A stretch of DNA of 64,000 nt from Silvibacterium acidisoli (lineage in GTDB: Bacteria > Acidobacteriota > Terriglobia > Terriglobales > Acidobacteriaceae): positions 2,728,001 to 2,792,000 of the forward strand of contig CP085323.1 in assembly GCA_022870745.1 (NCBI GenBank), read 5' to 3'. Numbering within the stretch: position 1 is the first letter of the stretch; the number at the start of each line of letters is the position of its first letter. The position numbers were made by a program, and so were the translations under genes. Below, piece after piece: positions 1 through 64,000 of the stretch. The notes beneath the pieces were generated by a model. The model was not told the origin of the DNA. It did no database searches and saw nothing but the letters and a program-made list of their open reading frames with translations.

Positions 1-375
1 CAGGTCGAAGAAGAAAACGATCAGGCGATGGTTACGTAATTCTTCGGGCTTGGCGATGCCGGTCTTTGCGTTGAAGAGACCTTTACCGTTCTGCCCGCTG
101 ATGGTGGCTTCGTTCAGCGGCGCAGCCTGGTCGACGCTTTCAAAGTCGAAGCTCTCGATGCGCTGCGGCTTGCCGTTTTCGAGCACGGTGAAGTCTTTCG
201 CGGTGAGTCCGCGTACGACATCGCCGGTTTTCTTGTCGCGCACGACGACGTTGGTGAGGACGATGTCGCTGTTCACCTTGAGGGTGAAGGCCTGCTGATC
301 ACCAGACTGCTGTGCGGCCAGCGGAGCGGCCATCAGCAGAGCAAGCAGGGAGGCGTGGAGACGGAATTTTGTCAT
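1..375 (-). CDS. VWFA-related secreted protein (3' end beyond window)
   Basis: The first 125 codons are present and the gene runs off the left edge. The start ATG (complement of 373-375) lies 9 nt after the TonB receptor stop, so the two genes are probably co-transcribed. Residues 1-21 form a signal peptide (MTKFRLHASLLALLMAAPLAA). After it comes the typical start of the acidobacterial VWFA-related family: a strand reading LKVNSDIVLTNVVVRDKKTG, then a segment ending in VLENGKPQRIESF. The visible part stops at LIVFFFDL, where the metal-binding von Willebrand A fold should begin. Members are usually around 300 residues and secreted. They are common beside large TonB receptors in this phylum, but their function is unknown. 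Family call firm; role not known. Confidence 0.85.
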   Translation of the reverse strand, partial: MTKFRLHASLLALLMAAPLAAQQSGDQQAFTLKVNSDIVLTNVVVRDKKTGDVVRGLTAKDFTVLENGKPQRIESFDFESVDQAAPLNEATISGQNGKGLFNAKTGIAKPEELRNHRLIVFFFDL

Positions 376-384
376 AGGGTCTCC

Positions 385-3300
385 TTAGAACCGGTACCGC
401 GCGAGGAATGTGAACTGCCGCATGGCCGCGGCGCTTGTCACCTGGCCAAAGGTGCCCGAGCCGTAGATTGTGTCGACACCCGAGTACTGAACGGTGTTGA
501 AGACGTTGGCGAGGGTGGCGCGCACTTCGAGCGTCTTCATCTGGCTGAAGCGCTGCGTCTTCGAGAGAGACATGTTGTTGGTAATGGTGCCGGGGCCGGG
601 AATCGAATAGCGCGATGCCGTGCCGTAGACGTTCGCTGCTGTCGTGAAGGCCGCGCGGTTGAACCATGAGCCGGCTGTTCCTCCGCCGGCTGTGAGCGAA
701 ACACCGGGTACACGGTCGGGACGCAGCGATCCGGTGCTGCCGCGAGCGACGTCGGCCACTGCTGCTTCGACGGTTGGCGTTAAAGGTGAGCCGGTTGCGA
801 AGGTGAAGGTTCCGGAGACGGAGAGTCCGTTCAATGCTTTCGAGAGCGTGTTGTTGCTGTTCAGGAAATGCTCGTCGGGTCCGAAGGGCAGTTCGAAGAC
901 ATAATCGCCGGTGACCTTGTGGCGAACGTCGAAGCTCGAGTTCGATTCCTCCGCCTTCAGATCCTGCCAGTTCTGTGCGATACCCGCAGAGGTGCCGCCG
1001 TTGCCGCCGATCGATGTTGCGTTGTCGATGGAGTGCGAGTAGGTATAGGTCGCGCCGAGTGCCACGCCGTTCTGCATGCGCTTGCGTGCGCGCACCGTCA
1101 AGGCGTTGAAGTTCGAGAAGGCGACCGAGTCTTCGTAGTCGTAAAGCACTCCGCTTAAAGACTCGGTAGCGGTGCGGCCCGGTGCATCGACGATATCGAG
1201 GCGCGTGCCCTTGCTGCCGTTGTAGCCTACGTTGAGCACGATGCCGAGCGGGATAGTGCGCTGCACATCGATATTCCACACCTGCACGTAGGGCAGCTTG
1301 TAGTTCTTATTGACGGCGTAGTTGCCGTCTGTTTGCGGAGAAGGGAATCCGTTTGCCAGCGTGTAGGTCGGCAACTGACCGATGGTGTTCTCGTTGGTCT
1401 GCACGTCTGCGAATGGCGGCTGGAAGGCGAAGTCCTGCACGAACTTTACGTACTGGCCGTTCGCAAAGTTGATGCCGTAGCCGGTGCGCACAACGGTATC
1501 CTTCCAGGCTCGCCATGCGATACCGATGCGTGGCGAGAAATCATCCTTCTCAGGATTGACGAGTGTGCGGGGGAACTTGCCGGTGAATTTGCCGATGCTG
1601 TTTGGCGTGACCGTCGCGACCGAAGCGAAGTTGTTGCCCACGTCGAGTGTGGCGAGGCGGTCGTCCTTCTCGGAGTAAGGCGAGAAATATTCCCAGCGAA
1701 GCCCGGCATTGATCGTGAGCGATGATAGCACGCGCCAGTCGTCCTGCGCGTAGGCGTCGATCACGTTCTCTCGCAGGTACGATTTCTGATACGGAGCCTG
1801 CAGCGCGGTCTGCTGCGGAAAGCCGAGTAGAAGATCCGCCATCGAAGATCCGGTTGTCGAAGCGCCGCTGGGCTCGTTCGGATCGGTTCCGGGAGCCTGC
1901 GTGTAGAGGCCGGTAAATGTATAGGTGCCGGTGGAGTTCGTCTGGCCGAGCAGGTCCAGGTGCACGCGGCGTACGTCGCCTCCGAAACGCATGTTGTGCT
2001 TTTTGTGGATCCACGCCAGCGTGTCACTAAATGAGATGGTCTGATTGGTCTGCGTCAATGGCTGCACTTCGCTGAAGCTTGAGAACTGGTTCAGCGTGAC
2101 ATCGGGCAATCCATACAGCAGCGGATTGGTAGGCAGACCTCCGAGGCCGATTGCGCCGGCCACATTGGTTCCGTTGGTGAAGTTGTTGCGGGTTGCGGCG
2201 CCGGTGCGATTCCAGTTCAAGCTGGAGATGTTCGAGAGGCGCCCCTTGCTGATGGAGTACTGCAGCTGCAGCGAGTACTGGTTGCTCTGTGTCTTGCCGT
2301 CGAACTCGGGGAAGAGACCGAGCGAGTCACTGGCGGTGTGGCTGTAGTTGAAGTTGGCGCTGATGTTCTGGTGAAGCCCCGGCGATGCCTGCCCCATCTG
2401 GCGGCGGATGAAGTTGCCCAGCGCGCCCATGTTTCCCTGGCTGCCGAAGTTATGAATCAGCCGTGTGTTGATGGTCGTCTTGTTCGACTCCTGCGTGGTC
2501 AGGCGCCTGTAGTTCTGAAACTGCCCCGGCAGATTCGGCAGAGGGATATAGCTGAGGAGCGCGGTCGCCGGCTGTGCGATCTCCGCCGCAGGGATCGTGT
2601 TGTTCACATAAGGCTGGCTGGTGTAGGGATCGTAGATCGTGATCGGAGCCCCGGCCTGCGTCGTCAGCCCCTGGAAGTTGCCCTGGCGCTCGGCAGCAGT
2701 CGGAACGGTTCCGTACTGGTCGACAGGTGAAGACGAGCGCTGCCCCGAGAGTGTGAAGAAGAGGAAGTCCTTCGTATCGTGCTCGAAGATCTTCGGAATG
2801 TAGGGCGCGCCGAGGAAAGTCGCTCCGAACTGGTTTGTCGCCGATGCTGGCTGGCTGGTTTCCTGCCCGCGCAGCGAGAAGGGTTCCGCGTTGAGGGCCG
2901 AGTTGCCGCCCGTCCAGTAGATGGAGCCATGCGGCTGGTTCGGGTTGAAGTTGCGGAAGTTGCCGCGTCCGCCAAAGCCTCGTCCTCCGCCGCCACCGCC
3001 TCGGAATCCGCCGCCTCCACCGAATCCTCCGCCACCGGGACCACCACCGCCGGGTCCTCCACCGCCTGGACCGCCGCCGCCGGGACCCCCAGGTCCACCG
3101 GGTCCGCCCTCGTCGTTAGCGGAGAGCGGACGATCACCAAGGTTCATCCCCGCGAAGGGGTTTGTCGAGCCGTTTTGGCCGGCGACAGCTACGGAATCCG
3201 TGCTGGAATCAGGATTCGATGCGGCGGAAGGGAGCGCCTCACTGCCGGATGCGGTGTTGGTCGCAGCCGCGATCAGGTCCGAGGCTACTCCGGAGAGGGA

Positions 3301-3735
3301 AAGGCTCTGCGACCCGCGACCCGTGTATTGGCGCGTCTGATTGGTCGCGGTCTGGCTGGCCTGCTGCTCCTGCTGCGCGGCGCGCGAGGCGAGAATGAGG
3401 GCGAAGTCCGCCTTCTGATCGTGTGACGCGGCGTTGAGGAGTGCTTCCTGTGTGCTCTCGGCAAAGGCTGCCAGCTCCGTGCGGACGACATAGCGCCCGT
3501 TCTGCGGAATGGTCATGCTGTAACTGCCGCTGGCGTCGGTCGCTGCAAAGTACTTCTTGCCGGTCAGCGTATTCGTTGCCGTCACGCTGACGCCCGGCAG
3601 GGGGGTGCTTCCAGACTTTACGCTTCCGTGAATCGTTCCCCCTGCGGAAACAGCAGGGGTGGTCTGCCCCTGGGCTGCAGGGGAAAGCTGGGAAGTTGCC
3701 AGTACGAATGCGAGGAGGAACTTACAGCTTCGCAT
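385..3735 (-). CDS. TonB-dependent receptor with N-terminal carboxypeptidase-regulatory-like domain
   Basis: A 1116-residue outer-membrane receptor of the acidobacterial Oar-like type. The start ATG has a good Shine-Dalgarno (AGGAG, 7 nt upstream) and is followed by a signal peptide (about residues 1-23). Residues about 33-115 form a carboxypeptidase-regulatory-like beta-sandwich (GGTIHGSVKSGSTPLPGVSV). Residues 210-258 are almost pure Gly/Pro/Arg, an unusual linker before the plug region. The rest is long beta-barrel sequence ending in the outer-membrane signature RYRF, with a terminal Phe that suits Bam recognition. Substrate unknown; in this group such receptors often accompany polysaccharide or oligopeptide uptake. 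It precedes the VWFA-related gene in an apparent operon. Strong as a family call, no substrate call. Confidence 0.93.
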   Translation of the reverse strand: MRSCKFLLAFVLATSQLSPAAQGQTTPAVSAGGTIHGSVKSGSTPLPGVSVTATNTLTGKKYFAATDASGSYSMTIPQNGRYVVRTELAAFAESTQEALLNAASHDQKADFALILASRAAQQEQQASQTATNQTRQYTGRGSQSLSLSGVASDLIAAATNTASGSEALPSAASNPDSSTDSVAVAGQNGSTNPFAGMNLGDRPLSANDEGGPGGPGGPGGGGPGGGGPGGGGPGGGGFGGGGGFRGGGGGGRGFGGRGNFRNFNPNQPHGSIYWTGGNSALNAEPFSLRGQETSQPASATNQFGATFLGAPYIPKIFEHDTKDFLFFTLSGQRSSSPVDQYGTVPTAAERQGNFQGLTTQAGAPITIYDPYTSQPYVNNTIPAAEIAQPATALLSYIPLPNLPGQFQNYRRLTTQESNKTTINTRLIHNFGSQGNMGALGNFIRRQMGQASPGLHQNISANFNYSHTASDSLGLFPEFDGKTQSNQYSLQLQYSISKGRLSNISSLNWNRTGAATRNNFTNGTNVAGAIGLGGLPTNPLLYGLPDVTLNQFSSFSEVQPLTQTNQTISFSDTLAWIHKKHNMRFGGDVRRVHLDLLGQTNSTGTYTFTGLYTQAPGTDPNEPSGASTTGSSMADLLLGFPQQTALQAPYQKSYLRENVIDAYAQDDWRVLSSLTINAGLRWEYFSPYSEKDDRLATLDVGNNFASVATVTPNSIGKFTGKFPRTLVNPEKDDFSPRIGIAWRAWKDTVVRTGYGINFANGQYVKFVQDFAFQPPFADVQTNENTIGQLPTYTLANGFPSPQTDGNYAVNKNYKLPYVQVWNIDVQRTIPLGIVLNVGYNGSKGTRLDIVDAPGRTATESLSGVLYDYEDSVAFSNFNALTVRARKRMQNGVALGATYTYSHSIDNATSIGGNGGTSAGIAQNWQDLKAEESNSSFDVRHKVTGDYVFELPFGPDEHFLNSNNTLSKALNGLSVSGTFTFATGSPLTPTVEAAVADVARGSTGSLRPDRVPGVSLTAGGGTAGSWFNRAAFTTAANVYGTASRYSIPGPGTITNNMSLSKTQRFSQMKTLEVRATLANVFNTVQYSGVDTIYGSGTFGQVTSAAAMRQFTFLARYRF
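2962..3108 (-). repeat. Gly/Pro-rich in-frame repeat inside the TonB receptor
   Basis: About 49 codons made mainly of GGC/GGT/GGA and CCx, built from short units of the GGPGGGG kind. The DNA is a degenerate tandem repeat prone to slippage. It also creates a Pro-rich shadow ORF on the other strand. It lies between the regulatory-like domain and the receptor body. Confidence 0.8.
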
Positions 3736-3769
3736 TGAGCTCCTGAATGAAGAAATTTGCTCTGCTTAA

Positions 3770-4444
3770 TTATTGATTCTGCGGGGCCTGCGGCCTGGCT
3801 TCTCCGGGAGGACCCGGCCTTTGGCCTGGACCCATGGGGCCACCGACTGAGAGCACGGTCGCCAGAAAACTGCCGTTCTGCAGCGATCCTCTCGCGCTGA
3901 TGTTGTCGCCAGCCTTGATGTCGAGCAGGGTAATGCTCTGCCGGTGCTTTCGAAAGGATGTGTTTTCGTCGACGGTTACGACCTGGGTCGCGCCATCCGG
4001 GCGCTTTATGGTGATTTTCGTTTCATCGACGGAGCTGACGACACCTGCTGTCCAAGTTTTACCGAAATCAGCTTTCGCCCGCTCGTACTGCTCCCTGTCA
4101 AAGACGATCAGAAAGATTGCCCCGACTGTTTTGGCCTTATCGTCTTTGTCGCCGACAGCCGCGACCATGTCGCCTGGGTGAAGATCGGTGATCTTTATCT
4201 GGTCACGCTGCTTACGGATGCGAGTATTTGGGCCGGTCTCGACCTTGTAAACCTCGCCCTGCTCGGTTTTTACGGTTACGGTATCTCCGGCAACGGCGGT
4301 GACCGTTCCACGGATGCCGTGCGCTTCGAGGTCCTGCAGCGATTGCCTCTGGCCCTGGTCGTCCCCGGGCATTTGGGCGGGCAGAAAACCGCTCATGAAG
4401 AGCGAGACGAATATCAATCCAGTTATAGTCAGACGATTTTTCAT
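3770..4444 (-). CDS. Exported DUF5666-like beta-rich protein
   Basis: 224 residues from the ATG at 4444. The ORF could begin 105 nt earlier, but residues 1-24 from this ATG (MKNRLTITGLIFVSLFMSGFLPA) make a clear signal peptide, so the inner start is chosen; no good Shine-Dalgarno is visible. The mature part carries two similar beta units, one around GTVTAVAGDTVTVKTEQGEV and one around TKITIKRPDGATQVVTVDEN, each followed by a basic TRIRKQR or TSFRKHR strand and a GD[MN] turn. This is the DUF5666/OB-like repeat style of secreted acidobacterial proteins. The C-terminus is Pro/Gly/Gln-rich. It lies 34 nt upstream of the TonB receptor on the same strand and may share its transcript. Function unknown. 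Confidence 0.75.
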   Translation of the reverse strand: MKNRLTITGLIFVSLFMSGFLPAQMPGDDQGQRQSLQDLEAHGIRGTVTAVAGDTVTVKTEQGEVYKVETGPNTRIRKQRDQIKITDLHPGDMVAAVGDKDDKAKTVGAIFLIVFDREQYERAKADFGKTWTAGVVSSVDETKITIKRPDGATQVVTVDENTSFRKHRQSITLLDIKAGDNISARGSLQNGSFLATVLSVGGPMGPGQRPGPPGEARPQAPQNQ

Positions 4445-4561
4445 GGCCAGTGTCAGGAAGTTTTCTGTACAGTGACACGGTTCGGGAAGATTGCGCGTCC
4501 GTGGCTGCAGAATAGACGCGACCATGTAACCGGGAGACGCAACGTGCATCTAATCTCCACT

Positions 4562-4628
4562 GACTATCGGGAGCGCGAAGGCAGCTGCCTGAGGAAATCG
4601 CGAAAGCGACAGTCGATCAAGGGTTGAG
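4562..4628 (+). promoter_or_regulatory. Possible structured mRNA leader of egtB
   Basis: Just before egtB the DNA can fold as an outer stem (GACT 4562-4565 with AGTC 4611-4614) enclosing the palindrome GGCAGCTGCC (4580-4589) and a perfect GNRA hairpin TCGC-GAAA-GCGA (4598-4609). The Shine-Dalgarno AAGGG (4619-4623) follows at once, 5 nt before the ATG. It does not match a riboswitch class I know. It may be a cis-regulatory leader or chance. Confidence 0.25.
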
Positions 4629-5912
4629 ATGAAAAATACGGTTGAAAGCACCCTGCTGGAGGCGCGCGCGGAATCCAGCCTTTCCCACGAATCTGTCGAA
4701 CCAACTCCCTCCGGTTTTCTGAAAGTACGTCAGCAGACATTGGAGTTGTGTACTCCGCTGACCCCGGAAGACATGATGGTTCAGTCGTGTCCCGAGGCCA
4801 GCCCTGCAAAATGGCATCTCGCGCACACCAGCTGGTTTTTCGAAACCTTTCTCCTCTCCGAATTTCTTCCCAGCTACCGCCCCTTCCACTCCGATTTCGT
4901 CTGGTTATTCAACAGCTACTACAACTCGGTGTCTGACCAGCCGGTGAAGAAGCTGCGTGCATCGTTCTCGCGTCCGACGATCGGAGAAATTCTTGATTAC
5001 CGCAGTCATGTGGATGAGGCGATGGCTCGGTTGCTGAAAGATCCTCAGGAAGAGGTTCGCAAGCGGGTCGAATTGGGACTGCACCACGAGCAGCAACACC
5101 AGGAGTTGCTCGCTTACGACGTCAAGAATGCTTTCTGGGCGAACCCGCTGCATCCGGCGTACAAAGCCGGCGAGTTACCCCAGGGGCAGGGAACGTCGCT
5201 CGATTGGCTTGGCTGCGCAGGCGGACTCGTAGAAATCGGACATGACGGCGAGGGTTTCTGCTTCGACAACGAACTGCCGCGGCACAAGGTTTATCTTGAA
5301 CCGTTTGAGGTTGCCAACCGGCTCGTGAGCTGCGCCGAGTACCTCGCGTTCATGAAGGACGGAGGCTATCAGCGTCCTGAGCTGTGGCTCTCGGATGGCT
5401 GGGACACGATCAAGGCACAGGGATGGAATGCCCCGCTCTACTGGTTCGAGCAGGACGGCGAGTGGAAGATCTTCACGCTGCGCGGGCTGAAGTCGTTAGA
5501 GCAGCTTCAGCACACACCGGTCTGCCATTTGAGTTCTTACGAGGCGGATGCCTTCGCCCGTTGGGCAGGCAAGAGACTGCCTACCGAAGCGGAATGGGAG
5601 CTCGCCTCCGCAGGTCAGCAATATCGCGGCAATTTCCTGGACTCTGGAAATCTGCACCCGGTAGCAGGCAATAGCGAAACGCTCTTTGGAGATGCCTGGC
5701 AGTGGACGGCCAGCGCTTATCTGGGATATCCCGGTTTTTCTGCTTTGCCCGGAGCCCTGGGCGAGTACAACGGCAAGTTCATGTCCAACCAGATGGTGCT
5801 GCGTGGAGGATCGGCAGTGACGCCGGCTTCGCACATCCGCAGTACGTACCGTAACTTCTTTTCGCCAGCGACCCGGTGGCAGTTCTCCGGCATTCGACTG
5901 GCTAACCGTTAA
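4629..5912 (+). CDS. egtB: Ergothioneine biosynthesis sulfoxide synthase EgtB
   Basis: 427 residues. Non-heme iron enzyme that joins trimethylhistidine (hercynine) to a thiol donor with O2 to give a sulfoxide, a central step of ergothioneine synthesis. The N-terminal DinB-type four-helix domain supplies the iron ligands: by comparison with mycobacterial EgtB these should be H66 (in KWHLAHTSWFFE) and H153 and H157 (in HHEQQHQELL). The C-terminal formylglycine-generating-enzyme-like domain spans about residues 190-427, including AFARWAGKRLPTEAEWE and the closing NFFSPATRWQFSGIRL. Length fits the family. egtD follows after 27 nt, so the two form an operon. No egtC is adjacent, so the thiol donor may be cysteine rather than gamma-glutamylcysteine (inference). 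The C-S lyase EgtE is not in this window. Confidence 0.95.
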   Translation: MKNTVESTLLEARAESSLSHESVEPTPSGFLKVRQQTLELCTPLTPEDMMVQSCPEASPAKWHLAHTSWFFETFLLSEFLPSYRPFHSDFVWLFNSYYNSVSDQPVKKLRASFSRPTIGEILDYRSHVDEAMARLLKDPQEEVRKRVELGLHHEQQHQELLAYDVKNAFWANPLHPAYKAGELPQGQGTSLDWLGCAGGLVEIGHDGEGFCFDNELPRHKVYLEPFEVANRLVSCAEYLAFMKDGGYQRPELWLSDGWDTIKAQGWNAPLYWFEQDGEWKIFTLRGLKSLEQLQHTPVCHLSSYEADAFARWAGKRLPTEAEWELASAGQQYRGNFLDSGNLHPVAGNSETLFGDAWQWTASAYLGYPGFSALPGALGEYNGKFMSNQMVLRGGSAVTPASHIRSTYRNFFSPATRWQFSGIRLANR

Positions 5913-5939
5913 GGCACGATTCCATACATCCGGGGCCCC

Positions 5940-6929
5940 ATGCATACAGTCTCCTCGATCTTTGTTTTGCCGGAAGCAGCACACACGCCGGTCGGTGCGG
6001 AAGTTTACGCAGGGCTTACCTCACGGCCCAAGACACTCTCGCCATGGCTGTTTTATGACGCCGAAGGTTCGCGGCTCTTCGAGCAGATCACCGATCTGCC
6101 CGAGTATTATCCGACGCGTACCGAAAGGGGAATCTTCGCCGCCAATGCGGACGAGATTCTTGCAGCGGCGCTGGAAGACCGTCCCACGCAGCGGATCATG
6201 ATGCTGGAGCTCGGTGCAGGAACGGCATCGAAGACCGGCCTGCTGCTGCGTGCAGCGGTTCGACGCCAGGAGTCAGTCGACTATCAGGCGATCGACGTTT
6301 CGGAAAGCGCATTGGCTGAGGCCCAGGAGCGGATCGAGGCAGAGATTCCGGGCGTGAATGTGATCCCCTGCATTTCCGATTACACCAACGGCTTCGATGA
6401 GGTGCCTGCGAACGGCTGCCGCCGGATGGTGCTCTACATCGGGTCGAGCATCGGCAACTTTGAGCCGTCCGATGCCGTGCAGGTGCTGCGAACCGTTCGC
6501 CAGAGGCTCGTCCCGGGCGACTGCCTGCTGCTTGGTGTGGACCGCGTGAAGGAGCGTTCGACACTGATTCGTGCCTACGACGACGAAGCCGGTGTGACCG
6601 CTGCATTCAACATGAATGTGCTCACGCGCATCAATCGCGATCTTGGCGCAAACTTTAATCCACGGCTTTTCCGCCACCGCGCGCGCTGGAACAACGAGCA
6701 GTCGCGCATCGAGATGCACCTCGAAAGCCTGATCGCGCAGCAGGTATCGATTCCTTCCCTGGAGCTGGAAGTGCGCTTCACGCGCGGCGAGACGATTCAT
6801 ACCGAAAACAGTTACAAATACACCGAGCAGCGCGTGCACGAGCTGGTAGCCCGCGCCGGCTTTGAGGTGCGGCGTACCTGGACGGACGAGCGGGAGTGGT
6901 TTGGCGTCTACCTTGCTTCAGCGGTCTGA
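5940..6929 (+). CDS. egtD: L-histidine N(alpha)-methyltransferase EgtD
   Basis: 329 residues. Trimethylates histidine to hercynine with S-adenosylmethionine, supplying the substrate of the upstream EgtB. Hallmarks: YDAEGSRLFEQITDLPEYYP at residues 39-58, SAM-binding LELGAGTASKT at 89-99, a YQAIDVSESAL acidic loop, and the MVLYIGSSIGNFE segment. The C-terminal FTRGETIHTENSYKY belongs to the histidine-binding lobe of the family. Its last 12 bases overlap the 3' end of moaC on the opposite strand, so transcription of the two operons converges here without room for a terminator. Confidence 0.95.
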   Translation: MHTVSSIFVLPEAAHTPVGAEVYAGLTSRPKTLSPWLFYDAEGSRLFEQITDLPEYYPTRTERGIFAANADEILAAALEDRPTQRIMMLELGAGTASKTGLLLRAAVRRQESVDYQAIDVSESALAEAQERIEAEIPGVNVIPCISDYTNGFDEVPANGCRRMVLYIGSSIGNFEPSDAVQVLRTVRQRLVPGDCLLLGVDRVKERSTLIRAYDDEAGVTAAFNMNVLTRINRDLGANFNPRLFRHRARWNNEQSRIEMHLESLIAQQVSIPSLELEVRFTRGETIHTENSYKYTEQRVHELVARAGFEVRRTWTDEREWFGVYLASAV

Positions 6930-7409
6930 AGATTCGGGCTGGCCAAAGTGGAAATCTCTGCTCTTGCCGCCGGTTTTGCTCTCGAGCCGCAGCTCGCGGA
7001 TCACGATGCCTTTATCGAGGGCCTTGCACATGTCATAGATGGTGAGCGCGGCCACGGAGGCTGCGGTCAGCGCCTCCATCTCGACTCCTGTTCCGGAAAT
7101 TGTCGCCGCGGTGGTTACGATTTCAATCCCGTTATCCAAAACCCGGCAGCTTACATCGATAAAGCTGAGCGGCAGGGGGTGGCACATGGGAATGAGGTCT
7201 GAAGTTTTCTTCGCGGCCTGAATTCCGGCGAAGCGGGCGACTTCCAATGGGTCTCCCTTGGGGTTTTCCGGCAGAGCTTCGATAACAGCAGGAGAAAGCG
7301 CAACGAAAGCGTAGGCGCGTGCCTCGCGCCGGGTTGCGGCCTTGGCGCTTACATCGACCATGTGTGCCTGGCCATGCTCATCGAAATGTGAAAGTTTCCC
7401 CATAGTCAT
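6918..7409 (-). CDS. moaC: Cyclic pyranopterin monophosphate synthase MoaC
   Basis: 163 residues. Converts the radical-SAM product of MoaA into cyclic pyranopterin monophosphate in molybdenum-cofactor synthesis. Typical segments: GKLSHFDEHGQAHMVDVSAK at the N-terminus, KKTSDLIPMCHPLPLS in the middle, and GVEMEALTAASVAALTIYDM with the catalytic acidic region. Length is normal. It begins 3 nt after moeA on the same strand, so the pair is translationally coupled. An in-frame ATG two codons later could equally be the start. MoaA and the molybdopterin synthase subunits are not in the window. Confidence 0.95.
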   Translation of the reverse strand: MTMGKLSHFDEHGQAHMVDVSAKAATRREARAYAFVALSPAVIEALPENPKGDPLEVARFAGIQAAKKTSDLIPMCHPLPLSFIDVSCRVLDNGIEIVTTAATISGTGVEMEALTAASVAALTIYDMCKALDKGIVIRELRLESKTGGKSRDFHFGQPESSDR

Positions 7410-7412
7410 AGC

Positions 7413-8651
7413 CTAGAGCATCAGCACTGAAACCGTCGTGCCCTCGGGCCATGGGCTTTCGCCTTCGGGTATCAGGGTGAGGGCATTTGCGCGTGAGATT
7501 GCAGCCAGATCGCCAGATCCCTGGTTCGAGATGGTTCGCACCGTTGCGCCGTTCGCTGAACTCTCGATAAACGCAAGCATGAACCGGGTGAGATCTTTCT
7601 TCGGCTGGATCGCCTTGCCCAGCCGTGCTTCGAGAAACTGCGGTCCTGTCTCGCGGCGTCCTGCTAGTCCGGCAAGCAGCGGAGCGGCGAAAAGCGTAAA
7701 GGTCGTGATCGCCGAGAGGGGATTGCCGGGCAGTCCGAAGAAGTACATCGCGCCAGGAATCCTGCCGAAGACGACAGGCTTACCCGGCTGGATGCGCGCC
7801 CCGGTGAAGAAGAACTCCGCGCCGAACTCTGCGAGTGCCTCTTCGACGAAGTCGTATTTCCCCATCGAGACGCCGCCGGAGAGCAGCAGCAGGTCGATAT
7901 CCGACTCCAGCACGCAGCGAATAACATGCATTGTGGATTCGAGGCTGTCGCGCACCACCGGGAAGATGACGGGCTCGCCGCCATGCTGCAGAACCAGTGC
8001 AGCCATCGAGTAGCTGTTCGAATTGCGGATCTGGTGCGGCAGAGGCGTTTCCGAGATGCTTACCAGTTCATCGCCGGTTGAGACGATGGCGACGCGTGGC
8101 CGTAGGAAGACTTCGAGCTCCTCGTATCCGCAGGACGCGGCCGTAGCCAGGTGGTGGGGGCCGAGGACCGTTCCGGGAGCGACGACGACAGAGCCTTGCG
8201 CGGCCTCGGAGCCGATCGGAACGATGTTCTCTCCTGCTGCAAGTCGCTTTCCTGGCTGGGCGGTCAGGGCATCTCCGCTAACGACTGCATGCTCGATCAT
8301 CAGCACGCAGTCAGCGCCCTCTGGTACCGGGGCGCCGGTCATGATTTCGACTGCCTGCCCGCTTGCGATGCGGGGACCGGCCCAGATCTCTCCAGCGCGA
8401 ATGCGCCCAGCAATCTTAAGCGTACTGCCTTGCGTAATATCCGCAGCGAGGCAGGCAAATCCGTCGCGAGTCGACCTGTTAAAGGGCGGCTGGTCGCGGT
8501 CCGCAAGGACTTGTACGGCCAGAACCCGGCCCAACAGCTGGCTGAGGTTCGATGTCAGAGAGAGAATTTCGGTGCGATTCGGGCGGGATGGAAGAGACAG
8601 GGCCTGCTCGCGGACGATCTCCGCGGCCGCTGTATACGAGAAAAGATTCAC
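7413..8651 (-). CDS. moeA: Molybdopterin molybdenumtransferase MoeA
   Basis: 412 residues from the GTG at 8651. Inserts molybdate into adenylylated molybdopterin. Domain order is as in the family: the N-terminal linker and cofactor region (RDQPPFNRSTRDGFACLA), then the MoCF-binding fold with VAIVSTGDELV, LLLSGGVSMGKYDFVEEAL and FGLPGNPLSA, then a C-terminal beta domain. The longest ORF begins at a TTG 51 nt upstream, but that extension would translate the terminator hairpin of the preceding gene, so the GTG (VNLFSYTAAAEIV) is preferred. There is no clear Shine-Dalgarno. A TAAAAT box (8664-8659, minus strand) ends only 7 nt before the GTG, suggesting a very short or leaderless mRNA. moaC follows. 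Confidence 0.93.
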   Translation of the reverse strand: MNLFSYTAAAEIVREQALSLPSRPNRTEILSLTSNLSQLLGRVLAVQVLADRDQPPFNRSTRDGFACLAADITQGSTLKIAGRIRAGEIWAGPRIASGQAVEIMTGAPVPEGADCVLMIEHAVVSGDALTAQPGKRLAAGENIVPIGSEAAQGSVVVAPGTVLGPHHLATAASCGYEELEVFLRPRVAIVSTGDELVSISETPLPHQIRNSNSYSMAALVLQHGGEPVIFPVVRDSLESTMHVIRCVLESDIDLLLLSGGVSMGKYDFVEEALAEFGAEFFFTGARIQPGKPVVFGRIPGAMYFFGLPGNPLSAITTFTLFAAPLLAGLAGRRETGPQFLEARLGKAIQPKKDLTRFMLAFIESSANGATVRTISNQGSGDLAAISRANALTLIPEGESPWPEGTTVSVLML

Positions 8652-8664
8652 ACCGGTAATTTTA

Positions 8665-8699
8665 GCGAAAAGCAAAAGGGCGCCGATGAGGCGCCCTTT
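8665..8699 (-). terminator. Intrinsic terminator of the TPR gene
   Basis: On the minus strand a perfect GGGCGCC/GGCGCCC stem (8678-8684 with 8690-8696), widened by flanking AAA/TTT, has a 5-nt loop and is followed by TTTTGCTTTT. It lies 21 nt after the stop of the TPR gene and just before moeA. Confidence 0.88.
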
Positions 8700-8719
8700 C
8701 AAATTCCCACCGGGGTGGG

Positions 8720-9811
8720 TTACTTCTTCTTGGCCTTGTAGCTGCTCTGAACGGTGGAGCCCATTTCAGCGATGACGTTCTTGGCGTCGGCGGCAAATGG
8801 TCCGTTCGGGTCGAGTTCAAGATACTTCTGATAAGCCTCTTCGCATCCGGGAGGTCCGACGATCTTGTTGGTCTTCGGATCGACCGAGGCCTTGTTGATC
8901 AGGGCTTGTCCCTTGAGGTAGTAGGGGATCGGTTTATTGGGATCAGCCGCAATGGCCTTATCGGCAGCGGCAACGGTGGCGTCCATCTGGCCTGTGCGGC
9001 TCATGATGATCGTCTCGTTGCTGTAGTGCATGGAAGCATTCTTCGGATCGGCGGTTGCAGCAGCATCATAGGCAGCAGCGGCTTCAGGATACTTGCCGGT
9101 CATGGCCAGGGATTCGCCAAGGGCATCGTTCGCGGCGGCCAGCACATCAGGGTTCTTCTTGCCGGCAGTCTCGAGATCGACGGCCTTCTTCAGCGAGGTG
9201 ATGGAGTCGTCGTACTTCTTCAGGCCCTTCTGGGCAACACCGAGTTCGACCCATAGAACCGAGGCATCCGGCTTGGCCGTAGTGTCCTTGGTCATGATCG
9301 ATTCCGCATCGGCGTAGTTCTTATCCTTGTTGTCCTGGCGAGCTTTGGCCAGATCGCCATTCAGGTTCTTGATGACGGCGTTTTCCTTGTTCGCTTCGGC
9401 GTTCTTCGACTTCACCTCTTCAAGCTGCTTGCGCTGCTCGGGCGTCATCTTGGCCACGTACTCGGGGCGGCCCAGGTCGAAGTCCTGCGCGGTGTCGGTG
9501 CCGGCAGTGACCTTAATGTTCGGGAACTGATCGATCGGCTTTCCTTCGGTGTTGAAGAGGGTGACGACGTACGTTCCGGGAGCAACTCCGTCGCCCTTAT
9601 AGTCACCGTTCGCGTCGGTCTGGAAGGTGTACTTGGCGGTCTTGCCGTCGGTGCTGACTTCTACCTTCGTGTTAGCGATCGGTGCTCCGACCGGATCTAC
9701 CGCGTGACCGTGGATCTTGCCTGCTGCAGCATCCTGGGCCAGGATGTAAGGGGTTGCGGACGCCAGCAGGGCGGCGAAGAGAAATGCCAGCCAGATTCTT
9801 GTCTTGCGCAT
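8720..9811 (-). CDS. Exported TPR protein with N-terminal carboxypeptidase-regulatory-like domain
   Basis: 363 residues from the ATG at 9811, which has a good Shine-Dalgarno (GGGAG, 8 nt upstream) and starts a signal peptide (MRKTRIWLAFLFAALLASA). The ORF could be extended 63 nt, but that would bury the signal. Residues about 30-105 are a carboxypeptidase-regulatory-like beta-sandwich (KIHGHAVDPVGAPIANTKVE). Then comes a charged linker (about 120-160) and tetratricopeptide helices to about 340, such as YDDSITSLKKAVDLE and YPEAAAAYDAAATADP. The tail is Lys-rich. The combination is widespread in acidobacteria; probably a periplasmic scaffold, precise role unknown. It stands alone, between queC and the terminator. 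Confidence 0.8.
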   Translation of the reverse strand: MRKTRIWLAFLFAALLASATPYILAQDAAAGKIHGHAVDPVGAPIANTKVEVSTDGKTAKYTFQTDANGDYKGDGVAPGTYVVTLFNTEGKPIDQFPNIKVTAGTDTAQDFDLGRPEYVAKMTPEQRKQLEEVKSKNAEANKENAVIKNLNGDLAKARQDNKDKNYADAESIMTKDTTAKPDASVLWVELGVAQKGLKKYDDSITSLKKAVDLETAGKKNPDVLAAANDALGESLAMTGKYPEAAAAYDAAATADPKNASMHYSNETIIMSRTGQMDATVAAADKAIAADPNKPIPYYLKGQALINKASVDPKTNKIVGPPGCEEAYQKYLELDPNGPFAADAKNVIAEMGSTVQSSYKAKKK

Positions 9812-9881
9812 TGTTTTTTCTCCCATGGTTCTGATTCGTTTCGTGTCTCTCACTGGACGCCAGCCTGTTTCCATCGCTGGC

Positions 9882-10574
9882 TTAGAGCTTCTGGGTTACA
9901 TAAGGAATGAGGTCGGATGTACCCGCCTCTTCGAAGGCCCGGAGCCGCAGAACACAGCTATCGCATTCGCCGCACGCTCTTTCCGCGCCCGAGTAGCACG
10001 ACCACGTTAAATCCAGCGGCGCACCAAGTTCAAGGCCCAGGGAGACGATCTGGCTCTTCCGTAGATGGATGAGCGGGGTGGCAATTTTGATGCTTCCCTC
10101 TTTTGTCCCTGTGCGGATAAGTTGCTGAAAGGCTTCATAATAGGCTGGCCTGCAGTCGGGATAACCGGAGCTATCCTGCTCTACGGCCCCAATATAGATC
10201 GTTTCTGCCCCCAAAACCTCGGCCCAGCTGACGGCCGCGGAAAGGAAATGCGCGTTGCGAAAAGGGACGTAGGTGACGGGTACAGATTCCCCAATTGGCT
10301 CATGCTCGGGAGCTTTCGGCACATCGATCGATGCATCGGTGAGCGCGGAGCCGCCGATGACGCGGAAGATGTCGATCTTCAGGTGCAGCAAGTCCTTGAA
10401 ATTCAGATTCTTAGCGACATTGCTGGCGCTTTCGAGTTCGCGAGCTTCAGTGCGCTGGCCATAGCTGAAGTGCAGGGCGTAGGCATCGTGGTCGCGGGCG
10501 GCAAGAGCAGCGCAGACAGCCGAATCCATGCCTCCTGAGAGGCAGACTACGGCGCGCGATCGGGCATTCGTCAT
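9882..10574 (-). CDS. queC: 7-cyano-7-deazaguanine synthase QueC
   Basis: 230 residues. ATP-dependent conversion of 7-carboxy-7-deazaguanine to preQ0 in queuosine synthesis. The PP-loop motif LSGGMDS lies at residues 12-18 and the four zinc cysteines near the C-terminus in CYSGAERACGECDSC. Length is normal. It follows trmFO by 6 nt on the same strand. The earlier steps, queD and queE, sit 15 kb away at 25.1-26.2 kb, so the pathway is split between two operons. Confidence 0.95.
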   Translation of the reverse strand: MTNARSRAVVCLSGGMDSAVCAALAARDHDAYALHFSYGQRTEARELESASNVAKNLNFKDLLHLKIDIFRVIGGSALTDASIDVPKAPEHEPIGESVPVTYVPFRNAHFLSAAVSWAEVLGAETIYIGAVEQDSSGYPDCRPAYYEAFQQLIRTGTKEGSIKIATPLIHLRKSQIVSLGLELGAPLDLTWSCYSGAERACGECDSCVLRLRAFEEAGTSDLIPYVTQKL

Positions 10575-10580
10575 AACGTT

Positions 10581-11924
10581 CTATCGTATCGCGAAGTTGC
10601 CAGGTTGGGATGCGTGCTGCCACCAGCCGTCGAAGGCCTCGAGCGCCCGGTCGCACTGGATCTTGTGGCGCTCCTTTTTATCGCGAATCTTCTTTCGCGT
10701 CTCTTCCTCTAGCGGCTCGATCAGGTCGAAGGTGATATTTGCCGGGTCGAAGCGCTTGCCTTCGTAGTGTGTGATGTAGTGGATGAGTGAGCCAAGGCCC
10801 GTCCGTCGCGGGACGGGAATTGCGGTGCCCCCCTGGGCGATCGTGGCCGCATAGATGCCGGCCAGCATGCCGGTGGCGATCGATTCGGTGTAGCCTTCCA
10901 CGCCCGAAAGCTGCCCGGCGAAGAGAATGCCGGGATAGTCCTTCATTTGCAGGGTTTCCGTCAGGATGCGCGGCGCGTCGATGTAGGTGTTGCGATGAAT
11001 CTGGCCGTAGCGCGAAAACTTTGCGTTCTCGAGGCCGGGAATCATCCGCAGGATACGCGCCTGCTCGCCGTATTTCAGGTGGTTCTGGAAGCCGACGAGG
11101 TTGTAGGAGTCGGCGCGGAGATTTTCGCAGCGAAGCTGCACCACTGCCCAAGGAGTTTTTCCGGTGCGCGGGTCGCGCAGCCCGACCGGTTTCATGCAGC
11201 CGAAGCGGAGGGTGTCGCGGCCCCGCCGCGCCAGCTCTTCAATCGGAAGACAGCCTTCGAAGTAGTCGAGCTTTTCCCACTCTTTTTCCTTTACCTGCTC
11301 GGCGGAGACGAGTGCATCGTAAAAGGCGTCGTATTCTTCCTTGTTCATCGGGCAGTTGATGTAGTCGGCTGTGCCCTTGTCCCAGCGTGCGGCCATATAG
11401 ACGCGCTCCTGGTTGATCGAATCGGACTCGACGATGGGACTGATGGAATCGTAGAAGGAAAGGTGCTCGCCGCCGGTGAGCCGCGAAATCTCCTGCGAAA
11501 GGGCGGACGATGTCAGCGGGCCGCTGGCAAGAATCGTGAGTCCGTCTTCGGGATCGAGCGAGGTCACTTCCTCACGGTGAACGCGGATGCGCGGCTCTGC
11601 CTCGATGGCCTGCGCGATCAGCCGCGAGAACTCAACGCGATCGACGGCAAGGGCGTGTCCAGCCGGGACGGCACTGGCATCGGCGCAGGCCAGCAGCGGA
11701 GAATTGGCGCGTCGCATCTCGGCTTTCAGCAGCCAGGGAGCTGTATTTTCGCTTTCAGATTTCAGCGAGTTCGAGCAGACCAGCTCGCCGAAGTCAGAGG
11801 TCTGGTGCGCGGGGGTGTTGCGGACGGGCCGCATCTCGTAAAGGTCGACCTCGCAGCCCATGCGGGCGGCGACCAACGCAGCTTCAGGACCGGCGAGTCC
11901 TCCGCCGATAATCTTCAACTTCAT
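10581..11924 (-). CDS. trmFO: Folate-dependent tRNA m5U54 methyltransferase TrmFO
   Basis: 447 residues. FAD enzyme that methylates U54 of the tRNA T-loop using methylenetetrahydrofolate. The dinucleotide-binding motif IIGGGLAGPEAALVAARMG is at the N-terminus, followed by the family signatures HQTSDFGELVCSNSLKS and YFEGCLPIEELARRG, and KPVGLRDPRTGKTPWAVVQL with the AQLRCEN-like stretch after it. Length is standard. Its start overlaps the upstream GNAT gene by 4 nt and queC follows after 6 nt: a tRNA-modification pair in one transcript. Confidence 0.96.
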   Translation of the reverse strand: MKLKIIGGGLAGPEAALVAARMGCEVDLYEMRPVRNTPAHQTSDFGELVCSNSLKSESENTAPWLLKAEMRRANSPLLACADASAVPAGHALAVDRVEFSRLIAQAIEAEPRIRVHREEVTSLDPEDGLTILASGPLTSSALSQEISRLTGGEHLSFYDSISPIVESDSINQERVYMAARWDKGTADYINCPMNKEEYDAFYDALVSAEQVKEKEWEKLDYFEGCLPIEELARRGRDTLRFGCMKPVGLRDPRTGKTPWAVVQLRCENLRADSYNLVGFQNHLKYGEQARILRMIPGLENAKFSRYGQIHRNTYIDAPRILTETLQMKDYPGILFAGQLSGVEGYTESIATGMLAGIYAATIAQGGTAIPVPRRTGLGSLIHYITHYEGKRFDPANITFDLIEPLEEETRKKIRDKKERHKIQCDRALEAFDGWWQHASQPGNFAIR

Positions 11925-12406
11925 GACAGGGTTCCTTCAGCAGCCAGTTGCGTGAGCGCGTCGCCGGTGACGCGCATGCGGCGCCACTCCGTGAGCATGT
12001 TCGCATTCAGGCTGCGATAAAAATCGATGGCCGGCTGGTTCCACTCGAGCACATCCCACTGCAGGCGCGAGCAGCCGCGTTCGGCGGCGATGGACGCGAC
12101 CTGCTTCAGCAGGGCCTTGCCGATGCCGCGGCCTCGAAACTCCGGCTTTACGAAGAGATCTTCGAGATGCAGGCTGCGTCCCTGCCAGGTGGAATAAATC
12201 GGGAAGAATAACGCGAAGCCTGCTGCGGTTCCGTCTTCGTCTGCGATGAGGCATTCATAGAAGCGTTCGTCGCCGAAGCCGTCGCGAAGAAGCTGCTCCG
12301 CCGTCATCTCGACGGAGTGCGGCTCGCGCTCATATTCGGCGAGAGCGTGGATCAGTTCGAGGATGACGGGAATATCCGAGGGAGTAGCGAAGCGTATCTG
12401 GGACAT
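11921..12406 (-). CDS. GNAT-family N-acetyltransferase
   Basis: 161 residues. Single GNAT fold: N-terminal RFATPSDIPVILELIHALAE, the central strand ALFFPIYSTWQGRSLHLEDL, the acetyl-CoA loop FRGRGIGKALLKQVASIA at about residues 93-110, and the strand CSRLQWDVLEWNQPAIDFY. This sequence style matches the diamine (spermidine/thialysine) acetyltransferase-like branch, but the substrate cannot be fixed from sequence alone. It sits between der (5 nt upstream) and trmFO (4-nt overlap), so it is translationally coupled to trmFO. Confidence 0.88.
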   Translation of the reverse strand: MSQIRFATPSDIPVILELIHALAEYEREPHSVEMTAEQLLRDGFGDERFYECLIADEDGTAAGFALFFPIYSTWQGRSLHLEDLFVKPEFRGRGIGKALLKQVASIAAERGCSRLQWDVLEWNQPAIDFYRSLNANMLTEWRRMRVTGDALTQLAAEGTLS

Positions 12407-12411
12407 TGCGG

Positions 12412-13851
12412 CTACTCTTCCGTTTTCTTGTTCCGCGCCTTGATCTTGAACCAGATCGGCGAGCCCTCGAACCCGAATGCTTCGCGAATCTGGTTCTGAA
12501 GGAAGCGCTCGAAGGAGAAGTGCAGCTTTACGTCGCGGTCGGTGAAGAGCACGAAGGTCGGCGGAGCCACTGCGGCCTGGGTCATATAAAGGATGCGCAT
12601 CCGCTTGCTGAGCGGAACGCCAGCCTTCTGGAAGTCCACGTGGTCCAGGAAGCGGTTCATCTGGCCGGTGGAAACGCGCTTGCGCCGTTCTGCCGCGACG
12701 CGAATGGCGGTATCGAGCACGCGCTGCAGGCGGCGGCTGTCCTTGTTGGCGGTTGCGGCTGAAAGAAAGACGATCGGCGCGTAATCGAGGTACTTCAGGT
12801 GGTAGCGCACCTGCTCCTCGAAAACCTTCATGTCTGCCGGGGGCTTGCCGTCAGTGCGGGCGGTGGTGACGAGGTCCCACTTATTAATGACAATTACGAC
12901 GGAGCGGCCGCTCTCATGCGCATAGCCGCCGATGGTCGCGTCTGATGCAGTGACGCCCTGCGACGCGTCGATGACGAGCAGGGAAACATCTGCCGCTTCG
13001 AGGTGACGCCGCGCCATTACGACCGAAAGCTTTTCCGCCATCAGTTCGGTCTTGCCTTTGCGGCGGATACCGGCGGTGTCGATAATTCGCAGCGTCTGGC
13101 CGTTGTACTCGATGACTTCGTCGACGGCGTCGCGGGTGGTTCCTGCGATGGGCGAGACAATGGCCCGCTGGGTCCCCGTAAGTGCGTTCAGCAGGGTCGA
13201 TTTACCCACATTCGGGCGTCCGATAATGGCGAGGCGCGTCTCGTTCTGCTGGAATTCGCCGTGGGTGCGATGCACGGTCGCGGCGGTTTCTTCTCCGTCC
13301 TCAGATACAGGCTCGGCTTCATTTTCTTCGGGGACGGTTTCCCGCTCCGGAAGCAGTTCGAAAACCTCGTCCAGCAGGTCGGCGATGCCGTGGCCGTGCT
13401 CGGCCGAGATGGGAATGACGTTATGCACGCCAAGGCGGCGGAAATTTTCTGCTCCCGCTTCCATGGCCGGGGTGTCGATCTTGTTGACAGCCAGGATGAT
13501 AGGCTTCCCGGAACGGATGAGCAGGCGCGCGAGATCGATGTCGGGCGAGGCCAGTTCAGAGCGGCCGTCGACGACCATCACAATCACTTCGGCTTCGTCG
13601 TAGGCGACCTGGGCCTGGCGATAAATTTCGGATGGAATCAGCTCGATATCGTCGGGAACGACGCCGCCGGTATCCACCAGGCGAACTTTGCGCCCAGCCC
13701 ACTCGACCTCGCCGTAGATGCGGTCGCGGGTGATTCCTGGTTCATCGCCGACGATGGAGCGGCGCGAGCCGGTAAGGCGGTTAAAGAGCGTCGATTTTCC
13801 TACATTCGGACGGCCGACGATGGCAAATACGGGCAGGTCTTTTGCAGCCAT
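12412..13851 (-). CDS. der: Ribosome-assembly GTPase Der (EngA)
   Basis: 479 residues from the ATG at 13851. Tandem GTPase needed for 50S subunit maturation. Two G domains each carry a P-loop GRPNVGKST (residues about 11-19 and about 215-223), DTGG or DTAG G3 motifs, and NKID or NKWD G4 motifs. The C-terminal KH-like domain ends in a Lys-rich tail. A longer reading starts at a TTG 66 nt upstream with a basic, unconserved extension; the ATG is preferred because homologues begin just before the first P-loop. Between the G domains lies an acidic insert (about residues 172-200, many Glu), somewhat longer than usual. First gene of der-GNAT-trmFO-queC. Confidence 0.95.
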   Translation of the reverse strand: MAAKDLPVFAIVGRPNVGKSTLFNRLTGSRRSIVGDEPGITRDRIYGEVEWAGRKVRLVDTGGVVPDDIELIPSEIYRQAQVAYDEAEVIVMVVDGRSELASPDIDLARLLIRSGKPIILAVNKIDTPAMEAGAENFRRLGVHNVIPISAEHGHGIADLLDEVFELLPERETVPEENEAEPVSEDGEETAATVHRTHGEFQQNETRLAIIGRPNVGKSTLLNALTGTQRAIVSPIAGTTRDAVDEVIEYNGQTLRIIDTAGIRRKGKTELMAEKLSVVMARRHLEAADVSLLVIDASQGVTASDATIGGYAHESGRSVVIVINKWDLVTTARTDGKPPADMKVFEEQVRYHLKYLDYAPIVFLSAATANKDSRRLQRVLDTAIRVAAERRKRVSTGQMNRFLDHVDFQKAGVPLSKRMRILYMTQAAVAPPTFVLFTDRDVKLHFSFERFLQNQIREAFGFEGSPIWFKIKARNKKTEE

Positions 13852-14031
13852 GCCGCTCTCGGGAATCGTCCGGGCGGTATTGGCGGGGCGCTTCGGTTTT
13901 TTGCTGGTGTGTTTCAAATGGGCTCTCTCGGTGAACGCCGTTCCCTCAAGAGACGGTCAAACACATCCTTGATTCTATCGTTATGGGCCTGAGCTTCCTA
14001 GTTTATGGAGGGATTTGGGCTTCCTGGCGTG

Positions 14032-15066
14032 TCAGGCGTGGCTTCGTACGCGGGGAGAGGTTGTGGAAGCGCGTACCCTCAACTCGGCCGGCAGGCGAAG
14101 GTGCTGCACGACCGGCGCCTCATCGTTGTTGTCGATGGTTCGAAGCAGCAGCTCGCAGGCGGCCTTGCCCATTTCCATCGTGGATTGCGCCACCGCGGTG
14201 AGGCTGGGATTGAAATAGCGATTCCAGATATAGTCGTCGAATCCCAGCAGGCTGACTTCTTCCGGAACCTTCATGTTCAGCTCATCGAGTGCCTGCAAAA
14301 CCCCGAGCAGTAGCTTGTTGTTGCTGACCATGATGGCTGTGGGCGGAGCGTCGAGCTGCAGAAGTTTCCGGCAGGCTGCCACGCCGCCCTCTATTTGAAT
14401 ATCGCCTGCGATCAGGTATTCGTCTCGAATGGGGAGATGAGCTTCCTGCATGGCTTTGCGAAAACCTTCGAGGCGGTCCCGGTGGGGAGACAGGCCGAGA
14501 TGCCCGGCAAGGATCGCGATCTTTTCGTGACCCAGATCGATGAGGTAGCGGGTGGCCATGTTTCCGGCCTGCAGATTGTCGGTGCTGACCGATCCGCTCA
14601 TGGAAACGGGCGGAATACGGTCAATGAACACGACCGGGCATCCGCGGCGGGCGGCATGGGCGTAACTGGTGGAGTCAGTGCAGCAGGCGAGCAGCACGCC
14701 GTCGACGCGTCGTGAGAAGAGCGTATTGAGGTGGTTGGCTTCGTTGGCGGGTTCTTCGTTCGAGTCGCAGAGGAGCACGCTGTATCCGGCTTTGCGTGCT
14801 GTATCTTCTACTCCACGAATTACTTCGGGGTAAAAGGCGTTTGTGATATCGGGAACGATGACGCCGATGACGTTTGTCCTGCCTGTTTTCAGGCCGCGGG
14901 CGATCGCATCCGGCTGAAAGTCGAGCGCAGCCATGGCAGCGAGTACCTGCTTCTTCCTGGCTGGGCTAACTGGCACCCGGTCGTTCACGACGGCAGAAAC
15001 GGTTGAAATGGACACGCCAGCCAGCTTGGCGACGTCTTTCATGGTTGTCTTCGTGCGCGGCTTCAT
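14032..15066 (-). CDS. LacI-family transcriptional regulator
   Basis: 344 residues from the ATG at 15066 (MKPRTKTTMKDVAKLAGVSI). Residues about 9-55 are the LacI helix-turn-helix and hinge (DVAKLAGVSISTVSAVVNDR, then RGLKTGRTNVIGVIVPDI). The rest is a periplasmic-binding-protein-like sensor that usually binds a sugar. The ORF could start 54 nt upstream, but that extension is not family-like. It is transcribed divergently from the secreted hydrolase at 15241, with a shared 174-bp region containing an AACCGGTT dyad. It is therefore a plausible regulator of that gene and of itself (inference). Ligand unknown. Confidence 0.9.
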   Translation of the reverse strand: MKPRTKTTMKDVAKLAGVSISTVSAVVNDRVPVSPARKKQVLAAMAALDFQPDAIARGLKTGRTNVIGVIVPDITNAFYPEVIRGVEDTARKAGYSVLLCDSNEEPANEANHLNTLFSRRVDGVLLACCTDSTSYAHAARRGCPVVFIDRIPPVSMSGSVSTDNLQAGNMATRYLIDLGHEKIAILAGHLGLSPHRDRLEGFRKAMQEAHLPIRDEYLIAGDIQIEGGVAACRKLLQLDAPPTAIMVSNNKLLLGVLQALDELNMKVPEEVSLLGFDDYIWNRYFNPSLTAVAQSTMEMGKAACELLLRTIDNNDEAPVVQHLRLPAELRVRASTTSPRVRSHA

Positions 15067-15196
15067 CGTTTCGGGAAATTGTCTCTCAAACCTCGTGCCG
15101 CGAACATGGAAATCGATCAAGAAAAGCGCGGAAGTTGTCGTAAATCAAGTCATTTCTCAACAATTGCGATCTGGCTCGTTACCTTAGAGACGTTGA

Positions 15197-15204
15197 AACC
15201 GGTT
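15197..15204. promoter_or_regulatory. Candidate LacI-type operator
   Basis: Perfect palindrome AACCGGTT in the divergent region between the LacI-family gene and the hydrolase, 37 nt before the hydrolase ATG. LacI-family sites often have a central CG and A/T-rich arms of this kind. Only the central 8 bp are symmetric; the outer bases match poorly. Confidence 0.3.
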
Positions 15205-15240
15205 GTATGGGAGCATCGCGGCGGGATAACGTCATCTCCT

Positions 15241-16170
15241 ATGAAATTTTCCGGATGCCGAGCGGCGCTGTTCTGTCTTATTTTCATCACCCTTTCCGTT
15301 GCGACGGCTATCGCCGAGCGCACTCCCACGCGGGAGGGGCTGGTTTATGGCGAGGCCGACGGCCAGAAGCTGACGATGGACTATTACGCTCCGAAGGGCC
15401 CGGGACCGCATCCCATCGCAATCGTCATTCACGGCGGCGGATACCGGCGTGGCGACAGCAAGAGCGGAAGCGAAGCATATTGCGCGGATTTTCTCGCGCC
15501 GGCGGGTTATGCGGTCTTTTCCATCAATTACCGGCTGGCTCCGCAGTACCCCTACCCGGATATGGTGTATGACACCGAGCGGGCGGTGCGCTATCTGCGT
15601 TACAACGCGAAGCAGTGGGATGCCGATCCCCAGAAGATCGTGCTGGTCGGCGGCTCGGCCGGTGGTTTTCTGAGCAACATGGTGGGTGTCCTGAGCGCGC
15701 CCGGTGATCCGAAGGCGCAGGATCCGGTGGATCGTGAAAGCGCTCGCGCCAATGCCGTGGTGACTCTTTACGCGCAAAGCACCTTTGCGCTGGTTCCGGT
15801 GAACCAGGACGTCCATGCTTTGCTGGACCATGAAATTCAGGCGAAGGGCGTGGCGCAGACACTGCACGAGTCGGCCGCCCTGACATATGTGTCGAAGGAC
15901 GATCCGCCCTTTCTGCAAATCCTTGGCGATAAGGATGAATACATCCCCTTTTCCGAGGCCATCAATCTGCAGAATGCTTTGCAGGCTGTTGGGGTAGACA
16001 GCAGGATCATCCTCATTCCCGGAGGGCATCACGGTACCGGCGGGTGGTATAAGCTGCCGAATGTTCCGGATTGGGAAAAGCAGATGGTGGAGTGGCTGAA
16101 CGCGAAGCTCGATCACCAGGGAGCGATCGGCGAGGGAATTCAGGCGCGGGAGCCACAACCCCAACCGTAA
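15241..16170 (+). CDS. Secreted alpha/beta hydrolase (esterase/lipase type)
   Basis: 309 residues from the ATG at 15241. Residues 1-25 form a signal peptide (MKFSGCRAALFCLIFITLSV, then ATAIAE). The fold shows the oxyanion motif IHGGGYRRGD, the nucleophile elbow VGGSAGG (Ser in GxSxG), an acid in GDKDEYIPF, and the His in GGHHGTGGW. This pattern is that of the hormone-sensitive-lipase or acetylxylan/feruloyl-esterase-like branch that deacylates polysaccharides. Exact substrate unknown. The longer ORF begins 162 nt earlier but lacks a signal peptide. A divergent LacI-family regulator suggests control by a sugar. Confidence 0.85.
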   Translation: MKFSGCRAALFCLIFITLSVATAIAERTPTREGLVYGEADGQKLTMDYYAPKGPGPHPIAIVIHGGGYRRGDSKSGSEAYCADFLAPAGYAVFSINYRLAPQYPYPDMVYDTERAVRYLRYNAKQWDADPQKIVLVGGSAGGFLSNMVGVLSAPGDPKAQDPVDRESARANAVVTLYAQSTFALVPVNQDVHALLDHEIQAKGVAQTLHESAALTYVSKDDPPFLQILGDKDEYIPFSEAINLQNALQAVGVDSRIILIPGGHHGTGGWYKLPNVPDWEKQMVEWLNAKLDHQGAIGEGIQAREPQPQP

Positions 16171-16307
16171 AAAACGATTCCAAGTGATTGCCGTCAAACA
16201 CTTAGGTTTATCTCGCGGCGGCTCAGCGCTTGAGCCCGGCGGGTGGCGTGCGCTAGAGTAAAAGTGATCCCCCTGTTCGCATTCGCTGCCAGCACCTGAT
16301 TTCAACC

Positions 16308-16700
16308 ATGACTTCTGCCTCGAAAAAACGGCGCTTTGCCTCCTGGTTCGTCTTTACGTTCCTCGGGTTGGCTATGGCTGTGTTTGCATGGGGCCTTGCT
16401 TACAAGCTTTCGTTGTACGATCCTCCGCAGGCTGTTTCACGACAGATGCCGCAGGCGAAGCTGCTCTCACGCGAGCAGCAGCCATCGGTAGAGATGAAGG
16501 CATCCGTTCAGCCAGATCCTCCCGATAGCCTGAAAACCCTTGGCCCGGACGCAAATCTTGCGCTGCTGCTGGCGTGTGTTTCTCTGCTTGCTGGCTCCGC
16601 GTTTCTTATACGTCTGCAGTCCTCCGAACTGCGCTTTCGCCCGCGGCTCGTGCTGGCCCTGAGCCACATCTTTTTCCGCCCTCCGCCTTTCCGCGCCTGA
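16308..16700 (+). CDS. Small membrane protein with two predicted TM segments
   Basis: 130 residues, not recognised. A basic N-terminus (residues 1-10) leads to a hydrophobic helix at about 11-32, a Pro/Gln-rich loop of about 50 residues, a second helix at about 82-100 (LALLLACVSLLAGSAFLI), and a basic tail. The charge pattern suggests both ends inside and the loop in the periplasm. It lies 124 nt upstream of the RND efflux operon on the same strand, but no functional link can be shown. Confidence 0.6.
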   Translation: MTSASKKRRFASWFVFTFLGLAMAVFAWGLAYKLSLYDPPQAVSRQMPQAKLLSREQQPSVEMKASVQPDPPDSLKTLGPDANLALLLACVSLLAGSAFLIRLQSSELRFRPRLVLALSHIFFRPPPFRA

Positions 16701-16756
16701 TTCTTCCTCCATCGTCTCCTGTCGTTTGCAAAGCCTGTGCCGTAGGTCCATTTGAA

Positions 16757-16821
16757 TACGCACCTTTGCCTGCCTGACAGGCTCCCTGTCTTCCTAAACA
16801 AGACCTTTGGATAGGTGCGTA
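16757..16821 (+). promoter_or_regulatory. Inverted repeat that could cover the ribosome-binding site of the efflux MFP gene
   Basis: TACGCACCT (16757-16765) and AGGTGCGTA (16813-16821) are perfect 9-bp inverted arms 47 nt apart. The right arm contains the Shine-Dalgarno AGGTG (16813-16817), 7 nt before the ATG at 16825. Within the loop is a short dyad GCCTGACAGGC (16772-16782). It may be an mRNA switch or two sites for a dimeric repressor. Confidence 0.35.
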
Positions 16822-16824
16822 AAT

Positions 16825-18084
16825 ATGCGTAAGTCTTTGTCCCTGTTTGCAGCGATTGGCCTCTCTGCTGTTGGACTCCCCGGGCTCGTTGCCTGTAACT
16901 CCTCTGATTCCTCTGCTTCCCGCGCTCCGGAAGTACCGGCGGCGAGCGTGGTGACCGTGAAGCGTGGAACCATCTCCCATACCCTGAGCCTCGCCGGTCA
17001 GTTTCAGCCGTACCAGGTTGTCGATGTACATGCCAAGGTTTCCGGCTACATCCGGCATATCTATGTCGATATCGGCGACAAGGTGCATCGCGGAGAAACG
17101 CTCGCTGTGCTCGAGGTGCCTGAACTCGACGCGCAATTGAAAGGCAGTGTCTCCGAGCTGGGCCGCAGCAAGGATGAGGTCACTCGCGCGCAGCATGAAG
17201 TGGCCCGCGCGCAATCCATCTACAGTGCGCTGCACGCGGACTACAACCGTCTTCAGCAGGCTTCGCAGGCGCAGCCGGGGCTCATCGCGCAACAGGAACT
17301 GGACGACGCCCAGTCGAAGGATCTTGCTGCTGCTTCGCAGGTAGACGCAGCCAAGGCAGCCCTGTCCGCTGCTCGCCAGGGCACCGACGTCGCCGATGCC
17401 AATCGCCAGCGTGTGCAGGACATGAACGACTACACGCGCGTGACGGCTCCGCTCGACGGCGTGATCACCTGGCGCTATGCCGATACCGGCGCGCTGATCC
17501 AGGCCGGAACATCTTCAGACCAGCAATCGCTCCCGGTGGTGAAGCTGGCACAAAGCGACCTGCTGCGTTTGCGCGTGCCGGTGCCTGAGAACGCCGTTCG
17601 CTACGTGCACGTCGGTCAGAGCATGCAGGTGCGTGTGGATGCGCTCGGCCGTTCGCTGACCGGTATGGTGGTGCGCTTTACCCGCGACCTCGATCCTGCG
17701 ACCCGCACCATGCAGACGGAAATCGATGTACCGAACAAGGATCTGTCGCTGACACCGGGCATGTACGCGAATACGGAGCTGTCTCTCGAGCACAAGGAAG
17801 GAATCCTCACCGTTCCGGTGGAAGCGGTGGTGCATGACGGCGACAAGCAGGCAGTGCTGGTAGTGGATTCGAACAACGAGGTCCAGCAGCGCGCTATCCA
17901 GACGGGTCTGCAGGGTTCGGAACTGATTGAAGTCACCGGTGGCTTGCGCGAAGGCGAACGTGTCATCGACGGCGGCCAGTCCAAGTTCCAGGCCGGTGAG
18001 AAGGTTCAGCCTCATGAGGAACAGGACTCCGCGGTGGATGTGAAGCGCGATTCGAGCAGCTCCACGAATGGAGGGCAGCAGTAA
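16825..18084 (+). CDS. RND efflux membrane-fusion lipoprotein
   Basis: 419 residues from the ATG at 16825. The signal peptide ends in a lipobox (LVAC, Cys at about residue 24), so it is a lipoprotein of the periplasmic adaptor type. Domains: a barrel-sandwich lipoyl half (VVDVHAKVSGYIRHIYVDIG), a coiled-coil hairpin (about 95-190, with REL/AQ-rich heptads), the second lipoyl half (DYTRVTAPLDGVITWRYADT), then beta-barrel and membrane-proximal domains. The TAA stop overlaps the ATG of the permease by one base. It links the inner-membrane pump to TolC. No dedicated regulator is adjacent. Confidence 0.93.
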   Translation: MRKSLSLFAAIGLSAVGLPGLVACNSSDSSASRAPEVPAASVVTVKRGTISHTLSLAGQFQPYQVVDVHAKVSGYIRHIYVDIGDKVHRGETLAVLEVPELDAQLKGSVSELGRSKDEVTRAQHEVARAQSIYSALHADYNRLQQASQAQPGLIAQQELDDAQSKDLAAASQVDAAKAALSAARQGTDVADANRQRVQDMNDYTRVTAPLDGVITWRYADTGALIQAGTSSDQQSLPVVKLAQSDLLRLRVPVPENAVRYVHVGQSMQVRVDALGRSLTGMVVRFTRDLDPATRTMQTEIDVPNKDLSLTPGMYANTELSLEHKEGILTVPVEAVVHDGDKQAVLVVDSNNEVQQRAIQTGLQGSELIEVTGGLREGERVIDGGQSKFQAGEKVQPHEEQDSAVDVKRDSSSSTNGGQQ

Positions 18085-21000
18085 TGCCGAAGTTTGCCCT
18101 CAAGTATCCCTTCTTCATCATCATGGCCTGCATGGTCGTGCTGCTTGTCGGCGTCGTAGGCGTCACAAGTATGCCGGTCGATTTGTTTCCCAAAATCGAT
18201 ATGCCGGTCGTAGTCGTTGCCACGTTCTATTCAGGCATGCCGCCGCAACAGATCGAGGCGGATATCACCGACACCTTCGAACGCTTCTTCACGCTCGGCA
18301 GTAATATCGAGCACATTGAATCGCGCTCGCTTACCGGCGTCAGCCTGATCAAGGTGTACTTCAAGCCGGGCACCGATCCCAACGCTGCGCTCAGTAATAT
18401 CTCGAACCTGGCCATGGCCGATCTAAGACGATTGCCACCGGGCACGCTGCCTCCGGTGGTGCTTGGCATGGATGCATCGAACCAGCCGGTCTGCCTGGTG
18501 ACGCTTAAGGGGCAAGGCCTCAACGAGACGCACCTGAAGGATCTTGCACAGTTCCAGGTCCGCAACCAGATTGCGCACGTTTCGGGCGCGTCGGTTCCGC
18601 AGCCTTTCGGTGGAACCTATCGCCAGATCCAGGTCTTCGTCGATCCGCTGAAGCTGGAAGCGCACAACATGAGCCTGATGGACGTGGTGGGAGCGGTAAA
18701 TAACTCCAACCTCATTCTGCCGGCGGGCGACGTGCGAATCGGTAACCGTGACTATAACATTTACGCGAACAGCCAGGTTCCGAGCGCGCAGCAGATCAAC
18801 TCGCTGCCGTTGAAGTCGGTAGGCAACGCCTCGGTAATGGTTGGAGATATCGGCCATGCGGAAGATGCGGGCGCGATCCAGACAAACATCGTGCGTATCG
18901 ATGGCCAGCGTTCGGTCTATATCCCGGTGTTGAAGCAGGGCGGAGACAGCAACACCATTACCATAGTCAACGGTATGAGGTCGGCGATCAAGGACCTCGT
19001 CGATATTCCCGCATCGCTGAAGACGGCTATTGTTTTTGACCAGTCGCTTTTCGTGAAGGGCGCGATCAAGAACCTGTTGAAGGAAGCCGGTATCGGTCTC
19101 TTCCTGACCAGTATCATGATTCTCGTTTTTCTCGGCAGCCCGCGTGCGACCTTTGCCGTGCTGCTGTCGATTCCGCTGTCGGCGCTGGTTTGCCTGTTGC
19201 TCATGAAGGCGATGGGCGGATCGATCAACACCATGCTGCTCGGTGGCCTGGCGCTGGCGTTCTCACGACTGATCGATGACTCCGTGGTCGTGCTCGAGAA
19301 TATTTTCCGTTACATGGAAATGGGAACGGCTCCGCGGGAAGCAGCGGAAAAGGGCGGCATGGAGGTTTCGCTGGCCGTGCTGGCGGCGACATCTACAACG
19401 TCGATCGTATTTTTCCCGGTGAGCTTTCTGTCGGGTGTGAGTAAGTACATCTTCAGCGATCTTGCGCTGGGCGTCGTGCTCTCCATCTTCGCGTCGTACA
19501 TTTTCGCGATGACGGTGGTGCCGCTCTACTGCTCGACGTTTATCCGGATTCATCATCACGATGAAGCGGGGCATGAAGCGAAGAAGCCTTCGTTCTTCAA
19601 GAAGCTGATCGACGGCTTCAATCGCTATTTCCAGGTGCTGCTGAACAAGTACGAAGCGGCGGCTAACCGGGCCATGCAGAAGCCGAAGTTCACGGCGATT
19701 GTCATCCTTGGATCGATTGTTCTTATCCTCGTAGTGCTGTTTCCGTTCCTCGGCAAAGCGTATTTTCCGCGCACCGATCCCGGTCAGTTTGTGATCAATG
19801 TGAAGTGCCCGAGCGGCACCCGCATTGAAGTGAGCAACGACTACATTGCGCGCGTGGAGCAGGAGATCCGGCAGGTTGTTTCGAAGGACGATCTCGGAAT
19901 GATCGTGTCGAACATCGGCGTCACGCCTGACCTTTCTTCGATCTACACCAGCAACGCCGCGATGGATACGGCATTTGTCCAGGTGAGTTTGAAGGAAGAC
20001 CACAAGGTGGGCAGCTACGCCTACATGGAGAAGGTTCGCCGCGAGCTCTCGACAGATATGCCTGAGCTTACGACGTACTTCCAGGCTGGCGGCCTGGTCG
20101 ACTCGGTGATCAACCAGGGACTGCCTGCTCCGATCGACATCCAGATTCAGTCGAACGACATGAATGGCTCTTTCAAAATCGCGCAAAATCTGGCGCAGAA
20201 GCTGAAGCAGCTGCACTCGGTGAGCGACGTGTACATCCCGCAGGATCTTACCTATCCAGGTATCGAGATGAACATCGATCGTGAGCGCGCCAGCCTGATC
20301 GGGCTTTCTCCAAAAGAGGTGGTGGACAACGTCATCACTGCTCTCACTTCGAACGGTGTCATTGCGCCGAGCTACTGGATCGATCCCAACACCGGAAACA
20401 ACTACATGCTGACCGTACAGTACTCGAACAAGCAGATCGGCAGCATGAACATGGAGGACTTCCGGAATATTCCTCTGCGTTCGCAGAACTCGAAGGACTA
20501 CACACCCCTGCAATCCGTCGTAAACCTGAAGCAGATCGATACACCGACGGAAGTCGATCACTACCAGATACGCCGCGTGATCGATGTCTACGTGATGCCT
20601 TCGACCGAAGCGCTCGAAAAGGTCAACAAGGAAGTTACGAAGCTTGTGAGCCAGGTGCAAACTCCGAAGAACACGCGCATTAACATCCGCGGCGCGGTTA
20701 ACAGCATGAACGAATCGTTCCTGCGTTTCGGAGTCGGCCTGCTGCTCTCGATTGCGCTGGTGTACCTGATCCTGATGGCGCAGTTCACGTCGTTCGTCGA
20801 TCCGTTCATCATCCTCATGGCGATTCCGCCTGGTCTTGCCGGTGTGGTGATGATCCTTGTGCTGACGCACAGCACGCTCAACATCATGTCGCTGATGGGC
20901 GTGATCATGATGACCGGCATTGTCGTTTCGAACAGCATTCTGATCGTGGAGTTCGCAGGCACTCTTCATGAACAGGGCTACTCGCTGCTCGATTCGGTGG

Positions 21001-21239
21001 TGCAGTCGTGCAAGATCCGTCTGCGTCCGATCCTGATGACGTCGCTGGCGACGTTGCTGGGCATGATTCCGATGGCGCTCGGCATCGAGGCCGGCAGCGA
21101 GCAGTATGCTCCGCTGGCGCGGGCGATCATTGGAGGCCTCGGTGTCTCCGTGGTCGTCACCATCTTCCTGGTTCCGGCTGTGTACCTGATCGTGCACGAC
21201 CGCAGGGAACGCGAGCAGTTCGCAGAAGGGAAGGCATAG
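18084..21239 (+). CDS. RND-family efflux permease
   Basis: 1051 residues, the usual size. Inner-membrane proton-driven trimeric pump. The first TM helix is at residues 9-28, and large periplasmic porter loops follow TM1 and TM7 (about 530-555). The central membrane motif is GGLALAFSRLIDDSVVVLEN, with the paired acidic residues expected in TM4, and GVIMMTGIVVSNSILIVEF matches TM10. Sequence flavour is that of the acidobacterial HAE1/AcrB-like pumps. Which compounds it exports cannot be told. MFP and TolC flank it, giving a complete tripartite system. Confidence 0.94.
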   Translation: MPKFALKYPFFIIMACMVVLLVGVVGVTSMPVDLFPKIDMPVVVVATFYSGMPPQQIEADITDTFERFFTLGSNIEHIESRSLTGVSLIKVYFKPGTDPNAALSNISNLAMADLRRLPPGTLPPVVLGMDASNQPVCLVTLKGQGLNETHLKDLAQFQVRNQIAHVSGASVPQPFGGTYRQIQVFVDPLKLEAHNMSLMDVVGAVNNSNLILPAGDVRIGNRDYNIYANSQVPSAQQINSLPLKSVGNASVMVGDIGHAEDAGAIQTNIVRIDGQRSVYIPVLKQGGDSNTITIVNGMRSAIKDLVDIPASLKTAIVFDQSLFVKGAIKNLLKEAGIGLFLTSIMILVFLGSPRATFAVLLSIPLSALVCLLLMKAMGGSINTMLLGGLALAFSRLIDDSVVVLENIFRYMEMGTAPREAAEKGGMEVSLAVLAATSTTSIVFFPVSFLSGVSKYIFSDLALGVVLSIFASYIFAMTVVPLYCSTFIRIHHHDEAGHEAKKPSFFKKLIDGFNRYFQVLLNKYEAAANRAMQKPKFTAIVILGSIVLILVVLFPFLGKAYFPRTDPGQFVINVKCPSGTRIEVSNDYIARVEQEIRQVVSKDDLGMIVSNIGVTPDLSSIYTSNAAMDTAFVQVSLKEDHKVGSYAYMEKVRRELSTDMPELTTYFQAGGLVDSVINQGLPAPIDIQIQSNDMNGSFKIAQNLAQKLKQLHSVSDVYIPQDLTYPGIEMNIDRERASLIGLSPKEVVDNVITALTSNGVIAPSYWIDPNTGNNYMLTVQYSNKQIGSMNMEDFRNIPLRSQNSKDYTPLQSVVNLKQIDTPTEVDHYQIRRVIDVYVMPSTEALEKVNKEVTKLVSQVQTPKNTRINIRGAVNSMNESFLRFGVGLLLSIALVYLILMAQFTSFVDPFIILMAIPPGLAGVVMILVLTHSTLNIMSLMGVIMMTGIVVSNSILIVEFAGTLHEQGYSLLDSVVQSCKIRLRPILMTSLATLLGMIPMALGIEAGSEQYAPLARAIIGGLGVSVVVTIFLVPAVYLIVHDRREREQFAEGKA

Positions 21240-21243
21240 GGCA

Positions 21244-22647
21244 ATGGGAATCCAAAAAACTACGCACAACGCCGTCCTGGTATTGTTCGCAACGGTCTGC
21301 TGCGCGGCAACTGCGCAGCAGGCGCCGAAGCAGTTGCCGGATGCTCCACCCGTGCAGCTGGCTCTCGCTGAAACGCCGCAGAAGCAAATGACCACCGGCG
21401 TTACTGTCCCGCAGGGGCAGGAGTCGATGACGCGCGAGCAGGCGGAGCAGATGGCGATCAAGAATAATCCGCACATCAGCGTGCAACGCTTGTTAGCCAT
21501 GGCGCAGCACCAGGCGGTTCGCGAGTCGAGAGCGCCCGAGCTTCCGACCGCGGTCGCTAATGTGACGGCGATGGATGCAGAAGATGCCAGCCGCATCTCC
21601 GCGGGCTCGCTGACAGCTTCGCGCCTGTTCGAGCATGCAGGCGCGGGCATGAATGTGAGCCAACTCGTCACCGACTTCGGGCGCACGAGAAATCTCGTCG
21701 CCTCGGCCAAGCTGCAGGAGAAGGCGCAGAACGCAACCGCCCTCGCTACGACCGAGGACATTGTGCTGGCGACAGACCAGGCCTTCTACGACGCACTGCA
21801 GGCGCAGGCGATGTTGAAGGTCGCGCAGCAGAACGTGGATACACGTGATGTAACGCAGAAGCAGGTCGGCGAGATGACGAAGAGCCATCTGAAGTCGGAC
21901 CTCGACCTGAGCTTTGCCAGCGTGAACTCATCGCAGGCGAAGTTGTTGCAGCTCGATGCGAAGAACAATGCCGACTCGACGATGGCAGCGCTCGACGAAG
22001 TGCTAGGGCTCGATCACCAGGTTACGTATCAACTGGTGGATGAGACCTCGGCGTTGACTCCGCCGCCGGACGATGCGCAGCCGCTGATCGATATGGCGTT
22101 GCAGCAGCGTCCTGACTTGCAGGCGCTTTCTCTCGGCGAGCAATCGGCGGAGAAGTTTGCGCACGCACAGCGCGACCAGATGCTGCCTTCGATCAGCGCT
22201 CTTGGAACGGCCGGAACTGTTCCGGAGCGTCCAGGATCGAACTACTACCTCAACAACTGGTGGGGCGGCGTGGGCGTAAATGTGAGCATTCCGGTCTTCA
22301 ACGGATTTCTCTATTCCGCCCAGGCCAAGGAAGCGACCTTCCGCGCCAAGGCCGACTCGGAGCAGGCGCGTGGATTGCGCAACCAGATCGTGCGCGACGT
22401 GCGCACGTCATGGCTCGCGGCAGCCACGGCCTATCAACGAGTCAGCGTGACGGCCGACCTGCTGAACCAGGCGAACATGGCGCTGAAGCTTGCTGAAACC
22501 CGTTACAAGCTGGGGCTGAGTTCGATCGTGGAACTGAGCCAGGCGCAATACCAGCAGACCGACGCGGCGATTGGGAACACGAACGCCCAGTACCAGTACC
22601 GCCTGTCGCTGGCGACGCTGAAGTTCCAAACCGGGGCGACTCCGTAA
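21244..22647 (+). CDS. TolC-family outer-membrane efflux protein
   Basis: 467 residues, 4 nt after the permease. A signal peptide (about residues 1-23) is followed by two repeated TolC units of long alpha-helices and beta-strands: AEQMAIKNNPHISVQRLLAM opens the first, and IDMALQQRPDLQALSLGEQS opens the second. The family-typical LAETRYKLGLSSIVELSQAQ is near the C-terminus. It forms the outer-membrane channel of the RND system. A strong terminator follows. Confidence 0.93.
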   Translation: MGIQKTTHNAVLVLFATVCCAATAQQAPKQLPDAPPVQLALAETPQKQMTTGVTVPQGQESMTREQAEQMAIKNNPHISVQRLLAMAQHQAVRESRAPELPTAVANVTAMDAEDASRISAGSLTASRLFEHAGAGMNVSQLVTDFGRTRNLVASAKLQEKAQNATALATTEDIVLATDQAFYDALQAQAMLKVAQQNVDTRDVTQKQVGEMTKSHLKSDLDLSFASVNSSQAKLLQLDAKNNADSTMAALDEVLGLDHQVTYQLVDETSALTPPPDDAQPLIDMALQQRPDLQALSLGEQSAEKFAHAQRDQMLPSISALGTAGTVPERPGSNYYLNNWWGGVGVNVSIPVFNGFLYSAQAKEATFRAKADSEQARGLRNQIVRDVRTSWLAAATAYQRVSVTADLLNQANMALKLAETRYKLGLSSIVELSQAQYQQTDAAIGNTNAQYQYRLSLATLKFQTGATP

Positions 22648-22673
22648 GTCGTTCCGTTTCAGGTTATTCACAC

Positions 22674-22725
22674 GGTGAAGATCGCGACCCCTCATCCGGC
22701 CAACGTCGATCTTCACCTTTTTTTT
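22674..22725 (+). terminator. Intrinsic terminator of the RND efflux operon
   Basis: Perfect 11-bp arms GGTGAAGATCG (22674-22684) and CGATCTTCACC (22707-22717), a 22-nt loop, then eight T. It starts 27 nt after the TolC stop. Confidence 0.88.
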
Positions 22726-22773
22726 GCCTGAAGCGGCTATCCTAAGAAAGTCTCCTTTTGAGCTGGCAGCCCC

Positions 22774-24759
22774 GTGTCCTCGACTACACAAACCGTGCCG
22801 TCGCTTCCCTCGCTGTACGAGTTTTTCGCTCCCGGCGGGGTACTGTCGCGCTCTGAACTGCCCTACGAGTTTCGCAAGGGCCAGCTCGAGATGGCGCAGG
22901 CGGTGGAGAAGGCCATTACTGAAGACCGGCACCTGATTGTCGAAGCCGGCACCGGCACCGGAAAGACCCTGGCTTATCTGCTGCCGGCGCTGCGGCTGGG
23001 CAAGCGGGTGATCGTCTCGACAGGGACGAAGAATCTCCAGGAACAGCTATTTTTCAAAGACTTGCCGTTCCTCGAATCCCTGCTCGGCCCATTGCGTGTT
23101 TGCTACATGAAGGGGCGCGCCAATTATCTTTGCCGGCACAAGCTGTACGCGCTGCGCAGCCAGCCGATCCTGTCGGGACTGGAAGAGATCGCGCAGTACC
23201 AGGCAATCGCCGAGTGGGAAAAGACGACCGAAACCGGCGACCGTGCTGAAATTGCCGAGCTTCCGGAGACGAGCCTGCTTTGGCCGAAGCTCGACGCCCG
23301 CGGCGAGGCCTGCCTTGGCCAGAGCTGCCCCGATTACGAGCGTTGCTTCATCACCGAGATGCGCCGCAAGGCCGCGGAAAGCGACGTGGTGATCGTGAAT
23401 CACCACCTGTTCTTTGCCGATCTGGCTATCAAGCAGCAGGCGAAGAATGCTCCCGATGTTGGAGTGCTGCCCGATGCCGATGTTGTCATCTTCGATGAGG
23501 CGCACGAGCTTGAGGATGTGGCTTCGAACTACTTCGGTATCAGCCTCAGCAACGTTCGATTTGAAGAGTTGGCACGTGACATAGAAATGATGCTGCGCGC
23601 CAAGCACTCGCTGAGTGCGGAGATTATCTCGGCGGCACAAACGGCACGCGAACGGGCGCGGCTGTTCTTCTCCGTGTTGCCGCGTGGCGCTGCGCTCGAA
23701 GGGCGTATCCGCTTCACCGACCGTGAAGATTTTCTTGAGAACCACGGCGACCTGTATCTCGGAGTCAGAAACTCATTGCAACGCCTTGAGGGTGAACTGG
23801 AGCGGCTGCGCGGAGTGGACGAAGCTCCGGCGCTGCGCAAGCGTGCTGCCGACATGCGCGAGCACCTGCGTTTTCTGCTTGAGGCCGGAGAAAAAAACAC
23901 TGTCTTCTGGCTGGAGCGTCGCGGCGTGAAGGGACGTGCGGCATCGCTTTCGACACATCTGCAGGCCACGCCGATCGATGTCTCCGACCTGTTGGCAGAG
24001 CTGGTTTTCGAGAACTTTTCCAGTGTCGTGCTGACCTCGGCCACGCTAACGGTGCAGGGTGGCTTTGCGCACATTCGCAAGCGTCTCGGCCTGAACGATG
24101 CGCGAGAGATGATCGTGCCATCGCACTTCCGGTATGCGCAGCAGGCGTTGCTCTATCTGCCGCCGGACATGCCCGATCCGCGCGACCGCGAGTTTCAGAA
24201 TGAAGCCATCCGGCGCATTCGCCGCGTGCTTGAGATCACAGAGGGCCGTGCCTTCTGCCTCTTTACCAGCTACCAGCAGATGCAGGATGTCTATGAGCGC
24301 CTGCTGATGGAGGTGGGCTATCCATTACTGTTGCAGGGCAGCGCGCCGAGGCAGAAGCTGATCGAGGAGTTTCGCCGGACGCCGAATGCGGTGCTCTTCG
24401 GCACGTCGAGCTTCTGGCAGGGTGTGGATGTGCAGGGTGAGGCGCTGAGCTGCGTCATTGTAGACCGGCTGCCCTTTGCCGTACCTTCTGATCCCGTGGT
24501 GCAGGCACGGATGCGCGCCGTGGAGGATAACGGCGGCAGCCCGTTCTTTGAATACCAGGTACCCTCGGCGGTCATCACGCTGAAGCAGGGCTTTGGACGG
24601 CTCATCCGCTCGCTCGATGATCGGGGCGTGCTGATGCTGCTTGACCCGCGCATCCAGCGGCAGCGGTACGGCAAGGTCTTCCTCGACAGCCTGCCGCCTT
24701 ACCGCGTGACGCAGGATATCGCGCAGGTCGAGGACTTTTTCCGTCCAGAAAACGAGTAG
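22774..24759 (+). CDS. DinG/YoaA-like ATP-dependent DNA helicase
   Basis: 661 residues, start GTG at 22774. XPD-like superfamily-2 helicase with an iron-sulfur domain. Walker A EAGTGTGKT at residues 57-65; DEAH box in VVIFDEAHELED. Cysteines C120, C180, C185 and C191 form the expected [4Fe-4S] set. Helicase motifs V and VI appear in LFGTSSFWQGVDV and QGFGRLIRSLDDRG. Length is between E. coli YoaA and DinG. Such enzymes unwind R-loops, D-loops or G-quadruplexes in repair. The following small membrane gene starts 1 nt after its stop. Confidence 0.92.
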   Translation: MSSTTQTVPSLPSLYEFFAPGGVLSRSELPYEFRKGQLEMAQAVEKAITEDRHLIVEAGTGTGKTLAYLLPALRLGKRVIVSTGTKNLQEQLFFKDLPFLESLLGPLRVCYMKGRANYLCRHKLYALRSQPILSGLEEIAQYQAIAEWEKTTETGDRAEIAELPETSLLWPKLDARGEACLGQSCPDYERCFITEMRRKAAESDVVIVNHHLFFADLAIKQQAKNAPDVGVLPDADVVIFDEAHELEDVASNYFGISLSNVRFEELARDIEMMLRAKHSLSAEIISAAQTARERARLFFSVLPRGAALEGRIRFTDREDFLENHGDLYLGVRNSLQRLEGELERLRGVDEAPALRKRAADMREHLRFLLEAGEKNTVFWLERRGVKGRAASLSTHLQATPIDVSDLLAELVFENFSSVVLTSATLTVQGGFAHIRKRLGLNDAREMIVPSHFRYAQQALLYLPPDMPDPRDREFQNEAIRRIRRVLEITEGRAFCLFTSYQQMQDVYERLLMEVGYPLLLQGSAPRQKLIEEFRRTPNAVLFGTSSFWQGVDVQGEALSCVIVDRLPFAVPSDPVVQARMRAVEDNGGSPFFEYQVPSAVITLKQGFGRLIRSLDDRGVLMLLDPRIQRQRYGKVFLDSLPPYRVTQDIAQVEDFFRPENE

Positions 24760-24760
24760 C

Positions 24761-25021
24761 ATGAACGGGATGGCCCGTAACCTCTACATTCTCGCGGCTA
24801 CCCTGATGCTGTTTTCGCTGCTCTCCTGCGGCATGACGGCGTTCAGCAGCCAGTTCCAGCAGGGGCTGCCCGGCAACGGATCGCTTTGGAAGACGATCTC
24901 GCTGTTTCTGCTGCTTGGCGGCCTGATCGTCGCCTTCCTGGGGGTAATGACGGCGATGTTCGAGCAGGTCGACCGGCGGAATGAAGAGCGCCGGATCCGG
25001 GAGCGGTCTAAGCGGCAGTAA
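24761..25021 (+). CDS. Small membrane protein, unrecognised
   Basis: 86 residues, start one base after the helicase stop (an ATG three codons later is also possible). It has two hydrophobic helices, about 9-24 (LAATLMLFSLLSCGMT) and about 45-66, and ends in a strongly charged Arg/Glu tail (EQVDRRNEERRIRERSKRQ) that should be cytoplasmic. No motif gives a function. Coupled to the helicase gene by position. Confidence 0.65.
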   Translation: MNGMARNLYILAATLMLFSLLSCGMTAFSSQFQQGLPGNGSLWKTISLFLLLGGLIVAFLGVMTAMFEQVDRRNEERRIRERSKRQ

Positions 25022-25101
25022 CTGAGCCCTGGCGGGCCATAGAAGCTACAATAGAGAAAGGGCTATTCCGCCCAAAAGTTGATAAAGAGAGTTACCCGGC
25101 A

Positions 25102-25479
25102 ATGTTCGAAATTACAGTAGAACGCGATTTCTCGTCAGGGCACTACCTGCGGAACTATCGCGGCAAGTGCGAATACCCACACGGACACAATTACAAGGTG
25201 CATGTCACCCTGCGCGGCAAGGAACTGGATCCCTCTGGCCTGCTGATGGACTTCAAGGATCTGAAGGTGGTCATGCATCCGATCATTGAGTATCTCGATC
25301 ACCGCATGATCAACGATCTGGAGCCTTTCACGGAGATCAATCCTTCGGCAGAGAATCTTGCGAAGTACTTCTTCGACGAGACCAGCAAGCAGGTTGCCGA
25401 GCTGACCAAGGGCCGCGTTCACGTGAAGGACTGCACTATCTTCGAGACCGACACGACCTACGCGACGTACTACGAGTAA
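25102..25479 (+). CDS. queD: 6-carboxy-5,6,7,8-tetrahydropterin synthase QueD
   Basis: 125 residues. Makes 6-carboxytetrahydropterin from dihydroneopterin triphosphate, an early step toward queuosine. Zinc histidines H14, H27 and H29 and catalytic Cys23 are in SSGHYLRNYRGKCEYPHGHN. LDHRMINDL and PSAENLAKYFFDE are the other family marks. Shine-Dalgarno GAGAG precedes the ATG, and a TACAAT box (25047-25052) is a possible -10 element. queE follows after 4 nt. Confidence 0.95.
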   Translation: MFEITVERDFSSGHYLRNYRGKCEYPHGHNYKVHVTLRGKELDPSGLLMDFKDLKVVMHPIIEYLDHRMINDLEPFTEINPSAENLAKYFFDETSKQVAELTKGRVHVKDCTIFETDTTYATYYE

Positions 25480-25483
25480 AGCC

Positions 25484-26164
25484 TTGTACCTGATCGAAAT
25501 TTACAAGTCGGTTCAAGGCGAGTCGAGCTTCGCCGGCGTGCCCTGCATCTTTGTGCGGCTGGCGGGCTGTAACCTGCGCTGCTCCTGGTGCGACTCGGAG
25601 TACACCTTCACCGGCGGCTATAAGCTGACCGAGGACGAAGTGGTTGCCGAGATCGAGAAGCTGGCTCCGGTGAAGCTGGTGGAGTTCACCGGCGGCGAGC
25701 CGTTGTTGCAGGAGCGTGAGCTGGTTCCCCTGATGCAGCGCCTGCTGGATTCAGGCTATGAGCTGATGATCGAGACCAGCGGCGAGCGCCCTGTCGACAA
25801 TGTGCCCACGGCGGTGCATCGCATCATCGACGTAAAGTGTCCGGGTTCCGGCGAGGCCTCGCGCTTCCGCATGTCAAACCTGGAGCAGCTTACGCAGCGC
25901 GATGAGGTCAAGTTTGTGATCACAGGCCGTCCAGATTACGAGTATGCGCGCGAGTTCATACGCAAGCATGAGCTGGAATCGCGTGCCGGGCAGATCCTGC
26001 TCTCACCCGCGTTCACGAAGACTCCTGTGCCGGAGCGAAGTACGATCAACGCGCTACTCGACCCAAGCGAGCTTGTGAACTGGATGCTGGAGGATGGGCT
26101 GAAGGCCCGGTTGAGTCTGCAGATCCACAAGTATGTCTGGGAGCCGCAGAAGAAGGGCGTCTAG
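25484..26164 (+). CDS. queE: 7-carboxy-7-deazaguanine synthase QueE
   Basis: 226 residues, start TTG at 25484, 4 nt after the queD stop; the N-terminus MYLIEIYKSVQGESSFAG fits homologues, so the rare start is accepted. Radical-SAM enzyme with CX3CX2C at C29, C33 and C36 (GCNLRCSWCDSEYTF) and the SAM-binding FTGGEPLLQ. It turns the QueD product into 7-carboxy-7-deazaguanine, which QueC (at 10 kb) carries forward. Confidence 0.95.
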   Translation: MYLIEIYKSVQGESSFAGVPCIFVRLAGCNLRCSWCDSEYTFTGGYKLTEDEVVAEIEKLAPVKLVEFTGGEPLLQERELVPLMQRLLDSGYELMIETSGERPVDNVPTAVHRIIDVKCPGSGEASRFRMSNLEQLTQRDEVKFVITGRPDYEYAREFIRKHELESRAGQILLSPAFTKTPVPERSTINALLDPSELVNWMLEDGLKARLSLQIHKYVWEPQKKGV

Positions 26165-26190
26165 CGGTTTTGTTGCGGGACCGGCAAGCC

Positions 26191-26280
26191 TTGTGTCAAA
26201 GCTCTCTTTCCGGCTTGCTGTTAGGCTCTTGTGTCAGCAGTCTGTGTCATCGGTTTGTATCAGAGGTTTGTTTTGTATCA
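26191..26280 (+). repeat. Degenerate TTGTRTCA direct repeats
   Basis: Five copies of an octamer, TTGTGTCA, TTGTGTCA, CTGTGTCA, TTGTATCA and TTGTATCA, start at 26191, 26229, 26242, 26255 and 26273. The middle three are exactly 13 bp apart. They lead into the palindrome array and the last copy merges with its first arm. Confidence 0.6.
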
Positions 26281-26409
26281 GGGCACGACTTCAGTCGTGC
26301 CGCATAAGTCCCCACAATCGTCGGCTTTAGCCGCTGAACAGCCAAATCACAGGGGCTGAAGCCCCAACCCGTTCGATTGTTATGGCACGACTAAAGTCGT
26401 GCCCTGATA
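26276..26409. repeat. REP-like array of four palindromes in mirrored order
   Basis: The only gene-free stretch over 300 bases (26165-26500). Four perfect hairpins: 26282-26301 (9-bp arms), 26322-26333 (5-bp), 26352-26365 (6-bp) and 26384-26403 (9-bp). Their centres read CTTCAG, CTTTAG, CTGAAG and CTAAAG, so units 3 and 4 are the reverse complements of units 1 and 2 at the core. The outer arms TATCAGGGCACGACTT... and its reverse complement at 26384-26409 differ by one base over 26. After it, 26452-26475 reads GTTCCTCACTTCGTTCGGAA, resembling another dispersed intergenic motif. Likely REP/BIME-type sequence. Confidence 0.85.
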
Positions 26410-26500
26410 CGAAATATCTATTGTTGGTGCCGGCCGGGCAGGGGAAAAGCAGGTTCCTCACTTCGTTCGGAATGACAGCTTTAAGAAGTGGAGAGCCTGA

Positions 26501-27154
26501 CTACTTCTTCTTCTCCGCCGCGAGATAGCTATCGAACGGAATTTCGAAGGAGAAGAGTTCCTTGCCGTCCACGTCCTGAACCTTCCTGAATTCAAGCTTC
26601 GCGCCCAGCAGTGGTTCGCTTCCTAACCCCTGCATGTCATAGAAGAGGAAACCCGCCTTGGTCGTGTGCGGCGCCACGCTGATGTCCGCATATTCGAACT
26701 GGTCGAAGTCCTGCTGGATCTTTGCATCCGGTGTCTTCGGTTTGCCGCCCAGCGGAGGCAATGGGGCGGGCATTGGAATTTTCCTGCCGGTATTGCTGAT
26801 GTCTGTCATGCGGCGGTCCACGTCATCTGGTTCCGCGGCCGGAATGACCTGGCCGTTGGCCGTAATGAAGTGGATGCGCGCCTGTTCGAGCGAGATCTTT
26901 GCGTCGCTGTTGTTGGTGACGATGATGCGGATGGGCATGAACTTGTGCTTGAGGTAGTCGACGCGGAAAATCTCTGTTTTTTTCTTCGTATCGAAGGGCT
27001 CGGCTGCGATCACAACATGTTCGTCGGGATGATTGTCGTTCGCGGCGTAATGAGAGGCATCTTCAAAAGGGGGTGCGGCATGGTCCGAAGCCAGCATTGC
27101 CGTTGCCGAAAAGACGAGCGTAGATGCAAGGCAGAGGCGGAGCGGAAGGCGCAT
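26501..27154 (-). CDS. Exported protein of unknown function
   Basis: 217 residues from the ATG at 27154, chosen because it begins the signal peptide MRLPLRLCLASTLVFSATAM. The mature part is mixed alpha/beta with an immunoglobulin-like beta section around FMPIRIIVTNNSDAKISLEQ, a Pro-rich loop (PMPAPLPPLGGKPKTP), and a later strand HTTKAGFLFYDMQGL. The pattern of an interaction strand followed by a comment on extra-cytoplasmic binding suggests a periplasmic beta protein, but I do not recognise a family. It ends in a Lys tail. Divergent from waaA. Confidence 0.7.
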   Translation of the reverse strand: MRLPLRLCLASTLVFSATAMLASDHAAPPFEDASHYAANDNHPDEHVVIAAEPFDTKKKTEIFRVDYLKHKFMPIRIIVTNNSDAKISLEQARIHFITANGQVIPAAEPDDVDRRMTDISNTGRKIPMPAPLPPLGGKPKTPDAKIQQDFDQFEYADISVAPHTTKAGFLFYDMQGLGSEPLLGAKLEFRKVQDVDGKELFSFEIPFDSYLAAEKKK

Positions 27155-27214
27155 ATTGTCTGGGACGATTATCATCTTCGCTTAAGACTTCAGTAAAGTG
27201 GGAATCGTAAGCGA

Positions 27215-28474
27215 ATGCTCTCCTTCTACAGTCTCGCGCTTCTGCTGGCCCTGTCTGTTACGGCGCCATGGTGGCTTTTCCGTATGGTTACCAGCGGGAA
27301 GTATCGCGAAGGGTTGAGCGAGCGCCTGGGCATCGTTCCCGTTCGCGTAAGGCATGCGGATGCGAAGCCTGTTATTTGGGTGCACGCTGTCTCCGTTGGC
27401 GAGGTGATTGCCGCAAGCGGCCTCATCGCGGAATTGAGGACGGCACTCCCCGCGTGGCGCGTGATGATCTCGACGACGACGCGCACCGGGCAGAAGATTG
27501 CACGGGAACGCTTCGGCGAGGATTCGGTCTTCTATTTTCCCCTCGACTTCGCCTTTGCCGTGCGCGCGTGGCTGAAAGCATTGCAGCCGGGGCTGGTCGT
27601 TCTGCTGGAGACAGAGTTCTGGCCGCGCATGTTGCACGAGTGCCGTACTGCGGGAGTTCCTGTGGCAGTTGTGAATGCCCGTATCTCTGACCGGTCGTGG
27701 CCGCGCTACATGCGGCTTCGGTTTCTGTGGAGGCGCCTTTTGAATGGCTTTCGTACCGTACTGGCGCAGAGCGAACTGGATGCGGAACGTCTGCAGGCCA
27801 TCGGAGCCAGCAACGTTCGCGTTGGCGGAAATCTGAAGTACGACATTCGCGCGGCGAAGTCGGTCGCCATTATTGAGGTTCTCCAACAGAATGTAGCCGA
27901 GGGAACGCATGTGATCGTCGCAGGTTCGACCCTTGCTGGCGAGGAAGAGATCGTTCTCGATGCGATACCCCCGGATGCAGTGCTGATCTTGGCTCCGCGA
28001 CACCCGGAACGTTTCGATGCGGTGTCCACGCTGCTCCGGAGCCGCAGCCGGAATTTTGTTCGCCGGTCGGAGTGGGCGCAGCAACCCGCCAGGCTCGAAC
28101 CGGGAACGGTCGTACTGCTTGACTCCATCGGCGAGCTGGCTTCTGTGTATGCGCTGGCGTCTGTTGCGATCATCGGCGGCGGCTTTCTCAATGCAGGCGG
28201 ACATAACCCGCTGGAGCCCGCACAGTTCGGTGTTCCCGTGGTGATGGGTCCGCATTATGAGAACTTCCGCGCGATTGTTGAGAAACTACGCGAGTCGGAT
28301 GGAGTGATGATCAGCGATGCTGCTTCGCTCGCGGCCACCGTGCGAGGGCTGCTATCCAACCCGCAGGAGGCAGCGAACCTGGGAGCGAACGCGCTTGCGG
28401 TCTTCAAAGCAGAGGCGGGCGCGACCGCGCGTGCTGTCTCTGCATTGCTCGAGATTGTCGGGGAATCGCAATGA
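27215..28474 (+). CDS. waaA: 3-deoxy-D-manno-octulosonic acid transferase WaaA (KdtA)
   Basis: 419 residues. Adds Kdo to lipid IVA at the inner face of the inner membrane. An N-terminal membrane anchor (about residues 3-23) precedes a GT-B fold. Family marks: PVIWVHAVSVGEVIAASGLI, ISTTTRTGQKIA, LETEFWPRMLHECR, VNARISDRSW, and the C-terminal GGGFLNAGGHNPLEPAQFG. Only 60 nt separate it from the divergent exported protein. The stop overlaps lpxK by 4 nt. It shows that the organism makes lipid A. Confidence 0.95.
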   Translation: MLSFYSLALLLALSVTAPWWLFRMVTSGKYREGLSERLGIVPVRVRHADAKPVIWVHAVSVGEVIAASGLIAELRTALPAWRVMISTTTRTGQKIARERFGEDSVFYFPLDFAFAVRAWLKALQPGLVVLLETEFWPRMLHECRTAGVPVAVVNARISDRSWPRYMRLRFLWRRLLNGFRTVLAQSELDAERLQAIGASNVRVGGNLKYDIRAAKSVAIIEVLQQNVAEGTHVIVAGSTLAGEEEIVLDAIPPDAVLILAPRHPERFDAVSTLLRSRSRNFVRRSEWAQQPARLEPGTVVLLDSIGELASVYALASVAIIGGGFLNAGGHNPLEPAQFGVPVVMGPHYENFRAIVEKLRESDGVMISDAASLAATVRGLLSNPQEAANLGANALAVFKAEAGATARAVSALLEIVGESQ

Positions 28475-29442
28475 GCCGCGCCGCGCTCGCTGCTTTCAAC
28501 CCTCTGTATGCGGCCGCTGTTGCGCTCAAGAATACGGCCTATGACCGCGAATGGATCGCGCAGAAGCGACTGCAATGGCCGGTGATCAGCGTGGGCAATC
28601 TTTCCGCGGGCGGCTCCGGCAAGACACCCGTAGTGATGGAACTGGTTCGCATGCTACAGATGCAGGACATCCATGCCGATGTGCTCTCGCGCGGATATGG
28701 CCGCACTTCGCAGGAAGTAAGCCGGGTCAATCCGGATGGCTCTGCGGAGGACTTTGGGGATGAGCCGCTGCTGATTGCGGCAAGAACGGGAGTGCCGGTA
28801 TACGTTGGCCCCAGCCGCTACGAAGCCGGTTTGCTGGCGGAGAAGTCTGGTGCGAGCGGATCGGTTCACCTGCTTGACGATGGCTTTCAGCATCGCCAGC
28901 TCGCTCGCGACGCTGATATTGTGGTCCTCCACACAAGCGATTTTGAAGAGCGCCTGCTGCCTGCCGGGGACCTGCGCGAACCGTTGGCCTCGCTGCGGCG
29001 TGCTTCCGCGATCGTGATTCGCAGTGAAGACAGGCATCTCGAAGAACAGGCTCGCAGGCATGGGGCAGCCGCTCCCGTCTGGATTCAATCGCGCCGTATG
29101 CGCCTCGAGAGCGCGCCGCGCCCGTTGGCCTTCTGCGGAATTGCGCGGCCTGCGGAGTTTTTTGCGGGATTGCAACGCGAGGGAGTGGAACCTGTGGCCA
29201 CGCTCGCTTTCCGCGATCATCACCGTTATTCCGAGCAGGATATTGAAGAGCTGCTGCGGCAACTGAGAGAAAAGAGAGCCGAGTCGTTTGTGACGACAGA
29301 AAAAGACTGGGTCAGGCTCTCGCCGGTTCAGCGGCAACAGCTTGAGGCCGCAGCTCCGTTGGCAGCAGCTCGTCTCGAAGTTACTTTCGAGGATGAGGCA
29401 GCCGTGAGCGCGTTCCTGCAGTCTTTCGCCATGAGAAAATAA
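28471..29442 (+). CDS. lpxK: Tetraacyldisaccharide 4'-kinase LpxK
   Basis: 323 residues. Phosphorylates the lipid A disaccharide at position 4'. The P-loop VGNLSAGGSGKTPVV lies at residues 41-55, with RGYGR shortly after and LLDDGFQHRQLARDADIVVL, which holds the catalytic Asp pair. TTEKDWVRL near the C-terminus is also typical. It overlaps waaA (ATGA), and the GT9 gene follows after 4 nt. Confidence 0.95.
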   Translation: MSRAALAAFNPLYAAAVALKNTAYDREWIAQKRLQWPVISVGNLSAGGSGKTPVVMELVRMLQMQDIHADVLSRGYGRTSQEVSRVNPDGSAEDFGDEPLLIAARTGVPVYVGPSRYEAGLLAEKSGASGSVHLLDDGFQHRQLARDADIVVLHTSDFEERLLPAGDLREPLASLRRASAIVIRSEDRHLEEQARRHGAAAPVWIQSRRMRLESAPRPLAFCGIARPAEFFAGLQREGVEPVATLAFRDHHRYSEQDIEELLRQLREKRAESFVTTEKDWVRLSPVQRQQLEAAAPLAAARLEVTFEDEAAVSAFLQSFAMRK

Positions 29443-29446
29443 GAAG

Positions 29447-30493
29447 TTGCCGACAACGAATCCGCAGTTACGTGTACTGGTGATGCGGCTGGGCGCGATG
29501 GGGGATATCCTGCACGCGCTGCCCGCGATCACCGCTCTCCGCGCCGCGCATCCGCATTGGTATCTTGGCTGGGCCATCGAACCTCAGTGGCGGGGGCTGC
29601 TTGCTGCCGACGGCTGTGAGCAGCGCGGCCCCGGCATGCCGCTGGTGGATCGCATTCACATCGTTCCGGCCAAGCAATGGGCGCGCTCCCCGCTGAGCGC
29701 TGCCACTTTGCGCCAGATCGGGCAGATGCGCAGCGAACTCAAGCGGGAGCGCTACGATGTGTGTCTCGACCTGCAGGGCGCGGTGCGTTCGGCGCTGATT
29801 GGGCGTTCCGCAAAAGCTGCCCGGATGATCGGTGAGGAGAAGCCTCGCGAGCCGGCAGCGAAATTGTTTTTTGGTGAGAAGATTCCCACCGGCGGTGTGC
29901 ACGTGATCGAGCAGGCCGTCGAAGTTGCAAATGCGATTGCAGGCGAGCAGTTGCCGCTGATGGCTCCGCTGCTGCCGGTTGAGGAGCGTGCGGAGGCGTT
30001 GGCCGCAGAGCTGCCTCAGCCCTTCGTGCTGATCAATCCCGGCGCCGGATGGGGCGCCAAGCGCTGGCCTGTCGAGCGTTACGCCGCCGTGGCGCAGAGT
30101 CTTAACGCCTCCGGATATGGTGTGGTTGTAAATGCCGGGCCAGGAGAGGCCTCTCTGGCCGAGGAATTGAGCCGCGTGAGCGGGGGCAAAGCCGTCGTGG
30201 TTCAGCCGACGCTGATCGAGCTGATCGCGATCACGCGCAAGGCATCGCTGGCCATCGCTGGGGATACAGGTCCGTTGCATCTGGCGTCGGCATTGGGTAA
30301 ACCAGTAGTAGGGATTTTCGGCCCGACCGATCCGGCGAGAAACGGTCCGTTCGGCGGCCGGTTCCGCGTGCTGCGACATCCGGAAAGCAAGCGCGACCAC
30401 ACCCGCCATGCTGAACCCGAAGCGGGGCTGCTGACGATTGAACCGCAGGCCGTAATAGCGGCTGCGATGGAATTACTGGAGGGTACGAAGTAG
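29447..30493 (+). CDS. GT9-family glycosyltransferase (heptosyltransferase-like)
   Basis: 348 residues, start TTG at 29447. GT-B fold of family 9: N-terminal LVMRLGAMGDILHALPAITA, then CLDLQGAVRSALIGR, and the C-terminal nucleotide-sugar half with INPGAGWGAKRWPVERYAAV and LAIAGDTGPLHLASALGKPV, followed by GIFGPTDPARNGPFG. It resembles WaaC (heptosyltransferase I), which fits the neighbourhood just after Kdo transfer. The sugar cannot be proved. Directly adjacent to the next gene (TAG followed by ATG). Confidence 0.88.
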   Translation: MPTTNPQLRVLVMRLGAMGDILHALPAITALRAAHPHWYLGWAIEPQWRGLLAADGCEQRGPGMPLVDRIHIVPAKQWARSPLSAATLRQIGQMRSELKRERYDVCLDLQGAVRSALIGRSAKAARMIGEEKPREPAAKLFFGEKIPTGGVHVIEQAVEVANAIAGEQLPLMAPLLPVEERAEALAAELPQPFVLINPGAGWGAKRWPVERYAAVAQSLNASGYGVVVNAGPGEASLAEELSRVSGGKAVVVQPTLIELIAITRKASLAIAGDTGPLHLASALGKPVVGIFGPTDPARNGPFGGRFRVLRHPESKRDHTRHAEPEAGLLTIEPQAVIAAAMELLEGTK

Positions 30494-31084
30494 ATGGCTG
30501 GCGGTTGGAGCAGGATTGCGCGGCGAATTCGCGTGCCGCTTGGATTTGTTTTTGCGCTGCTTTACCTGCTGCTCGCGCAGCCTACCTGGACGTTCGCGCT
30601 GCTCAGCCTGTTGCTGGTCGTTCCGGGTGTGGGCCTGCGCGCCTATGCCTCAGGATATGTAAAGAAGAACGCCGAGCTGACGACGACCGGCCCTTACGCC
30701 TACACGCGCAACCCGCTGTACCTGGGCTCGATGATGATTGCCTTCGGCTTCGCTTTCGCGTCGCGAAGCATCTGGATCGTCGTTGCGCTGGCTGTGCTCT
30801 TTGCCGTCATCTATGTTCCGGTCATTCGCTCGGAAGAGGCTTTTCTGCGTTCGAAGTTCTCAGGCTTCGATGCGTATGCCGCGCGGGTGCCGCGTCTGCT
30901 GCCTCGTCTCACGGCTGCAAATATCGGCGGTGAGGCGGGTGAATTTTCCGGCGCGCTCTATCGCAAGCATCGTGAGTACAATGCACTCATAGGCGCGTTG
31001 GCGATTTATGCGGTTCTCGCGCTGCGGATATACTTCCCGGTAAATTTGCTTTCATTTCTGGGCGCGGCAGCCTCGCGCAGGTGA
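30494..31084 (+). CDS. Isoprenylcysteine carboxyl methyltransferase-family membrane protein
   Basis: 196 residues, multi-pass. Two early helices (about 14-45), then the ICMT/PEMT signature TTGPYAYTRNPLYLGSMMIA at about residues 56-75, a helix pair, and the conserved EEAFLRSKFSGFDAYAARVP. Bacterial members methylate membrane lipids, isoprenoids or unknown substrates with SAM; the substrate here is not known. It sits in the LPS operon, so an envelope lipid is a reasonable guess. The final TGA overlaps the GTG of the next gene. Confidence 0.87.
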   Translation: MAGGWSRIARRIRVPLGFVFALLYLLLAQPTWTFALLSLLLVVPGVGLRAYASGYVKKNAELTTTGPYAYTRNPLYLGSMMIAFGFAFASRSIWIVVALAVLFAVIYVPVIRSEEAFLRSKFSGFDAYAARVPRLLPRLTAANIGGEAGEFSGALYRKHREYNALIGALAIYAVLALRIYFPVNLLSFLGAAASRR

Positions 31085-31863
31085 GTTTCGATTTGAATTG
31101 GCGTCATCGCTTCCTCCCCGTCCTGGCTTGTGCTCTGTCAACGGCGCTTGCTGCTGCGCAAAGCCTGCCGCCGCTTGCAGCGCCGCGTGCCGGCTACAGT
31201 TTTCCGGCGAAGCAGACGCTGAGCTATTCGGTCGACTGGCGCGTCTTCCCAGCCGGAATCGCGAGCTTCCACATGGAGTCCGATGGCAACATGCAGCGTA
31301 TCTCGGTAACCGGGGATACGGTCGGCGCGGTCAATCTTCTCTTTCGCGTGAGCGATCGCTTTCAGTCTTCCTTTAATCGCACCACGGGCTGCTCCGAGAG
31401 CTTCTCCAAGCAGCTGATCGAGGGCCGCAGGCAGATCAACGGCGACCTCAGGTTCGACTACGCTCATGGCAAGGCCGTCTCTAACGAGAAGAATCTGGTC
31501 TCCGGTATCAACCGTCAGCAGGAGGCAGCGATTCCATCGTGCGTGAGCGATTCTCTCTCCGCTATTTTTTACGCGGCCTCGCAGCCGATGGCCGTGGGGC
31601 AGAGCTTTCAGTTCCCGCTGGGCGATGCGAAGAAGACTATTCCTGTCACGATGAAGGTTGAAGGGCACGAAGAGATCAAGACGCCCGCCGGAACGTTTCA
31701 GACCCTGCGTGTCGAGCCGACCGCGGATGCGGGAGTGGTGAAGAATCGCGGCAATATCTGGATCTGGTACACGGATGATGACCGTCACATGCCCGTGCAG
31801 ATGCGCGCGCGCCTCTTCTGGGGCACGATTACCTTTCGCCTGACGGCAATCGATCAGAAATAG
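31081..31863 (+). CDS. Exported DUF3108 protein
   Basis: 260 residues, GTG start overlapping the previous stop. Signal peptide about residues 1-26. The mature protein has the DUF3108 layout: YSVDWRVFPAGIASFHMESD near the N-terminus, a long beta-sheet, a middle HEEIKTPAGTFQTLRVEPTA, and the ending WIWYTDDDRHMPVQMRARLF. Such proteins are periplasmic beta-barrel-like and often stand beside LPS or envelope genes; function unknown. Last gene of the waaA operon. Confidence 0.85.
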   Translation: MSFDLNWRHRFLPVLACALSTALAAAQSLPPLAAPRAGYSFPAKQTLSYSVDWRVFPAGIASFHMESDGNMQRISVTGDTVGAVNLLFRVSDRFQSSFNRTTGCSESFSKQLIEGRRQINGDLRFDYAHGKAVSNEKNLVSGINRQQEAAIPSCVSDSLSAIFYAASQPMAVGQSFQFPLGDAKKTIPVTMKVEGHEEIKTPAGTFQTLRVEPTADAGVVKNRGNIWIWYTDDDRHMPVQMRARLFWGTITFRLTAIDQK

Positions 31864-31887
31864 TTTTTCGGCCAGATAAAACTGGTT

Positions 31888-32208
31888 TTATTGAATTCGG
31901 TAACGCTCCCGCATCAGCCGCTGCAGGCGCGGTTTATAGATCAGGTTGTAGGCCAGTTCCTTGTCTGGAAACATAGCCAGCGCGGCACGGCGGCTGTCAG
32001 CAACCATCGTGGAGGCTTCTTCCACTGTGAGAGAGGGATCCTGCCCGATCACGGACATCACCATGTCCATCATCATCTGCAGGCGGCGAAGTTTTCGCTG
32101 TTCTTCACGTAATTCTTGCGGGGTTTGTTGCGGGATGGTCTGGAGGTCTCGTGTCGAGGAATCGACATCGTGTGCGCCCATGGAAGAAAAATCCTCCTTG
32201 GGAGGCAT
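31888..32208 (-). CDS. Small cytoplasmic protein, unrecognised
   Basis: 106 residues, Gln/Arg/Met-rich, no signal peptide or membrane segment. Predicted mainly helical, with a charged coiled-coil-like stretch at about residues 30-55 (QELREEQRKLRRLQMMMDMV) and a basic C-terminus (LQRLMRERYRIQ). An inner ATG at residue 10 could be the start. It is the last gene of the valS-to-comEC run, 35 nt after comEC, and converges with DUF3108. Function unknown. Confidence 0.6.
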   Translation of the reverse strand: MPPKEDFSSMGAHDVDSSTRDLQTIPQQTPQELREEQRKLRRLQMMMDMVMSVIGQDPSLTVEEASTMVADSRRAALAMFPDKELAYNLIYKPRLQRLMRERYRIQ

Positions 32209-32243
32209 CCTACACCTGCGCGGTGAGCTGCGTATCGAAAAAG

Positions 32244-34865
32244 TTATCGCGAGGCCGACCAGGGCGCTGCTGTGATTCCCGCTCCATCCAGGTAGAAGCT
32301 GCTCATGCCAAGCAGGTCCGTGCGGTAGGTCAGCACTTTTGCGGCCTGCAGCTTTTCGAGTGTTTCGCGGCGTGGATGGCCATAGAAGTTGTGCCTTCCC
32401 ACGGAGATCGCTGCGTAACCGGGTGAGACGGCTGCGAGAAATGCAGGAGTCGTCGAGGTTCGGCTGCCGTGATGACCTACCTTGAGCAGGTCAGCATGCA
32501 GGTTGCCTGCGGCAAGCATGCGCGCCTCGCTCGGCGCTTCGGCGTCGCCTTCAACGAGCGCAGAGGTTTCCCGATAAGCGATCTTCAAAACGAGAGAGTC
32601 ATTATTGCCGGGTGTTGCGGCGGGGCGGTAGTCGGCAGCTGGAGCCAGCACCTGCACCGGGCACTCCCCGAAGAGGAAACTTTCTCCGGCTTTACGGGGA
32701 ACGACGCGCGTGCCCGCCGATTGCGCTTCAGAAAGAAGCCGCTGGATAACAGGCGCATCAGGGTGGGTGCCCAGCCACAGCTCGCGCGGATGAAAGTTCG
32801 CGAGCACTGCATGCATTCCGCCGATGTGATCTTCGTGCCCATGAGTGAGGGCCACGGCATCGAGCTGTCGAATGCCACGCGACCAGAGGACTGGCGATAC
32901 GACGTCTTCTCCGATGTCGAAATTCGACTCGGACGATTCCCCTACCAGGCCGCCAGCGTCGATCAGGAGCGTTTTGCCGTCCGGAGTAATGATCAACAGC
33001 GCATCTCCCTGGCCAACATCAATCGCGCTGATTTCAAGCGTCGCCGCACGTCGCTGCATGGGGCGAGGGAACAGCACGCATGTAGTGGCCAGCAGCAGAA
33101 ACACGCAGCCCAGGGGCAATGCGTAGCGCGGAAGCCGCACGGCGATCATAGCCAGCGCCGACAGCAGTATCCACAAGACAATTGCTGCCGTGGAGGGGGC
33201 AGGGATTCGCACGTCACCGAGGCGCAGGTGGGAGAAAGTTGTGACGATGAATGTGACCGAATGGAGTATGCACGCAGTAACGGCTGCGGGAAGAAAAGCG
33301 AGTGGTGTGCAGACTACAGAGCAGAGAAACGTGAGCATGGCAGAGGGCAGCAGCAGTCCGAGAAACGGAACAAGCATCACGTTGGCGGGAAGAGCCGCCA
33401 GCGTGATGCGGTGGAAGTAAACCGCCATCGGAACCACCATCAGGCTTTCGATCGCGCAGGAGACGACGAGAGCCTCTGCGATGCGAAAGGACAGCCGCAA
33501 TGCGCCGGGCATTACTCGCCATGCGACCAGCTTGCCGGTTACGGGGCGCAGATGCCATGCAAGCATGCGCACCTGCACGCGAAACTGCGCAAGGTGCGGT
33601 GAGAGTGCGGGATCGATTCTGATGACGTTGATATTGCGCATCGCATGCGCGTAGGGGCCGAAGCTCTTCTCGGCCATGGGCACTGCGATTCCCGCGACAG
33701 CGATCACGGAGAGAAGCGTCATCTGGAAGCCGGAGTCGAACAGGGATGCCGGTCGCATAGCCAGCATCCCGAGTGCGACCAGTCCGATGGTATTCATGGG
33801 AACACGATCCCGCCACAGGAGCCGCCCGGTGAGATAGAGGGTGACCATCCAGAAAGCCCGTTCCACTGGGCTTCCAAAACCGGTGAAGACCGCGTAAGCA
33901 AACGATCCGGCGATGGTGAAGAGAGTTGTAAGCAGGCGCGGCCAGCGGAGGCGATGGCCGACCCAGAAAAGCATTCCGGAAAAGATGGCAAGATGCAGCC
34001 CCGACACCACCAGCAGATGAAACGATCCGGTGCGTTCGAACTCAGTGCGCACGCGGCGTTGAAGGTAGGTTCGGTCGCTGGTGAGCATGGCGCTGAGCAT
34101 CGCGGAATCGTCATGATTGAGTCGCAGGAACGCCGGCATTCGCAAAAGCGCGGGCAACTCCGAAAGCGTCATAAGGTGCGCTCCTGCTGCTGTCTGCCAG
34201 GTGTGAATGCGGCATCGCCAATTGGCGCGCTGGCGGCCCGGCAGCACTGAGACCTTCGAGAGATTCGTGCTTGCCATGGCATCGACCCCCTGGCTGCGCA
34301 GATATTCCGCCGCGTCCCAGACACCGGGATCGCGGTAGCGCTCTTCTTCACGAAAAATCAACGGGACGCGAAGCCGGTCTCCGCAGTGAATCTGTGGAAA
34401 TGTATCCGTAACAGTTGCATAAAGGTTCAAGCGCACGGTGCTTGAAGAACCATCGAGATCAATATCTACCTGCTGGCGCTGCTCTTCCCGTGTTTCGCGT
34501 GAAAAGGGCGAAGCGGAAGAAACCTTACGTACCGGTCCGAGCTTGTCGACCGTACCGGTGACAACTTGCAACGATCCATTTTCCTTCATGCGCGGTCTTT
34601 CCGTGGAAAGCGCCTCGCTGCAGAAAACTCCGAGCAGAAGATAGACCAGCGCCACGGCAGTCCATGAGATGGGGGCGGAGAGGCTCTTCGCTGCCGCAGC
34701 GATAGCAAAGGTGAGCAGGAGCGAACACAGCAGCAGTCCAGGAAGAAACCAGTGTTTCATCGAGAGCAGGATGCCTGCGATGAAACAGAGTGTTCCAAGG
34801 AGCGCCGGGGCCTGTAATACGAACCTTTTTTTCGAATTGCTTGCTGGTATGTTCTCGGTGGCCAT
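32244..34865 (-). CDS. comEC: ComEC/Rec2-family DNA uptake channel
   Basis: 873 residues, inner-membrane protein that passes single-stranded DNA into the cytoplasm during natural transformation. Domain order: two N-terminal helices, an OB-like DUF4131 section (about 70-220), the multi-pass competence domain with FHLLVVSGLHLAIFSGMLFW (about 270-560), and a C-terminal metallo-beta-lactamase domain with IDVGQGDALLI, DGKTLLIDAGG and the metal motif THGHEDHIGG. The presence of all three domains suggests a functional channel. No other competence gene is in the window. Transcribed after rlmD with a 32-nt gap. Confidence 0.93.
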   Translation of the reverse strand: MATENIPASNSKKRFVLQAPALLGTLCFIAGILLSMKHWFLPGLLLCSLLLTFAIAAAAKSLSAPISWTAVALVYLLLGVFCSEALSTERPRMKENGSLQVVTGTVDKLGPVRKVSSASPFSRETREEQRQQVDIDLDGSSSTVRLNLYATVTDTFPQIHCGDRLRVPLIFREEERYRDPGVWDAAEYLRSQGVDAMASTNLSKVSVLPGRQRANWRCRIHTWQTAAGAHLMTLSELPALLRMPAFLRLNHDDSAMLSAMLTSDRTYLQRRVRTEFERTGSFHLLVVSGLHLAIFSGMLFWVGHRLRWPRLLTTLFTIAGSFAYAVFTGFGSPVERAFWMVTLYLTGRLLWRDRVPMNTIGLVALGMLAMRPASLFDSGFQMTLLSVIAVAGIAVPMAEKSFGPYAHAMRNINVIRIDPALSPHLAQFRVQVRMLAWHLRPVTGKLVAWRVMPGALRLSFRIAEALVVSCAIESLMVVPMAVYFHRITLAALPANVMLVPFLGLLLPSAMLTFLCSVVCTPLAFLPAAVTACILHSVTFIVTTFSHLRLGDVRIPAPSTAAIVLWILLSALAMIAVRLPRYALPLGCVFLLLATTCVLFPRPMQRRAATLEISAIDVGQGDALLIITPDGKTLLIDAGGLVGESSESNFDIGEDVVSPVLWSRGIRQLDAVALTHGHEDHIGGMHAVLANFHPRELWLGTHPDAPVIQRLLSEAQSAGTRVVPRKAGESFLFGECPVQVLAPAADYRPAATPGNNDSLVLKIAYRETSALVEGDAEAPSEARMLAAGNLHADLLKVGHHGSRTSTTPAFLAAVSPGYAAISVGRHNFYGHPRRETLEKLQAAKVLTYRTDLLGMSSFYLDGAGITAAPWSASR

Positions 34866-34897
34866 GGCGCGTCTCGACCACAGACGCGCTGCTCCGG

Positions 34898-36166
34898 TTA
34901 GCGCAGGGACAGACTGACGACACTTTCCAGATGAAAGGTCTGTGGAAAGAGATCAACCATGGAGATGCTGTCGAAGTGGTAGCCCGAGTCTAGCAACGCT
35001 TTCAGGTCACGCGACAAGGTTGCCGGATCGCAGGAAACATAAGTAATCTGCGGCGCACGGATCTCTCCCAAAAGGGAACAGACCTCTTTGCCAAGCCCGG
35101 CACGAGGTGGATCGACCACAACGAAGTCCGGTCGCGGATGTGATTTCGCACGACGCAGAAAATCAAGGGTCCCGGCGGCGACGACTTTTGCGCTTTTCCC
35201 GGAGAGATTCTCCCTGAGGTCGAGAGTCGAAGACGGCGCCGATTCCACTGCTACTACCTGTTCGAAATTGTGAGAGAGAGCTCGCGCGAACAGCCCAACG
35301 CCTGCGTAGAGATCCCAGGCAATCCGGCCAGTTTTCTCCGCGGTAACAAGCCCTGCGAGTCGGTCGACGAGAAAGCGGTTCACCTGGAAGAACGATCCGA
35401 TGCTGACACGATACTGTTCGCCTGCAGCCGAATAGACAAGAGCCTTGTCTCCCATCGCGGCCAGCAATGATTCCTGCGGGTTATCGGATTTGGTTGCGAA
35501 GACAGCCGCGCCGCGCACAAAGCCCTCAATATGAGGCCACAGCTGTTGCAGGGCTGCTGTCGCGGCCTTCTTTCCTTGGCTGCTCCAGAACGAGATCAGG
35601 GTCGTATCCTGCGTGTCGTTGGTGAACAGCTCCATCTCTTCGAACACGTTGCCGAGCTCGAGAGCGACAGCGGGCCGGATCAGCCTTCGCAACGCCCTCT
35701 CGAGAACAGGCGCCGCAATGGGACACTCCGTCACCGGAAGGTTCTGGTGTGAAGCACGCTTCTTGTAACAGAGAGCCGAGGTCTGCCGGTCGACGTGCAG
35801 GCGGATGCGATTTCGATAGCCAAATGCATCGCCATGCAGGGCAGCAATTTCCGGATACGATGCGATGCGCACTCGCTCCAATGACTCCTGGAGGATGGAG
35901 CGCTTCATCTGCAACTGCTGTTCGTACTGCGCGTGCTGGTAATGGCATCCACCGCAACTGCCGAAGTAAGGGCATGGCGGCTCAGTTCGCGCGGGCGAGG
36001 GATCGAGTATGGCAGCGAGTTCGGCATTCGCAAAGCTGCCGCGATCTTCCGCAATCTGTGCCTCCACTATTTCACCAGGGAGCGTGAAGGGGACAAAAAT
36101 CGCTTTGCCGTCGCTGCGCGCAAGCCCGGCGCCGCCGTAAATGGCTTTCTCGATCTCGAGCTTCAT
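34898..36166 (-). CDS. rlmD: 23S rRNA uracil-C5 methyltransferase (RlmD/TrmA family)
   Basis: 422 residues. N-terminal TRAM domain (EKAIYGGAGLARSDGKAIFV), then a [4Fe-4S] set CPYFGSCGGCHYQH with a fourth Cys in TECPIA, then a SAM methyltransferase domain with WDLYAGVGLFARALS, VVDPPRAGLGKE and the catalytic ITYVSCDPATLSRDL. Length fits RlmD. The target base (U1939 or U747 type) cannot be separated from TrmA relatives with certainty. Its ATG overlaps the previous gene by 4 nt. Confidence 0.88.
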   Translation of the reverse strand: MKLEIEKAIYGGAGLARSDGKAIFVPFTLPGEIVEAQIAEDRGSFANAELAAILDPSPARTEPPCPYFGSCGGCHYQHAQYEQQLQMKRSILQESLERVRIASYPEIAALHGDAFGYRNRIRLHVDRQTSALCYKKRASHQNLPVTECPIAAPVLERALRRLIRPAVALELGNVFEEMELFTNDTQDTTLISFWSSQGKKAATAALQQLWPHIEGFVRGAAVFATKSDNPQESLLAAMGDKALVYSAAGEQYRVSIGSFFQVNRFLVDRLAGLVTAEKTGRIAWDLYAGVGLFARALSHNFEQVVAVESAPSSTLDLRENLSGKSAKVVAAGTLDFLRRAKSHPRPDFVVVDPPRAGLGKEVCSLLGEIRAPQITYVSCDPATLSRDLKALLDSGYHFDSISMVDLFPQTFHLESVVSLSLR

Positions 36167-36867
36167 CCGTGGCTCATATAGAAGAGGCTGAGCCGCGGCA
36201 GGTTGTACTTTTCGAGCAGCTTCTTGTGGAGGAATTGCTGCTCGATCTGGCGAATCTGCACGGCCTGCATGCGGCTGCGATAAGGTGCGATCTCTCTTGC
36301 GCTTTGCTCGCGCATGGCCAGCAGGGAGTCTTCAGCCTCGGTTGCAATGAGTGTGTTGAAGAGCTTCTCTTCAAGCACCCCGAGTTTGCGTTCCAGGTCT
36401 TCGAGATTGACTTCCGTGCTCTGTAATTCGGCAGCCGAGCGGCGCAGGCTTTCAGCAATCTCGCGCGCGAGATCGGATGCAAGACCGCTCATGCGAGTCT
36501 TATCCAGCTGGTCCACGCATTCAAGCAGGTGATTAGCGACGCGTTCCTGCTCGAAGCCGGAATCCGCCGGAGCAGGCTGTTCAGCATTGCGGCCAATCGA
36601 GGCTTCCTTCATCTCTTCGACCGCTGCCATCACTTCCTGCACGCAATACGCGAGGCCATTAATGCGCCGGACACGGCTGTTCGTTTTGCGGGCGTCGTAT
36701 TTGTCGAAGGCAGAGTTGACGCCCCTCAGAACGGCTTCAAGCGGAACACCGGCTTCGCGCCATGTTTCAATCAGGGCCCAGTCGACCGTGGAAAGCAGCA
36801 GCAGGGAACCACGGCGCCGCTGGAACTGCTCCTCGATCTCAGTAAAGTAGTTGTAATAGTTTTCCAA
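36163..36867 (-). CDS. Helical protein of unknown function
   Basis: 234 residues, start TTG at 36867. No signal peptide or membrane segment. The N-terminus YFTEIEEQFQRRRGSLLLLS followed by DWALIETWREAGVPLEAVLR is characteristic of an uncharacterised acidobacterial family I do not know by function. The middle (about 90-115) is Pro/Ala-rich, and residues about 115-200 form charged coiled-coil helices (LEDLERKLGVLEEKLFNTLI). Its stop overlaps the rlmD start (ATGA), so expression is coupled. Cytoplasmic, probably part of a complex; role unknown. Confidence 0.75.
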   Translation of the reverse strand: MENYYNYFTEIEEQFQRRRGSLLLLSTVDWALIETWREAGVPLEAVLRGVNSAFDKYDARKTNSRVRRINGLAYCVQEVMAAVEEMKEASIGRNAEQPAPADSGFEQERVANHLLECVDQLDKTRMSGLASDLAREIAESLRRSAAELQSTEVNLEDLERKLGVLEEKLFNTLIATEAEDSLLAMREQSAREIAPYRSRMQAVQIRQIEQQFLHKKLLEKYNLPRLSLFYMSHG

Positions 36868-36879
36868 AATCCTTCAGCC

Positions 36880-37671
36880 TTAGGAGTCGCGGCCTTGTCC
36901 GCGATTCCGTTCAAAAATGATGCGCAGGCCGTCGAGTGTCAGCATGTCGTCGCATTCGCGGAGGTACTTCGAATCGTTCACCATCAGCTTGGCCAGGCCG
37001 CCTGTAGCCACAATGCGCGGGTTGCCTCCCAGTTCGGCGACCATGCGCTCGAGAATGCCATCCACCAGCCCGATGTAGCCGTAATAGAGACCGCTCTGCA
37101 GGCATGCGATGGTGTTGGTTCCCACCACCTTCTCCGGCCGCCGGATATCCACGCGTGCCAGCCGCGCCGCTCGCGTAAAGAGCGCGTCAGCGGAGATGCC
37201 AAGGCCGGGTGTAATGACCCCGCCCAGGTATTCGCCCTTTGCTGATACAGCGTCGAATGTCGTTGCAGTGCCGAAATCGACGACGATGCATGGACCACCA
37301 TATTTGGCATATGCTCCCACACCATTGGCGATGCGGTCAGCACCGAGCTCGGCAGGATTATCCACCCGCAGCGGCATGCCGGTATCGAGACCTGGCACCA
37401 GGAACATCGGTTTGATCTTGAAATATGTCTCGCAGACGCGAAGCAGCGTGGAGTCGAGCGGCGGTACCACCGACGAGATGATAATGTCGCGCACCGACGA
37501 GGCCTGAATCCCGTTCATGCTGAAGAGGTTCAGGAACAACACGCCATACTCGTCGGAGGTCTGGGTGCGATGCGTGGTGACGCGCCAGTGGGAGACAAGC
37601 TTCGAGCTCTCCAGCTCGTATAGAGCGAGTACCGTGTTGGTGTTTCCTACATCCAGAGTCAGCAGCATCAT
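36880..37671 (-). CDS. coaX: Type III pantothenate kinase CoaX
   Basis: 263 residues. ATP-dependent first step of coenzyme A synthesis. ASKHA-fold signatures: LTLDVGNTNTVLALYE at the N-terminus, GADRIANGVGAYAKYG, the catalytic DFGTATTFDAVSAKGEYLGG, and the C-terminal VATGGLAKL. Length is normal. A Shine-Dalgarno GGGGAAA precedes the ATG. It follows birA by 9 nt and precedes the helical protein by 12 nt. Confidence 0.95.
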   Translation of the reverse strand: MMLLTLDVGNTNTVLALYELESSKLVSHWRVTTHRTQTSDEYGVLFLNLFSMNGIQASSVRDIIISSVVPPLDSTLLRVCETYFKIKPMFLVPGLDTGMPLRVDNPAELGADRIANGVGAYAKYGGPCIVVDFGTATTFDAVSAKGEYLGGVITPGLGISADALFTRAARLARVDIRRPEKVVGTNTIACLQSGLYYGYIGLVDGILERMVAELGGNPRIVATGGLAKLMVNDSKYLRECDDMLTLDGLRIIFERNRGQGRDS

Positions 37672-37680
37672 TTTCCCCGG

Positions 37681-38502
37681 TTAACTTTGTTCGCGTACTC
37701 CGCCGGAGAGCACCGTCTTCAGCCCCTTGGCGGTACGAATTCGCAGAAAGCCCCGCTGATCCAGGCCTTCCGTGACGCCCTCGTAGCCTTCCATACCTTC
37801 GACGAAAACACGCTTGCCGCGTATCCAGGACGATTTCTGTTCAAGCCGCTTCAGAATGTTCGTCGTCGCTTCTTCGATGCCGGAAGGCGAGGTGAGCACG
37901 GCAATCTCGGCTTCAAGTTGCGATAGTACCGCAGCCAGAAGATCCTGGCGCGACCAGTCGCGGCCGGTTTCGAGCCGCAAAGAGGTTGCGATCTTCCTGA
38001 TGTCTTCCGGAAATTCCGGCTGACGCACGTTGATGCCGATACCGATTACGAGATGACGGACGCGTGTGACCTCGGCATTCATCTCCGTAAGGATTCCGCA
38101 GAACTTGTGCTTCCCCAGCAGCAGGTCGTTCGGCCAGCGAATGTCCGCGCGCAGAGAGGTTACGCGTTCGACAGCCGCGTGCACAGCCAGTCCCGCTGCC
38201 AGCGAAAACCACAGAGCGTCTCCTGGAGAGAGACGCGGCCGCAGCAGCACGCTGAAATAAAGTCCTGTGCCTGCGGGCGAAGACCAGCTGTGCGCCCCTC
38301 GTCCGCGTCCGGCCGTCTGTTCATCGGCGAAGTAGACATCGCCATCCGGAGCGGCTTCGTCTGCCTGTGCCATGGCGTGTGTGCTGGTTGAGCCGATGCT
38401 GGCAAAGTGGTGCAGCTTGCCGGCAAAGCGCGTCCGCGCCAATGATTCATTGAGCGCATGGAGGTCGAAGGCATCGGCGGAAATGCCGTCGTGTGTAGAC
38501 AT
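37681..38502 (-). CDS. birA: Biotin-[acetyl-CoA-carboxylase] ligase BirA, monofunctional
   Basis: 273 residues. Couples biotin to the carboxyl-carrier protein. The ligase core shows IGSTSTHAMAQA, the biotin-binding loop TAGRGRGAHSW, RWPNDLLLGKHKFCGILTEM, and a small C-terminal SH3-like domain (VTEGLDQRGFLRI). No N-terminal winged-helix precedes the core, so it should not act as a biotin repressor. Between nadC (4 nt) and coaX (9 nt). Confidence 0.95.
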   Translation of the reverse strand: MSTHDGISADAFDLHALNESLARTRFAGKLHHFASIGSTSTHAMAQADEAAPDGDVYFADEQTAGRGRGAHSWSSPAGTGLYFSVLLRPRLSPGDALWFSLAAGLAVHAAVERVTSLRADIRWPNDLLLGKHKFCGILTEMNAEVTRVRHLVIGIGINVRQPEFPEDIRKIATSLRLETGRDWSRQDLLAAVLSQLEAEIAVLTSPSGIEEATTNILKRLEQKSSWIRGKRVFVEGMEGYEGVTEGLDQRGFLRIRTAKGLKTVLSGGVREQS

Positions 38503-38506
38503 GCCT

Positions 38507-39391
38507 TCAGTAAATCTCCGCGGTAATGCGCATGCTCAGGTCTACGGCAATCGCAGAGTGTGTGAGTGCTCCAACGGAGATGTAGTCCACGCCTGTCGTC
38601 GCATATTTCCGGATGTTCTCGAGCACGATGTTCCCCGAGGCTTCCGTGGGGATTTTGACGCCACGCTCCTGAATCATGGCGATGGCCTTCTTTACGTCAG
38701 CGGGAGTCATGTTGTCGATCAGCAGCGATTCGGCTCCGTGATCGAGCGCAGTACGCAGCTCGTCGAAGGTTCGCACCTCGATGTCGATGACCTGGCCGGG
38801 CTTGCGCTTTTCGTGAGCGCTCTTCAGCACCTTCTCGATGCCGCCGCCGAGCGAGATGTGATTGTTCTTGATGAGAATGCCGTCAGAGAGATCGAGGCGA
38901 TGATTCTCACCGCCGCCGCAGCGCACCGCGTACTTGTCGAGCAGGCGCAGGCCGGGAATGGTCTTGCGCGTGTCGAGAACCTTCGCGCCTGTTCCGGCGA
39001 TGGCATCGGCATACTGGCGCGTCAGCGTGGCGATACCGCTCATGCGCTGCATCAGGTTGAGGATGACGCGCTCGCAGGCCAGGATCACGCGCGCGTTGTG
39101 GCGAATCACGGCGATGGGCTGGCCCTTTTTGACGCGTACGCCATCGAAGATCTCCGGATGGCTGATGACCTCGTAACGGCCATTGTTACGTTTATCGAGC
39201 CGCGCGAAGATTTCAAGGAAGCGGGGAATCGCGCCCAGGCCGGAGACGATGCAATCCTGCTTGGCGAGTACGGTCGCCGAGGCACGCAGGCCCGGATCGA
39301 TTGTGATCGCGGTGGTGATGTCGTTGGTCGCCTTATCTTCGACCAGCGCCTGTTCCAGGATTGCTTCGATCCGTTTGCTCTTCCAGTCCAT
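38507..39391 (-). CDS. nadC: Nicotinate-nucleotide pyrophosphorylase NadC
   Basis: 294 residues. Converts quinolinate and PRPP into nicotinate mononucleotide in de novo NAD synthesis. N-terminal EDKATNDITT, then ILNLMQRMSGIATLTRQYAD, VLDTRKTIPGLRLLDKYAVR, GGGENHRLDLSDGILIKNNH, and C-terminal EASGNIVLENIRKYATTGVD: the full set of family motifs, and normal length. Shine-Dalgarno GGAG precedes the ATG. It follows valS by 8 nt. Confidence 0.96.
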   Translation of the reverse strand: MDWKSKRIEAILEQALVEDKATNDITTAITIDPGLRASATVLAKQDCIVSGLGAIPRFLEIFARLDKRNNGRYEVISHPEIFDGVRVKKGQPIAVIRHNARVILACERVILNLMQRMSGIATLTRQYADAIAGTGAKVLDTRKTIPGLRLLDKYAVRCGGGENHRLDLSDGILIKNNHISLGGGIEKVLKSAHEKRKPGQVIDIEVRTFDELRTALDHGAESLLIDNMTPADVKKAIAMIQERGVKIPTEASGNIVLENIRKYATTGVDYISVGALTHSAIAVDLSMRITAEIY

Positions 39392-39399
39392 GGAATCTC

Positions 39400-42117
39400 C
39401 TATACCAGTTGATTCAGCGCAGTGCGTGTCTTCTCAAGCAGTATGTCGAGCTCCGCCGAACGGCGGCGAATGCCTTCGATTACATTTGCTGGAGCCTTGG
39501 CGAGAAAGCTTTCGTTGCCGAGCTGCCGGGTCGCATTGGCCTGCTCTTTTTCGAACTGCGCCAGTTCCTTGTTGAGGCGCGCAGTTTCCGCTGCAACGTC
39601 GATCTGGCGCTCGTAAACAACCTGCACGTCGAATGCAGGCGTGGAACGAATGCCGGCCCCTTCAAGGTTCGTTGCAGGCTGTACCTCGGAAACCTTTGCC
39701 AGCCGCTGCACGATCGGAAGCGCCTCGGTAAGGGCGACCGCAGTACGCAGTCGCACGGCTACCGCTTCTTTCTCTGGTACTTCAAGCTCTTTGCGTGTCG
39801 CACGGATGTTCACGATAAGTTCCTGAAGCGTGCTCATCGTGGCTTCAACGTCAGTACTGCGTGCTGCATCTTTAGGCTGCGGATAGCGCGTGAGCGCAAT
39901 CGACTTTGCCGGCGGCTGTCCGTCATAGAGCGCGTGCCAGAGCTCTTCGGTGATGAAAGGCATGAAGGTCGAGAGCATGCGCAGCGCAGCTTCGAAGGTC
40001 GAGAGCAGCGTGGTGAGCGCAGCTTTGGTCGCGTCTTTGTCCGCGCCTTCGCTGAAGTCGAGACGCAGCTTCACGATCTCCAGGTACCAGTCGCAGAAAT
40101 CGCCCCAGAAGAACTGGTAGATGAGGTTCGCAGCCTCGTGGAAGCGATATTCCTTCAGAGCAAGGCCGATTTCAGCGGCAACATTGTTGAGGCGCGAGAC
40201 GATCCAGCGGGCTTCAATGGGAGCATCCACATGCGGAAGCTCAGAGGAGGTAAGGCTCGCCATGTCGACGCGAATGCCTGCTTCCGCAGCGCGATCCACG
40301 TTCATGAAGATGAAGCGAGCCGCGTTCCAGATCTTGTTCGCAAACGCGCGGTAGCCTTCGGTGCGCGATTCGCTGAAAGCGATATCGGTTCCCGGAGAAG
40401 CCATTGCGGTAAGGGTGAAGCGAACGGCATCCGTGCCGTACTTCGTCACGATTTCAATCGGGTCGATGACATTGCCCTTCGTCTTCGACATCTTCTGCCG
40501 GTCGGCATCGCGCACCAGCGCGTGGATGTAGACCTCGCGGAAGGGTACGGCATCCTTGAGCGTGCGCGGCGAACCGTCGGCCATGGGCACGTCGAGCATG
40601 AAGTGGCAGCCGAGCATGATCATGCGCGCCACCCAGAAGAACAGGATGTCGAAGCCGGTGATCAGCAGGTTGGTCGGATAAAACGTATCGAGATCGCGCG
40701 TGTGCTCGGGCCATCCGAAAACAGAACAGGGAAGCAGGCCAGACGAGAACCAGGTATCGAGGACGTCCGTCTCCTGCGTGATCTGTTCGCTGCCGCACTG
40801 GCCGCAGGCCGAAGGCGTTTCACGCGCGACGGTCATCTGGCCGCAGGCGCCGCAATGCCACGCGGGAATACGATGTCCCCACCAGAGCTGACGCGAGATG
40901 CACCAGTCGTGGATGTTTCTCATCCACTCGAAGTAGGTCTTCGAGTACTGCTCAGGCGTAAAGCGGATGTGGCCTTCTTCGACGGCGGCGATTGCCTTGT
41001 CGGCGAGAGGCTGAATTTTGATGAACCACTGCGTCGAAAGCCGCGGCTCAATCACCGCTCCGGTGCGCTGGCTGGTGCCGACGGCCATCGCGTGGTCCTT
41101 GATGTCCACTAGCAGATCCGCTGCGCGCAGGTCTTCGACGATACGCTCGCGAGCGGCATAGCGGTCGAGGCCGTGATAGGGAGATTCAGGCAGATCGATC
41201 CGCGCCTGCTCGTCCATGATGGTGAGCTGCGGCAGGTTGTGCCGCTGGCCGATCTCAAAGTCGTTGGGGTCGTGGGCAGGAGTCACCTTCACGGCGCCGG
41301 TGCCGAACTCCGGGTTGGCCCAGTCGTCGGCGACGATGGGAATCTCGCGGCCCGTCAGGGGCAGCGTCAGCATCTTTCCCTGCAGCGCGAGATAGCGCTC
41401 GTCCTTCGGATTCACGGCCACCGCCACGTCACCCAGCATCGTCTCCGGACGCGTGGTCGCAATCACGATCGAGCCGCTGCCATCGGCGAGAGGATAGCGC
41501 AGGTGATAGATCTTGCCCGTGCGCTCCTCGTGCGTCACCTCGAGATCGGACACAGCAGTCTGCTGCACCGGGTCCCAGTTCACGATGTACTTGCCGCGGT
41601 AGATCAGGCCCTGCTCATACAGGCGGACAAAGGCTTCCTTCACCGCGACCGAGAGGTTCTCGTCCATCGTGAAGTACTCGCGCGACCAGTCAACGCTCGC
41701 GCCGAGCCTCTTCATCTGCTCGAGAATGGCTCCGCCATAGTGCTGCTTCCACTGCCAGACGCGCTCGGTGAAGCATTCACGGCCGAGATCCTGGCGCTTC
41801 TTGCCTTCGGCTGCGAGCTGCTTCTCGACCATCATCTGCGTGGCAATGCCGGCGTGGTCCGTGCCCGGAACCCAGACGGTCAGATCGCCGCACATGCGAT
41901 GCCAGCGGGCGATGATGTCCATCTCCGTCTGGTTGAGCATGTGGCCCATGTGCAGCCTGCCGGTCACGTTCGGCGGCGGCAGCAGCTGAGTAAAAACGGA
42001 GGTCTTGGGGGCAGACTCTGATGGCTGAGCGTCGAAAAGGCGCTCGGCCACCCAATATTCGGCCCAGCGATCTTCAATCGCGCCGGGCTCGTAAGCTTTC
42101 TGGAGTTCTTGAGGCAT
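39400..42117 (-). CDS. valS: Valyl-tRNA synthetase
   Basis: 905 residues from the ATG at 42117 (MPQELQKAYEPGAIEDRWAE); an 11-codon upstream extension exists but is unlike homologues. Class I aminoacyl-tRNA synthetase. The HIGH motif appears as HMGH in PPNVTGRLHMGHML, the KMSKS loop as KMSKT in QKMSKTKGNVIDP, and an editing CP1 domain sits between them. The anticodon-binding domain is followed by a C-terminal coiled coil (RLNKELAQFEKEQANATRQL). It begins a long run of coupled genes to comEC and beyond. Confidence 0.96.
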   Translation of the reverse strand: MPQELQKAYEPGAIEDRWAEYWVAERLFDAQPSESAPKTSVFTQLLPPPNVTGRLHMGHMLNQTEMDIIARWHRMCGDLTVWVPGTDHAGIATQMMVEKQLAAEGKKRQDLGRECFTERVWQWKQHYGGAILEQMKRLGASVDWSREYFTMDENLSVAVKEAFVRLYEQGLIYRGKYIVNWDPVQQTAVSDLEVTHEERTGKIYHLRYPLADGSGSIVIATTRPETMLGDVAVAVNPKDERYLALQGKMLTLPLTGREIPIVADDWANPEFGTGAVKVTPAHDPNDFEIGQRHNLPQLTIMDEQARIDLPESPYHGLDRYAARERIVEDLRAADLLVDIKDHAMAVGTSQRTGAVIEPRLSTQWFIKIQPLADKAIAAVEEGHIRFTPEQYSKTYFEWMRNIHDWCISRQLWWGHRIPAWHCGACGQMTVARETPSACGQCGSEQITQETDVLDTWFSSGLLPCSVFGWPEHTRDLDTFYPTNLLITGFDILFFWVARMIMLGCHFMLDVPMADGSPRTLKDAVPFREVYIHALVRDADRQKMSKTKGNVIDPIEIVTKYGTDAVRFTLTAMASPGTDIAFSESRTEGYRAFANKIWNAARFIFMNVDRAAEAGIRVDMASLTSSELPHVDAPIEARWIVSRLNNVAAEIGLALKEYRFHEAANLIYQFFWGDFCDWYLEIVKLRLDFSEGADKDATKAALTTLLSTFEAALRMLSTFMPFITEELWHALYDGQPPAKSIALTRYPQPKDAARSTDVEATMSTLQELIVNIRATRKELEVPEKEAVAVRLRTAVALTEALPIVQRLAKVSEVQPATNLEGAGIRSTPAFDVQVVYERQIDVAAETARLNKELAQFEKEQANATRQLGNESFLAKAPANVIEGIRRRSAELDILLEKTRTALNQLV

Positions 42118-42140
42118 GCAGGTGAGGTAACTAACCCTTG

Positions 42141-42146
42141 ATAATA
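42141..42146 (-). promoter_or_regulatory. Possible -10 element for the valS operon
   Basis: On the minus strand TATTAT matches the -10 consensus in 5 of 6 bases. It lies 24 nt before the valS ATG, downstream of the terminator of the previous operon. No good -35 box is seen at normal spacing. Confidence 0.35.
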
Positions 42147-42191
42147 GCACTCGTGCGTGGCCTCAAAGACCGCGCCGGAACCGGTTGAGGA

Positions 42192-42227
42192 AAGCAAAAA
42201 GGCCGCTCGCAAGCGGCCTTTTTGCTT
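42192..42227. terminator. Bidirectional-looking terminator between bamD-like and valS
   Basis: A nearly perfect long stem: AAGCAAAAAGGCCGCT and AGCGGCCTTTTTGCTT around a 4-nt loop (42208-42211). On the minus strand a run of T follows the GC stem. It sits 14 nt after the stop of the BamD-like gene, which it should terminate. The stem is long enough to work in both directions. Confidence 0.9.
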
Positions 42228-42241
42228 CTTGCCATGTATGA

Positions 42242-43885
42242 CTAGAAGGGGTTCAGCTTCGAGATGCCCTTCTTCTTCTTGTGCTTGCTCGACGACTCAT
42301 CCTTCGAGTCATAAGGTGCAGGCTTGGCCTTCTTGCTGGCCGCTGTGCCGGTGTTTACCTGCGCACCGCCTGTGCCGCCCTTCACATCGTTAATCTGGTC
42401 AGGAGCTTCTGCCGGCTTGTCGATCGGAGGCAGAGCCTGGTTGTTCGTCGGACCGACCGGCGAAACAACCGGGTGGCCATTGACGACCGCTGGTGTCGCG
42501 GTGCCCGTCGCGGGAGCGCCCGTGCCATTGCCTTCCGTCGCGTTGCTCGAAGCCGCGCCGCCCGTGGCTGCGTTGCCGGGAGCTGCATCACCGGCAGGAG
42601 CAGCGGTGCTGGACGATCTGCCCGAGTCGCTCGGAACTTCCACCGTAACCGTGCTACCCGAGGAACCGGAGGAATCCGGAACTGTCTCAAGCTTCAGCGG
42701 AGCAGGCTGATCGGTGCGCGGCGGAGCGGTGCCGTTGCTGATTGCTGCAGCGGTGGAATCGGTTCCGTTAGCCGAGACGCCCGGAATCGGCTGTCCCTTA
42801 ATCGCTGCCGTGAAGGCGGCCATCGTCTGCTTGTTGACTTCGGGGGCGTAGGTCTGCGGCGGATCGGCCAGGGTCGGGTCGCCGATACGGGCTGCTTCCA
42901 CCGTGATGGGACCATGCTTGATCAGCAGCATGGCGCGATCACGCATCCTTACACCTACGCGGCTGCTTTCCTCGGCTTCGCTATCGGCCAGCTGCTGCTG
43001 GGTCGGTTCAGGAACAGGACGTCCCAGGGCGATCAGGCGATCCTTGGCGTCTTCGACGTGCGGTGCCATGGCGTAGTGCGTTACCACGCGTTCCCATGCC
43101 GCGCCTGCGCGATCGTTATAAATCTTTACCAGTTCAGCCTTCGCCTTCGGAGGAATGTTCAGGCGGCTGGCAATCTGTGCCTGCTGCGCATACGCATCAC
43201 CGAGAGTGATCAGGGTAAGGTCGCTGTGGCTGAAGAGCGGATAGGTATCGGCAACCGTCTGCAGGCGGGCAATCGTTGCAGGCCAGTTCTCGTGTGTCGA
43301 GTAGAAGGCGCCGATTTCATACTGCCGCTGCGCCAGCACTTCCTGTACTTCACGCAGGCGCTGCTTCGCGCGCGGAACCAGCGTGGAGTCAGGGAAATCC
43401 TGAATCATGGTGCGGTATTCCTGCTCGGCGTGGATCGCGTTCTGCGGATCGCGATCAGGCTTTTCCATCTGCTGGTAATAGATGTCGCCGACCTTCATCT
43501 GTGCTTCGGCTGCTTCCGGGGTGTTCGGGAAGAAGGTGATGAAGTCCTTGTACTCGCCTTCGGCCTGGGTCAGAGCGGCTGAGCCGCCTTCCTTGTACCA
43601 GGTGTCGCCGATGGCCAGCTTGGCGCGCATCGCGTATTCCGTTTCCGGATAAGTGTTGAGCAGCGTCTGCAGGTCGAGACGGGCCACGTCGAAGCGGCCT
43701 TTCTTCAGGGCCAGCATGGCCTTGTCGAAGAGCTCCTTGTCGGGCTGCTTCGAATTCACGTTTGCCAGCGGATTCGCGCTCAGGTCGCTCTGTTTCTTAG
43801 TCTTCTTTTTGCCCAGGGCATTTGCCGATGGCATCAGTGCCACGCAAAGTCCTAATACTGCGATCCGGGTAACCGATGAATTCAT
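42242..43885 (-). CDS. BamD/YfiO-like TPR protein with long low-complexity C-terminus
   Basis: 547 residues. Residues about 50-270 match outer-membrane assembly factor BamD: KELFDKAMLALKKGRFDVAR, then FITFFPNTPEAAEAQMKVGD, and EYRTMIQDFPDSTLVPRAKQ, each a TPR-like unit. BamD is normally a lipoprotein, but this signal peptide (MNSSVTRIAVLGLCVALMPS) has no Cys at the usual cleavage point; the Cys at 14 is poorly placed. A plain signal-peptidase site after ANA is more likely. Residues about 330-547 are Ala/Gly/Thr/Pro-rich and unlike BamD, ending in a Lys/Ser tail. It closes the tldD operon 54 nt after rpe, before a strong terminator. Confidence 0.85.
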   Translation of the reverse strand: MNSSVTRIAVLGLCVALMPSANALGKKKTKKQSDLSANPLANVNSKQPDKELFDKAMLALKKGRFDVARLDLQTLLNTYPETEYAMRAKLAIGDTWYKEGGSAALTQAEGEYKDFITFFPNTPEAAEAQMKVGDIYYQQMEKPDRDPQNAIHAEQEYRTMIQDFPDSTLVPRAKQRLREVQEVLAQRQYEIGAFYSTHENWPATIARLQTVADTYPLFSHSDLTLITLGDAYAQQAQIASRLNIPPKAKAELVKIYNDRAGAAWERVVTHYAMAPHVEDAKDRLIALGRPVPEPTQQQLADSEAEESSRVGVRMRDRAMLLIKHGPITVEAARIGDPTLADPPQTYAPEVNKQTMAAFTAAIKGQPIPGVSANGTDSTAAAISNGTAPPRTDQPAPLKLETVPDSSGSSGSTVTVEVPSDSGRSSSTAAPAGDAAPGNAATGGAASSNATEGNGTGAPATGTATPAVVNGHPVVSPVGPTNNQALPPIDKPAEAPDQINDVKGGTGGAQVNTGTAASKKAKPAPYDSKDESSSKHKKKKGISKLNPF

Positions 43886-43939
43886 AACACCTCAACATTT
43901 ACGGGGCTTGCGCCCATACAGCATGGGAACGGGTCCGGC

Positions 43940-44614
43940 TTAAGCGACCTGTTCGGCGGCGGCCTGTGCCAGCCGGAGCAACTCCCGGGCATCCCTCTTG
44001 GGATTTCCAGCGCCGTAAACAGCGCTCCCCGCGACCAGCAATTCCGCTCCAGCTTCGACGACCAGCCCGACCGTGTCGTGAGCGACACCGCCATCCACTT
44101 CAATCCTATAGCTTAGGCCCAGTTCCTGGCGAAGTTCTTTAAGCTGCCGGATCTTCTTTAGGGAATAGGGAATAAAACTCTGTCCGCCGAAGCCCGGATT
44201 CACGCTCATCACCAGGACGTGATGAACGATTCCAAGAATCGGAATAATCGCCTCGACCGGCGTTGCGGGGTTAATCACCACTCCCGGCTGCATGCCGTGA
44301 TGGGCAATAAGTTCAAGGCTGCGATGCAGATGGCGGCAGGCCTCGTAATGAACGCTGACCCAGTTCGCACCCGCATCGGCGAAGGCCGGGATAAATTCGT
44401 CCGGATTTTCGATCATCAGGTGGCAATCGAGCGGCAGGTGCGTGACCTTGCGCAGAGACTTCACCACCGGCGGTCCCAGGGTGATGTTCGGGACAAAATG
44501 GCCGTCCATTACATCGACGTGGATGACCGTGCCGCCGCCGTTTTCTGCGGCCTGGACTTCGTCGGCAAGATGCGCGAAATCAGCGGAAAGAATGGATGGA
44601 AGTAGTTCGATCAA
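43940..44614 (-). CDS. rpe: Ribulose-phosphate 3-epimerase
   Basis: 224 residues. TIM-barrel enzyme that interconverts ribulose-5-phosphate and xylulose-5-phosphate in the pentose phosphate pathway. Marks: LLPSILSADFAHLADEVQAA, the metal-site VIHVDVMDGHFVPNITLGPP, MSVNPGFGGQSFI and IEVDGGVAHDT. Normal length. It overlaps the UvrC-like gene by 4 nt (ATGA). Confidence 0.96.
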   Translation of the reverse strand: MIELLPSILSADFAHLADEVQAAENGGGTVIHVDVMDGHFVPNITLGPPVVKSLRKVTHLPLDCHLMIENPDEFIPAFADAGANWVSVHYEACRHLHRSLELIAHHGMQPGVVINPATPVEAIIPILGIVHHVLVMSVNPGFGGQSFIPYSLKKIRQLKELRQELGLSYRIEVDGGVAHDTVGLVVEAGAELLVAGSAVYGAGNPKRDARELLRLAQAAAEQVA

Positions 44615-45909
44615 GATGCTGAAAGTGTATCAGCCGCCGAGGGGGCAATTCCTGCTGCCGATACAGTTTCACCGCCGGAAGCCGCGCCAATCTGCCGATA
44701 TATTTTGGAAATCATTCGCAGCAAAGGCTTTTTCGGCAGTTCTCCGCCTTCTGTGAAAAGAATGTCACCCACTCGCTTCGCCTGCGGACGGTAACACCAC
44801 CGGGTAAAAAGGCAGAGGCTGTCTGCGGTCCGCTGCGGGGTCCAGCCTGCGGAATCTGCCATGGCGGCAAGCGTTGCCAGGGAGGCGTCGAGCCGCGACT
44901 CCAGCTCGTCCCGGGCTGCCAGCTTTACGGTCGTGGCATTGCCGCTTTCGTCGAGCGGAACGGCCTGCAGGGTCGTCGGATGGGCAAAGAGCGAGGAAGA
45001 GCCGGATTGCTCATTCTGATGGCGCATGCCGGCGACCGAGTAGTGGGCCGGTCCGTAGAGATTGCCTGCCTTCAGCAAAAACAACGCGACGCTCTCCGGC
45101 TGCTGCGCTGGCTGCACGATTACGCCATTCATCTGGGTGAGAGCGTGGATGGAGGACGGAATCCCGGAGACGATGCCTTCCACCTTGGCTAGCCGGGCGT
45201 GAATTTCGGCTGCTTTCTCAAATTGCAGCTCTTCGGCGGCACTGTCGCGCTGCCGGCTGAGCGCCTGCACCAGGCTCTGTCCGCGTGTCTCCAGAAATAG
45301 CCGGACAGCTTCGGCTTCCTGCGCGTAGCGCTCGTCGGAGCAGCCCTGGAAACAGGGAGCGAGGCACTTCTTCATCTCCGAGTAAACGCAGCCAGGGAAT
45401 TCGGGGTCGGGGTTGAGATCGTCGGTGCAGCGGCGCAGCTCGAAGAGGTTCAGGATGCTTTCGAGGATGTTTTCCGCAGCGACCCGCGACGGGAACGGCC
45501 CAAACAGGTTTGGCGCTGCCTGTTTCGTGATACGGCTGGTGACGTAGACCCTTGGGTAGGCGTTCTCCATTGCCATGCGCAGCATCACCGGCGGTCTCAG
45601 ATGCAGGCGCTTTTTCACCCGGTCCCCGAAAGCGGCGAGCGAGGCCGAATAAAGCACCAGCCACGCTTCGAATTCCGATCCGGTGAGGGAGTATTCGATG
45701 CGCGCAATGCCCTGCGTCAGGCGCAACCGTTTGGTTTGTTCCTGCCGGGGAGTCAGCAGGCGGCGCAGACGCTGGCGCAGATTCGGCGTGCGGCTGATGT
45801 AAGGCTCGGTCTGGGTGTCGGAGCCGAATAGGGCGAAGACCCCCGCGCTGGCGGGAATCTCTGCCCACTGAGGATTGGCCGGATCGAAAGCGACAGAGAC
45901 AGCCAGCAT
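44611..45909 (-). CDS. UvrC-like protein lacking the C-terminal nuclease, GIY-YIG degenerate
   Basis: 432 residues, much shorter than UvrC (about 600). The start resembles the UvrC GIY-YIG domain, but the tyrosine motifs read GVF (23-25) and YIS (37-39); NLRQRL and the Glu pair in GSEFEAWL remain. FGPFPSRVAAENILESILNL and four cysteines C161, C174, C182 and C186 keep the spacing of the UvrC [4Fe-4S] site within one residue. A UVR helix pair follows (EELQFEKAAEIHARLAKVEG). The RNase H-like nuclease and the tandem HhH domains are missing and replaced by about 180 residues without known motifs. It may be a non-catalytic UvrC paralogue. Between tldE (7 nt) and rpe (4-nt overlap). Confidence 0.82.
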   Translation of the reverse strand: MLAVSVAFDPANPQWAEIPASAGVFALFGSDTQTEPYISRTPNLRQRLRRLLTPRQEQTKRLRLTQGIARIEYSLTGSEFEAWLVLYSASLAAFGDRVKKRLHLRPPVMLRMAMENAYPRVYVTSRITKQAAPNLFGPFPSRVAAENILESILNLFELRRCTDDLNPDPEFPGCVYSEMKKCLAPCFQGCSDERYAQEAEAVRLFLETRGQSLVQALSRQRDSAAEELQFEKAAEIHARLAKVEGIVSGIPSSIHALTQMNGVIVQPAQQPESVALFLLKAGNLYGPAHYSVAGMRHQNEQSGSSSLFAHPTTLQAVPLDESGNATTVKLAARDELESRLDASLATLAAMADSAGWTPQRTADSLCLFTRWCYRPQAKRVGDILFTEGGELPKKPLLRMISKIYRQIGAASGGETVSAAGIAPSAADTLSAS

Positions 45910-45916
45910 CCTGAAC

Positions 45917-47296
45917 CTATTCGCCGGCGATGGTCATGCCGTCAATGCGCAGCGTGGGCGACGCCACCGAGCCGCGGAAGATGAGGTCGCTGCCGATGGC
46001 GGAGATGTTCTGGAACATATCCTTCAGATTGCCGGCGACGGTGATCTCCTGCACAGGGAAGGTCAGCTCGCCGTTCTCGATCCAGAGACCGGAGGCGCCG
46101 CGCGAGTAGTCGCCGGTGACCATGTTCACACCTTGGCCAATCAACTCGGTTACGTAGAGGCCGGCGGGAATGCTCTTCAGGATTTCTTCCGGCGTGAGCG
46201 AACCGGAGACCAGGTAGAGATTGTGCGAGCCCGTTCCCGGATTACCTGACAGTCCGCGCGACGCATTGCCGGTGCTCTTCATGTTGAGCTTGCGGCCGGT
46301 GTAGGTGTTCAGCAGGTAGTTAGTAAGAACGCCGCGCTCGATGATCGTCGTCTTGCGCGAGGGCAGGCCTTCACCATCGAACGGAGAGGTGCCGAAGCCG
46401 CCGACCATGGTGCCGTCGTCGATCACGGTTACAGATTCGTCCGCGACCTTCTCGCCCAGCTTGCCGGTGAAGAATGAGGCGCCGCGGTAGATGCTGTCTC
46501 CGCTGGCCGCGTCGAACATGGACCCGATCAGGGAGCGTGCGATCTCCGGCGCAAAGATGATCGGCACCTGCTGGGTCTTTACGCGCCGTGCGTCAAGCCT
46601 GCGCAAGGTGCGGCGTGCGGCGGTTTCGCCGACAGACTCCGGCGTTTCAAGCTTCGCCAGCGAGCGCGCGTAGGTAAACCAGTAGTCGCGCTGCATCTCG
46701 CCGCTCTTGCCGAGCGCGATGGGGCTGACGGAGATGGAGCAGGAAGACGAACGGTATTCGCCGACAAAGCCGCGCGAGTTGGCGAATACCTTGTGGCCGG
46801 TCGCGGCGTCGAAATTGCCGCCATCGCTGTTGGTGATGCGGGTGTCTGCAGCAAGCGCTGCTGCTTCTGCGCGGCGAGCATGAGCGATGCGTTCTTCCGT
46901 GGGAAGCGAATAGACGTCTTCGTGAAAGAGTTTCAGATCGCCCTCAAGCTGTCCGAACTCCGATGCATCGGCCAGGCCCGCGAATGGATCTTCAGAGGTC
47001 ACACGCGCCAGTGCGACCGCGCCGTTGACCAGATGCTCGATGCCATCGGGAGTGAAGTCGCTCGACGAGGTGCTGGCGACGCGAAAGCCGTTTGATCCGG
47101 CGACCAGGACGCGGATACCCACGCCACGCGAACCCGATTCCTTCAGCGTCTCCACCTCGCCCATGCGGACGGTGGTCGAAAACTCATCGCCCTCGCGGAT
47201 GGTCACCTCGGCATCGTTTGCGCCTGCCTTGAGAGCCTTGGCAACGATATCAGCTGCGAGCGTTTTCAGATCAATTGCTTCGACAGTTGTGCTCAT
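45917..47296 (-). CDS. tldE: TldE/PmbA metalloprotease subunit
   Basis: 459 residues, partner of TldD. PmbA-family marks: GANDAEVTIREGDEFSTTVR, GVGIRVLVAGSNGFRVAST, and the C-terminal MKSTGNASRGLSGNPGTGSH and ELIGQGVNMVTGDYSRGASG, then LWIENGELTFPVQEITVAGN. It lacks the HExxxH zinc site, as expected for TldE. In E. coli the TldD/TldE heterodimer degrades unfolded peptides and trims microcin B17 and the CcdA antitoxin. It overlaps tldD by 4 nt. Confidence 0.93.
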   Translation of the reverse strand: MSTTVEAIDLKTLAADIVAKALKAGANDAEVTIREGDEFSTTVRMGEVETLKESGSRGVGIRVLVAGSNGFRVASTSSSDFTPDGIEHLVNGAVALARVTSEDPFAGLADASEFGQLEGDLKLFHEDVYSLPTEERIAHARRAEAAALAADTRITNSDGGNFDAATGHKVFANSRGFVGEYRSSSCSISVSPIALGKSGEMQRDYWFTYARSLAKLETPESVGETAARRTLRRLDARRVKTQQVPIIFAPEIARSLIGSMFDAASGDSIYRGASFFTGKLGEKVADESVTVIDDGTMVGGFGTSPFDGEGLPSRKTTIIERGVLTNYLLNTYTGRKLNMKSTGNASRGLSGNPGTGSHNLYLVSGSLTPEEILKSIPAGLYVTELIGQGVNMVTGDYSRGASGLWIENGELTFPVQEITVAGNLKDMFQNISAIGSDLIFRGSVASPTLRIDGMTIAGE

Positions 47297-48753
47297 CGGC
47301 CCGTGCCACCCACCGTCATGCGATCCAGCTTAATCGTAGGCATACCCACACCCACCGGCACGCTCTGCCCATCCTTGCCGCAGGTGCCGATGCCTTCATC
47401 GAGCGCCAGGTCATGGCCGACCATCGAGACATACTTCAGCGCCTCAGGACCATTGCCGATCAGCGTTGCGTCCTTCACCGGGGCGGTGATCTTGCCGTCT
47501 TCGATCAGGTAGGCCTCGCTGGCGGAGAAGACGAACTTGCCGCTGACGATATCCACTGACCCGCCGCCGAAGTTCACCGCGTACAGGCCGCGCTTTACGC
47601 TGCGCAGGATGTCTTCCGGCGCGTCATCGCCCGAGAGCATGTACGTGTTCGTCATGCGCGGCATGGGAATCTGCTGGTAGCTTTCACGTCGACCGTTGCC
47701 GGTGTGGCCCATCTTCATCAGCCGCGAGGACAGCTTGTCGCTCAGGTAGGTCTTAAGGATGCCGTTTTCGATCAGCACCGTCTCCTGCGTGGCCGAACCC
47801 TCATCGTCTACATTCAATGACCCGCGGCGTCCGGCCATAGTTCCGTTATCGACTACGGTGACCTTTGAGCTAGCCACCTGCTGGCCGATCAGGCCGGAAA
47901 ATGCAGAGGTCTTGCGGCGGTTGAAGTCGGCTTCGAGACCGTGTCCTACTGCTTCGTGCAGCAGCACGCCCGGCCATCCGGGGCCGAGAACCACTTCCAT
48001 CTCGCCTGCGGGTGCTGCCACGGCGCCAAGCTGCAAAACAGCCTGCCGGGCTGCCTCGCGGGCAAAGTGCTCCGGCGATTTGTCCAGCTCGAAGAAGTCG
48101 ATCTCAACACGGCCGCCGCCACCCGAAGTCCCGCGTGCCGTGCGCTCGTTTTCCTTTGCCAGGATGAATACATTCAGGCGGGCCAGCGGCTGCGTGTCAC
48201 TGGCGAAGGTGCCGTCGGAGGCGGCTACCAGGATCCGGCGTATCTCATCGGAGTAGCTGGCGCGAACCTGCGTGATGCGCGAGTCAAAGGCGCGCGCGGC
48301 CTTGTCGGCACGCATGACCAGTTCGAGCTTCTTGGCGAGGTCGGTATCCAGCTCGACTGCTGGCGCAGGATAGAGATTCGGCGACTTCGTTTCGGTAAAT
48401 CCCTGTACCGGCTGCTTGGCCGGGCCGCTGGCGATCAGGGCCGCAGTCCGTGCCGCGCGCAGCAGGCGATCGGCGCTCAGGTCGTCGGTGTAGGCGTACC
48501 CGGTTCGCTCGCCGCTGACCACCCGAATGCCGCACCCGGCGCTGACGCCCTGGCTGGCCGATTTCACCAGCAACTCGTCTATCCCGATGGATGTGGATGC
48601 AACCGACTCAAAATAAAGGTCGGCGTAATCTCCCCCGGCAGACAGTGCCTCGCCAAGGCACCGTTCGAGCAGCCGTTCGGTGATGCCGAACTTGTCGAAA
48701 AAATAGCGTTTGTGGTCGCCGCTGGCGCCTGCGTGTGCTTGGGCTGGGGTCAT
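47293..48753 (-). CDS. tldD: TldD metalloprotease catalytic subunit
   Basis: 486 residues. The zinc motif HEAVGH (HExxxH) is at residues 266-271, with a late Cys in GTCGKDGQSVPVG near residue 459, the probable third ligand. Other family segments: SAGCGIRVVSGERTGYAYTD and FRMTNTYMLSGDD-like. It is the first gene of the minus-strand operon and stands divergent, with a 116-bp gap, from the short His/Arg peptide at 48870. Cytoplasmic, acts with TldE. Confidence 0.93.
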   Translation of the reverse strand: MTPAQAHAGASGDHKRYFFDKFGITERLLERCLGEALSAGGDYADLYFESVASTSIGIDELLVKSASQGVSAGCGIRVVSGERTGYAYTDDLSADRLLRAARTAALIASGPAKQPVQGFTETKSPNLYPAPAVELDTDLAKKLELVMRADKAARAFDSRITQVRASYSDEIRRILVAASDGTFASDTQPLARLNVFILAKENERTARGTSGGGGRVEIDFFELDKSPEHFAREAARQAVLQLGAVAAPAGEMEVVLGPGWPGVLLHEAVGHGLEADFNRRKTSAFSGLIGQQVASSKVTVVDNGTMAGRRGSLNVDDEGSATQETVLIENGILKTYLSDKLSSRLMKMGHTGNGRRESYQQIPMPRMTNTYMLSGDDAPEDILRSVKRGLYAVNFGGGSVDIVSGKFVFSASEAYLIEDGKITAPVKDATLIGNGPEALKYVSMVGHDLALDEGIGTCGKDGQSVPVGVGMPTIKLDRMTVGGTGR

Positions 48754-48869
48754 AGGGCTTTATTCTAGGCCGATCGATTCAGCAGGTAAATGTCATGGGA
48801 TCGTAACAAAGCAGAGTCCTAAGAAAACATCCACACTCTTGTAACTCTTCTGTTGCTACTATCGGACCT

Positions 48870-48980
48870 ATGAAGAAGCTTTTTGCTCTCTCGCTCCTGA
48901 TGCTGGTTTCGGCCTCGGCGTTTGCGATGCCGCCGCGTCACCATCGCCATCACCATCGTTATCACCACCATCGCCGGTAG
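48870..48980 (+). CDS. 36-residue secreted His/Arg-rich peptide
   Basis: A short ORF (ATG 48870, TAG 48978-48980). Residues 1-19 (MKKLFALSLLMLVSASAFA) form an almost ideal Sec signal peptide with an SAFA cleavage site. The mature part would be 17 residues, MPPRHHRHHHRYHHHRR, with 8 His and 5 Arg. It could bind metal ions or act on membranes, but there is no homologue I can name. A weak TACTAT -10-like box is at 48857-48862; only GGA precedes the ATG as a ribosome-binding site. It lies between divergent tldD and a DinB-family gene 54 nt downstream. The signal peptide argues for a real gene; lack of a clear Shine-Dalgarno argues against. Confidence 0.55.
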   Translation: MKKLFALSLLMLVSASAFAMPPRHHRHHHRYHHHRR

Positions 48981-49034
48981 GTTCGACCGGCATGCAGCAA
49001 GGGCATGCCGGCCGGTCCTCCGTCTGAAAGATTT

Positions 49035-49559
49035 ATGACCTCCGATCCGCGCTATCCTATCGGCCACTTCGTCCCTCCCGAAGACATGCTTGCAGCGACG
49101 CCGGGCGCGATCGCTGCCATCGCTGCTTTTCCTGAAGAACTGGCCACCGCGCTCGAAGGTTTGTCTGCCGCAGAGGTTGATACCCCTTACCGCGAAGACG
49201 GCTGGACGGTGCGTCAGCTGGTGCATCATGTTGCCGACAGCCATATGCATGCGAACATCCGCATGCGTCTTGCTCTTACAGAAGACTGGCCGAAGATCGT
49301 CACCTACGAAGAGCATCTCTGGGCTCGCCTGCTGGATGCCTGTACTCTGCCGGTTGAATTCAGCCTCGATCTGCTGCGGCCCCTGCACTATCGCTGGGCC
49401 AGCCTGCTGCAATCGCTCGACGGCAAGGATTGGGAACGTGGCTACGTGCATCCGGAGAGCGGACGCACCACCGTTCGCCAGGCGCTGCATCGTTACGTCT
49501 GGCATGGCCGCCATCACATCGCTCACATCACCGAGTTACGAAAGAATAAGGGTTGGTAG
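49035..49559 (+). CDS. DinB-fold protein of the YfiT/BstA type
   Basis: 174 residues from the ATG at 49035; a 10-codon extension is possible. Four-helix metal-binding fold. Histidines in VRQLVHHVADSHMHANI (H64/H65) and YVWHGRHHIAHI (H160, H164) match the three nickel/zinc ligands of Bacillus YfiT. The N-terminal DPRYPIGHFVPP is typical of that subgroup. Relatives are thiol S-transferases (bacillithiol) or putative metal hydrolases; the thiol here is unknown. It follows the short peptide by 54 nt and precedes the nuclease-like protein by 49 nt. Confidence 0.88.
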   Translation: MTSDPRYPIGHFVPPEDMLAATPGAIAAIAAFPEELATALEGLSAAEVDTPYREDGWTVRQLVHHVADSHMHANIRMRLALTEDWPKIVTYEEHLWARLLDACTLPVEFSLDLLRPLHYRWASLLQSLDGKDWERGYVHPESGRTTVRQALHRYVWHGRHHIAHITELRKNKGW

Positions 49560-49608
49560 CAATTCTGTTGTCGCCACATGGCGGCTGCAGACATGATCGA
49601 GTCTGGTC

Positions 49609-51183
49609 ATGGCCCAGATCGTAGAAAGTGTCGCCGAACGAAGTGCTTCAACCGCCCCGCAGCTTGCCTCACAGATAGAAGAATTCCTCACTGCATCACC
49701 AAAGTCCGTCGTGCTTGAAGACGGACGCATCCTCTTCGACATGCAGGTGGCGCGTTACTCGCTTTCGAGCGAGCAAGGGCGATGCATGCTTCATCTGTGG
49801 TCTGGCGACAGAAACCTCGTTCGGACTGTTACAGCGGTCCGCATCCGAAAAAACTCGCTGCGTCTTGAAGTACGCCGGTTCGGCCAGTCAAAGCCGCAGG
49901 CAATGGAGCTAGTCGCCGACCGCGATCGACGTCCTCCCGGTACCCGCCAGACCACGCGGACGAAGTACCTGCGAATGCTGGAGCGGGTTTCGACGGCATA
50001 CTTTCCCGGCTACACACTGGATGGACTGACCACCGCCGCGGACCTCGAACACAGCTTCGGACCTGCATACGCACGCGGCACGCTCAGGAAAGGCAATGCA
50101 GCGTGGGCAGTCATCGGCATCAACGAGCAGGAATCGCCAGCCATCATCGATGGCATTCTCACCATCGGCATCCTCTGGCTTGCACACTGCCGTGCGACAG
50201 GCAGCGGCAACCGGCATGTCGAAGGGCTGAAGATCATCGTGCCTGCGGGAACCGGCCAGAACACCCAATCGCGCATGCGCTGGTTGCGCACGTCAGTTGC
50301 ACAGTGGGAATTGTTTGAGCTCGACGAGCGCAGCGAAAGGCTCATGCCGCTCGACTGGCAGGACAGCGGCAATCTGCATGTCGAGCTTGTCCATGCTTTT
50401 CAGCCAGAGGCCACCCTGGAACGCATGGCTGCTGCGGTCGATTCCGTGCTGAACATGCTTTCGCCGGGCCTCAGGCGAGTGACCGAGCTTCGTCCACGCG
50501 GCCCCAACGAGATCGCTCTTCTTCTCCACGGGTTGGAGTATGCCCGCATCCGCCACGGCTACGCCGCAGGCTCGTTCAGCCGGCAGGACCAGGTGACCTT
50601 CGGTGCCGGTGCGAACGAGACCGGGCTCACATCCGCGACCGAAGATCTTTTCCGCGAGCTGACCCAGAAGCTCTTCGAGCACCGGCATGCGGGCGGTAGC
50701 ATGCGCGATCCGCTCTATCGGCTGCAGCCGGAGCGTTGGCTTGAAAGCGCATTGCGTTCCGAGATTTCAGAGATAGAACCGGCGCTGCGGACAGAGTTTT
50801 TATACTCGCAGGTTCCAGCTTTTTCAGCGGGCGACCGCGCCATGCTCGACCTGCTTACCGTAAACCAGTCAGGCCGCTTAGTCGTGATGGAGCTGAAGGC
50901 CGACGACGACCTGCACCTGCCGGTACAGGCGCTCGATTACTGGGCGCGAGTGCGGCAATTGCAGCGCGAAGGGGCATTCCAGCCACATGGCTACTTCCCG
51001 GGTACCGAACTCTCTCCGCTGCCGCCGATACTTTATCTGGTTGCACCCGCGCTGCGTATCCATCCATCTACGGATACAGTGCTGCGGCATCTCTCGCCAG
51101 AGATTCCGTGGGAACTGATTGGACTGAATGAAGGCTGGAGGAGGGATCGAAAGGTCATCCTGCGTAAACGGAGCGCAGGATGA
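49609..51183 (+). CDS. Unrecognised protein with C-terminal PD-(D/E)XK nuclease signature
   Basis: 524 residues, not recognised as a whole. The C-terminal third (about 375-450) shows the PD-(D/E)XK pattern: a helix with E379, D414 in AMLDLLTVNQ, E428-L429-K430 in GRLVVMELKADDD, then Q440xxxY444 in PVQALDYWARV. This acid-ExK-QxxxY layout is that of RecB-, Cas4- and NucS-type nucleases. Residues 1-370 are alpha/beta without a motif I can name. There is no signal peptide or membrane segment, so it should be cytoplasmic. The start ATG has no strong Shine-Dalgarno. Convergent with guaB (22-nt gap). May cut DNA or RNA or may only bind; function unknown. Confidence 0.75.
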   Translation: MAQIVESVAERSASTAPQLASQIEEFLTASPKSVVLEDGRILFDMQVARYSLSSEQGRCMLHLWSGDRNLVRTVTAVRIRKNSLRLEVRRFGQSKPQAMELVADRDRRPPGTRQTTRTKYLRMLERVSTAYFPGYTLDGLTTAADLEHSFGPAYARGTLRKGNAAWAVIGINEQESPAIIDGILTIGILWLAHCRATGSGNRHVEGLKIIVPAGTGQNTQSRMRWLRTSVAQWELFELDERSERLMPLDWQDSGNLHVELVHAFQPEATLERMAAAVDSVLNMLSPGLRRVTELRPRGPNEIALLLHGLEYARIRHGYAAGSFSRQDQVTFGAGANETGLTSATEDLFRELTQKLFEHRHAGGSMRDPLYRLQPERWLESALRSEISEIEPALRTEFLYSQVPAFSAGDRAMLDLLTVNQSGRLVVMELKADDDLHLPVQALDYWARVRQLQREGAFQPHGYFPGTELSPLPPILYLVAPALRIHPSTDTVLRHLSPEIPWELIGLNEGWRRDRKVILRKRSAG

Positions 51184-51205
51184 CCTTCGTGGTTCGACGT
51201 GCCCG

Positions 51206-52747
<1,542 letters not shown>

Positions 52748-52882
52748 CTAACCCGGTCTATCTCTGATGTACAGCATGGCTCAGAGGACTCAGGGTTGGC
52801 TTTTGTTTCCGTTTGTATTGGTCTGTATTTCATTGTAGAGGCGCGCAGGACGGGCCTGCAAACCAGCCTCGGGCCGCATGCC

Positions 52883-53380
52883 TCAGTGTGACGGCGCAAA
52901 ATCTCTCGCAATCTTCTCGAGCTGCTGCAGGTGGTTCAGGTCATGGCCGCCCATGGTCTCGAGGATTGAGCGAAAGGTCAGCTCGCCTCGTTCCGGGTGA
53001 AAAGCCGCCTTCTGCTGCTCTTCGGCGGGGATGGATCGAACCAGGGCAACGTTCCAACGGCGCAGGGAGCTGAACATGGTGAGGGCTTCCTGCTCGTCGT
53101 ACGCAGCGTAGTTCCTGCCCCAGAGATCCTGGTCCCATGGCTGGATGGTGTGGTGATCCTCAGCCAGGATCTGCCGCAGCCGGTATGAGAAGGCGATTTC
53201 CGCGTCTGCGAGGTGGCAGACGATCTCCCGTGGACTCCATTTGCCCGGTGCCGGTGCCTGGTTTGCACGCTCCGAGCCCAGCTCTTCAAAGATCTGTTCG
53301 ATTCGCCGGGGAGTGGCGGCGATCACCTTGAGCGGGTCTAGCGGACCCAGTTGCTCGGCGTAAGGATTTTCTCGACTCAT
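52883..53380 (-). CDS. DinB-superfamily protein
   Basis: 165 residues. DinB four-helix fold with the usual three histidines: H56 in PREIVCHLADAE, and H146 and H150 in MGGHDLNHLQQL. The N-terminal GKWSPREI preceding the first ligand is typical. Distinct from the YfiT-like protein at 49 kb. Substrate unknown; relatives handle thiols or are metal hydrolases. A hairpin (53390-53415) lies just before its start. Confidence 0.88.
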   Translation of the reverse strand: MSRENPYAEQLGPLDPLKVIAATPRRIEQIFEELGSERANQAPAPGKWSPREIVCHLADAEIAFSYRLRQILAEDHHTIQPWDQDLWGRNYAAYDEQEALTMFSSLRRWNVALVRSIPAEEQQKAAFHPERGELTFRSILETMGGHDLNHLQQLEKIARDFAPSH

Positions 53381-53389
53381 GGGGGCTTA

Positions 53390-53415
53390 AACGCCGGGTT
53401 TCGTGCTCCGGCGTT
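53390..53415. repeat. Inverted repeat upstream of the DinB-type gene
   Basis: AACGCCGG (53390-53397) and CCGGCGTT (53408-53415) form perfect 8-bp arms with a 10-nt loop. It lies 9 nt before the DinB ATG on the minus strand and 81 nt after the end of the SMR-like gene. Only three T follow, so it is a weak terminator or an operator. Confidence 0.5.
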
Positions 53416-53496
53416 GGGCTAGTATCCCACGGAAGATTCGGGAGGGAGGCGAGATTTCAATAAATTTTTGTCCCGACCAGCCTGCAGGAGCAAGGT

Positions 53497-53835
53497 TCAG
53501 TTTGAAAGCTGGGTCTTCCAGAAGCCGACAATAAGCCCTCCGGTCACGATAAAAACTCCACCTAGTAAAACCGGAAGCGTCGGGACGGTCTTGAAGAACA
53601 AATAGTTGGAAAGCTGAAAAACCACGAACAGAGTGGCGATATAAATCCCCGTTACCTGTGCAAATTCCACGGGCGCCAGGTTCAGTGAGGTTCCGTAGAG
53701 CGCCAACGCGCATGCGCCTGCCGCAAAAAGACCGATTCTCGCTGCCGGACTTTCCTGGTGAAGAGCGATACGTACGACTGCGTCTCCCGTGGCTTCAAGA
53801 ACCGTCGCCAGCAGAACAAATAAAAAGACCTTCAT
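53497..53835 (-). CDS. SMR-like small multidrug-resistance membrane protein
   Basis: 112 residues with four hydrophobic segments (about 2-18, 32-48, 58-78, 88-106), the size and topology of EmrE-type transporters. A membrane Glu in the first helix (LLATVLEATGDAVVR) matches the essential Glu of the family. Partner genes are absent, so it may work as a homodimer. Substrate unknown. Stands alone. Confidence 0.75.
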   Translation of the reverse strand: MKVFLFVLLATVLEATGDAVVRIALHQESPAARIGLFAAGACALALYGTSLNLAPVEFAQVTGIYIATLFVVFQLSNYLFFKTVPTLPVLLGGVFIVTGGLIVGFWKTQLSN

Positions 53836-53886
53836 ATGCCCATGCTTTCAGAGTCATCGGGCGGGAGCAACAGGAACCGGCGGCGG

Positions 53887-53915
53887 TTGAAATCACATGT
53901 CTGCTGCGTTATTCT
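53887..53915 (+). promoter_or_regulatory. Sigma-70-type promoter of the rimP operon
   Basis: TTGAAA (53887-53892) and TATTCT (53910-53915) separated by exactly 17 bp. The first matches the -35 consensus in 5 of 6 bases, the second the -10 in 4 of 6. The expected start is near 53922, giving a leader of about 110 nt before rimP that contains the hairpin below. Confidence 0.6.
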
Positions 53916-53973
53916 AGTTAGCGAACGAGTTTATCCGCTGCCCGGCATGATGTTCGGGTGGCATGGAGAGATG

Positions 53974-53998
53974 AGTGGGCTTACAGCCCACTTTTTCT
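53974..53998 (+). promoter_or_regulatory. Attenuator-like hairpin in the rimP leader
   Basis: AGTGGGCT (53974-53981) and AGCCCACT (53985-53992) form an 8-bp stem with a 3-nt loop, followed by TTTTCTTT. It has the form of an intrinsic terminator but lies inside the leader, between the promoter and rimP. E. coli also has terminators ahead of rimP-nusA, so it may let NusA regulate its own operon. Confidence 0.65.
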
Positions 53999-54034
53999 TT
54001 GCACCAATTTTCGACCGGTGCCGGAGCGCTATTC

Positions 54035-54640
54035 GTGGCAATCAGTCTCGACAAAATTCGGAGTACGGCCGAACGCGTTGCCGCCTCGCACGACCTCGAA
54101 GTTGTCGAGATCGACTACCAGAGTGCCCAGAAGCAGCGGGTTCTGCGGGTATTCATCGAAAAGAGCGCGGAGCAGCGTGCCCGCCTTATCGCGGAAGCCC
54201 GCGCCGCCGCGTCGAATCCCGTATCGGAAGATATGGAGTTTGCGAGCGGGCTCGGAGCATGGAATCCGGAGCAGGTTTCGGGAGTGACTCACGAGGACTG
54301 CGAAAAGTTCAGCCGCGATTTCGGTACCGTTCTGGACGTGGAAGACCTGATGACGGTCGAGGACTATACCCTGGAGGTTTCCTCTCCCGGGCTCGATCGC
54401 AAGCTGCGAACCGCCGGAGACTTCGAAAGGTTTGCCGGCAACCTGGTGAAGGTGCAGACCTTTGAGCCGATCGCAGGCAACCGGCACTGGCAGGGAAGGC
54501 TCACACAGGTAGCCGGCGGCAAGATCACGATCGATCGCAGCGCCCTGAAACAGAAGGGTAAGAGCCGCAAGATTCCCTCAGAAACGGTTGAGATTGAGCT
54601 TTCCAACGTTGAGAAGGCCAATCTGGTTCCAGAAATCTGA
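54035..54640 (+). CDS. rimP: Ribosome maturation factor RimP
   Basis: 201 residues from the GTG at 54035, which has a Shine-Dalgarno (GGAG, 8 nt upstream). A GTG 60 nt earlier would force translation through the leader hairpin, so it is rejected. Needed for 30S assembly. DLEVVEIDYQS and RVFIEKS are the N-terminal domain, GVTHEDCEKFSRDFGTVLDV the inter-strand section, and LEVSSPGLDRKLRTAGDFER the signature near the second domain. An insert of about 35 residues (SAEQRARLIAEARAAASNPV and on) makes it longer than the usual 150. nusA follows after 85 nt. Confidence 0.93.
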   Translation: MAISLDKIRSTAERVAASHDLEVVEIDYQSAQKQRVLRVFIEKSAEQRARLIAEARAAASNPVSEDMEFASGLGAWNPEQVSGVTHEDCEKFSRDFGTVLDVEDLMTVEDYTLEVSSPGLDRKLRTAGDFERFAGNLVKVQTFEPIAGNRHWQGRLTQVAGGKITIDRSALKQKGKSRKIPSETVEIELSNVEKANLVPEI

Positions 54641-54725
54641 ACATCTTTCCCGTCTTCCACTGAGAGTGGCCGGGATCAATCCCTGAAGGCGATACCCGCC
54701 CTCGGGCTGTGACAGAGAGAAAACT

Positions 54726-56375
54726 ATGGCAAGCCAGCTTTATCAGAGCATTGAGATCCTCAGCCGTGACAAGGGCATCGACCCTGACGTCGTCGTAGGC
54801 GCCGTCGAAGACGCGATCGCGCTTGCTACGCGTAAGTATTACAAAACGCAGGAAAATATGCGCGCCGAACTGGACAAGGAAACCGGCGAAATTCGCGCTT
54901 ATGTCTACAAGACGGTAGTCGAGGCTCCTGAGCAGATCGAGGATGCGGTCAACCAGATCACGCTCGAGCAGGCCCGCGAGCTTGCGCCGGAAGTCGAAAT
55001 CGGCGGCGAGATCCGTTACTACAAGCCGACCGACGTACTGGGCCGCATTGCCGCCCAGATGGCCAAGCAGGTCATCTTCCAGAAGGTGCGCGAAGCCGAG
55101 CGCGACACGGTTTTCAACGAATACAGCCATCGTGTGAACGAAGTGCTGACGGCAACCGTAAAACGTGTTGAGCCGCAGGATTTGATTTTCGACATCGGCA
55201 AGGCCGAAGCCCGGATGCCGCGCCGCGAGCAGTCGCGTCTCGAGCAGTTCGCCGTAGGCGAGCGCGTTCGCGTCGTACTGCTGCGCGTCGATCGCGCAGC
55301 CAAGGGACCGCAGGTGATCGTCTCCCGCGCCGCTCCGGAACTGGTGCAGAACCTCTTCCAGAGCGAAGTGCCGGAGATCTACGACGGCACGGTGATGATC
55401 CGCGCCATCGCCCGCGAGGCCGGCGAACGCACCAAGATCGCGGTCATGTCCCGTGACAAGGATGTCGACCCGGTCGGCGCCTGCGTGGGCATGAAGGGCA
55501 TGCGCGTGCAGTCGATTATCCGCGAGCTGCGCGGCGAGAAGATCGACATTATCGAGTACAGCGAGGAGATCACGACCTTCGCCGAAAAGGCTTTGCAGCC
55601 GGCCAAGGTCAGCCGCGTCAGCATCACCGACCTGGGCGAAAAGCAGCTTGAAGTGATTGTCGATGACACGCAGCTTTCGCTGGCCATCGGCAAGAAGGGG
55701 CAGAACGTTCGCCTGGCAGCGAAGCTCCTCGGTTGGAAGATCGACATCAAGAGCGAAGAAGAGAAGCGCCAGGAGGTCGAACAGCAGATGCAGGGCATGG
55801 GAGGCGGTCATACGACCGCAATCGAACAGGTCAGCGAGCTGGGCGAAACCATTATCCAGAAGCTGGTGGCCGCTGGCATCACCACGGTCGAAGCGCTGGC
55901 GGACATGACTCCGGAGCAGCTCGAAGAGATTCCGGGTATCGGCGAAAAGACGCTCGAGAAGATCAGCCTAGCCGTTCGCCACTACTTCGGCCAGTATGAG
56001 CCGGGCGAAGATCGCGCTCCCGGCGCAGCCCTCACTGCTGAAGAGACCGTTCAGCTGGAAGCTGCCGAGGCTGCTTCCGACGCCAGTCTGCGGGAGGAAG
56101 AAGACGCGTTGCGTCTCGATCTGACCCAGGAGGGCGAGGAGTCGGTCAGCGAAGACGGATCCGGACTGATTTCGGACGATGTGGCCGAGGAAGAAATGGC
56201 CGAGATCACCGAGGTTGGAGACGATCTCGACACTGAAGGCGCTATCCCGGTTGCGCCCGGCACGCAGAACACCAGCCATAAGTTGGCGGAGAATGCCGTT
56301 CTCGAGGGTGATATTGCCTCGACTGGCGAATTCCGCGAGGAAGACGACGAAAAGAATGACGGTGGCGCGGAGTGA
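54726..56375 (+). CDS. nusA: Transcription elongation/termination factor NusA
   Basis: 549 residues. NTD with DKGIDPDVVVGAVEDAIALA, then an S1 domain, KH1 and KH2 (GACVGMKGMRVQSIIRELRG and LAIGKKGQNVRLAAKLLGWK), and a C-terminal helix-hairpin-helix ATLQ-like part (VEALADMTPEQLEEIPGIGE). The last about 110 residues are an acidic, Glu/Asp-rich tail, unlike the compact ending of many homologues. It is upstream of infB by 142 nt; the usual ylxR and rplGA-like genes are absent in between. Confidence 0.96.
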   Translation: MASQLYQSIEILSRDKGIDPDVVVGAVEDAIALATRKYYKTQENMRAELDKETGEIRAYVYKTVVEAPEQIEDAVNQITLEQARELAPEVEIGGEIRYYKPTDVLGRIAAQMAKQVIFQKVREAERDTVFNEYSHRVNEVLTATVKRVEPQDLIFDIGKAEARMPRREQSRLEQFAVGERVRVVLLRVDRAAKGPQVIVSRAAPELVQNLFQSEVPEIYDGTVMIRAIAREAGERTKIAVMSRDKDVDPVGACVGMKGMRVQSIIRELRGEKIDIIEYSEEITTFAEKALQPAKVSRVSITDLGEKQLEVIVDDTQLSLAIGKKGQNVRLAAKLLGWKIDIKSEEEKRQEVEQQMQGMGGGHTTAIEQVSELGETIIQKLVAAGITTVEALADMTPEQLEEIPGIGEKTLEKISLAVRHYFGQYEPGEDRAPGAALTAEETVQLEAAEAASDASLREEEDALRLDLTQEGEESVSEDGSGLISDDVAEEEMAEITEVGDDLDTEGAIPVAPGTQNTSHKLAENAVLEGDIASTGEFREEDDEKNDGGAE

Positions 56376-56517
56376 TGCGCCGCCAATTCAGGAACCAGCC
56401 CGAGATCGGCGGCACAAATGCAGCAAGTTCGGGCCATAATAGAAATAGCGTTTACTCCGGCCGTTACGAGGTAGCTATGGACAGCTAGCACGGCAGGAAG
56501 CACGTACAAAGGGGCGG

Positions 56518-59500
56518 ATGAGTAAGGAAAAAGTTCGTATCAATGATTTAGCGCGCGAGTTGGAGGTTAAGAGCAAGGCAATTCTCGATGTGCTCGACAA
56601 TGTCGGTGTCACTGAAAAGAAGACGCACTCCAGCTCCCTCGAATATGACGAGGCAGAGCGTGTGCGCTCTCACTTCCAGCGTGGCCGTTCGGGTGGATCG
56701 GGATCGTCCCGTGCCGAGAACTCCGCGCCCAAACCCAAAATTGACTGGTCTCAGGTCTCAAAGCCAGGTGATGTGTTGAAGGCGATTCAGCAGCGGAAAG
56801 ACGAGGCTGTCGTTGCAGCCGCCAAGCCGGCTGTAACCCCCGCCGTTGCCGTTGCGCCTCCGCCAGTTGTCGCTGCCGCGCCTGCGCCGGCCCCTGTTGC
56901 CGCGCCGCCAAAAGCTCCGGTTGCGCCTCCGGCGCCCGTTGTGAAGGAAGCGCCTGCAGCTCCGGCTGTGCCGCCCGCCGCGCCCGTCGTTGCCGCCGCT
57001 CCCAAGCCTGCCGCACCCGCCACTCCACCCCAGGTGGAAGCTCGTCCGGCCCCGCGCAGAATTGTCCCGCAGCCTCGGCAGGAACCCCGTATCGTTACGC
57101 CTCCTCCGCCTGCCGCCCCGGCAATTGCCGCGAAGCCCCCGGCTGGCCCTGTTGTGGCTAAGCCCCCGGTGAGTGCTGCACCGGCTCCGGCGGCTGCCGC
57201 TCCGGCAAACGTAGCCGCGCCGGCAAGCCAGGAGCAGAAGCCTGTTGCCGCCTCCGCTCCTCCGGTTGTCGCTGCTGCCAAGCCTGTTGTCGCGCCTCCG
57301 CCGGTCGCAGCTCCCGCGCCGCCCGCAGTCGCCGCTGCTCCGGCGCCGGTAGAAAGTCCTGCTGCCCCCGCGGCTGCGGCTCCGGCAGCTTCAGCACCGC
57401 CTGCGCCTCCGGCCCAGGCACCGCGTCGCGTCATTATGCCGCAGACGGGTCCGCGTCCTGTATACACGGCTCCTCCGCCACCTCCGCCGTCCGCCGCGCC
57501 TGCCGCTCCGAGCGGCCAGAATGCCGGCCCGGGTGGAATTCAGCGTGGCCGTCCTATTTTCGATCGCCGTCCCGGTGGAGCACCGGGTGGTGGCTATAGT
57601 CCGCGTCCAGGCGGCGGTCCCGGTGGTTTCCGTCCGGGCGGCCCTGGTGGTCCCGGTGGACCCGGCGGACGCCGTCCCATGCATCCGACTCGCAGCTCGC
57701 CGACCGGTGGAGCACCTGGCGGTGCCCGTCCCGGCTTTGGACAGCGCCCCGGTATGGGTGGTGGCCGTCCCGGCTTTGGCGGACCTCGTCCGGGTGGACC
57801 TGGTGGTGGCGCTGGCCTGATGCCGCCTCCGGGCGAAGCGGCACGCCCGCAGCGTCCTGCCGGTGGCGGACACGCACGCCGCGGCCGTCAGCAATATCCG
57901 AAGAGTAAGGAAGGCCCGATGAAGGGCTTTGCCCCGCCGTCCCGTTACGGCGGAGCACAGATTCCGAACGAGCCAATGCCGATCACCCGCACGATTACGG
58001 TGACCGAAGGCATCAGCGTAAAGGATCTGGCCGAAAAGCTCGGAGTTCGCGGTAAAGACCTCATCGCCACGCTGCTGATGCGCGGTGTTTTCGTCACGGT
58101 CAACCAGACGCTCGACGGCGAGCTGGTCAAGGATGTCGCGCGCCAGTTCGGCGCAGACACCGAGATGATCACCTTCGAGGACCAGATGGCGAACGAGGCC
58201 ATCGAGAACATCCTCTCGCAGGAAAATCCTGACGAGCACGAGGTTCCGCGTCCTCCTGTGGTCACCGTCATGGGCCACGTCGATCACGGTAAGACCTCGC
58301 TGCTCGACGCGATCCGCGAGACTGACGTCGCCGGTGGCGAAGCCGGTGGCATTACGCAGCACATCGGTGCTTACAAGGTGCGCATCAACAAGGAAGATTC
58401 CCCGGCATTCGGCCGCGAGATCGTCTTCCTCGATACGCCGGGTCACGAAGCCTTTACCCGCATGCGCGCACGCGGCGCCAAGGTGACGGATATCGTCGTC
58501 ATCGTGGTCGCAGCCGACGACGGCGTCATGCCGCAGACCCTCGAAGCCGTGGATCACGCGAAGGCGGCCGGTGTGCCGATCATCGTCGCGGTCAACAAGA
58601 TCGATAAGCCGGAAGCGCAGCCGGATCGCGTGAAGCAGCAGCTGGGCGATCGCGGACTGGTTCCCGAAGCATGGGGTGGTTCGACGGTCTTCGTCGATGT
58701 CTCGGCGAAGAAGAAGCAGAACCTCGACCTGCTGCTCGAAATGATCTGCCTGGTGGCCGACCTCGGCAACCTCAAGGCGACTCCGGGCCGCTCGGCTGTG
58801 GGTACGGTCATCGAAGCCAAGCTCGACCGCGGACGCGGTGCGGTGGCCTCAGTGCTCGTGCAGAACGGTACGCTGAAGAGCCAGGACAGCTTCATCGTCG
58901 GCAACACCTTCGGCAAGATCCGCGCCATGTTTGACGATCGTGGACGCGCTATCGAAGAAGCCGGTCCTTCGACCCCGGTCGAAATTCTCGGCCTCGAGAG
59001 CATTCCGGACGCGGGCGATACCTTCCTCGTGGTCTCGGATCGCGACAAGGCGAAGAACATCGCGCAGTACCGCAAGATGAAGGAGCGCGAGGCGCAGCTG
59101 GCCAAGAGCTCGCGTGTATCGCTCGAAGGCCTCGCCGAGCAGATCAAGCAGGCGGGCGTCAAGGAGCTGCCGCTTATCCTCAAGGGCGACGTGCAGGGTT
59201 CGGTGCAGGTGCTGGCCGATTCGCTGCAGAAGATGTCGACCGAGAAGGTGCGCATCAAGGTTATCCACTCCGGCGTGGGTGCGATCACCGAGAGCGACGT
59301 GCTGCTGGCTTCGGCTTCGAATGCCATCATCATCGGCTTCAACGTGCGGCCTGAGCGCAAGGGCTTTGACCTTGCCGAGCAGGAAGGCGTGGAAATCAGA
59401 CTGCACTCGATCATCTACGAGCTGCAGGACGAGATCCGGAAGGCGATGCTTGGACTTCTCGATCCGGTCTTCAAGGAAAATTACCTTGGCCGTGCGGAAG

Positions 59501-59778
59501 TGCTCAACGTCTTCAAGATTCCGAAGATCGGCACCATCGCCGGTTGCCGCGTCACCGACGGCATTCTGCGCCGCGATGCGGAGATCCGCCTGATGCGCGG
59601 AGGCGAACAGGTCTACAAGGGCAAGCTCACATCGCTCAAGCGCTTCAAGGACGATGCCCGCGAAGTCACCAACGGCATGGAGTGCGGCGTCGGTCTCAAC
59701 TTCGGAGATATCCAGGTTGGCGATACCGTCGAAGCCTTCGTCACCGAGCGTGTGGCTGCGGAACTCACCGCCAGCTAA
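56518..59778 (+). CDS. infB: Translation initiation factor IF-2
   Basis: 1086 residues. N-terminal helix ([20 protein letters not shown]), then an extremely Pro/Ala-rich stretch at about residues 90-335 and a Gly/Pro/Arg-rich one at about 336-460. The second N-terminal domain follows, then the GTPase core with GHVDHGKT at 586-593, DTPGHEAF and NKID, and the C-terminal tRNA-binding barrels. The low-complexity part gives a long shadow ORF on the other strand. GGGG precedes the ATG. It ends the operon; rbfA and truB do not follow. Confidence 0.96.
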
Positions 59779-59794
59779 GCGTTACCGCTTCACA

Positions 59795-59830
59795 CAAAAG
59801 GCGTGCCTTCACGGCACGCCTTTTGTTTTT
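59795..59830 (+). terminator. Intrinsic terminator of rimP-nusA-infB
   Basis: Perfect 12-bp arms AAAAGGCGTGCC (59796-59807) and GGCACGCCTTTT (59813-59824), a 5-nt loop, then GTTTTT. It starts 16 nt after the infB stop. Confidence 0.9.
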
Positions 59831-59882
59831 CGGCAGAGAACTGAGTAGCGCGGAACAGTTGTTCTCGGGTACCCTGTTGCAC

Positions 59883-59907
59883 ATACTTAACTTCGTGAAT
59901 TAAGTAT
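59883..59907. promoter_or_regulatory. Dyad upstream of the GH18 gene
   Basis: ATACTTAA (59883-59890) and TTAAGTAT (59900-59907) are perfect 8-bp inverted arms around a 9-nt centre. They sit 16-40 nt before the GH18 ATG, a good place for a repressor site or a leader hairpin. No regulator gene is nearby. Confidence 0.4.
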
Positions 59908-59922
59908 TGAGAGGTTTACTCT

Positions 59923-60876
59923 ATGCGGCAACTACTCAAATGCCTTGCCCTGTTTTTCCTGACCGCCGGATCGTTCTGTTTACACGCTCAATCGGCGAAA
60001 CCCCGGCTCGTCGAATATCTGCCGAACTACAAGGGTTTGGCCTGGAGCAGCTACGCTTCCAGCATTAACTTCACGAAGATGACGCACATGAATCTCGCCT
60101 TCGGCAATCCTCCGAAGTGCAGCGGCGTCTGCACGGCCGCGAGTGACATGACATTTTCCATCAAGGGGCAGACCGATGCGGATGTCGATGCCGCTATAAC
60201 TGCGGCACATGCAGCGGGGGTGAAGGTGGTGCTCTCAATCGGCGGTGGTGGAGGCGATCAGCTGATCCTCCAGTTCTATAACGCCGGTCTAAGCCAGCAG
60301 CTCACCGACTCACTCGATCGCTACGTGCAGGCGCACAAGATCGACGGCATAGATGTCGACATCGAAGACCCGAGCAACATGGGCGCTCCGTTCCTGACTT
60401 TTGTGAATACCCTGGTGGCGAAGTTCCGGCCGCAGGGCAAGCTGATTACAGCGGCAGTCGCGCAATATCTGCAGGGCTCGATGCCCTCGGCAGCGCTCCA
60501 CCAGTTCGATTTCATCAATGTGATGGTCTACTCCTCGCTTGCTGCCTCGAACACCGCTTTGCAGTACTATCTCAACGAGTGCCACGTGCCGAAGGATCAG
60601 ATCGTCCTTGGCGTGCCGTTCTTCGGATCGACGGCGGGCGACGACAAGGAAGAGGATTACAAAACCATCTTCGGAGCTTACCCAAATGCGTGGCGGGTCG
60701 ATCTCGCCGGGGGCGGCCTGCTCGATGACGGCAAGGCCTTTCACTACGCCAGCGAAGAGACCATGAAGCAGGAGACGCTGCTGGGCAGGCAGTACGGCGG
60801 CATCATGGTCTGGGAGATGATGGGAGACGCACCTGCGCCTCACTCCCTGCTGAGCGTTATTCTCAACAACCTGTGA
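59923..60876 (+). CDS. Secreted GH18-family glycoside hydrolase
   Basis: 317 residues. Signal peptide about residues 1-22. TIM-barrel chitinase-like family: the catalytic motif DGIDVDIE (D141xxD144xD146xE148) is complete, with E148 as proton donor. KVVLSIGGGGGDQLILQFYN and FINVMVYSS mark other barrel strands, and GGIMVWEMMGD closes it with the conserved Trp. No chitin-binding domain is attached. Substrate may be chitin, peptidoglycan or another N-acetylglucosamine polymer. Its stop is one base from the converging GH127 stop. Confidence 0.9.
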   Translation: MRQLLKCLALFFLTAGSFCLHAQSAKPRLVEYLPNYKGLAWSSYASSINFTKMTHMNLAFGNPPKCSGVCTAASDMTFSIKGQTDADVDAAITAAHAAGVKVVLSIGGGGGDQLILQFYNAGLSQQLTDSLDRYVQAHKIDGIDVDIEDPSNMGAPFLTFVNTLVAKFRPQGKLITAAVAQYLQGSMPSAALHQFDFINVMVYSSLAASNTALQYYLNECHVPKDQIVLGVPFFGSTAGDDKEEDYKTIFGAYPNAWRVDLAGGGLLDDGKAFHYASEETMKQETLLGRQYGGIMVWEMMGDAPAPHSLLSVILNNL

Positions 60877-60877
60877 G

Positions 60878-62692
60878 CTAGACCTCGTGGTAGAGCCGGT
60901 ATGACTCGTTCGTAATTGCAGGGAAGGGTTTGAGCCGCAGCTTTCCGCTGCTGCCTGTCACTTCCCAGTCCGGCCCGGACTTTTGTGCTGCCATGAGCTG
61001 CGCCTTCGTTACAGTCGTATCTCCGGGAGCGATGGCGAACAGCGCTACCGGTCCATGGAGCAGCGCGACGATGTTCTGATGACGCGCATCGATGGGGATC
61101 ACGCGCAGTGGCATGTCGATGGAATACTCAATGCGGTCGCCGTCCTTCCATTCGCGTTCGATCGTTGCCCAGCTGCCGGCCTGCGCTGTTATGCCGGAAG
61201 GTCTGCCGTTGACGCGGATCGTTGTACCGGAGCCAGCCCATGACGGCACGCGCAGTGCTATGGCAAATTTCTCGCTGCGATCCAGCTTCAGCTTCAGCGA
61301 GGTCTCGTTTGTGTACGGATAGCTGGTTTCCTGCGTCATCGAGACCCTGGTGCTCCCCTGTCTCCAGCTCACCTTCGACGGCACGAAGAGGTTCACATAT
61401 ACGCCCCTGGGTGAGCGGAAGTACGAACTGATGCCGTAATCCGCCGCGATCTGCGGAAATGTTCCCGAGCAGCAGGGCCATGCCTGCTCATAGTCGGCCT
61501 TGTGTGCGTTGTTGTTGTAGTCGGAGTAATAAAAGCTGATGCCGTCGCGGCGAATTGGCTTTGCGCCGAGGATGGTGTTATACAGCACTGCCTCCATCAC
61601 ATCGCCGTATGTGCTTTCGCCTGTTACTCGCATGAGGTAGCGAACGATCTTGAAAACCCCATAAGCACCGCAGGGTGTCTCGAAGCTCGCGTGCGTGGTG
61701 TGCAGCGAGTCGACAAGGTCGTTGCTCTTTGGGTCGCGGAAGGACTCGCTCGGACCCCATCCGCCGGTGGCGTAACTCTGCTCCAGGACGAATTGGAATC
61801 CGTTTTTGGCGGCGCGAAGATGCATCTCGCTGCCGTCGGTGAGGTAAGCCTGCATGGCGGAGCTGAGTGCGTTCACATGGCTGTAGGCGTGCTGCCCCGG
61901 CAGTACATTCCTGCCTTCTGAGAGCGGTCCGAAGTAGGTATCGTCCTGCAGAAAACGCTGGGCAAGCTTGTGATAACGCTCGCCGGCGCCGCGCTGGTAA
62001 GCGAGGTAGAAATTTTCCGGCAGGGTGTAGCTCTCATCCCACGTGTATGCAAGGTTCGGATGAGGCCGGGCGGCCATTTCGTCGCGGTTCAAAGCCTTTG
62101 GCGGAAGCCACTGCATCACCGCGTCGGTGGCCTTGTCGAGCACCTTCAGCGCGTCCGGGCAGCCCGCAAACTGGTGCGCATCGATCAGTCCGCAGTTTGT
62201 CTTGTCGTAGGTGTAACAGGGAAGGCAGTAGCCCTCATAGAATTTCGCCTGCGCCGTCGGCGCGAAGCCTTCGACAAGCGAATGCACCTTTGCCTGCGTC
62301 GCTTTATCTCCGGTCACTGCATAGGCGCGGGCAAGGCCTGACATGTACTGGCCAAACGTATGGCCGGGGATGTAGCCGGTCATGTTCTTCGGAGGGTTGA
62401 AATCTTTCGACGGCGAGTACCATCCCCCCATATCCTCGCCCGGAGCAGGCAGGCCTACAAGCTGGCGGAAGGGCTTCAGCAGGTCGTCGTCGGGGATGCT
62501 CATGAACAGCGAGACATTCTGGTGGAACTGGTCAAGCATCGGGCCATCGAGAAGCTGCACATCTCCGTACTCGAACTGTGACAGCCGGGTTGACCCCGCA
62601 GTTTCGAACGCAAAAGATTTGTTGCGTAATACGGCTGTTGCCGCAGCAAGAGCCGCGCCATTCTTCAGAAAGTCCCGTCGCGATCCAGACAC
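60878..62692 (-). CDS. Tat-exported GH127-family (DUF1680) glycoside hydrolase
   Basis: 604 residues. The N-terminus SRRDFLKNGAALAAATAV has the twin-arginine pattern, so the enzyme is probably exported folded. GH127/DUF1680 (alpha/alpha)6 barrel: SPSKDFNPPKNMTGYIPGHT and ARAYAVTGD start it. The expected zinc and catalytic residues are E338 and C341 (in SFETPCGAYG) and C407 and C408 (in AWPCCSGTFP). In characterised beta-L-arabinofuranosidases the first pair is spaced E-x-C; here it is E-x-x-C. The C-terminal beta-sandwich follows (VRVPSWAGSG-like). Likely acts on arabinose-containing plant glycans; substrate unproved. Confidence 0.88.
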   Translation of the reverse strand: MSGSRRDFLKNGAALAAATAVLRNKSFAFETAGSTRLSQFEYGDVQLLDGPMLDQFHQNVSLFMSIPDDDLLKPFRQLVGLPAPGEDMGGWYSPSKDFNPPKNMTGYIPGHTFGQYMSGLARAYAVTGDKATQAKVHSLVEGFAPTAQAKFYEGYCLPCYTYDKTNCGLIDAHQFAGCPDALKVLDKATDAVMQWLPPKALNRDEMAARPHPNLAYTWDESYTLPENFYLAYQRGAGERYHKLAQRFLQDDTYFGPLSEGRNVLPGQHAYSHVNALSSAMQAYLTDGSEMHLRAAKNGFQFVLEQSYATGGWGPSESFRDPKSNDLVDSLHTTHASFETPCGAYGVFKIVRYLMRVTGESTYGDVMEAVLYNTILGAKPIRRDGISFYYSDYNNNAHKADYEQAWPCCSGTFPQIAADYGISSYFRSPRGVYVNLFVPSKVSWRQGSTRVSMTQETSYPYTNETSLKLKLDRSEKFAIALRVPSWAGSGTTIRVNGRPSGITAQAGSWATIEREWKDGDRIEYSIDMPLRVIPIDARHQNIVALLHGPVALFAIAPGDTTVTKAQLMAAQKSGPDWEVTGSSGKLRLKPFPAITNESYRLYHEV

Positions 62693-62763
62693 ACGTCACC
62701 CCGTTAAACTGTCCTGATGCTTTTGTAGAGGACTATACCACCTGAAAACAGCAGGTGTTGAGG

Positions 62764-64000
62764 CTACGCATCCGGTCGCAACACGTAGATCCGATAGCCG
62801 CGATACGCGCCCATGGCCGGCGGAAAATAACGATCGGTGTAAAGCGTGTAGTGGGTGTTCAGGTAGTCTCGGAACTTCGGCCAGCGATCGAGCTTGCTGT
62901 AATCGTTCGCCCTTTCGGGATAGAGCCAGCGTCCGAGAACGATTACCCGCGGCCGATTGGCAAGGAACTGCGCCCAGAAGCGGTCCTGTGAATCCTCGAT
63001 CGCGACATCGCGCCTGGAACTGAAGATGAAGTAGTCGTAGACCAGTCCTGTTGCCTGTACAAGGTGCATGCGGTAGAAAACCGTCGCGCAGTCGGGCAGC
63101 ATGGTGAAGCACTGTGCGTGCCCTGACAGCTGGGTTCCGCCGAGTGTCTGCAGGTCGGCGGTGAGCGCGACATTGAAGGCTTCGTCCCAGTGGGCGTGGG
63201 TGCTGCGCGCAGTGAACAGCGTTGCGCTCACCATGGCGTAGGCAAGTCCGGCATAGCCCAGCGTGCGCAGCCACCCGCGCTTGCGGAGCGCAAGGGTCAG
63301 CTCGATGGCGACGGACAACAGGATGAATGCCGTGATGGGATAACGGTGGTAGACCCAGCCTTTGCCTTGCACGATCTCAGAGAAAGCGCCAAAGCCGATG
63401 CCGGCGAGCAGGAGAAGCCGTTCCCAGTTCCAGCTCCGGCGCTGAGCCCAGCCTGCCACGGCTCCAAGCGCAAGAAGCGTACCGATGGAAGGCACAATCG
63501 AACGGCGCAGCAGGTCGAGCGGTTGTTTCCGGTCGAGCGCGGCGTAGTAAGGCAGCAGGTATTTCACCGTGTGGAGGAACGCGAAGACGGCATGTTCCCG
63601 AGCAAGGAAGGCGAGCGCGGCGATCAACGGCAATGCCATGCCGGCGAGCGAAATCGCCAGAGCCGCCCCAAAGGGTTTCCTCTGCCTGTACCGCTGCCAG
63701 CAGTAAGCCGCAAGCAGGAAGAACGCGAAGACGATGGCCTGCGGCTTGAAGGTCGCGGTGGCAGATGCGCAGATACCGAAAAGGAAGAGAAGCCAGGGCT
63801 TGTTTCGCCTCTCTGCCTCAAACAGAAAAGCAAAGGCGCAGAGCAGGACGACGGAGAGGATGTAATCGCGCTGGCCCATCTGTGCGGGGCCATCATGCGC
63901 GTGGAAGAGAATGAATGTGGATCCTGCGAGCACGCCGGCGAACCAGTCATACGGAATCGCAATGATGAACATTGCGATTCCCGAAACGGCAGCCAGTCCC
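62764..64000 (-). CDS. Multi-pass membrane protein, possible glycosyltransferase (start beyond window)
   Basis: At least 412 residues; the reading frame stays open to the right edge, so the ATG at 63972 is likely internal. It has about eight hydrophobic segments (for example FIIAIPYDWFAGVLAGSTFI and ILSVVLLCAFAFLFE), then a soluble C-terminal domain of about 130 residues with SRRDVAIEDSQDRFWAQFLA. The early RDYI and the topology resemble GT-C (ArnT/PMT-like) transferases, but the catalytic N-terminal part is outside the window. Distance to GH127 is 71 nt. Family call tentative. Confidence 0.65.
   Translation of the reverse strand, partial: GLAAVSGIAMFIIAIPYDWFAGVLAGSTFILFHAHDGPAQMGQRDYILSVVLLCAFAFLFEAERRNKPWLLFLFGICASATATFKPQAIVFAFFLLAAYCWQRYRQRKPFGAALAISLAGMALPLIAALAFLAREHAVFAFLHTVKYLLPYYAALDRKQPLDLLRRSIVPSIGTLLALGAVAGWAQRRSWNWERLLLLAGIGFGAFSEIVQGKGWVYHRYPITAFILLSVAIELTLALRKRGWLRTLGYAGLAYAMVSATLFTARSTHAHWDEAFNVALTADLQTLGGTQLSGHAQCFTMLPDCATVFYRMHLVQATGLVYDYFIFSSRRDVAIEDSQDRFWAQFLANRPRVIVLGRWLYPERANDYSKLDRWPKFRDYLNTHYTLYTDRYFPPAMGAYRGYRIYVLRPDA

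Follow-up and report, generated by a model that had tools for sequence, protein, structure and literature searches.

P0001, a protein of 524 residues encoded in a 64,000-nucleotide stretch of the Silvibacterium acidisoli genome (hereafter the window, meaning the whole stretch that was analysed), is a new variant of the NucS-type nucleases, with a front half of its own and a core-gene distribution in its own taxonomic family, the Acidobacteriaceae. Its PD-(D/E)XK nuclease domain is, to judge from the sequence, almost surely intact, and a repair role is its best-supported function; on balance, P0001 is probably an active chromosomal housekeeping DNA-repair endonuclease. The initial annotation had offered a repair nuclease, a defence nuclease or a dead relative, and repair, as a predicted role, is the better of these options. 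The coordinates of the features discussed are given in Table 1.

Table 1. Features of the P0001 locus, in window coordinates.
Feature	Position	Strand	Basis or remark
524-aa nuclease gene (P0001)	49609..51183	+	ATG start; whole ORF
N-terminal part, residues 15-340, no sequence family	49651..50628	+	model; fast-changing
C-terminal PD-(D/E)XK nuclease domain, residues 345-524	50641..51180	+	NucS 2vld profile match; domain model
E379, acid on helix before core	50743..50745	+	E in 98/101 homologues
D414	50848..50850	+	invariant, 101/101 homologues
E428-x-K430	50890..50898	+	invariant, 101/101 homologues
Q440-xxx-Y444	50926..50940	+	invariant, 101/101 homologues
DinB-fold (YfiT-type thiol transferase) gene	49005..49559	+	directly upstream, 49-base gap, same strand
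Two PmbA/TldD-family genes	45917..48753	-	Pfam; conserved own-family neighbours

The open reading frame is real, as first described, and the complete PD-(D/E)XK signature of NucS or RecB type that had been reported in this unrecognised protein is present with the residues as named: positions 379, 414, 428, 430, 440 and 444 are E, D, E, K, Q and Y, and D414, E428 and K430 supply the acid and the subsequent (D/E)xK in the order expected of the fold. In an alignment of 101 distinct homologues (61 from the own taxonomic family and 40 from outside it), D414, E428, K430, Q440 and Y444 are the same and equally spaced in every sequence, so that none of these key residues varies freely, and E375, Q401, W445, F463, P480 and W510 are likewise invariant; position 379 is E in 98 sequences, D in two and A in one. 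The exact spacing D-x13-E-x-K-x9-Q-x3-Y, found in 101/101 homologues, arose in only 1 of 20000 residue shuffles of P0001 and is therefore beyond chance (a looser form of the motif arose in 35 of 20000). The mass of P0001 (58.9 kDa) is close to the median of the 101 homologues (59.4 kDa). Outside the own taxonomic family, the nuclease domain is 31-48% identical to that of P0001 (median 37%), and the N-terminal part 11-30% (median 18%), a pattern of sequence conservation which is that of a working nuclease whose front half evolves quickly.

P0001 matches nothing in Pfam or NCBIfam at E<=1, and searches with the sequence alone against Pfam, NCBIfam and the PDB returned nothing useful. When a profile of the domain was compared with PDB sequences, NucS (2vld) came first (E 2.5e-4) and Card1 next (E 1e-3), with a non-significant match to EndoMS (E 0.86). 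The current, split NucS_C model does not match P0001 at E<=1 and matches 4 of the 53 family members (best 0.062); three of the 53 match an MmcB-like model weakly (best 0.0054), and the genome from which the window comes has no NucS_C match at E<=0.01. By profile comparison, the nuclease domain is related to NucS. Like P0001, NucS/EndoMS (PF01939; PDB 2vld, 5gke) has D-x13-E-x-K and then QxxxY in the profile alignment, but it is about 250 aa long against the 524 of P0001, and the N-terminal parts are unrelated by sequence.

A structural model of the domain, built from three sequences and of low-to-moderate confidence (pLDDT 62, pTM 0.61), contains a helix (374-389), strands 415-419 and 424-429, a helix (436-453), a strand (474-480), a helix (486-495) and a strand (501-506), which is the element order of a PD-(D/E)XK fold in which the first core strand is not resolved. 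This moderate-confidence model agrees with the fold expected by the initial annotation, in that it places D414 just ahead of one strand, E428 in the next and K430 just behind it; Q440 and Y444 lie on the helix after the E428 strand (pLDDT 62). The best matches of the domain model in the PDB are Shedu (at the head), EndoMS, FokI and Card1, with E-values of 0.014-0.067 and none <=0.001, and we take the first nine rows (E 0.014-0.11) to be nucleases of the PD-(D/E)XK fold. In a viral structure library, Gp54 of Bacillus phage G was the best match (5.1e-4), followed by an MmcB-family protein. Card1, Shedu (SduA), MmcB-like proteins and FokI have the fold or a profile similarity in common with the P0001 domain, but their E-values are weak, their overall architecture is another one, and P0001 passes no Pfam cut-off for them.

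The remark that the first 370 residues resemble nothing known is true at the sequence level: the N-terminal 340 residues belong to no family in Pfam or NCBIfam at E<=1, and a profile of residues 15-262 found nothing below E 0.16 among PDB sequences. The full-length model has a mean pLDDT of 55, with most of 351-524 below 50, for which reason the C-terminal half is described from the domain model instead. At this confidence (pLDDT 55) it shows a beta-rich module (34-102) and then a mixed alpha/beta stretch (112-239), made up of a helix (112-131), strands 136-143, 154-161 and 164-171 with a short helix (147-150) between the first two, a helix (177-197), a strand (203-212), a helix (216-225) and a strand (231-239); the element order in 112-239 is that of a PD-(D/E)XK domain. 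By the criterion applied, no acidic residue in 105-260 is conserved both within and outside the own taxonomic family. Foldseek placed EndoMS first for the full model (E 1.6e-4, probability 1.00, 261 columns), with TM-scores of only 0.18 and 0.34; rows 2 and 3 are acetyl-CoA carboxylase, which is plainly unrelated, and XisH-family structures stand at ranks 6 and 10 (2inb, probability 1.00; 2okf, 0.99) and are absent among the 50 matches listed for the domain model. A profile comparison of residues 105-260 with 345-524 was not significant (P 0.057, 39 columns, probability 0.9%), although the 39-column stretch that it aligned is the expected strand-helix-strand. An internal duplication of the nuclease domain is a hypothesis suggested by these models, against which stands the high rank of the unrelated carboxylase in the same Foldseek list, and on the same modelled basis the front half may be NucS-like, its own nuclease domain being dead. 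A fuller proposal, which we regard as speculative and rather unlikely, is that P0001 might be a two-module enzyme, in which a NucS-like front (a beta module and a PD-(D/E)XK domain without an active site) would be fused to an active NucS-type nuclease and give Acidobacteriota lineages a further core route, next to MutS and uracil-DNA glycosylase (UDG), for dealing with deaminated or abasic DNA.

The distribution of the gene is that of a core gene in its own taxonomic family. A search with P0001 found it in 277 of 300 own-family genomes, 201 of the 207 of good quality and 75 of 79 genera, with one match in the window's own genome. As yardsticks, MutS_I was found in 98 of 100 own-family genomes, the window's included (95/97 of good quality), UDG in 100 of 100 (97/97), and HSDR_N, a marker of type I restriction, in 38 of 100 (36/97). 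Across the phylum Acidobacteriota, the P0001 search matched 87 of 297 genomes and a 53-row profile of the protein family matched 104, with a wide gap in the scores: 86 genomes lie above it at E 4.1e-44 or better, and 18 below it, at 7.5e-10 or worse and over the nuclease domain only. One genome (G392) is in the set of 87 but outside the 86, and at the matched place it has a protein of PDC-S11, a PADLOC candidate defence system. Because of the wide gap and the identity of this match, the nuclease family is sharply bounded. The 86 genomes are spread over 18 taxonomic families, f1 among them, and most of the sampled phylum genomes are without it. No match at E 0.01 was found among 72,556 plasmid or 50,697 phage records, and a scan of viral contigs with two single-protein queries, sensitive to close relatives only, gave no confirmed relative. 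The whole-genome searches covered the Acidobacteriota; one scan of genome contigs, for close relatives only, gave two loci. Pairwise distances between the nucleases track those of the neighbouring TldD-family genes (r 0.68 over 15 loci and 0.78 over 17 loci, neither reached in any of 2000 permutations), which is what inheritance of the locus as one unit would give.

The DinB-fold and TldDE neighbours reported by the initial annotation were both identified, as a DinB_2/YfiT-type gene and as TldD/TldE. Initial neighbour calls followed a longest-ORF rule, which errs in G+C-rich DNA (in the window it picked an antisense ORF instead of the DinB-fold gene), and the counts for the DinB-fold gene and for the GDSL esterase gene considered below are hence from tblastn. 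Once 16 duplicates had been removed by hand, there were 58 distinct own-family loci with at least 700 bases upstream, and 48 of them have a DinB-fold homologue ahead of the nuclease gene on the same strand. The spacing runs from a 50-base overlap to a 400-base gap in 30 of the 48 and is 451-485 bases in nine; in the other nine the homologue overlaps the start of the nuclease ORF, a start that was probably set too far upstream. The homologue is lacking in ten loci, L029 and those of nine members that are more distant, and none of 41 loci outside the own taxonomic family has one, that of the PDC-S11 protein included. Of the 21 own-family loci with long flanking sequence, 17 have TldD/TldE-family genes nearby. 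Neighbours change between clades, with enoyl-CoA hydratase, thiolase, TruB and dihydroorotase (Pfam), among others, found elsewhere, and in some clades SelB, Ffh, rpsP and trmD, which we presume from the heads of their sequences. Two further genes of the window may be mentioned here: a second DinB_2-family gene at 52883-53380 (- strand), beyond an IMP dehydrogenase gene, and a 432-aa ORF at 44611-45909 (- strand), which has no Pfam match at E 1e-5 and belongs to a cluster present again in 12 of the 21 own-family loci that were compared. The initial annotation reported no classical restriction or defence partner nearby; in a PADLOC scan of nine neighbouring window proteins, only IF-2 gave a match at E<=0.001, a weak one to a GTPase. 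Of 100 neighbour ORFs, 85 were scanned against Pfam, and the 25 most frequent of the 85 families to which they matched include none linked to defence.

As to mechanism, residues 345-524 would act as a PD-(D/E)XK nuclease of NucS/RecB type, in which, by analogy with such enzymes, D414 and E428 would hold the metal ion or ions, K430 would help hydrolysis and the helix with Q440 and Y444 would complete the motif. The family-specific N-terminal part (15-340) most likely serves DNA binding and the choice of substrate, and the likely substrate, by way of the probable relative DV-NucS considered below, would be DNA with a deaminated or abasic site. We infer catalysis, DNA as substrate, the type of lesion and the N-terminal role alike, and uracil/abasic specificity is a lead drawn by analogy. 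P0001 would work beside MutS mismatch repair and uracil-DNA glycosylase and not in place of them; replacement of a missing uracil or mismatch pathway was rejected, with UDG in 100/100 and MutS_I in 98/100 own-family genomes. Some points count against the repair reading: with MutS and UDG present, an extra repair step is not required as essential, most of the phylum is without the gene (86/297 genomes hold the family), and the domain model is of moderate confidence only.

Near-universal presence, the yardsticks and the lack of any relative in the plasmid, phage and viral collections searched favour a housekeeping nuclease over a defence nuclease or a dead protein. That P0001 is a single-gene anti-phage defence nuclease related to PDC-S11 is unlikely. 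PDC-S11 models do match residues 374-458 (5.9e-7 to 1.8e-6), one such model hits 49 of the 53 family members, Shedu nucleases, which are a defence family, head the structure matches of the domain model, and one relative (L075) has a Uma2 gene, in Pfam a 'putative restriction endonuclease', two genes upstream. Against this, the PDC-S11 match is confined to the nuclease core (5.9e-7 over residues 374-454) and a true PDC-S11 protein, L101, scores 1.3e-68; in PDC-S11, which is shorter, this related core is N-terminal (model positions 26-104 of 379) and in P0001 it is C-terminal, and P0001 shows no full-length match with an N-terminal nuclease. Among good-quality own-family genomes, 201 of 207 carry the gene and 36 of 97 the restriction marker, the plasmid, phage and viral-contig searches found no mobile copy, and the scanned neighbours in the window are without a defence gene, the weak IF-2 match apart. 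Near-universality in its own taxonomic family and the lack of a mobile copy in these searches speak against the defence reading. That P0001 has lost catalysis and is retained as a binding protein is highly improbable: nothing in P0001 itself speaks for it, the split of one relative (L100) into two frames being the only pointer, and the active-site residues are strictly conserved, with the motif invariant in all 101 homologues while the N-terminal part drops to 11-30% identity outside the own taxonomic family.

It is also improbable that P0001 acts on RNA or is tied to translation instead of DNA repair. Neighbours in several clades would fit such a role (TruB by Pfam, and SelB, Ffh, rpsP and trmD as presumed above), but they vary from clade to clade, the nearest neighbours in the own taxonomic family are the DinB-fold gene and TldD/TldE, and among solved structures the profile comes closest to NucS, a DNA endonuclease. 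That same NucS match, the best of the domain profile in the PDB, together with the first rank of EndoMS in the Foldseek list of the full model, could suggest a true NucS/EndoMS orthologue in mismatch repair, which we consider very unlikely. NucS_C does not match P0001 at E<=1 and reaches only 4/53 members (best 0.062), and the N-terminal part of P0001 has about three times the length of its NucS counterpart; NucS from P. abyssi has a two-part layout with an N-terminal DNA-binding part of 1-114 (PMC5290159). Nor does P0001 stand in for a missing MutS-MutL, with MutS_I in 98 of 100 own-family genomes.

A possible link to a characterised enzyme comes from a clade of the phylum (f20) in which, by tblastn, 13 of 19 loci (L091, L092, L093 and L140-L149) have a gene for a GDSL esterase that either overlaps the nuclease start or adjoins it. 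These include 12 of the 13 loci of genus g111, the remaining one being cut near a contig end and having an opposite-direction gene upstream. GDSL esterases are often annotated as lysophospholipase. The ten f20 proteins beside an esterase whose masses were computed come to 54.9-57.2 kDa. In Antarctic Dry Valley metagenomes, NucS-like proteins of a 'Cluster 2' are N-terminally extended, some to >500 aa, and a 'putative lysophospholipase' lies directly upstream of their genes in 4/4 contigs examined (PMC10140301). In 18-hour incubations, one of them, DV-NucS (58.8 kDa; gene Ga0136640_100017415), degraded single strands and also cleaved duplexes, both at abasic sites and where uracil stood opposite A or T; as far as the sections of that report used here go, the study was without an active-site mutant, its authors calling for such mutants, and the host phylum of Cluster 2 is not given (PMC10140301). 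Like P0001, Cluster 2 proteins have a long N-terminal extension and a C-terminal NucS-like domain, and the mass of DV-NucS is close to the 58.9 kDa of P0001, though this is likeness by the published description and not by sequence. The upstream lysophospholipase-type gene recalls the GDSL gene of f20, but the window has the DinB-fold gene instead. The reported Cluster 2 match to the NucS profile (3.5e-6) is stronger than that of any of the 53 members here (0.062, with the current split NucS_C model), and the conserved extension is given as 100 residues (PMC10140301). From gene order, size and description, DV-NucS and P0001 probably belong to one family. A distant relative may already have been assayed in the laboratory with its link to the P0001 family unmade; a search of the literature on NucS with uracil and an N-terminal extension found no study besides this one, and a narrow all-terms search found no published account of an Acidobacteriota core nuclease.

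Several relatives depart from the usual form. In L100 (genome G530) the homologue is split into an N-terminal-like frame and a separate 184-aa nuclease-domain frame, at 6311-7108 and about 7203-7637, directly before TruB. Two homologues of genus g65, L102 (7481-9376) and L103 (6490-8457), are 631 and 655 aa long; additional stretches break up the sequence immediately ahead of the nuclease domain and within its beginning, and the profile aligns with them piecewise. L101 (7355-8365, genome G392) clearly belongs to the PDC-S11 candidate defence proteins and has the related nuclease domain N-terminally. In genome G382, five frames of 528-574 aa match NucS_C weakly and with almost the same score; four of them lie within 30 kb (contig C2 467992-496501; contig C1 1572440-1572637 has the other), and they represent a repeated gene that is perhaps mobile.

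For the analysis of defence systems, the PDC-S11 comparison means that a match to a candidate defence model can stem from a housekeeping protein by way of a common nuclease core. For the Acidobacteriaceae, a protein that neither Pfam nor NCBIfam recognises, but whose active site stays constant and which almost all of the good-quality genomes examined encode, suggests that DNA processing includes a step beyond the usual set. If P0001 is of the same family as DV-NucS, a lead to the substrate and an assay already exist, and a genetic test in cultured members of the family would be direct.
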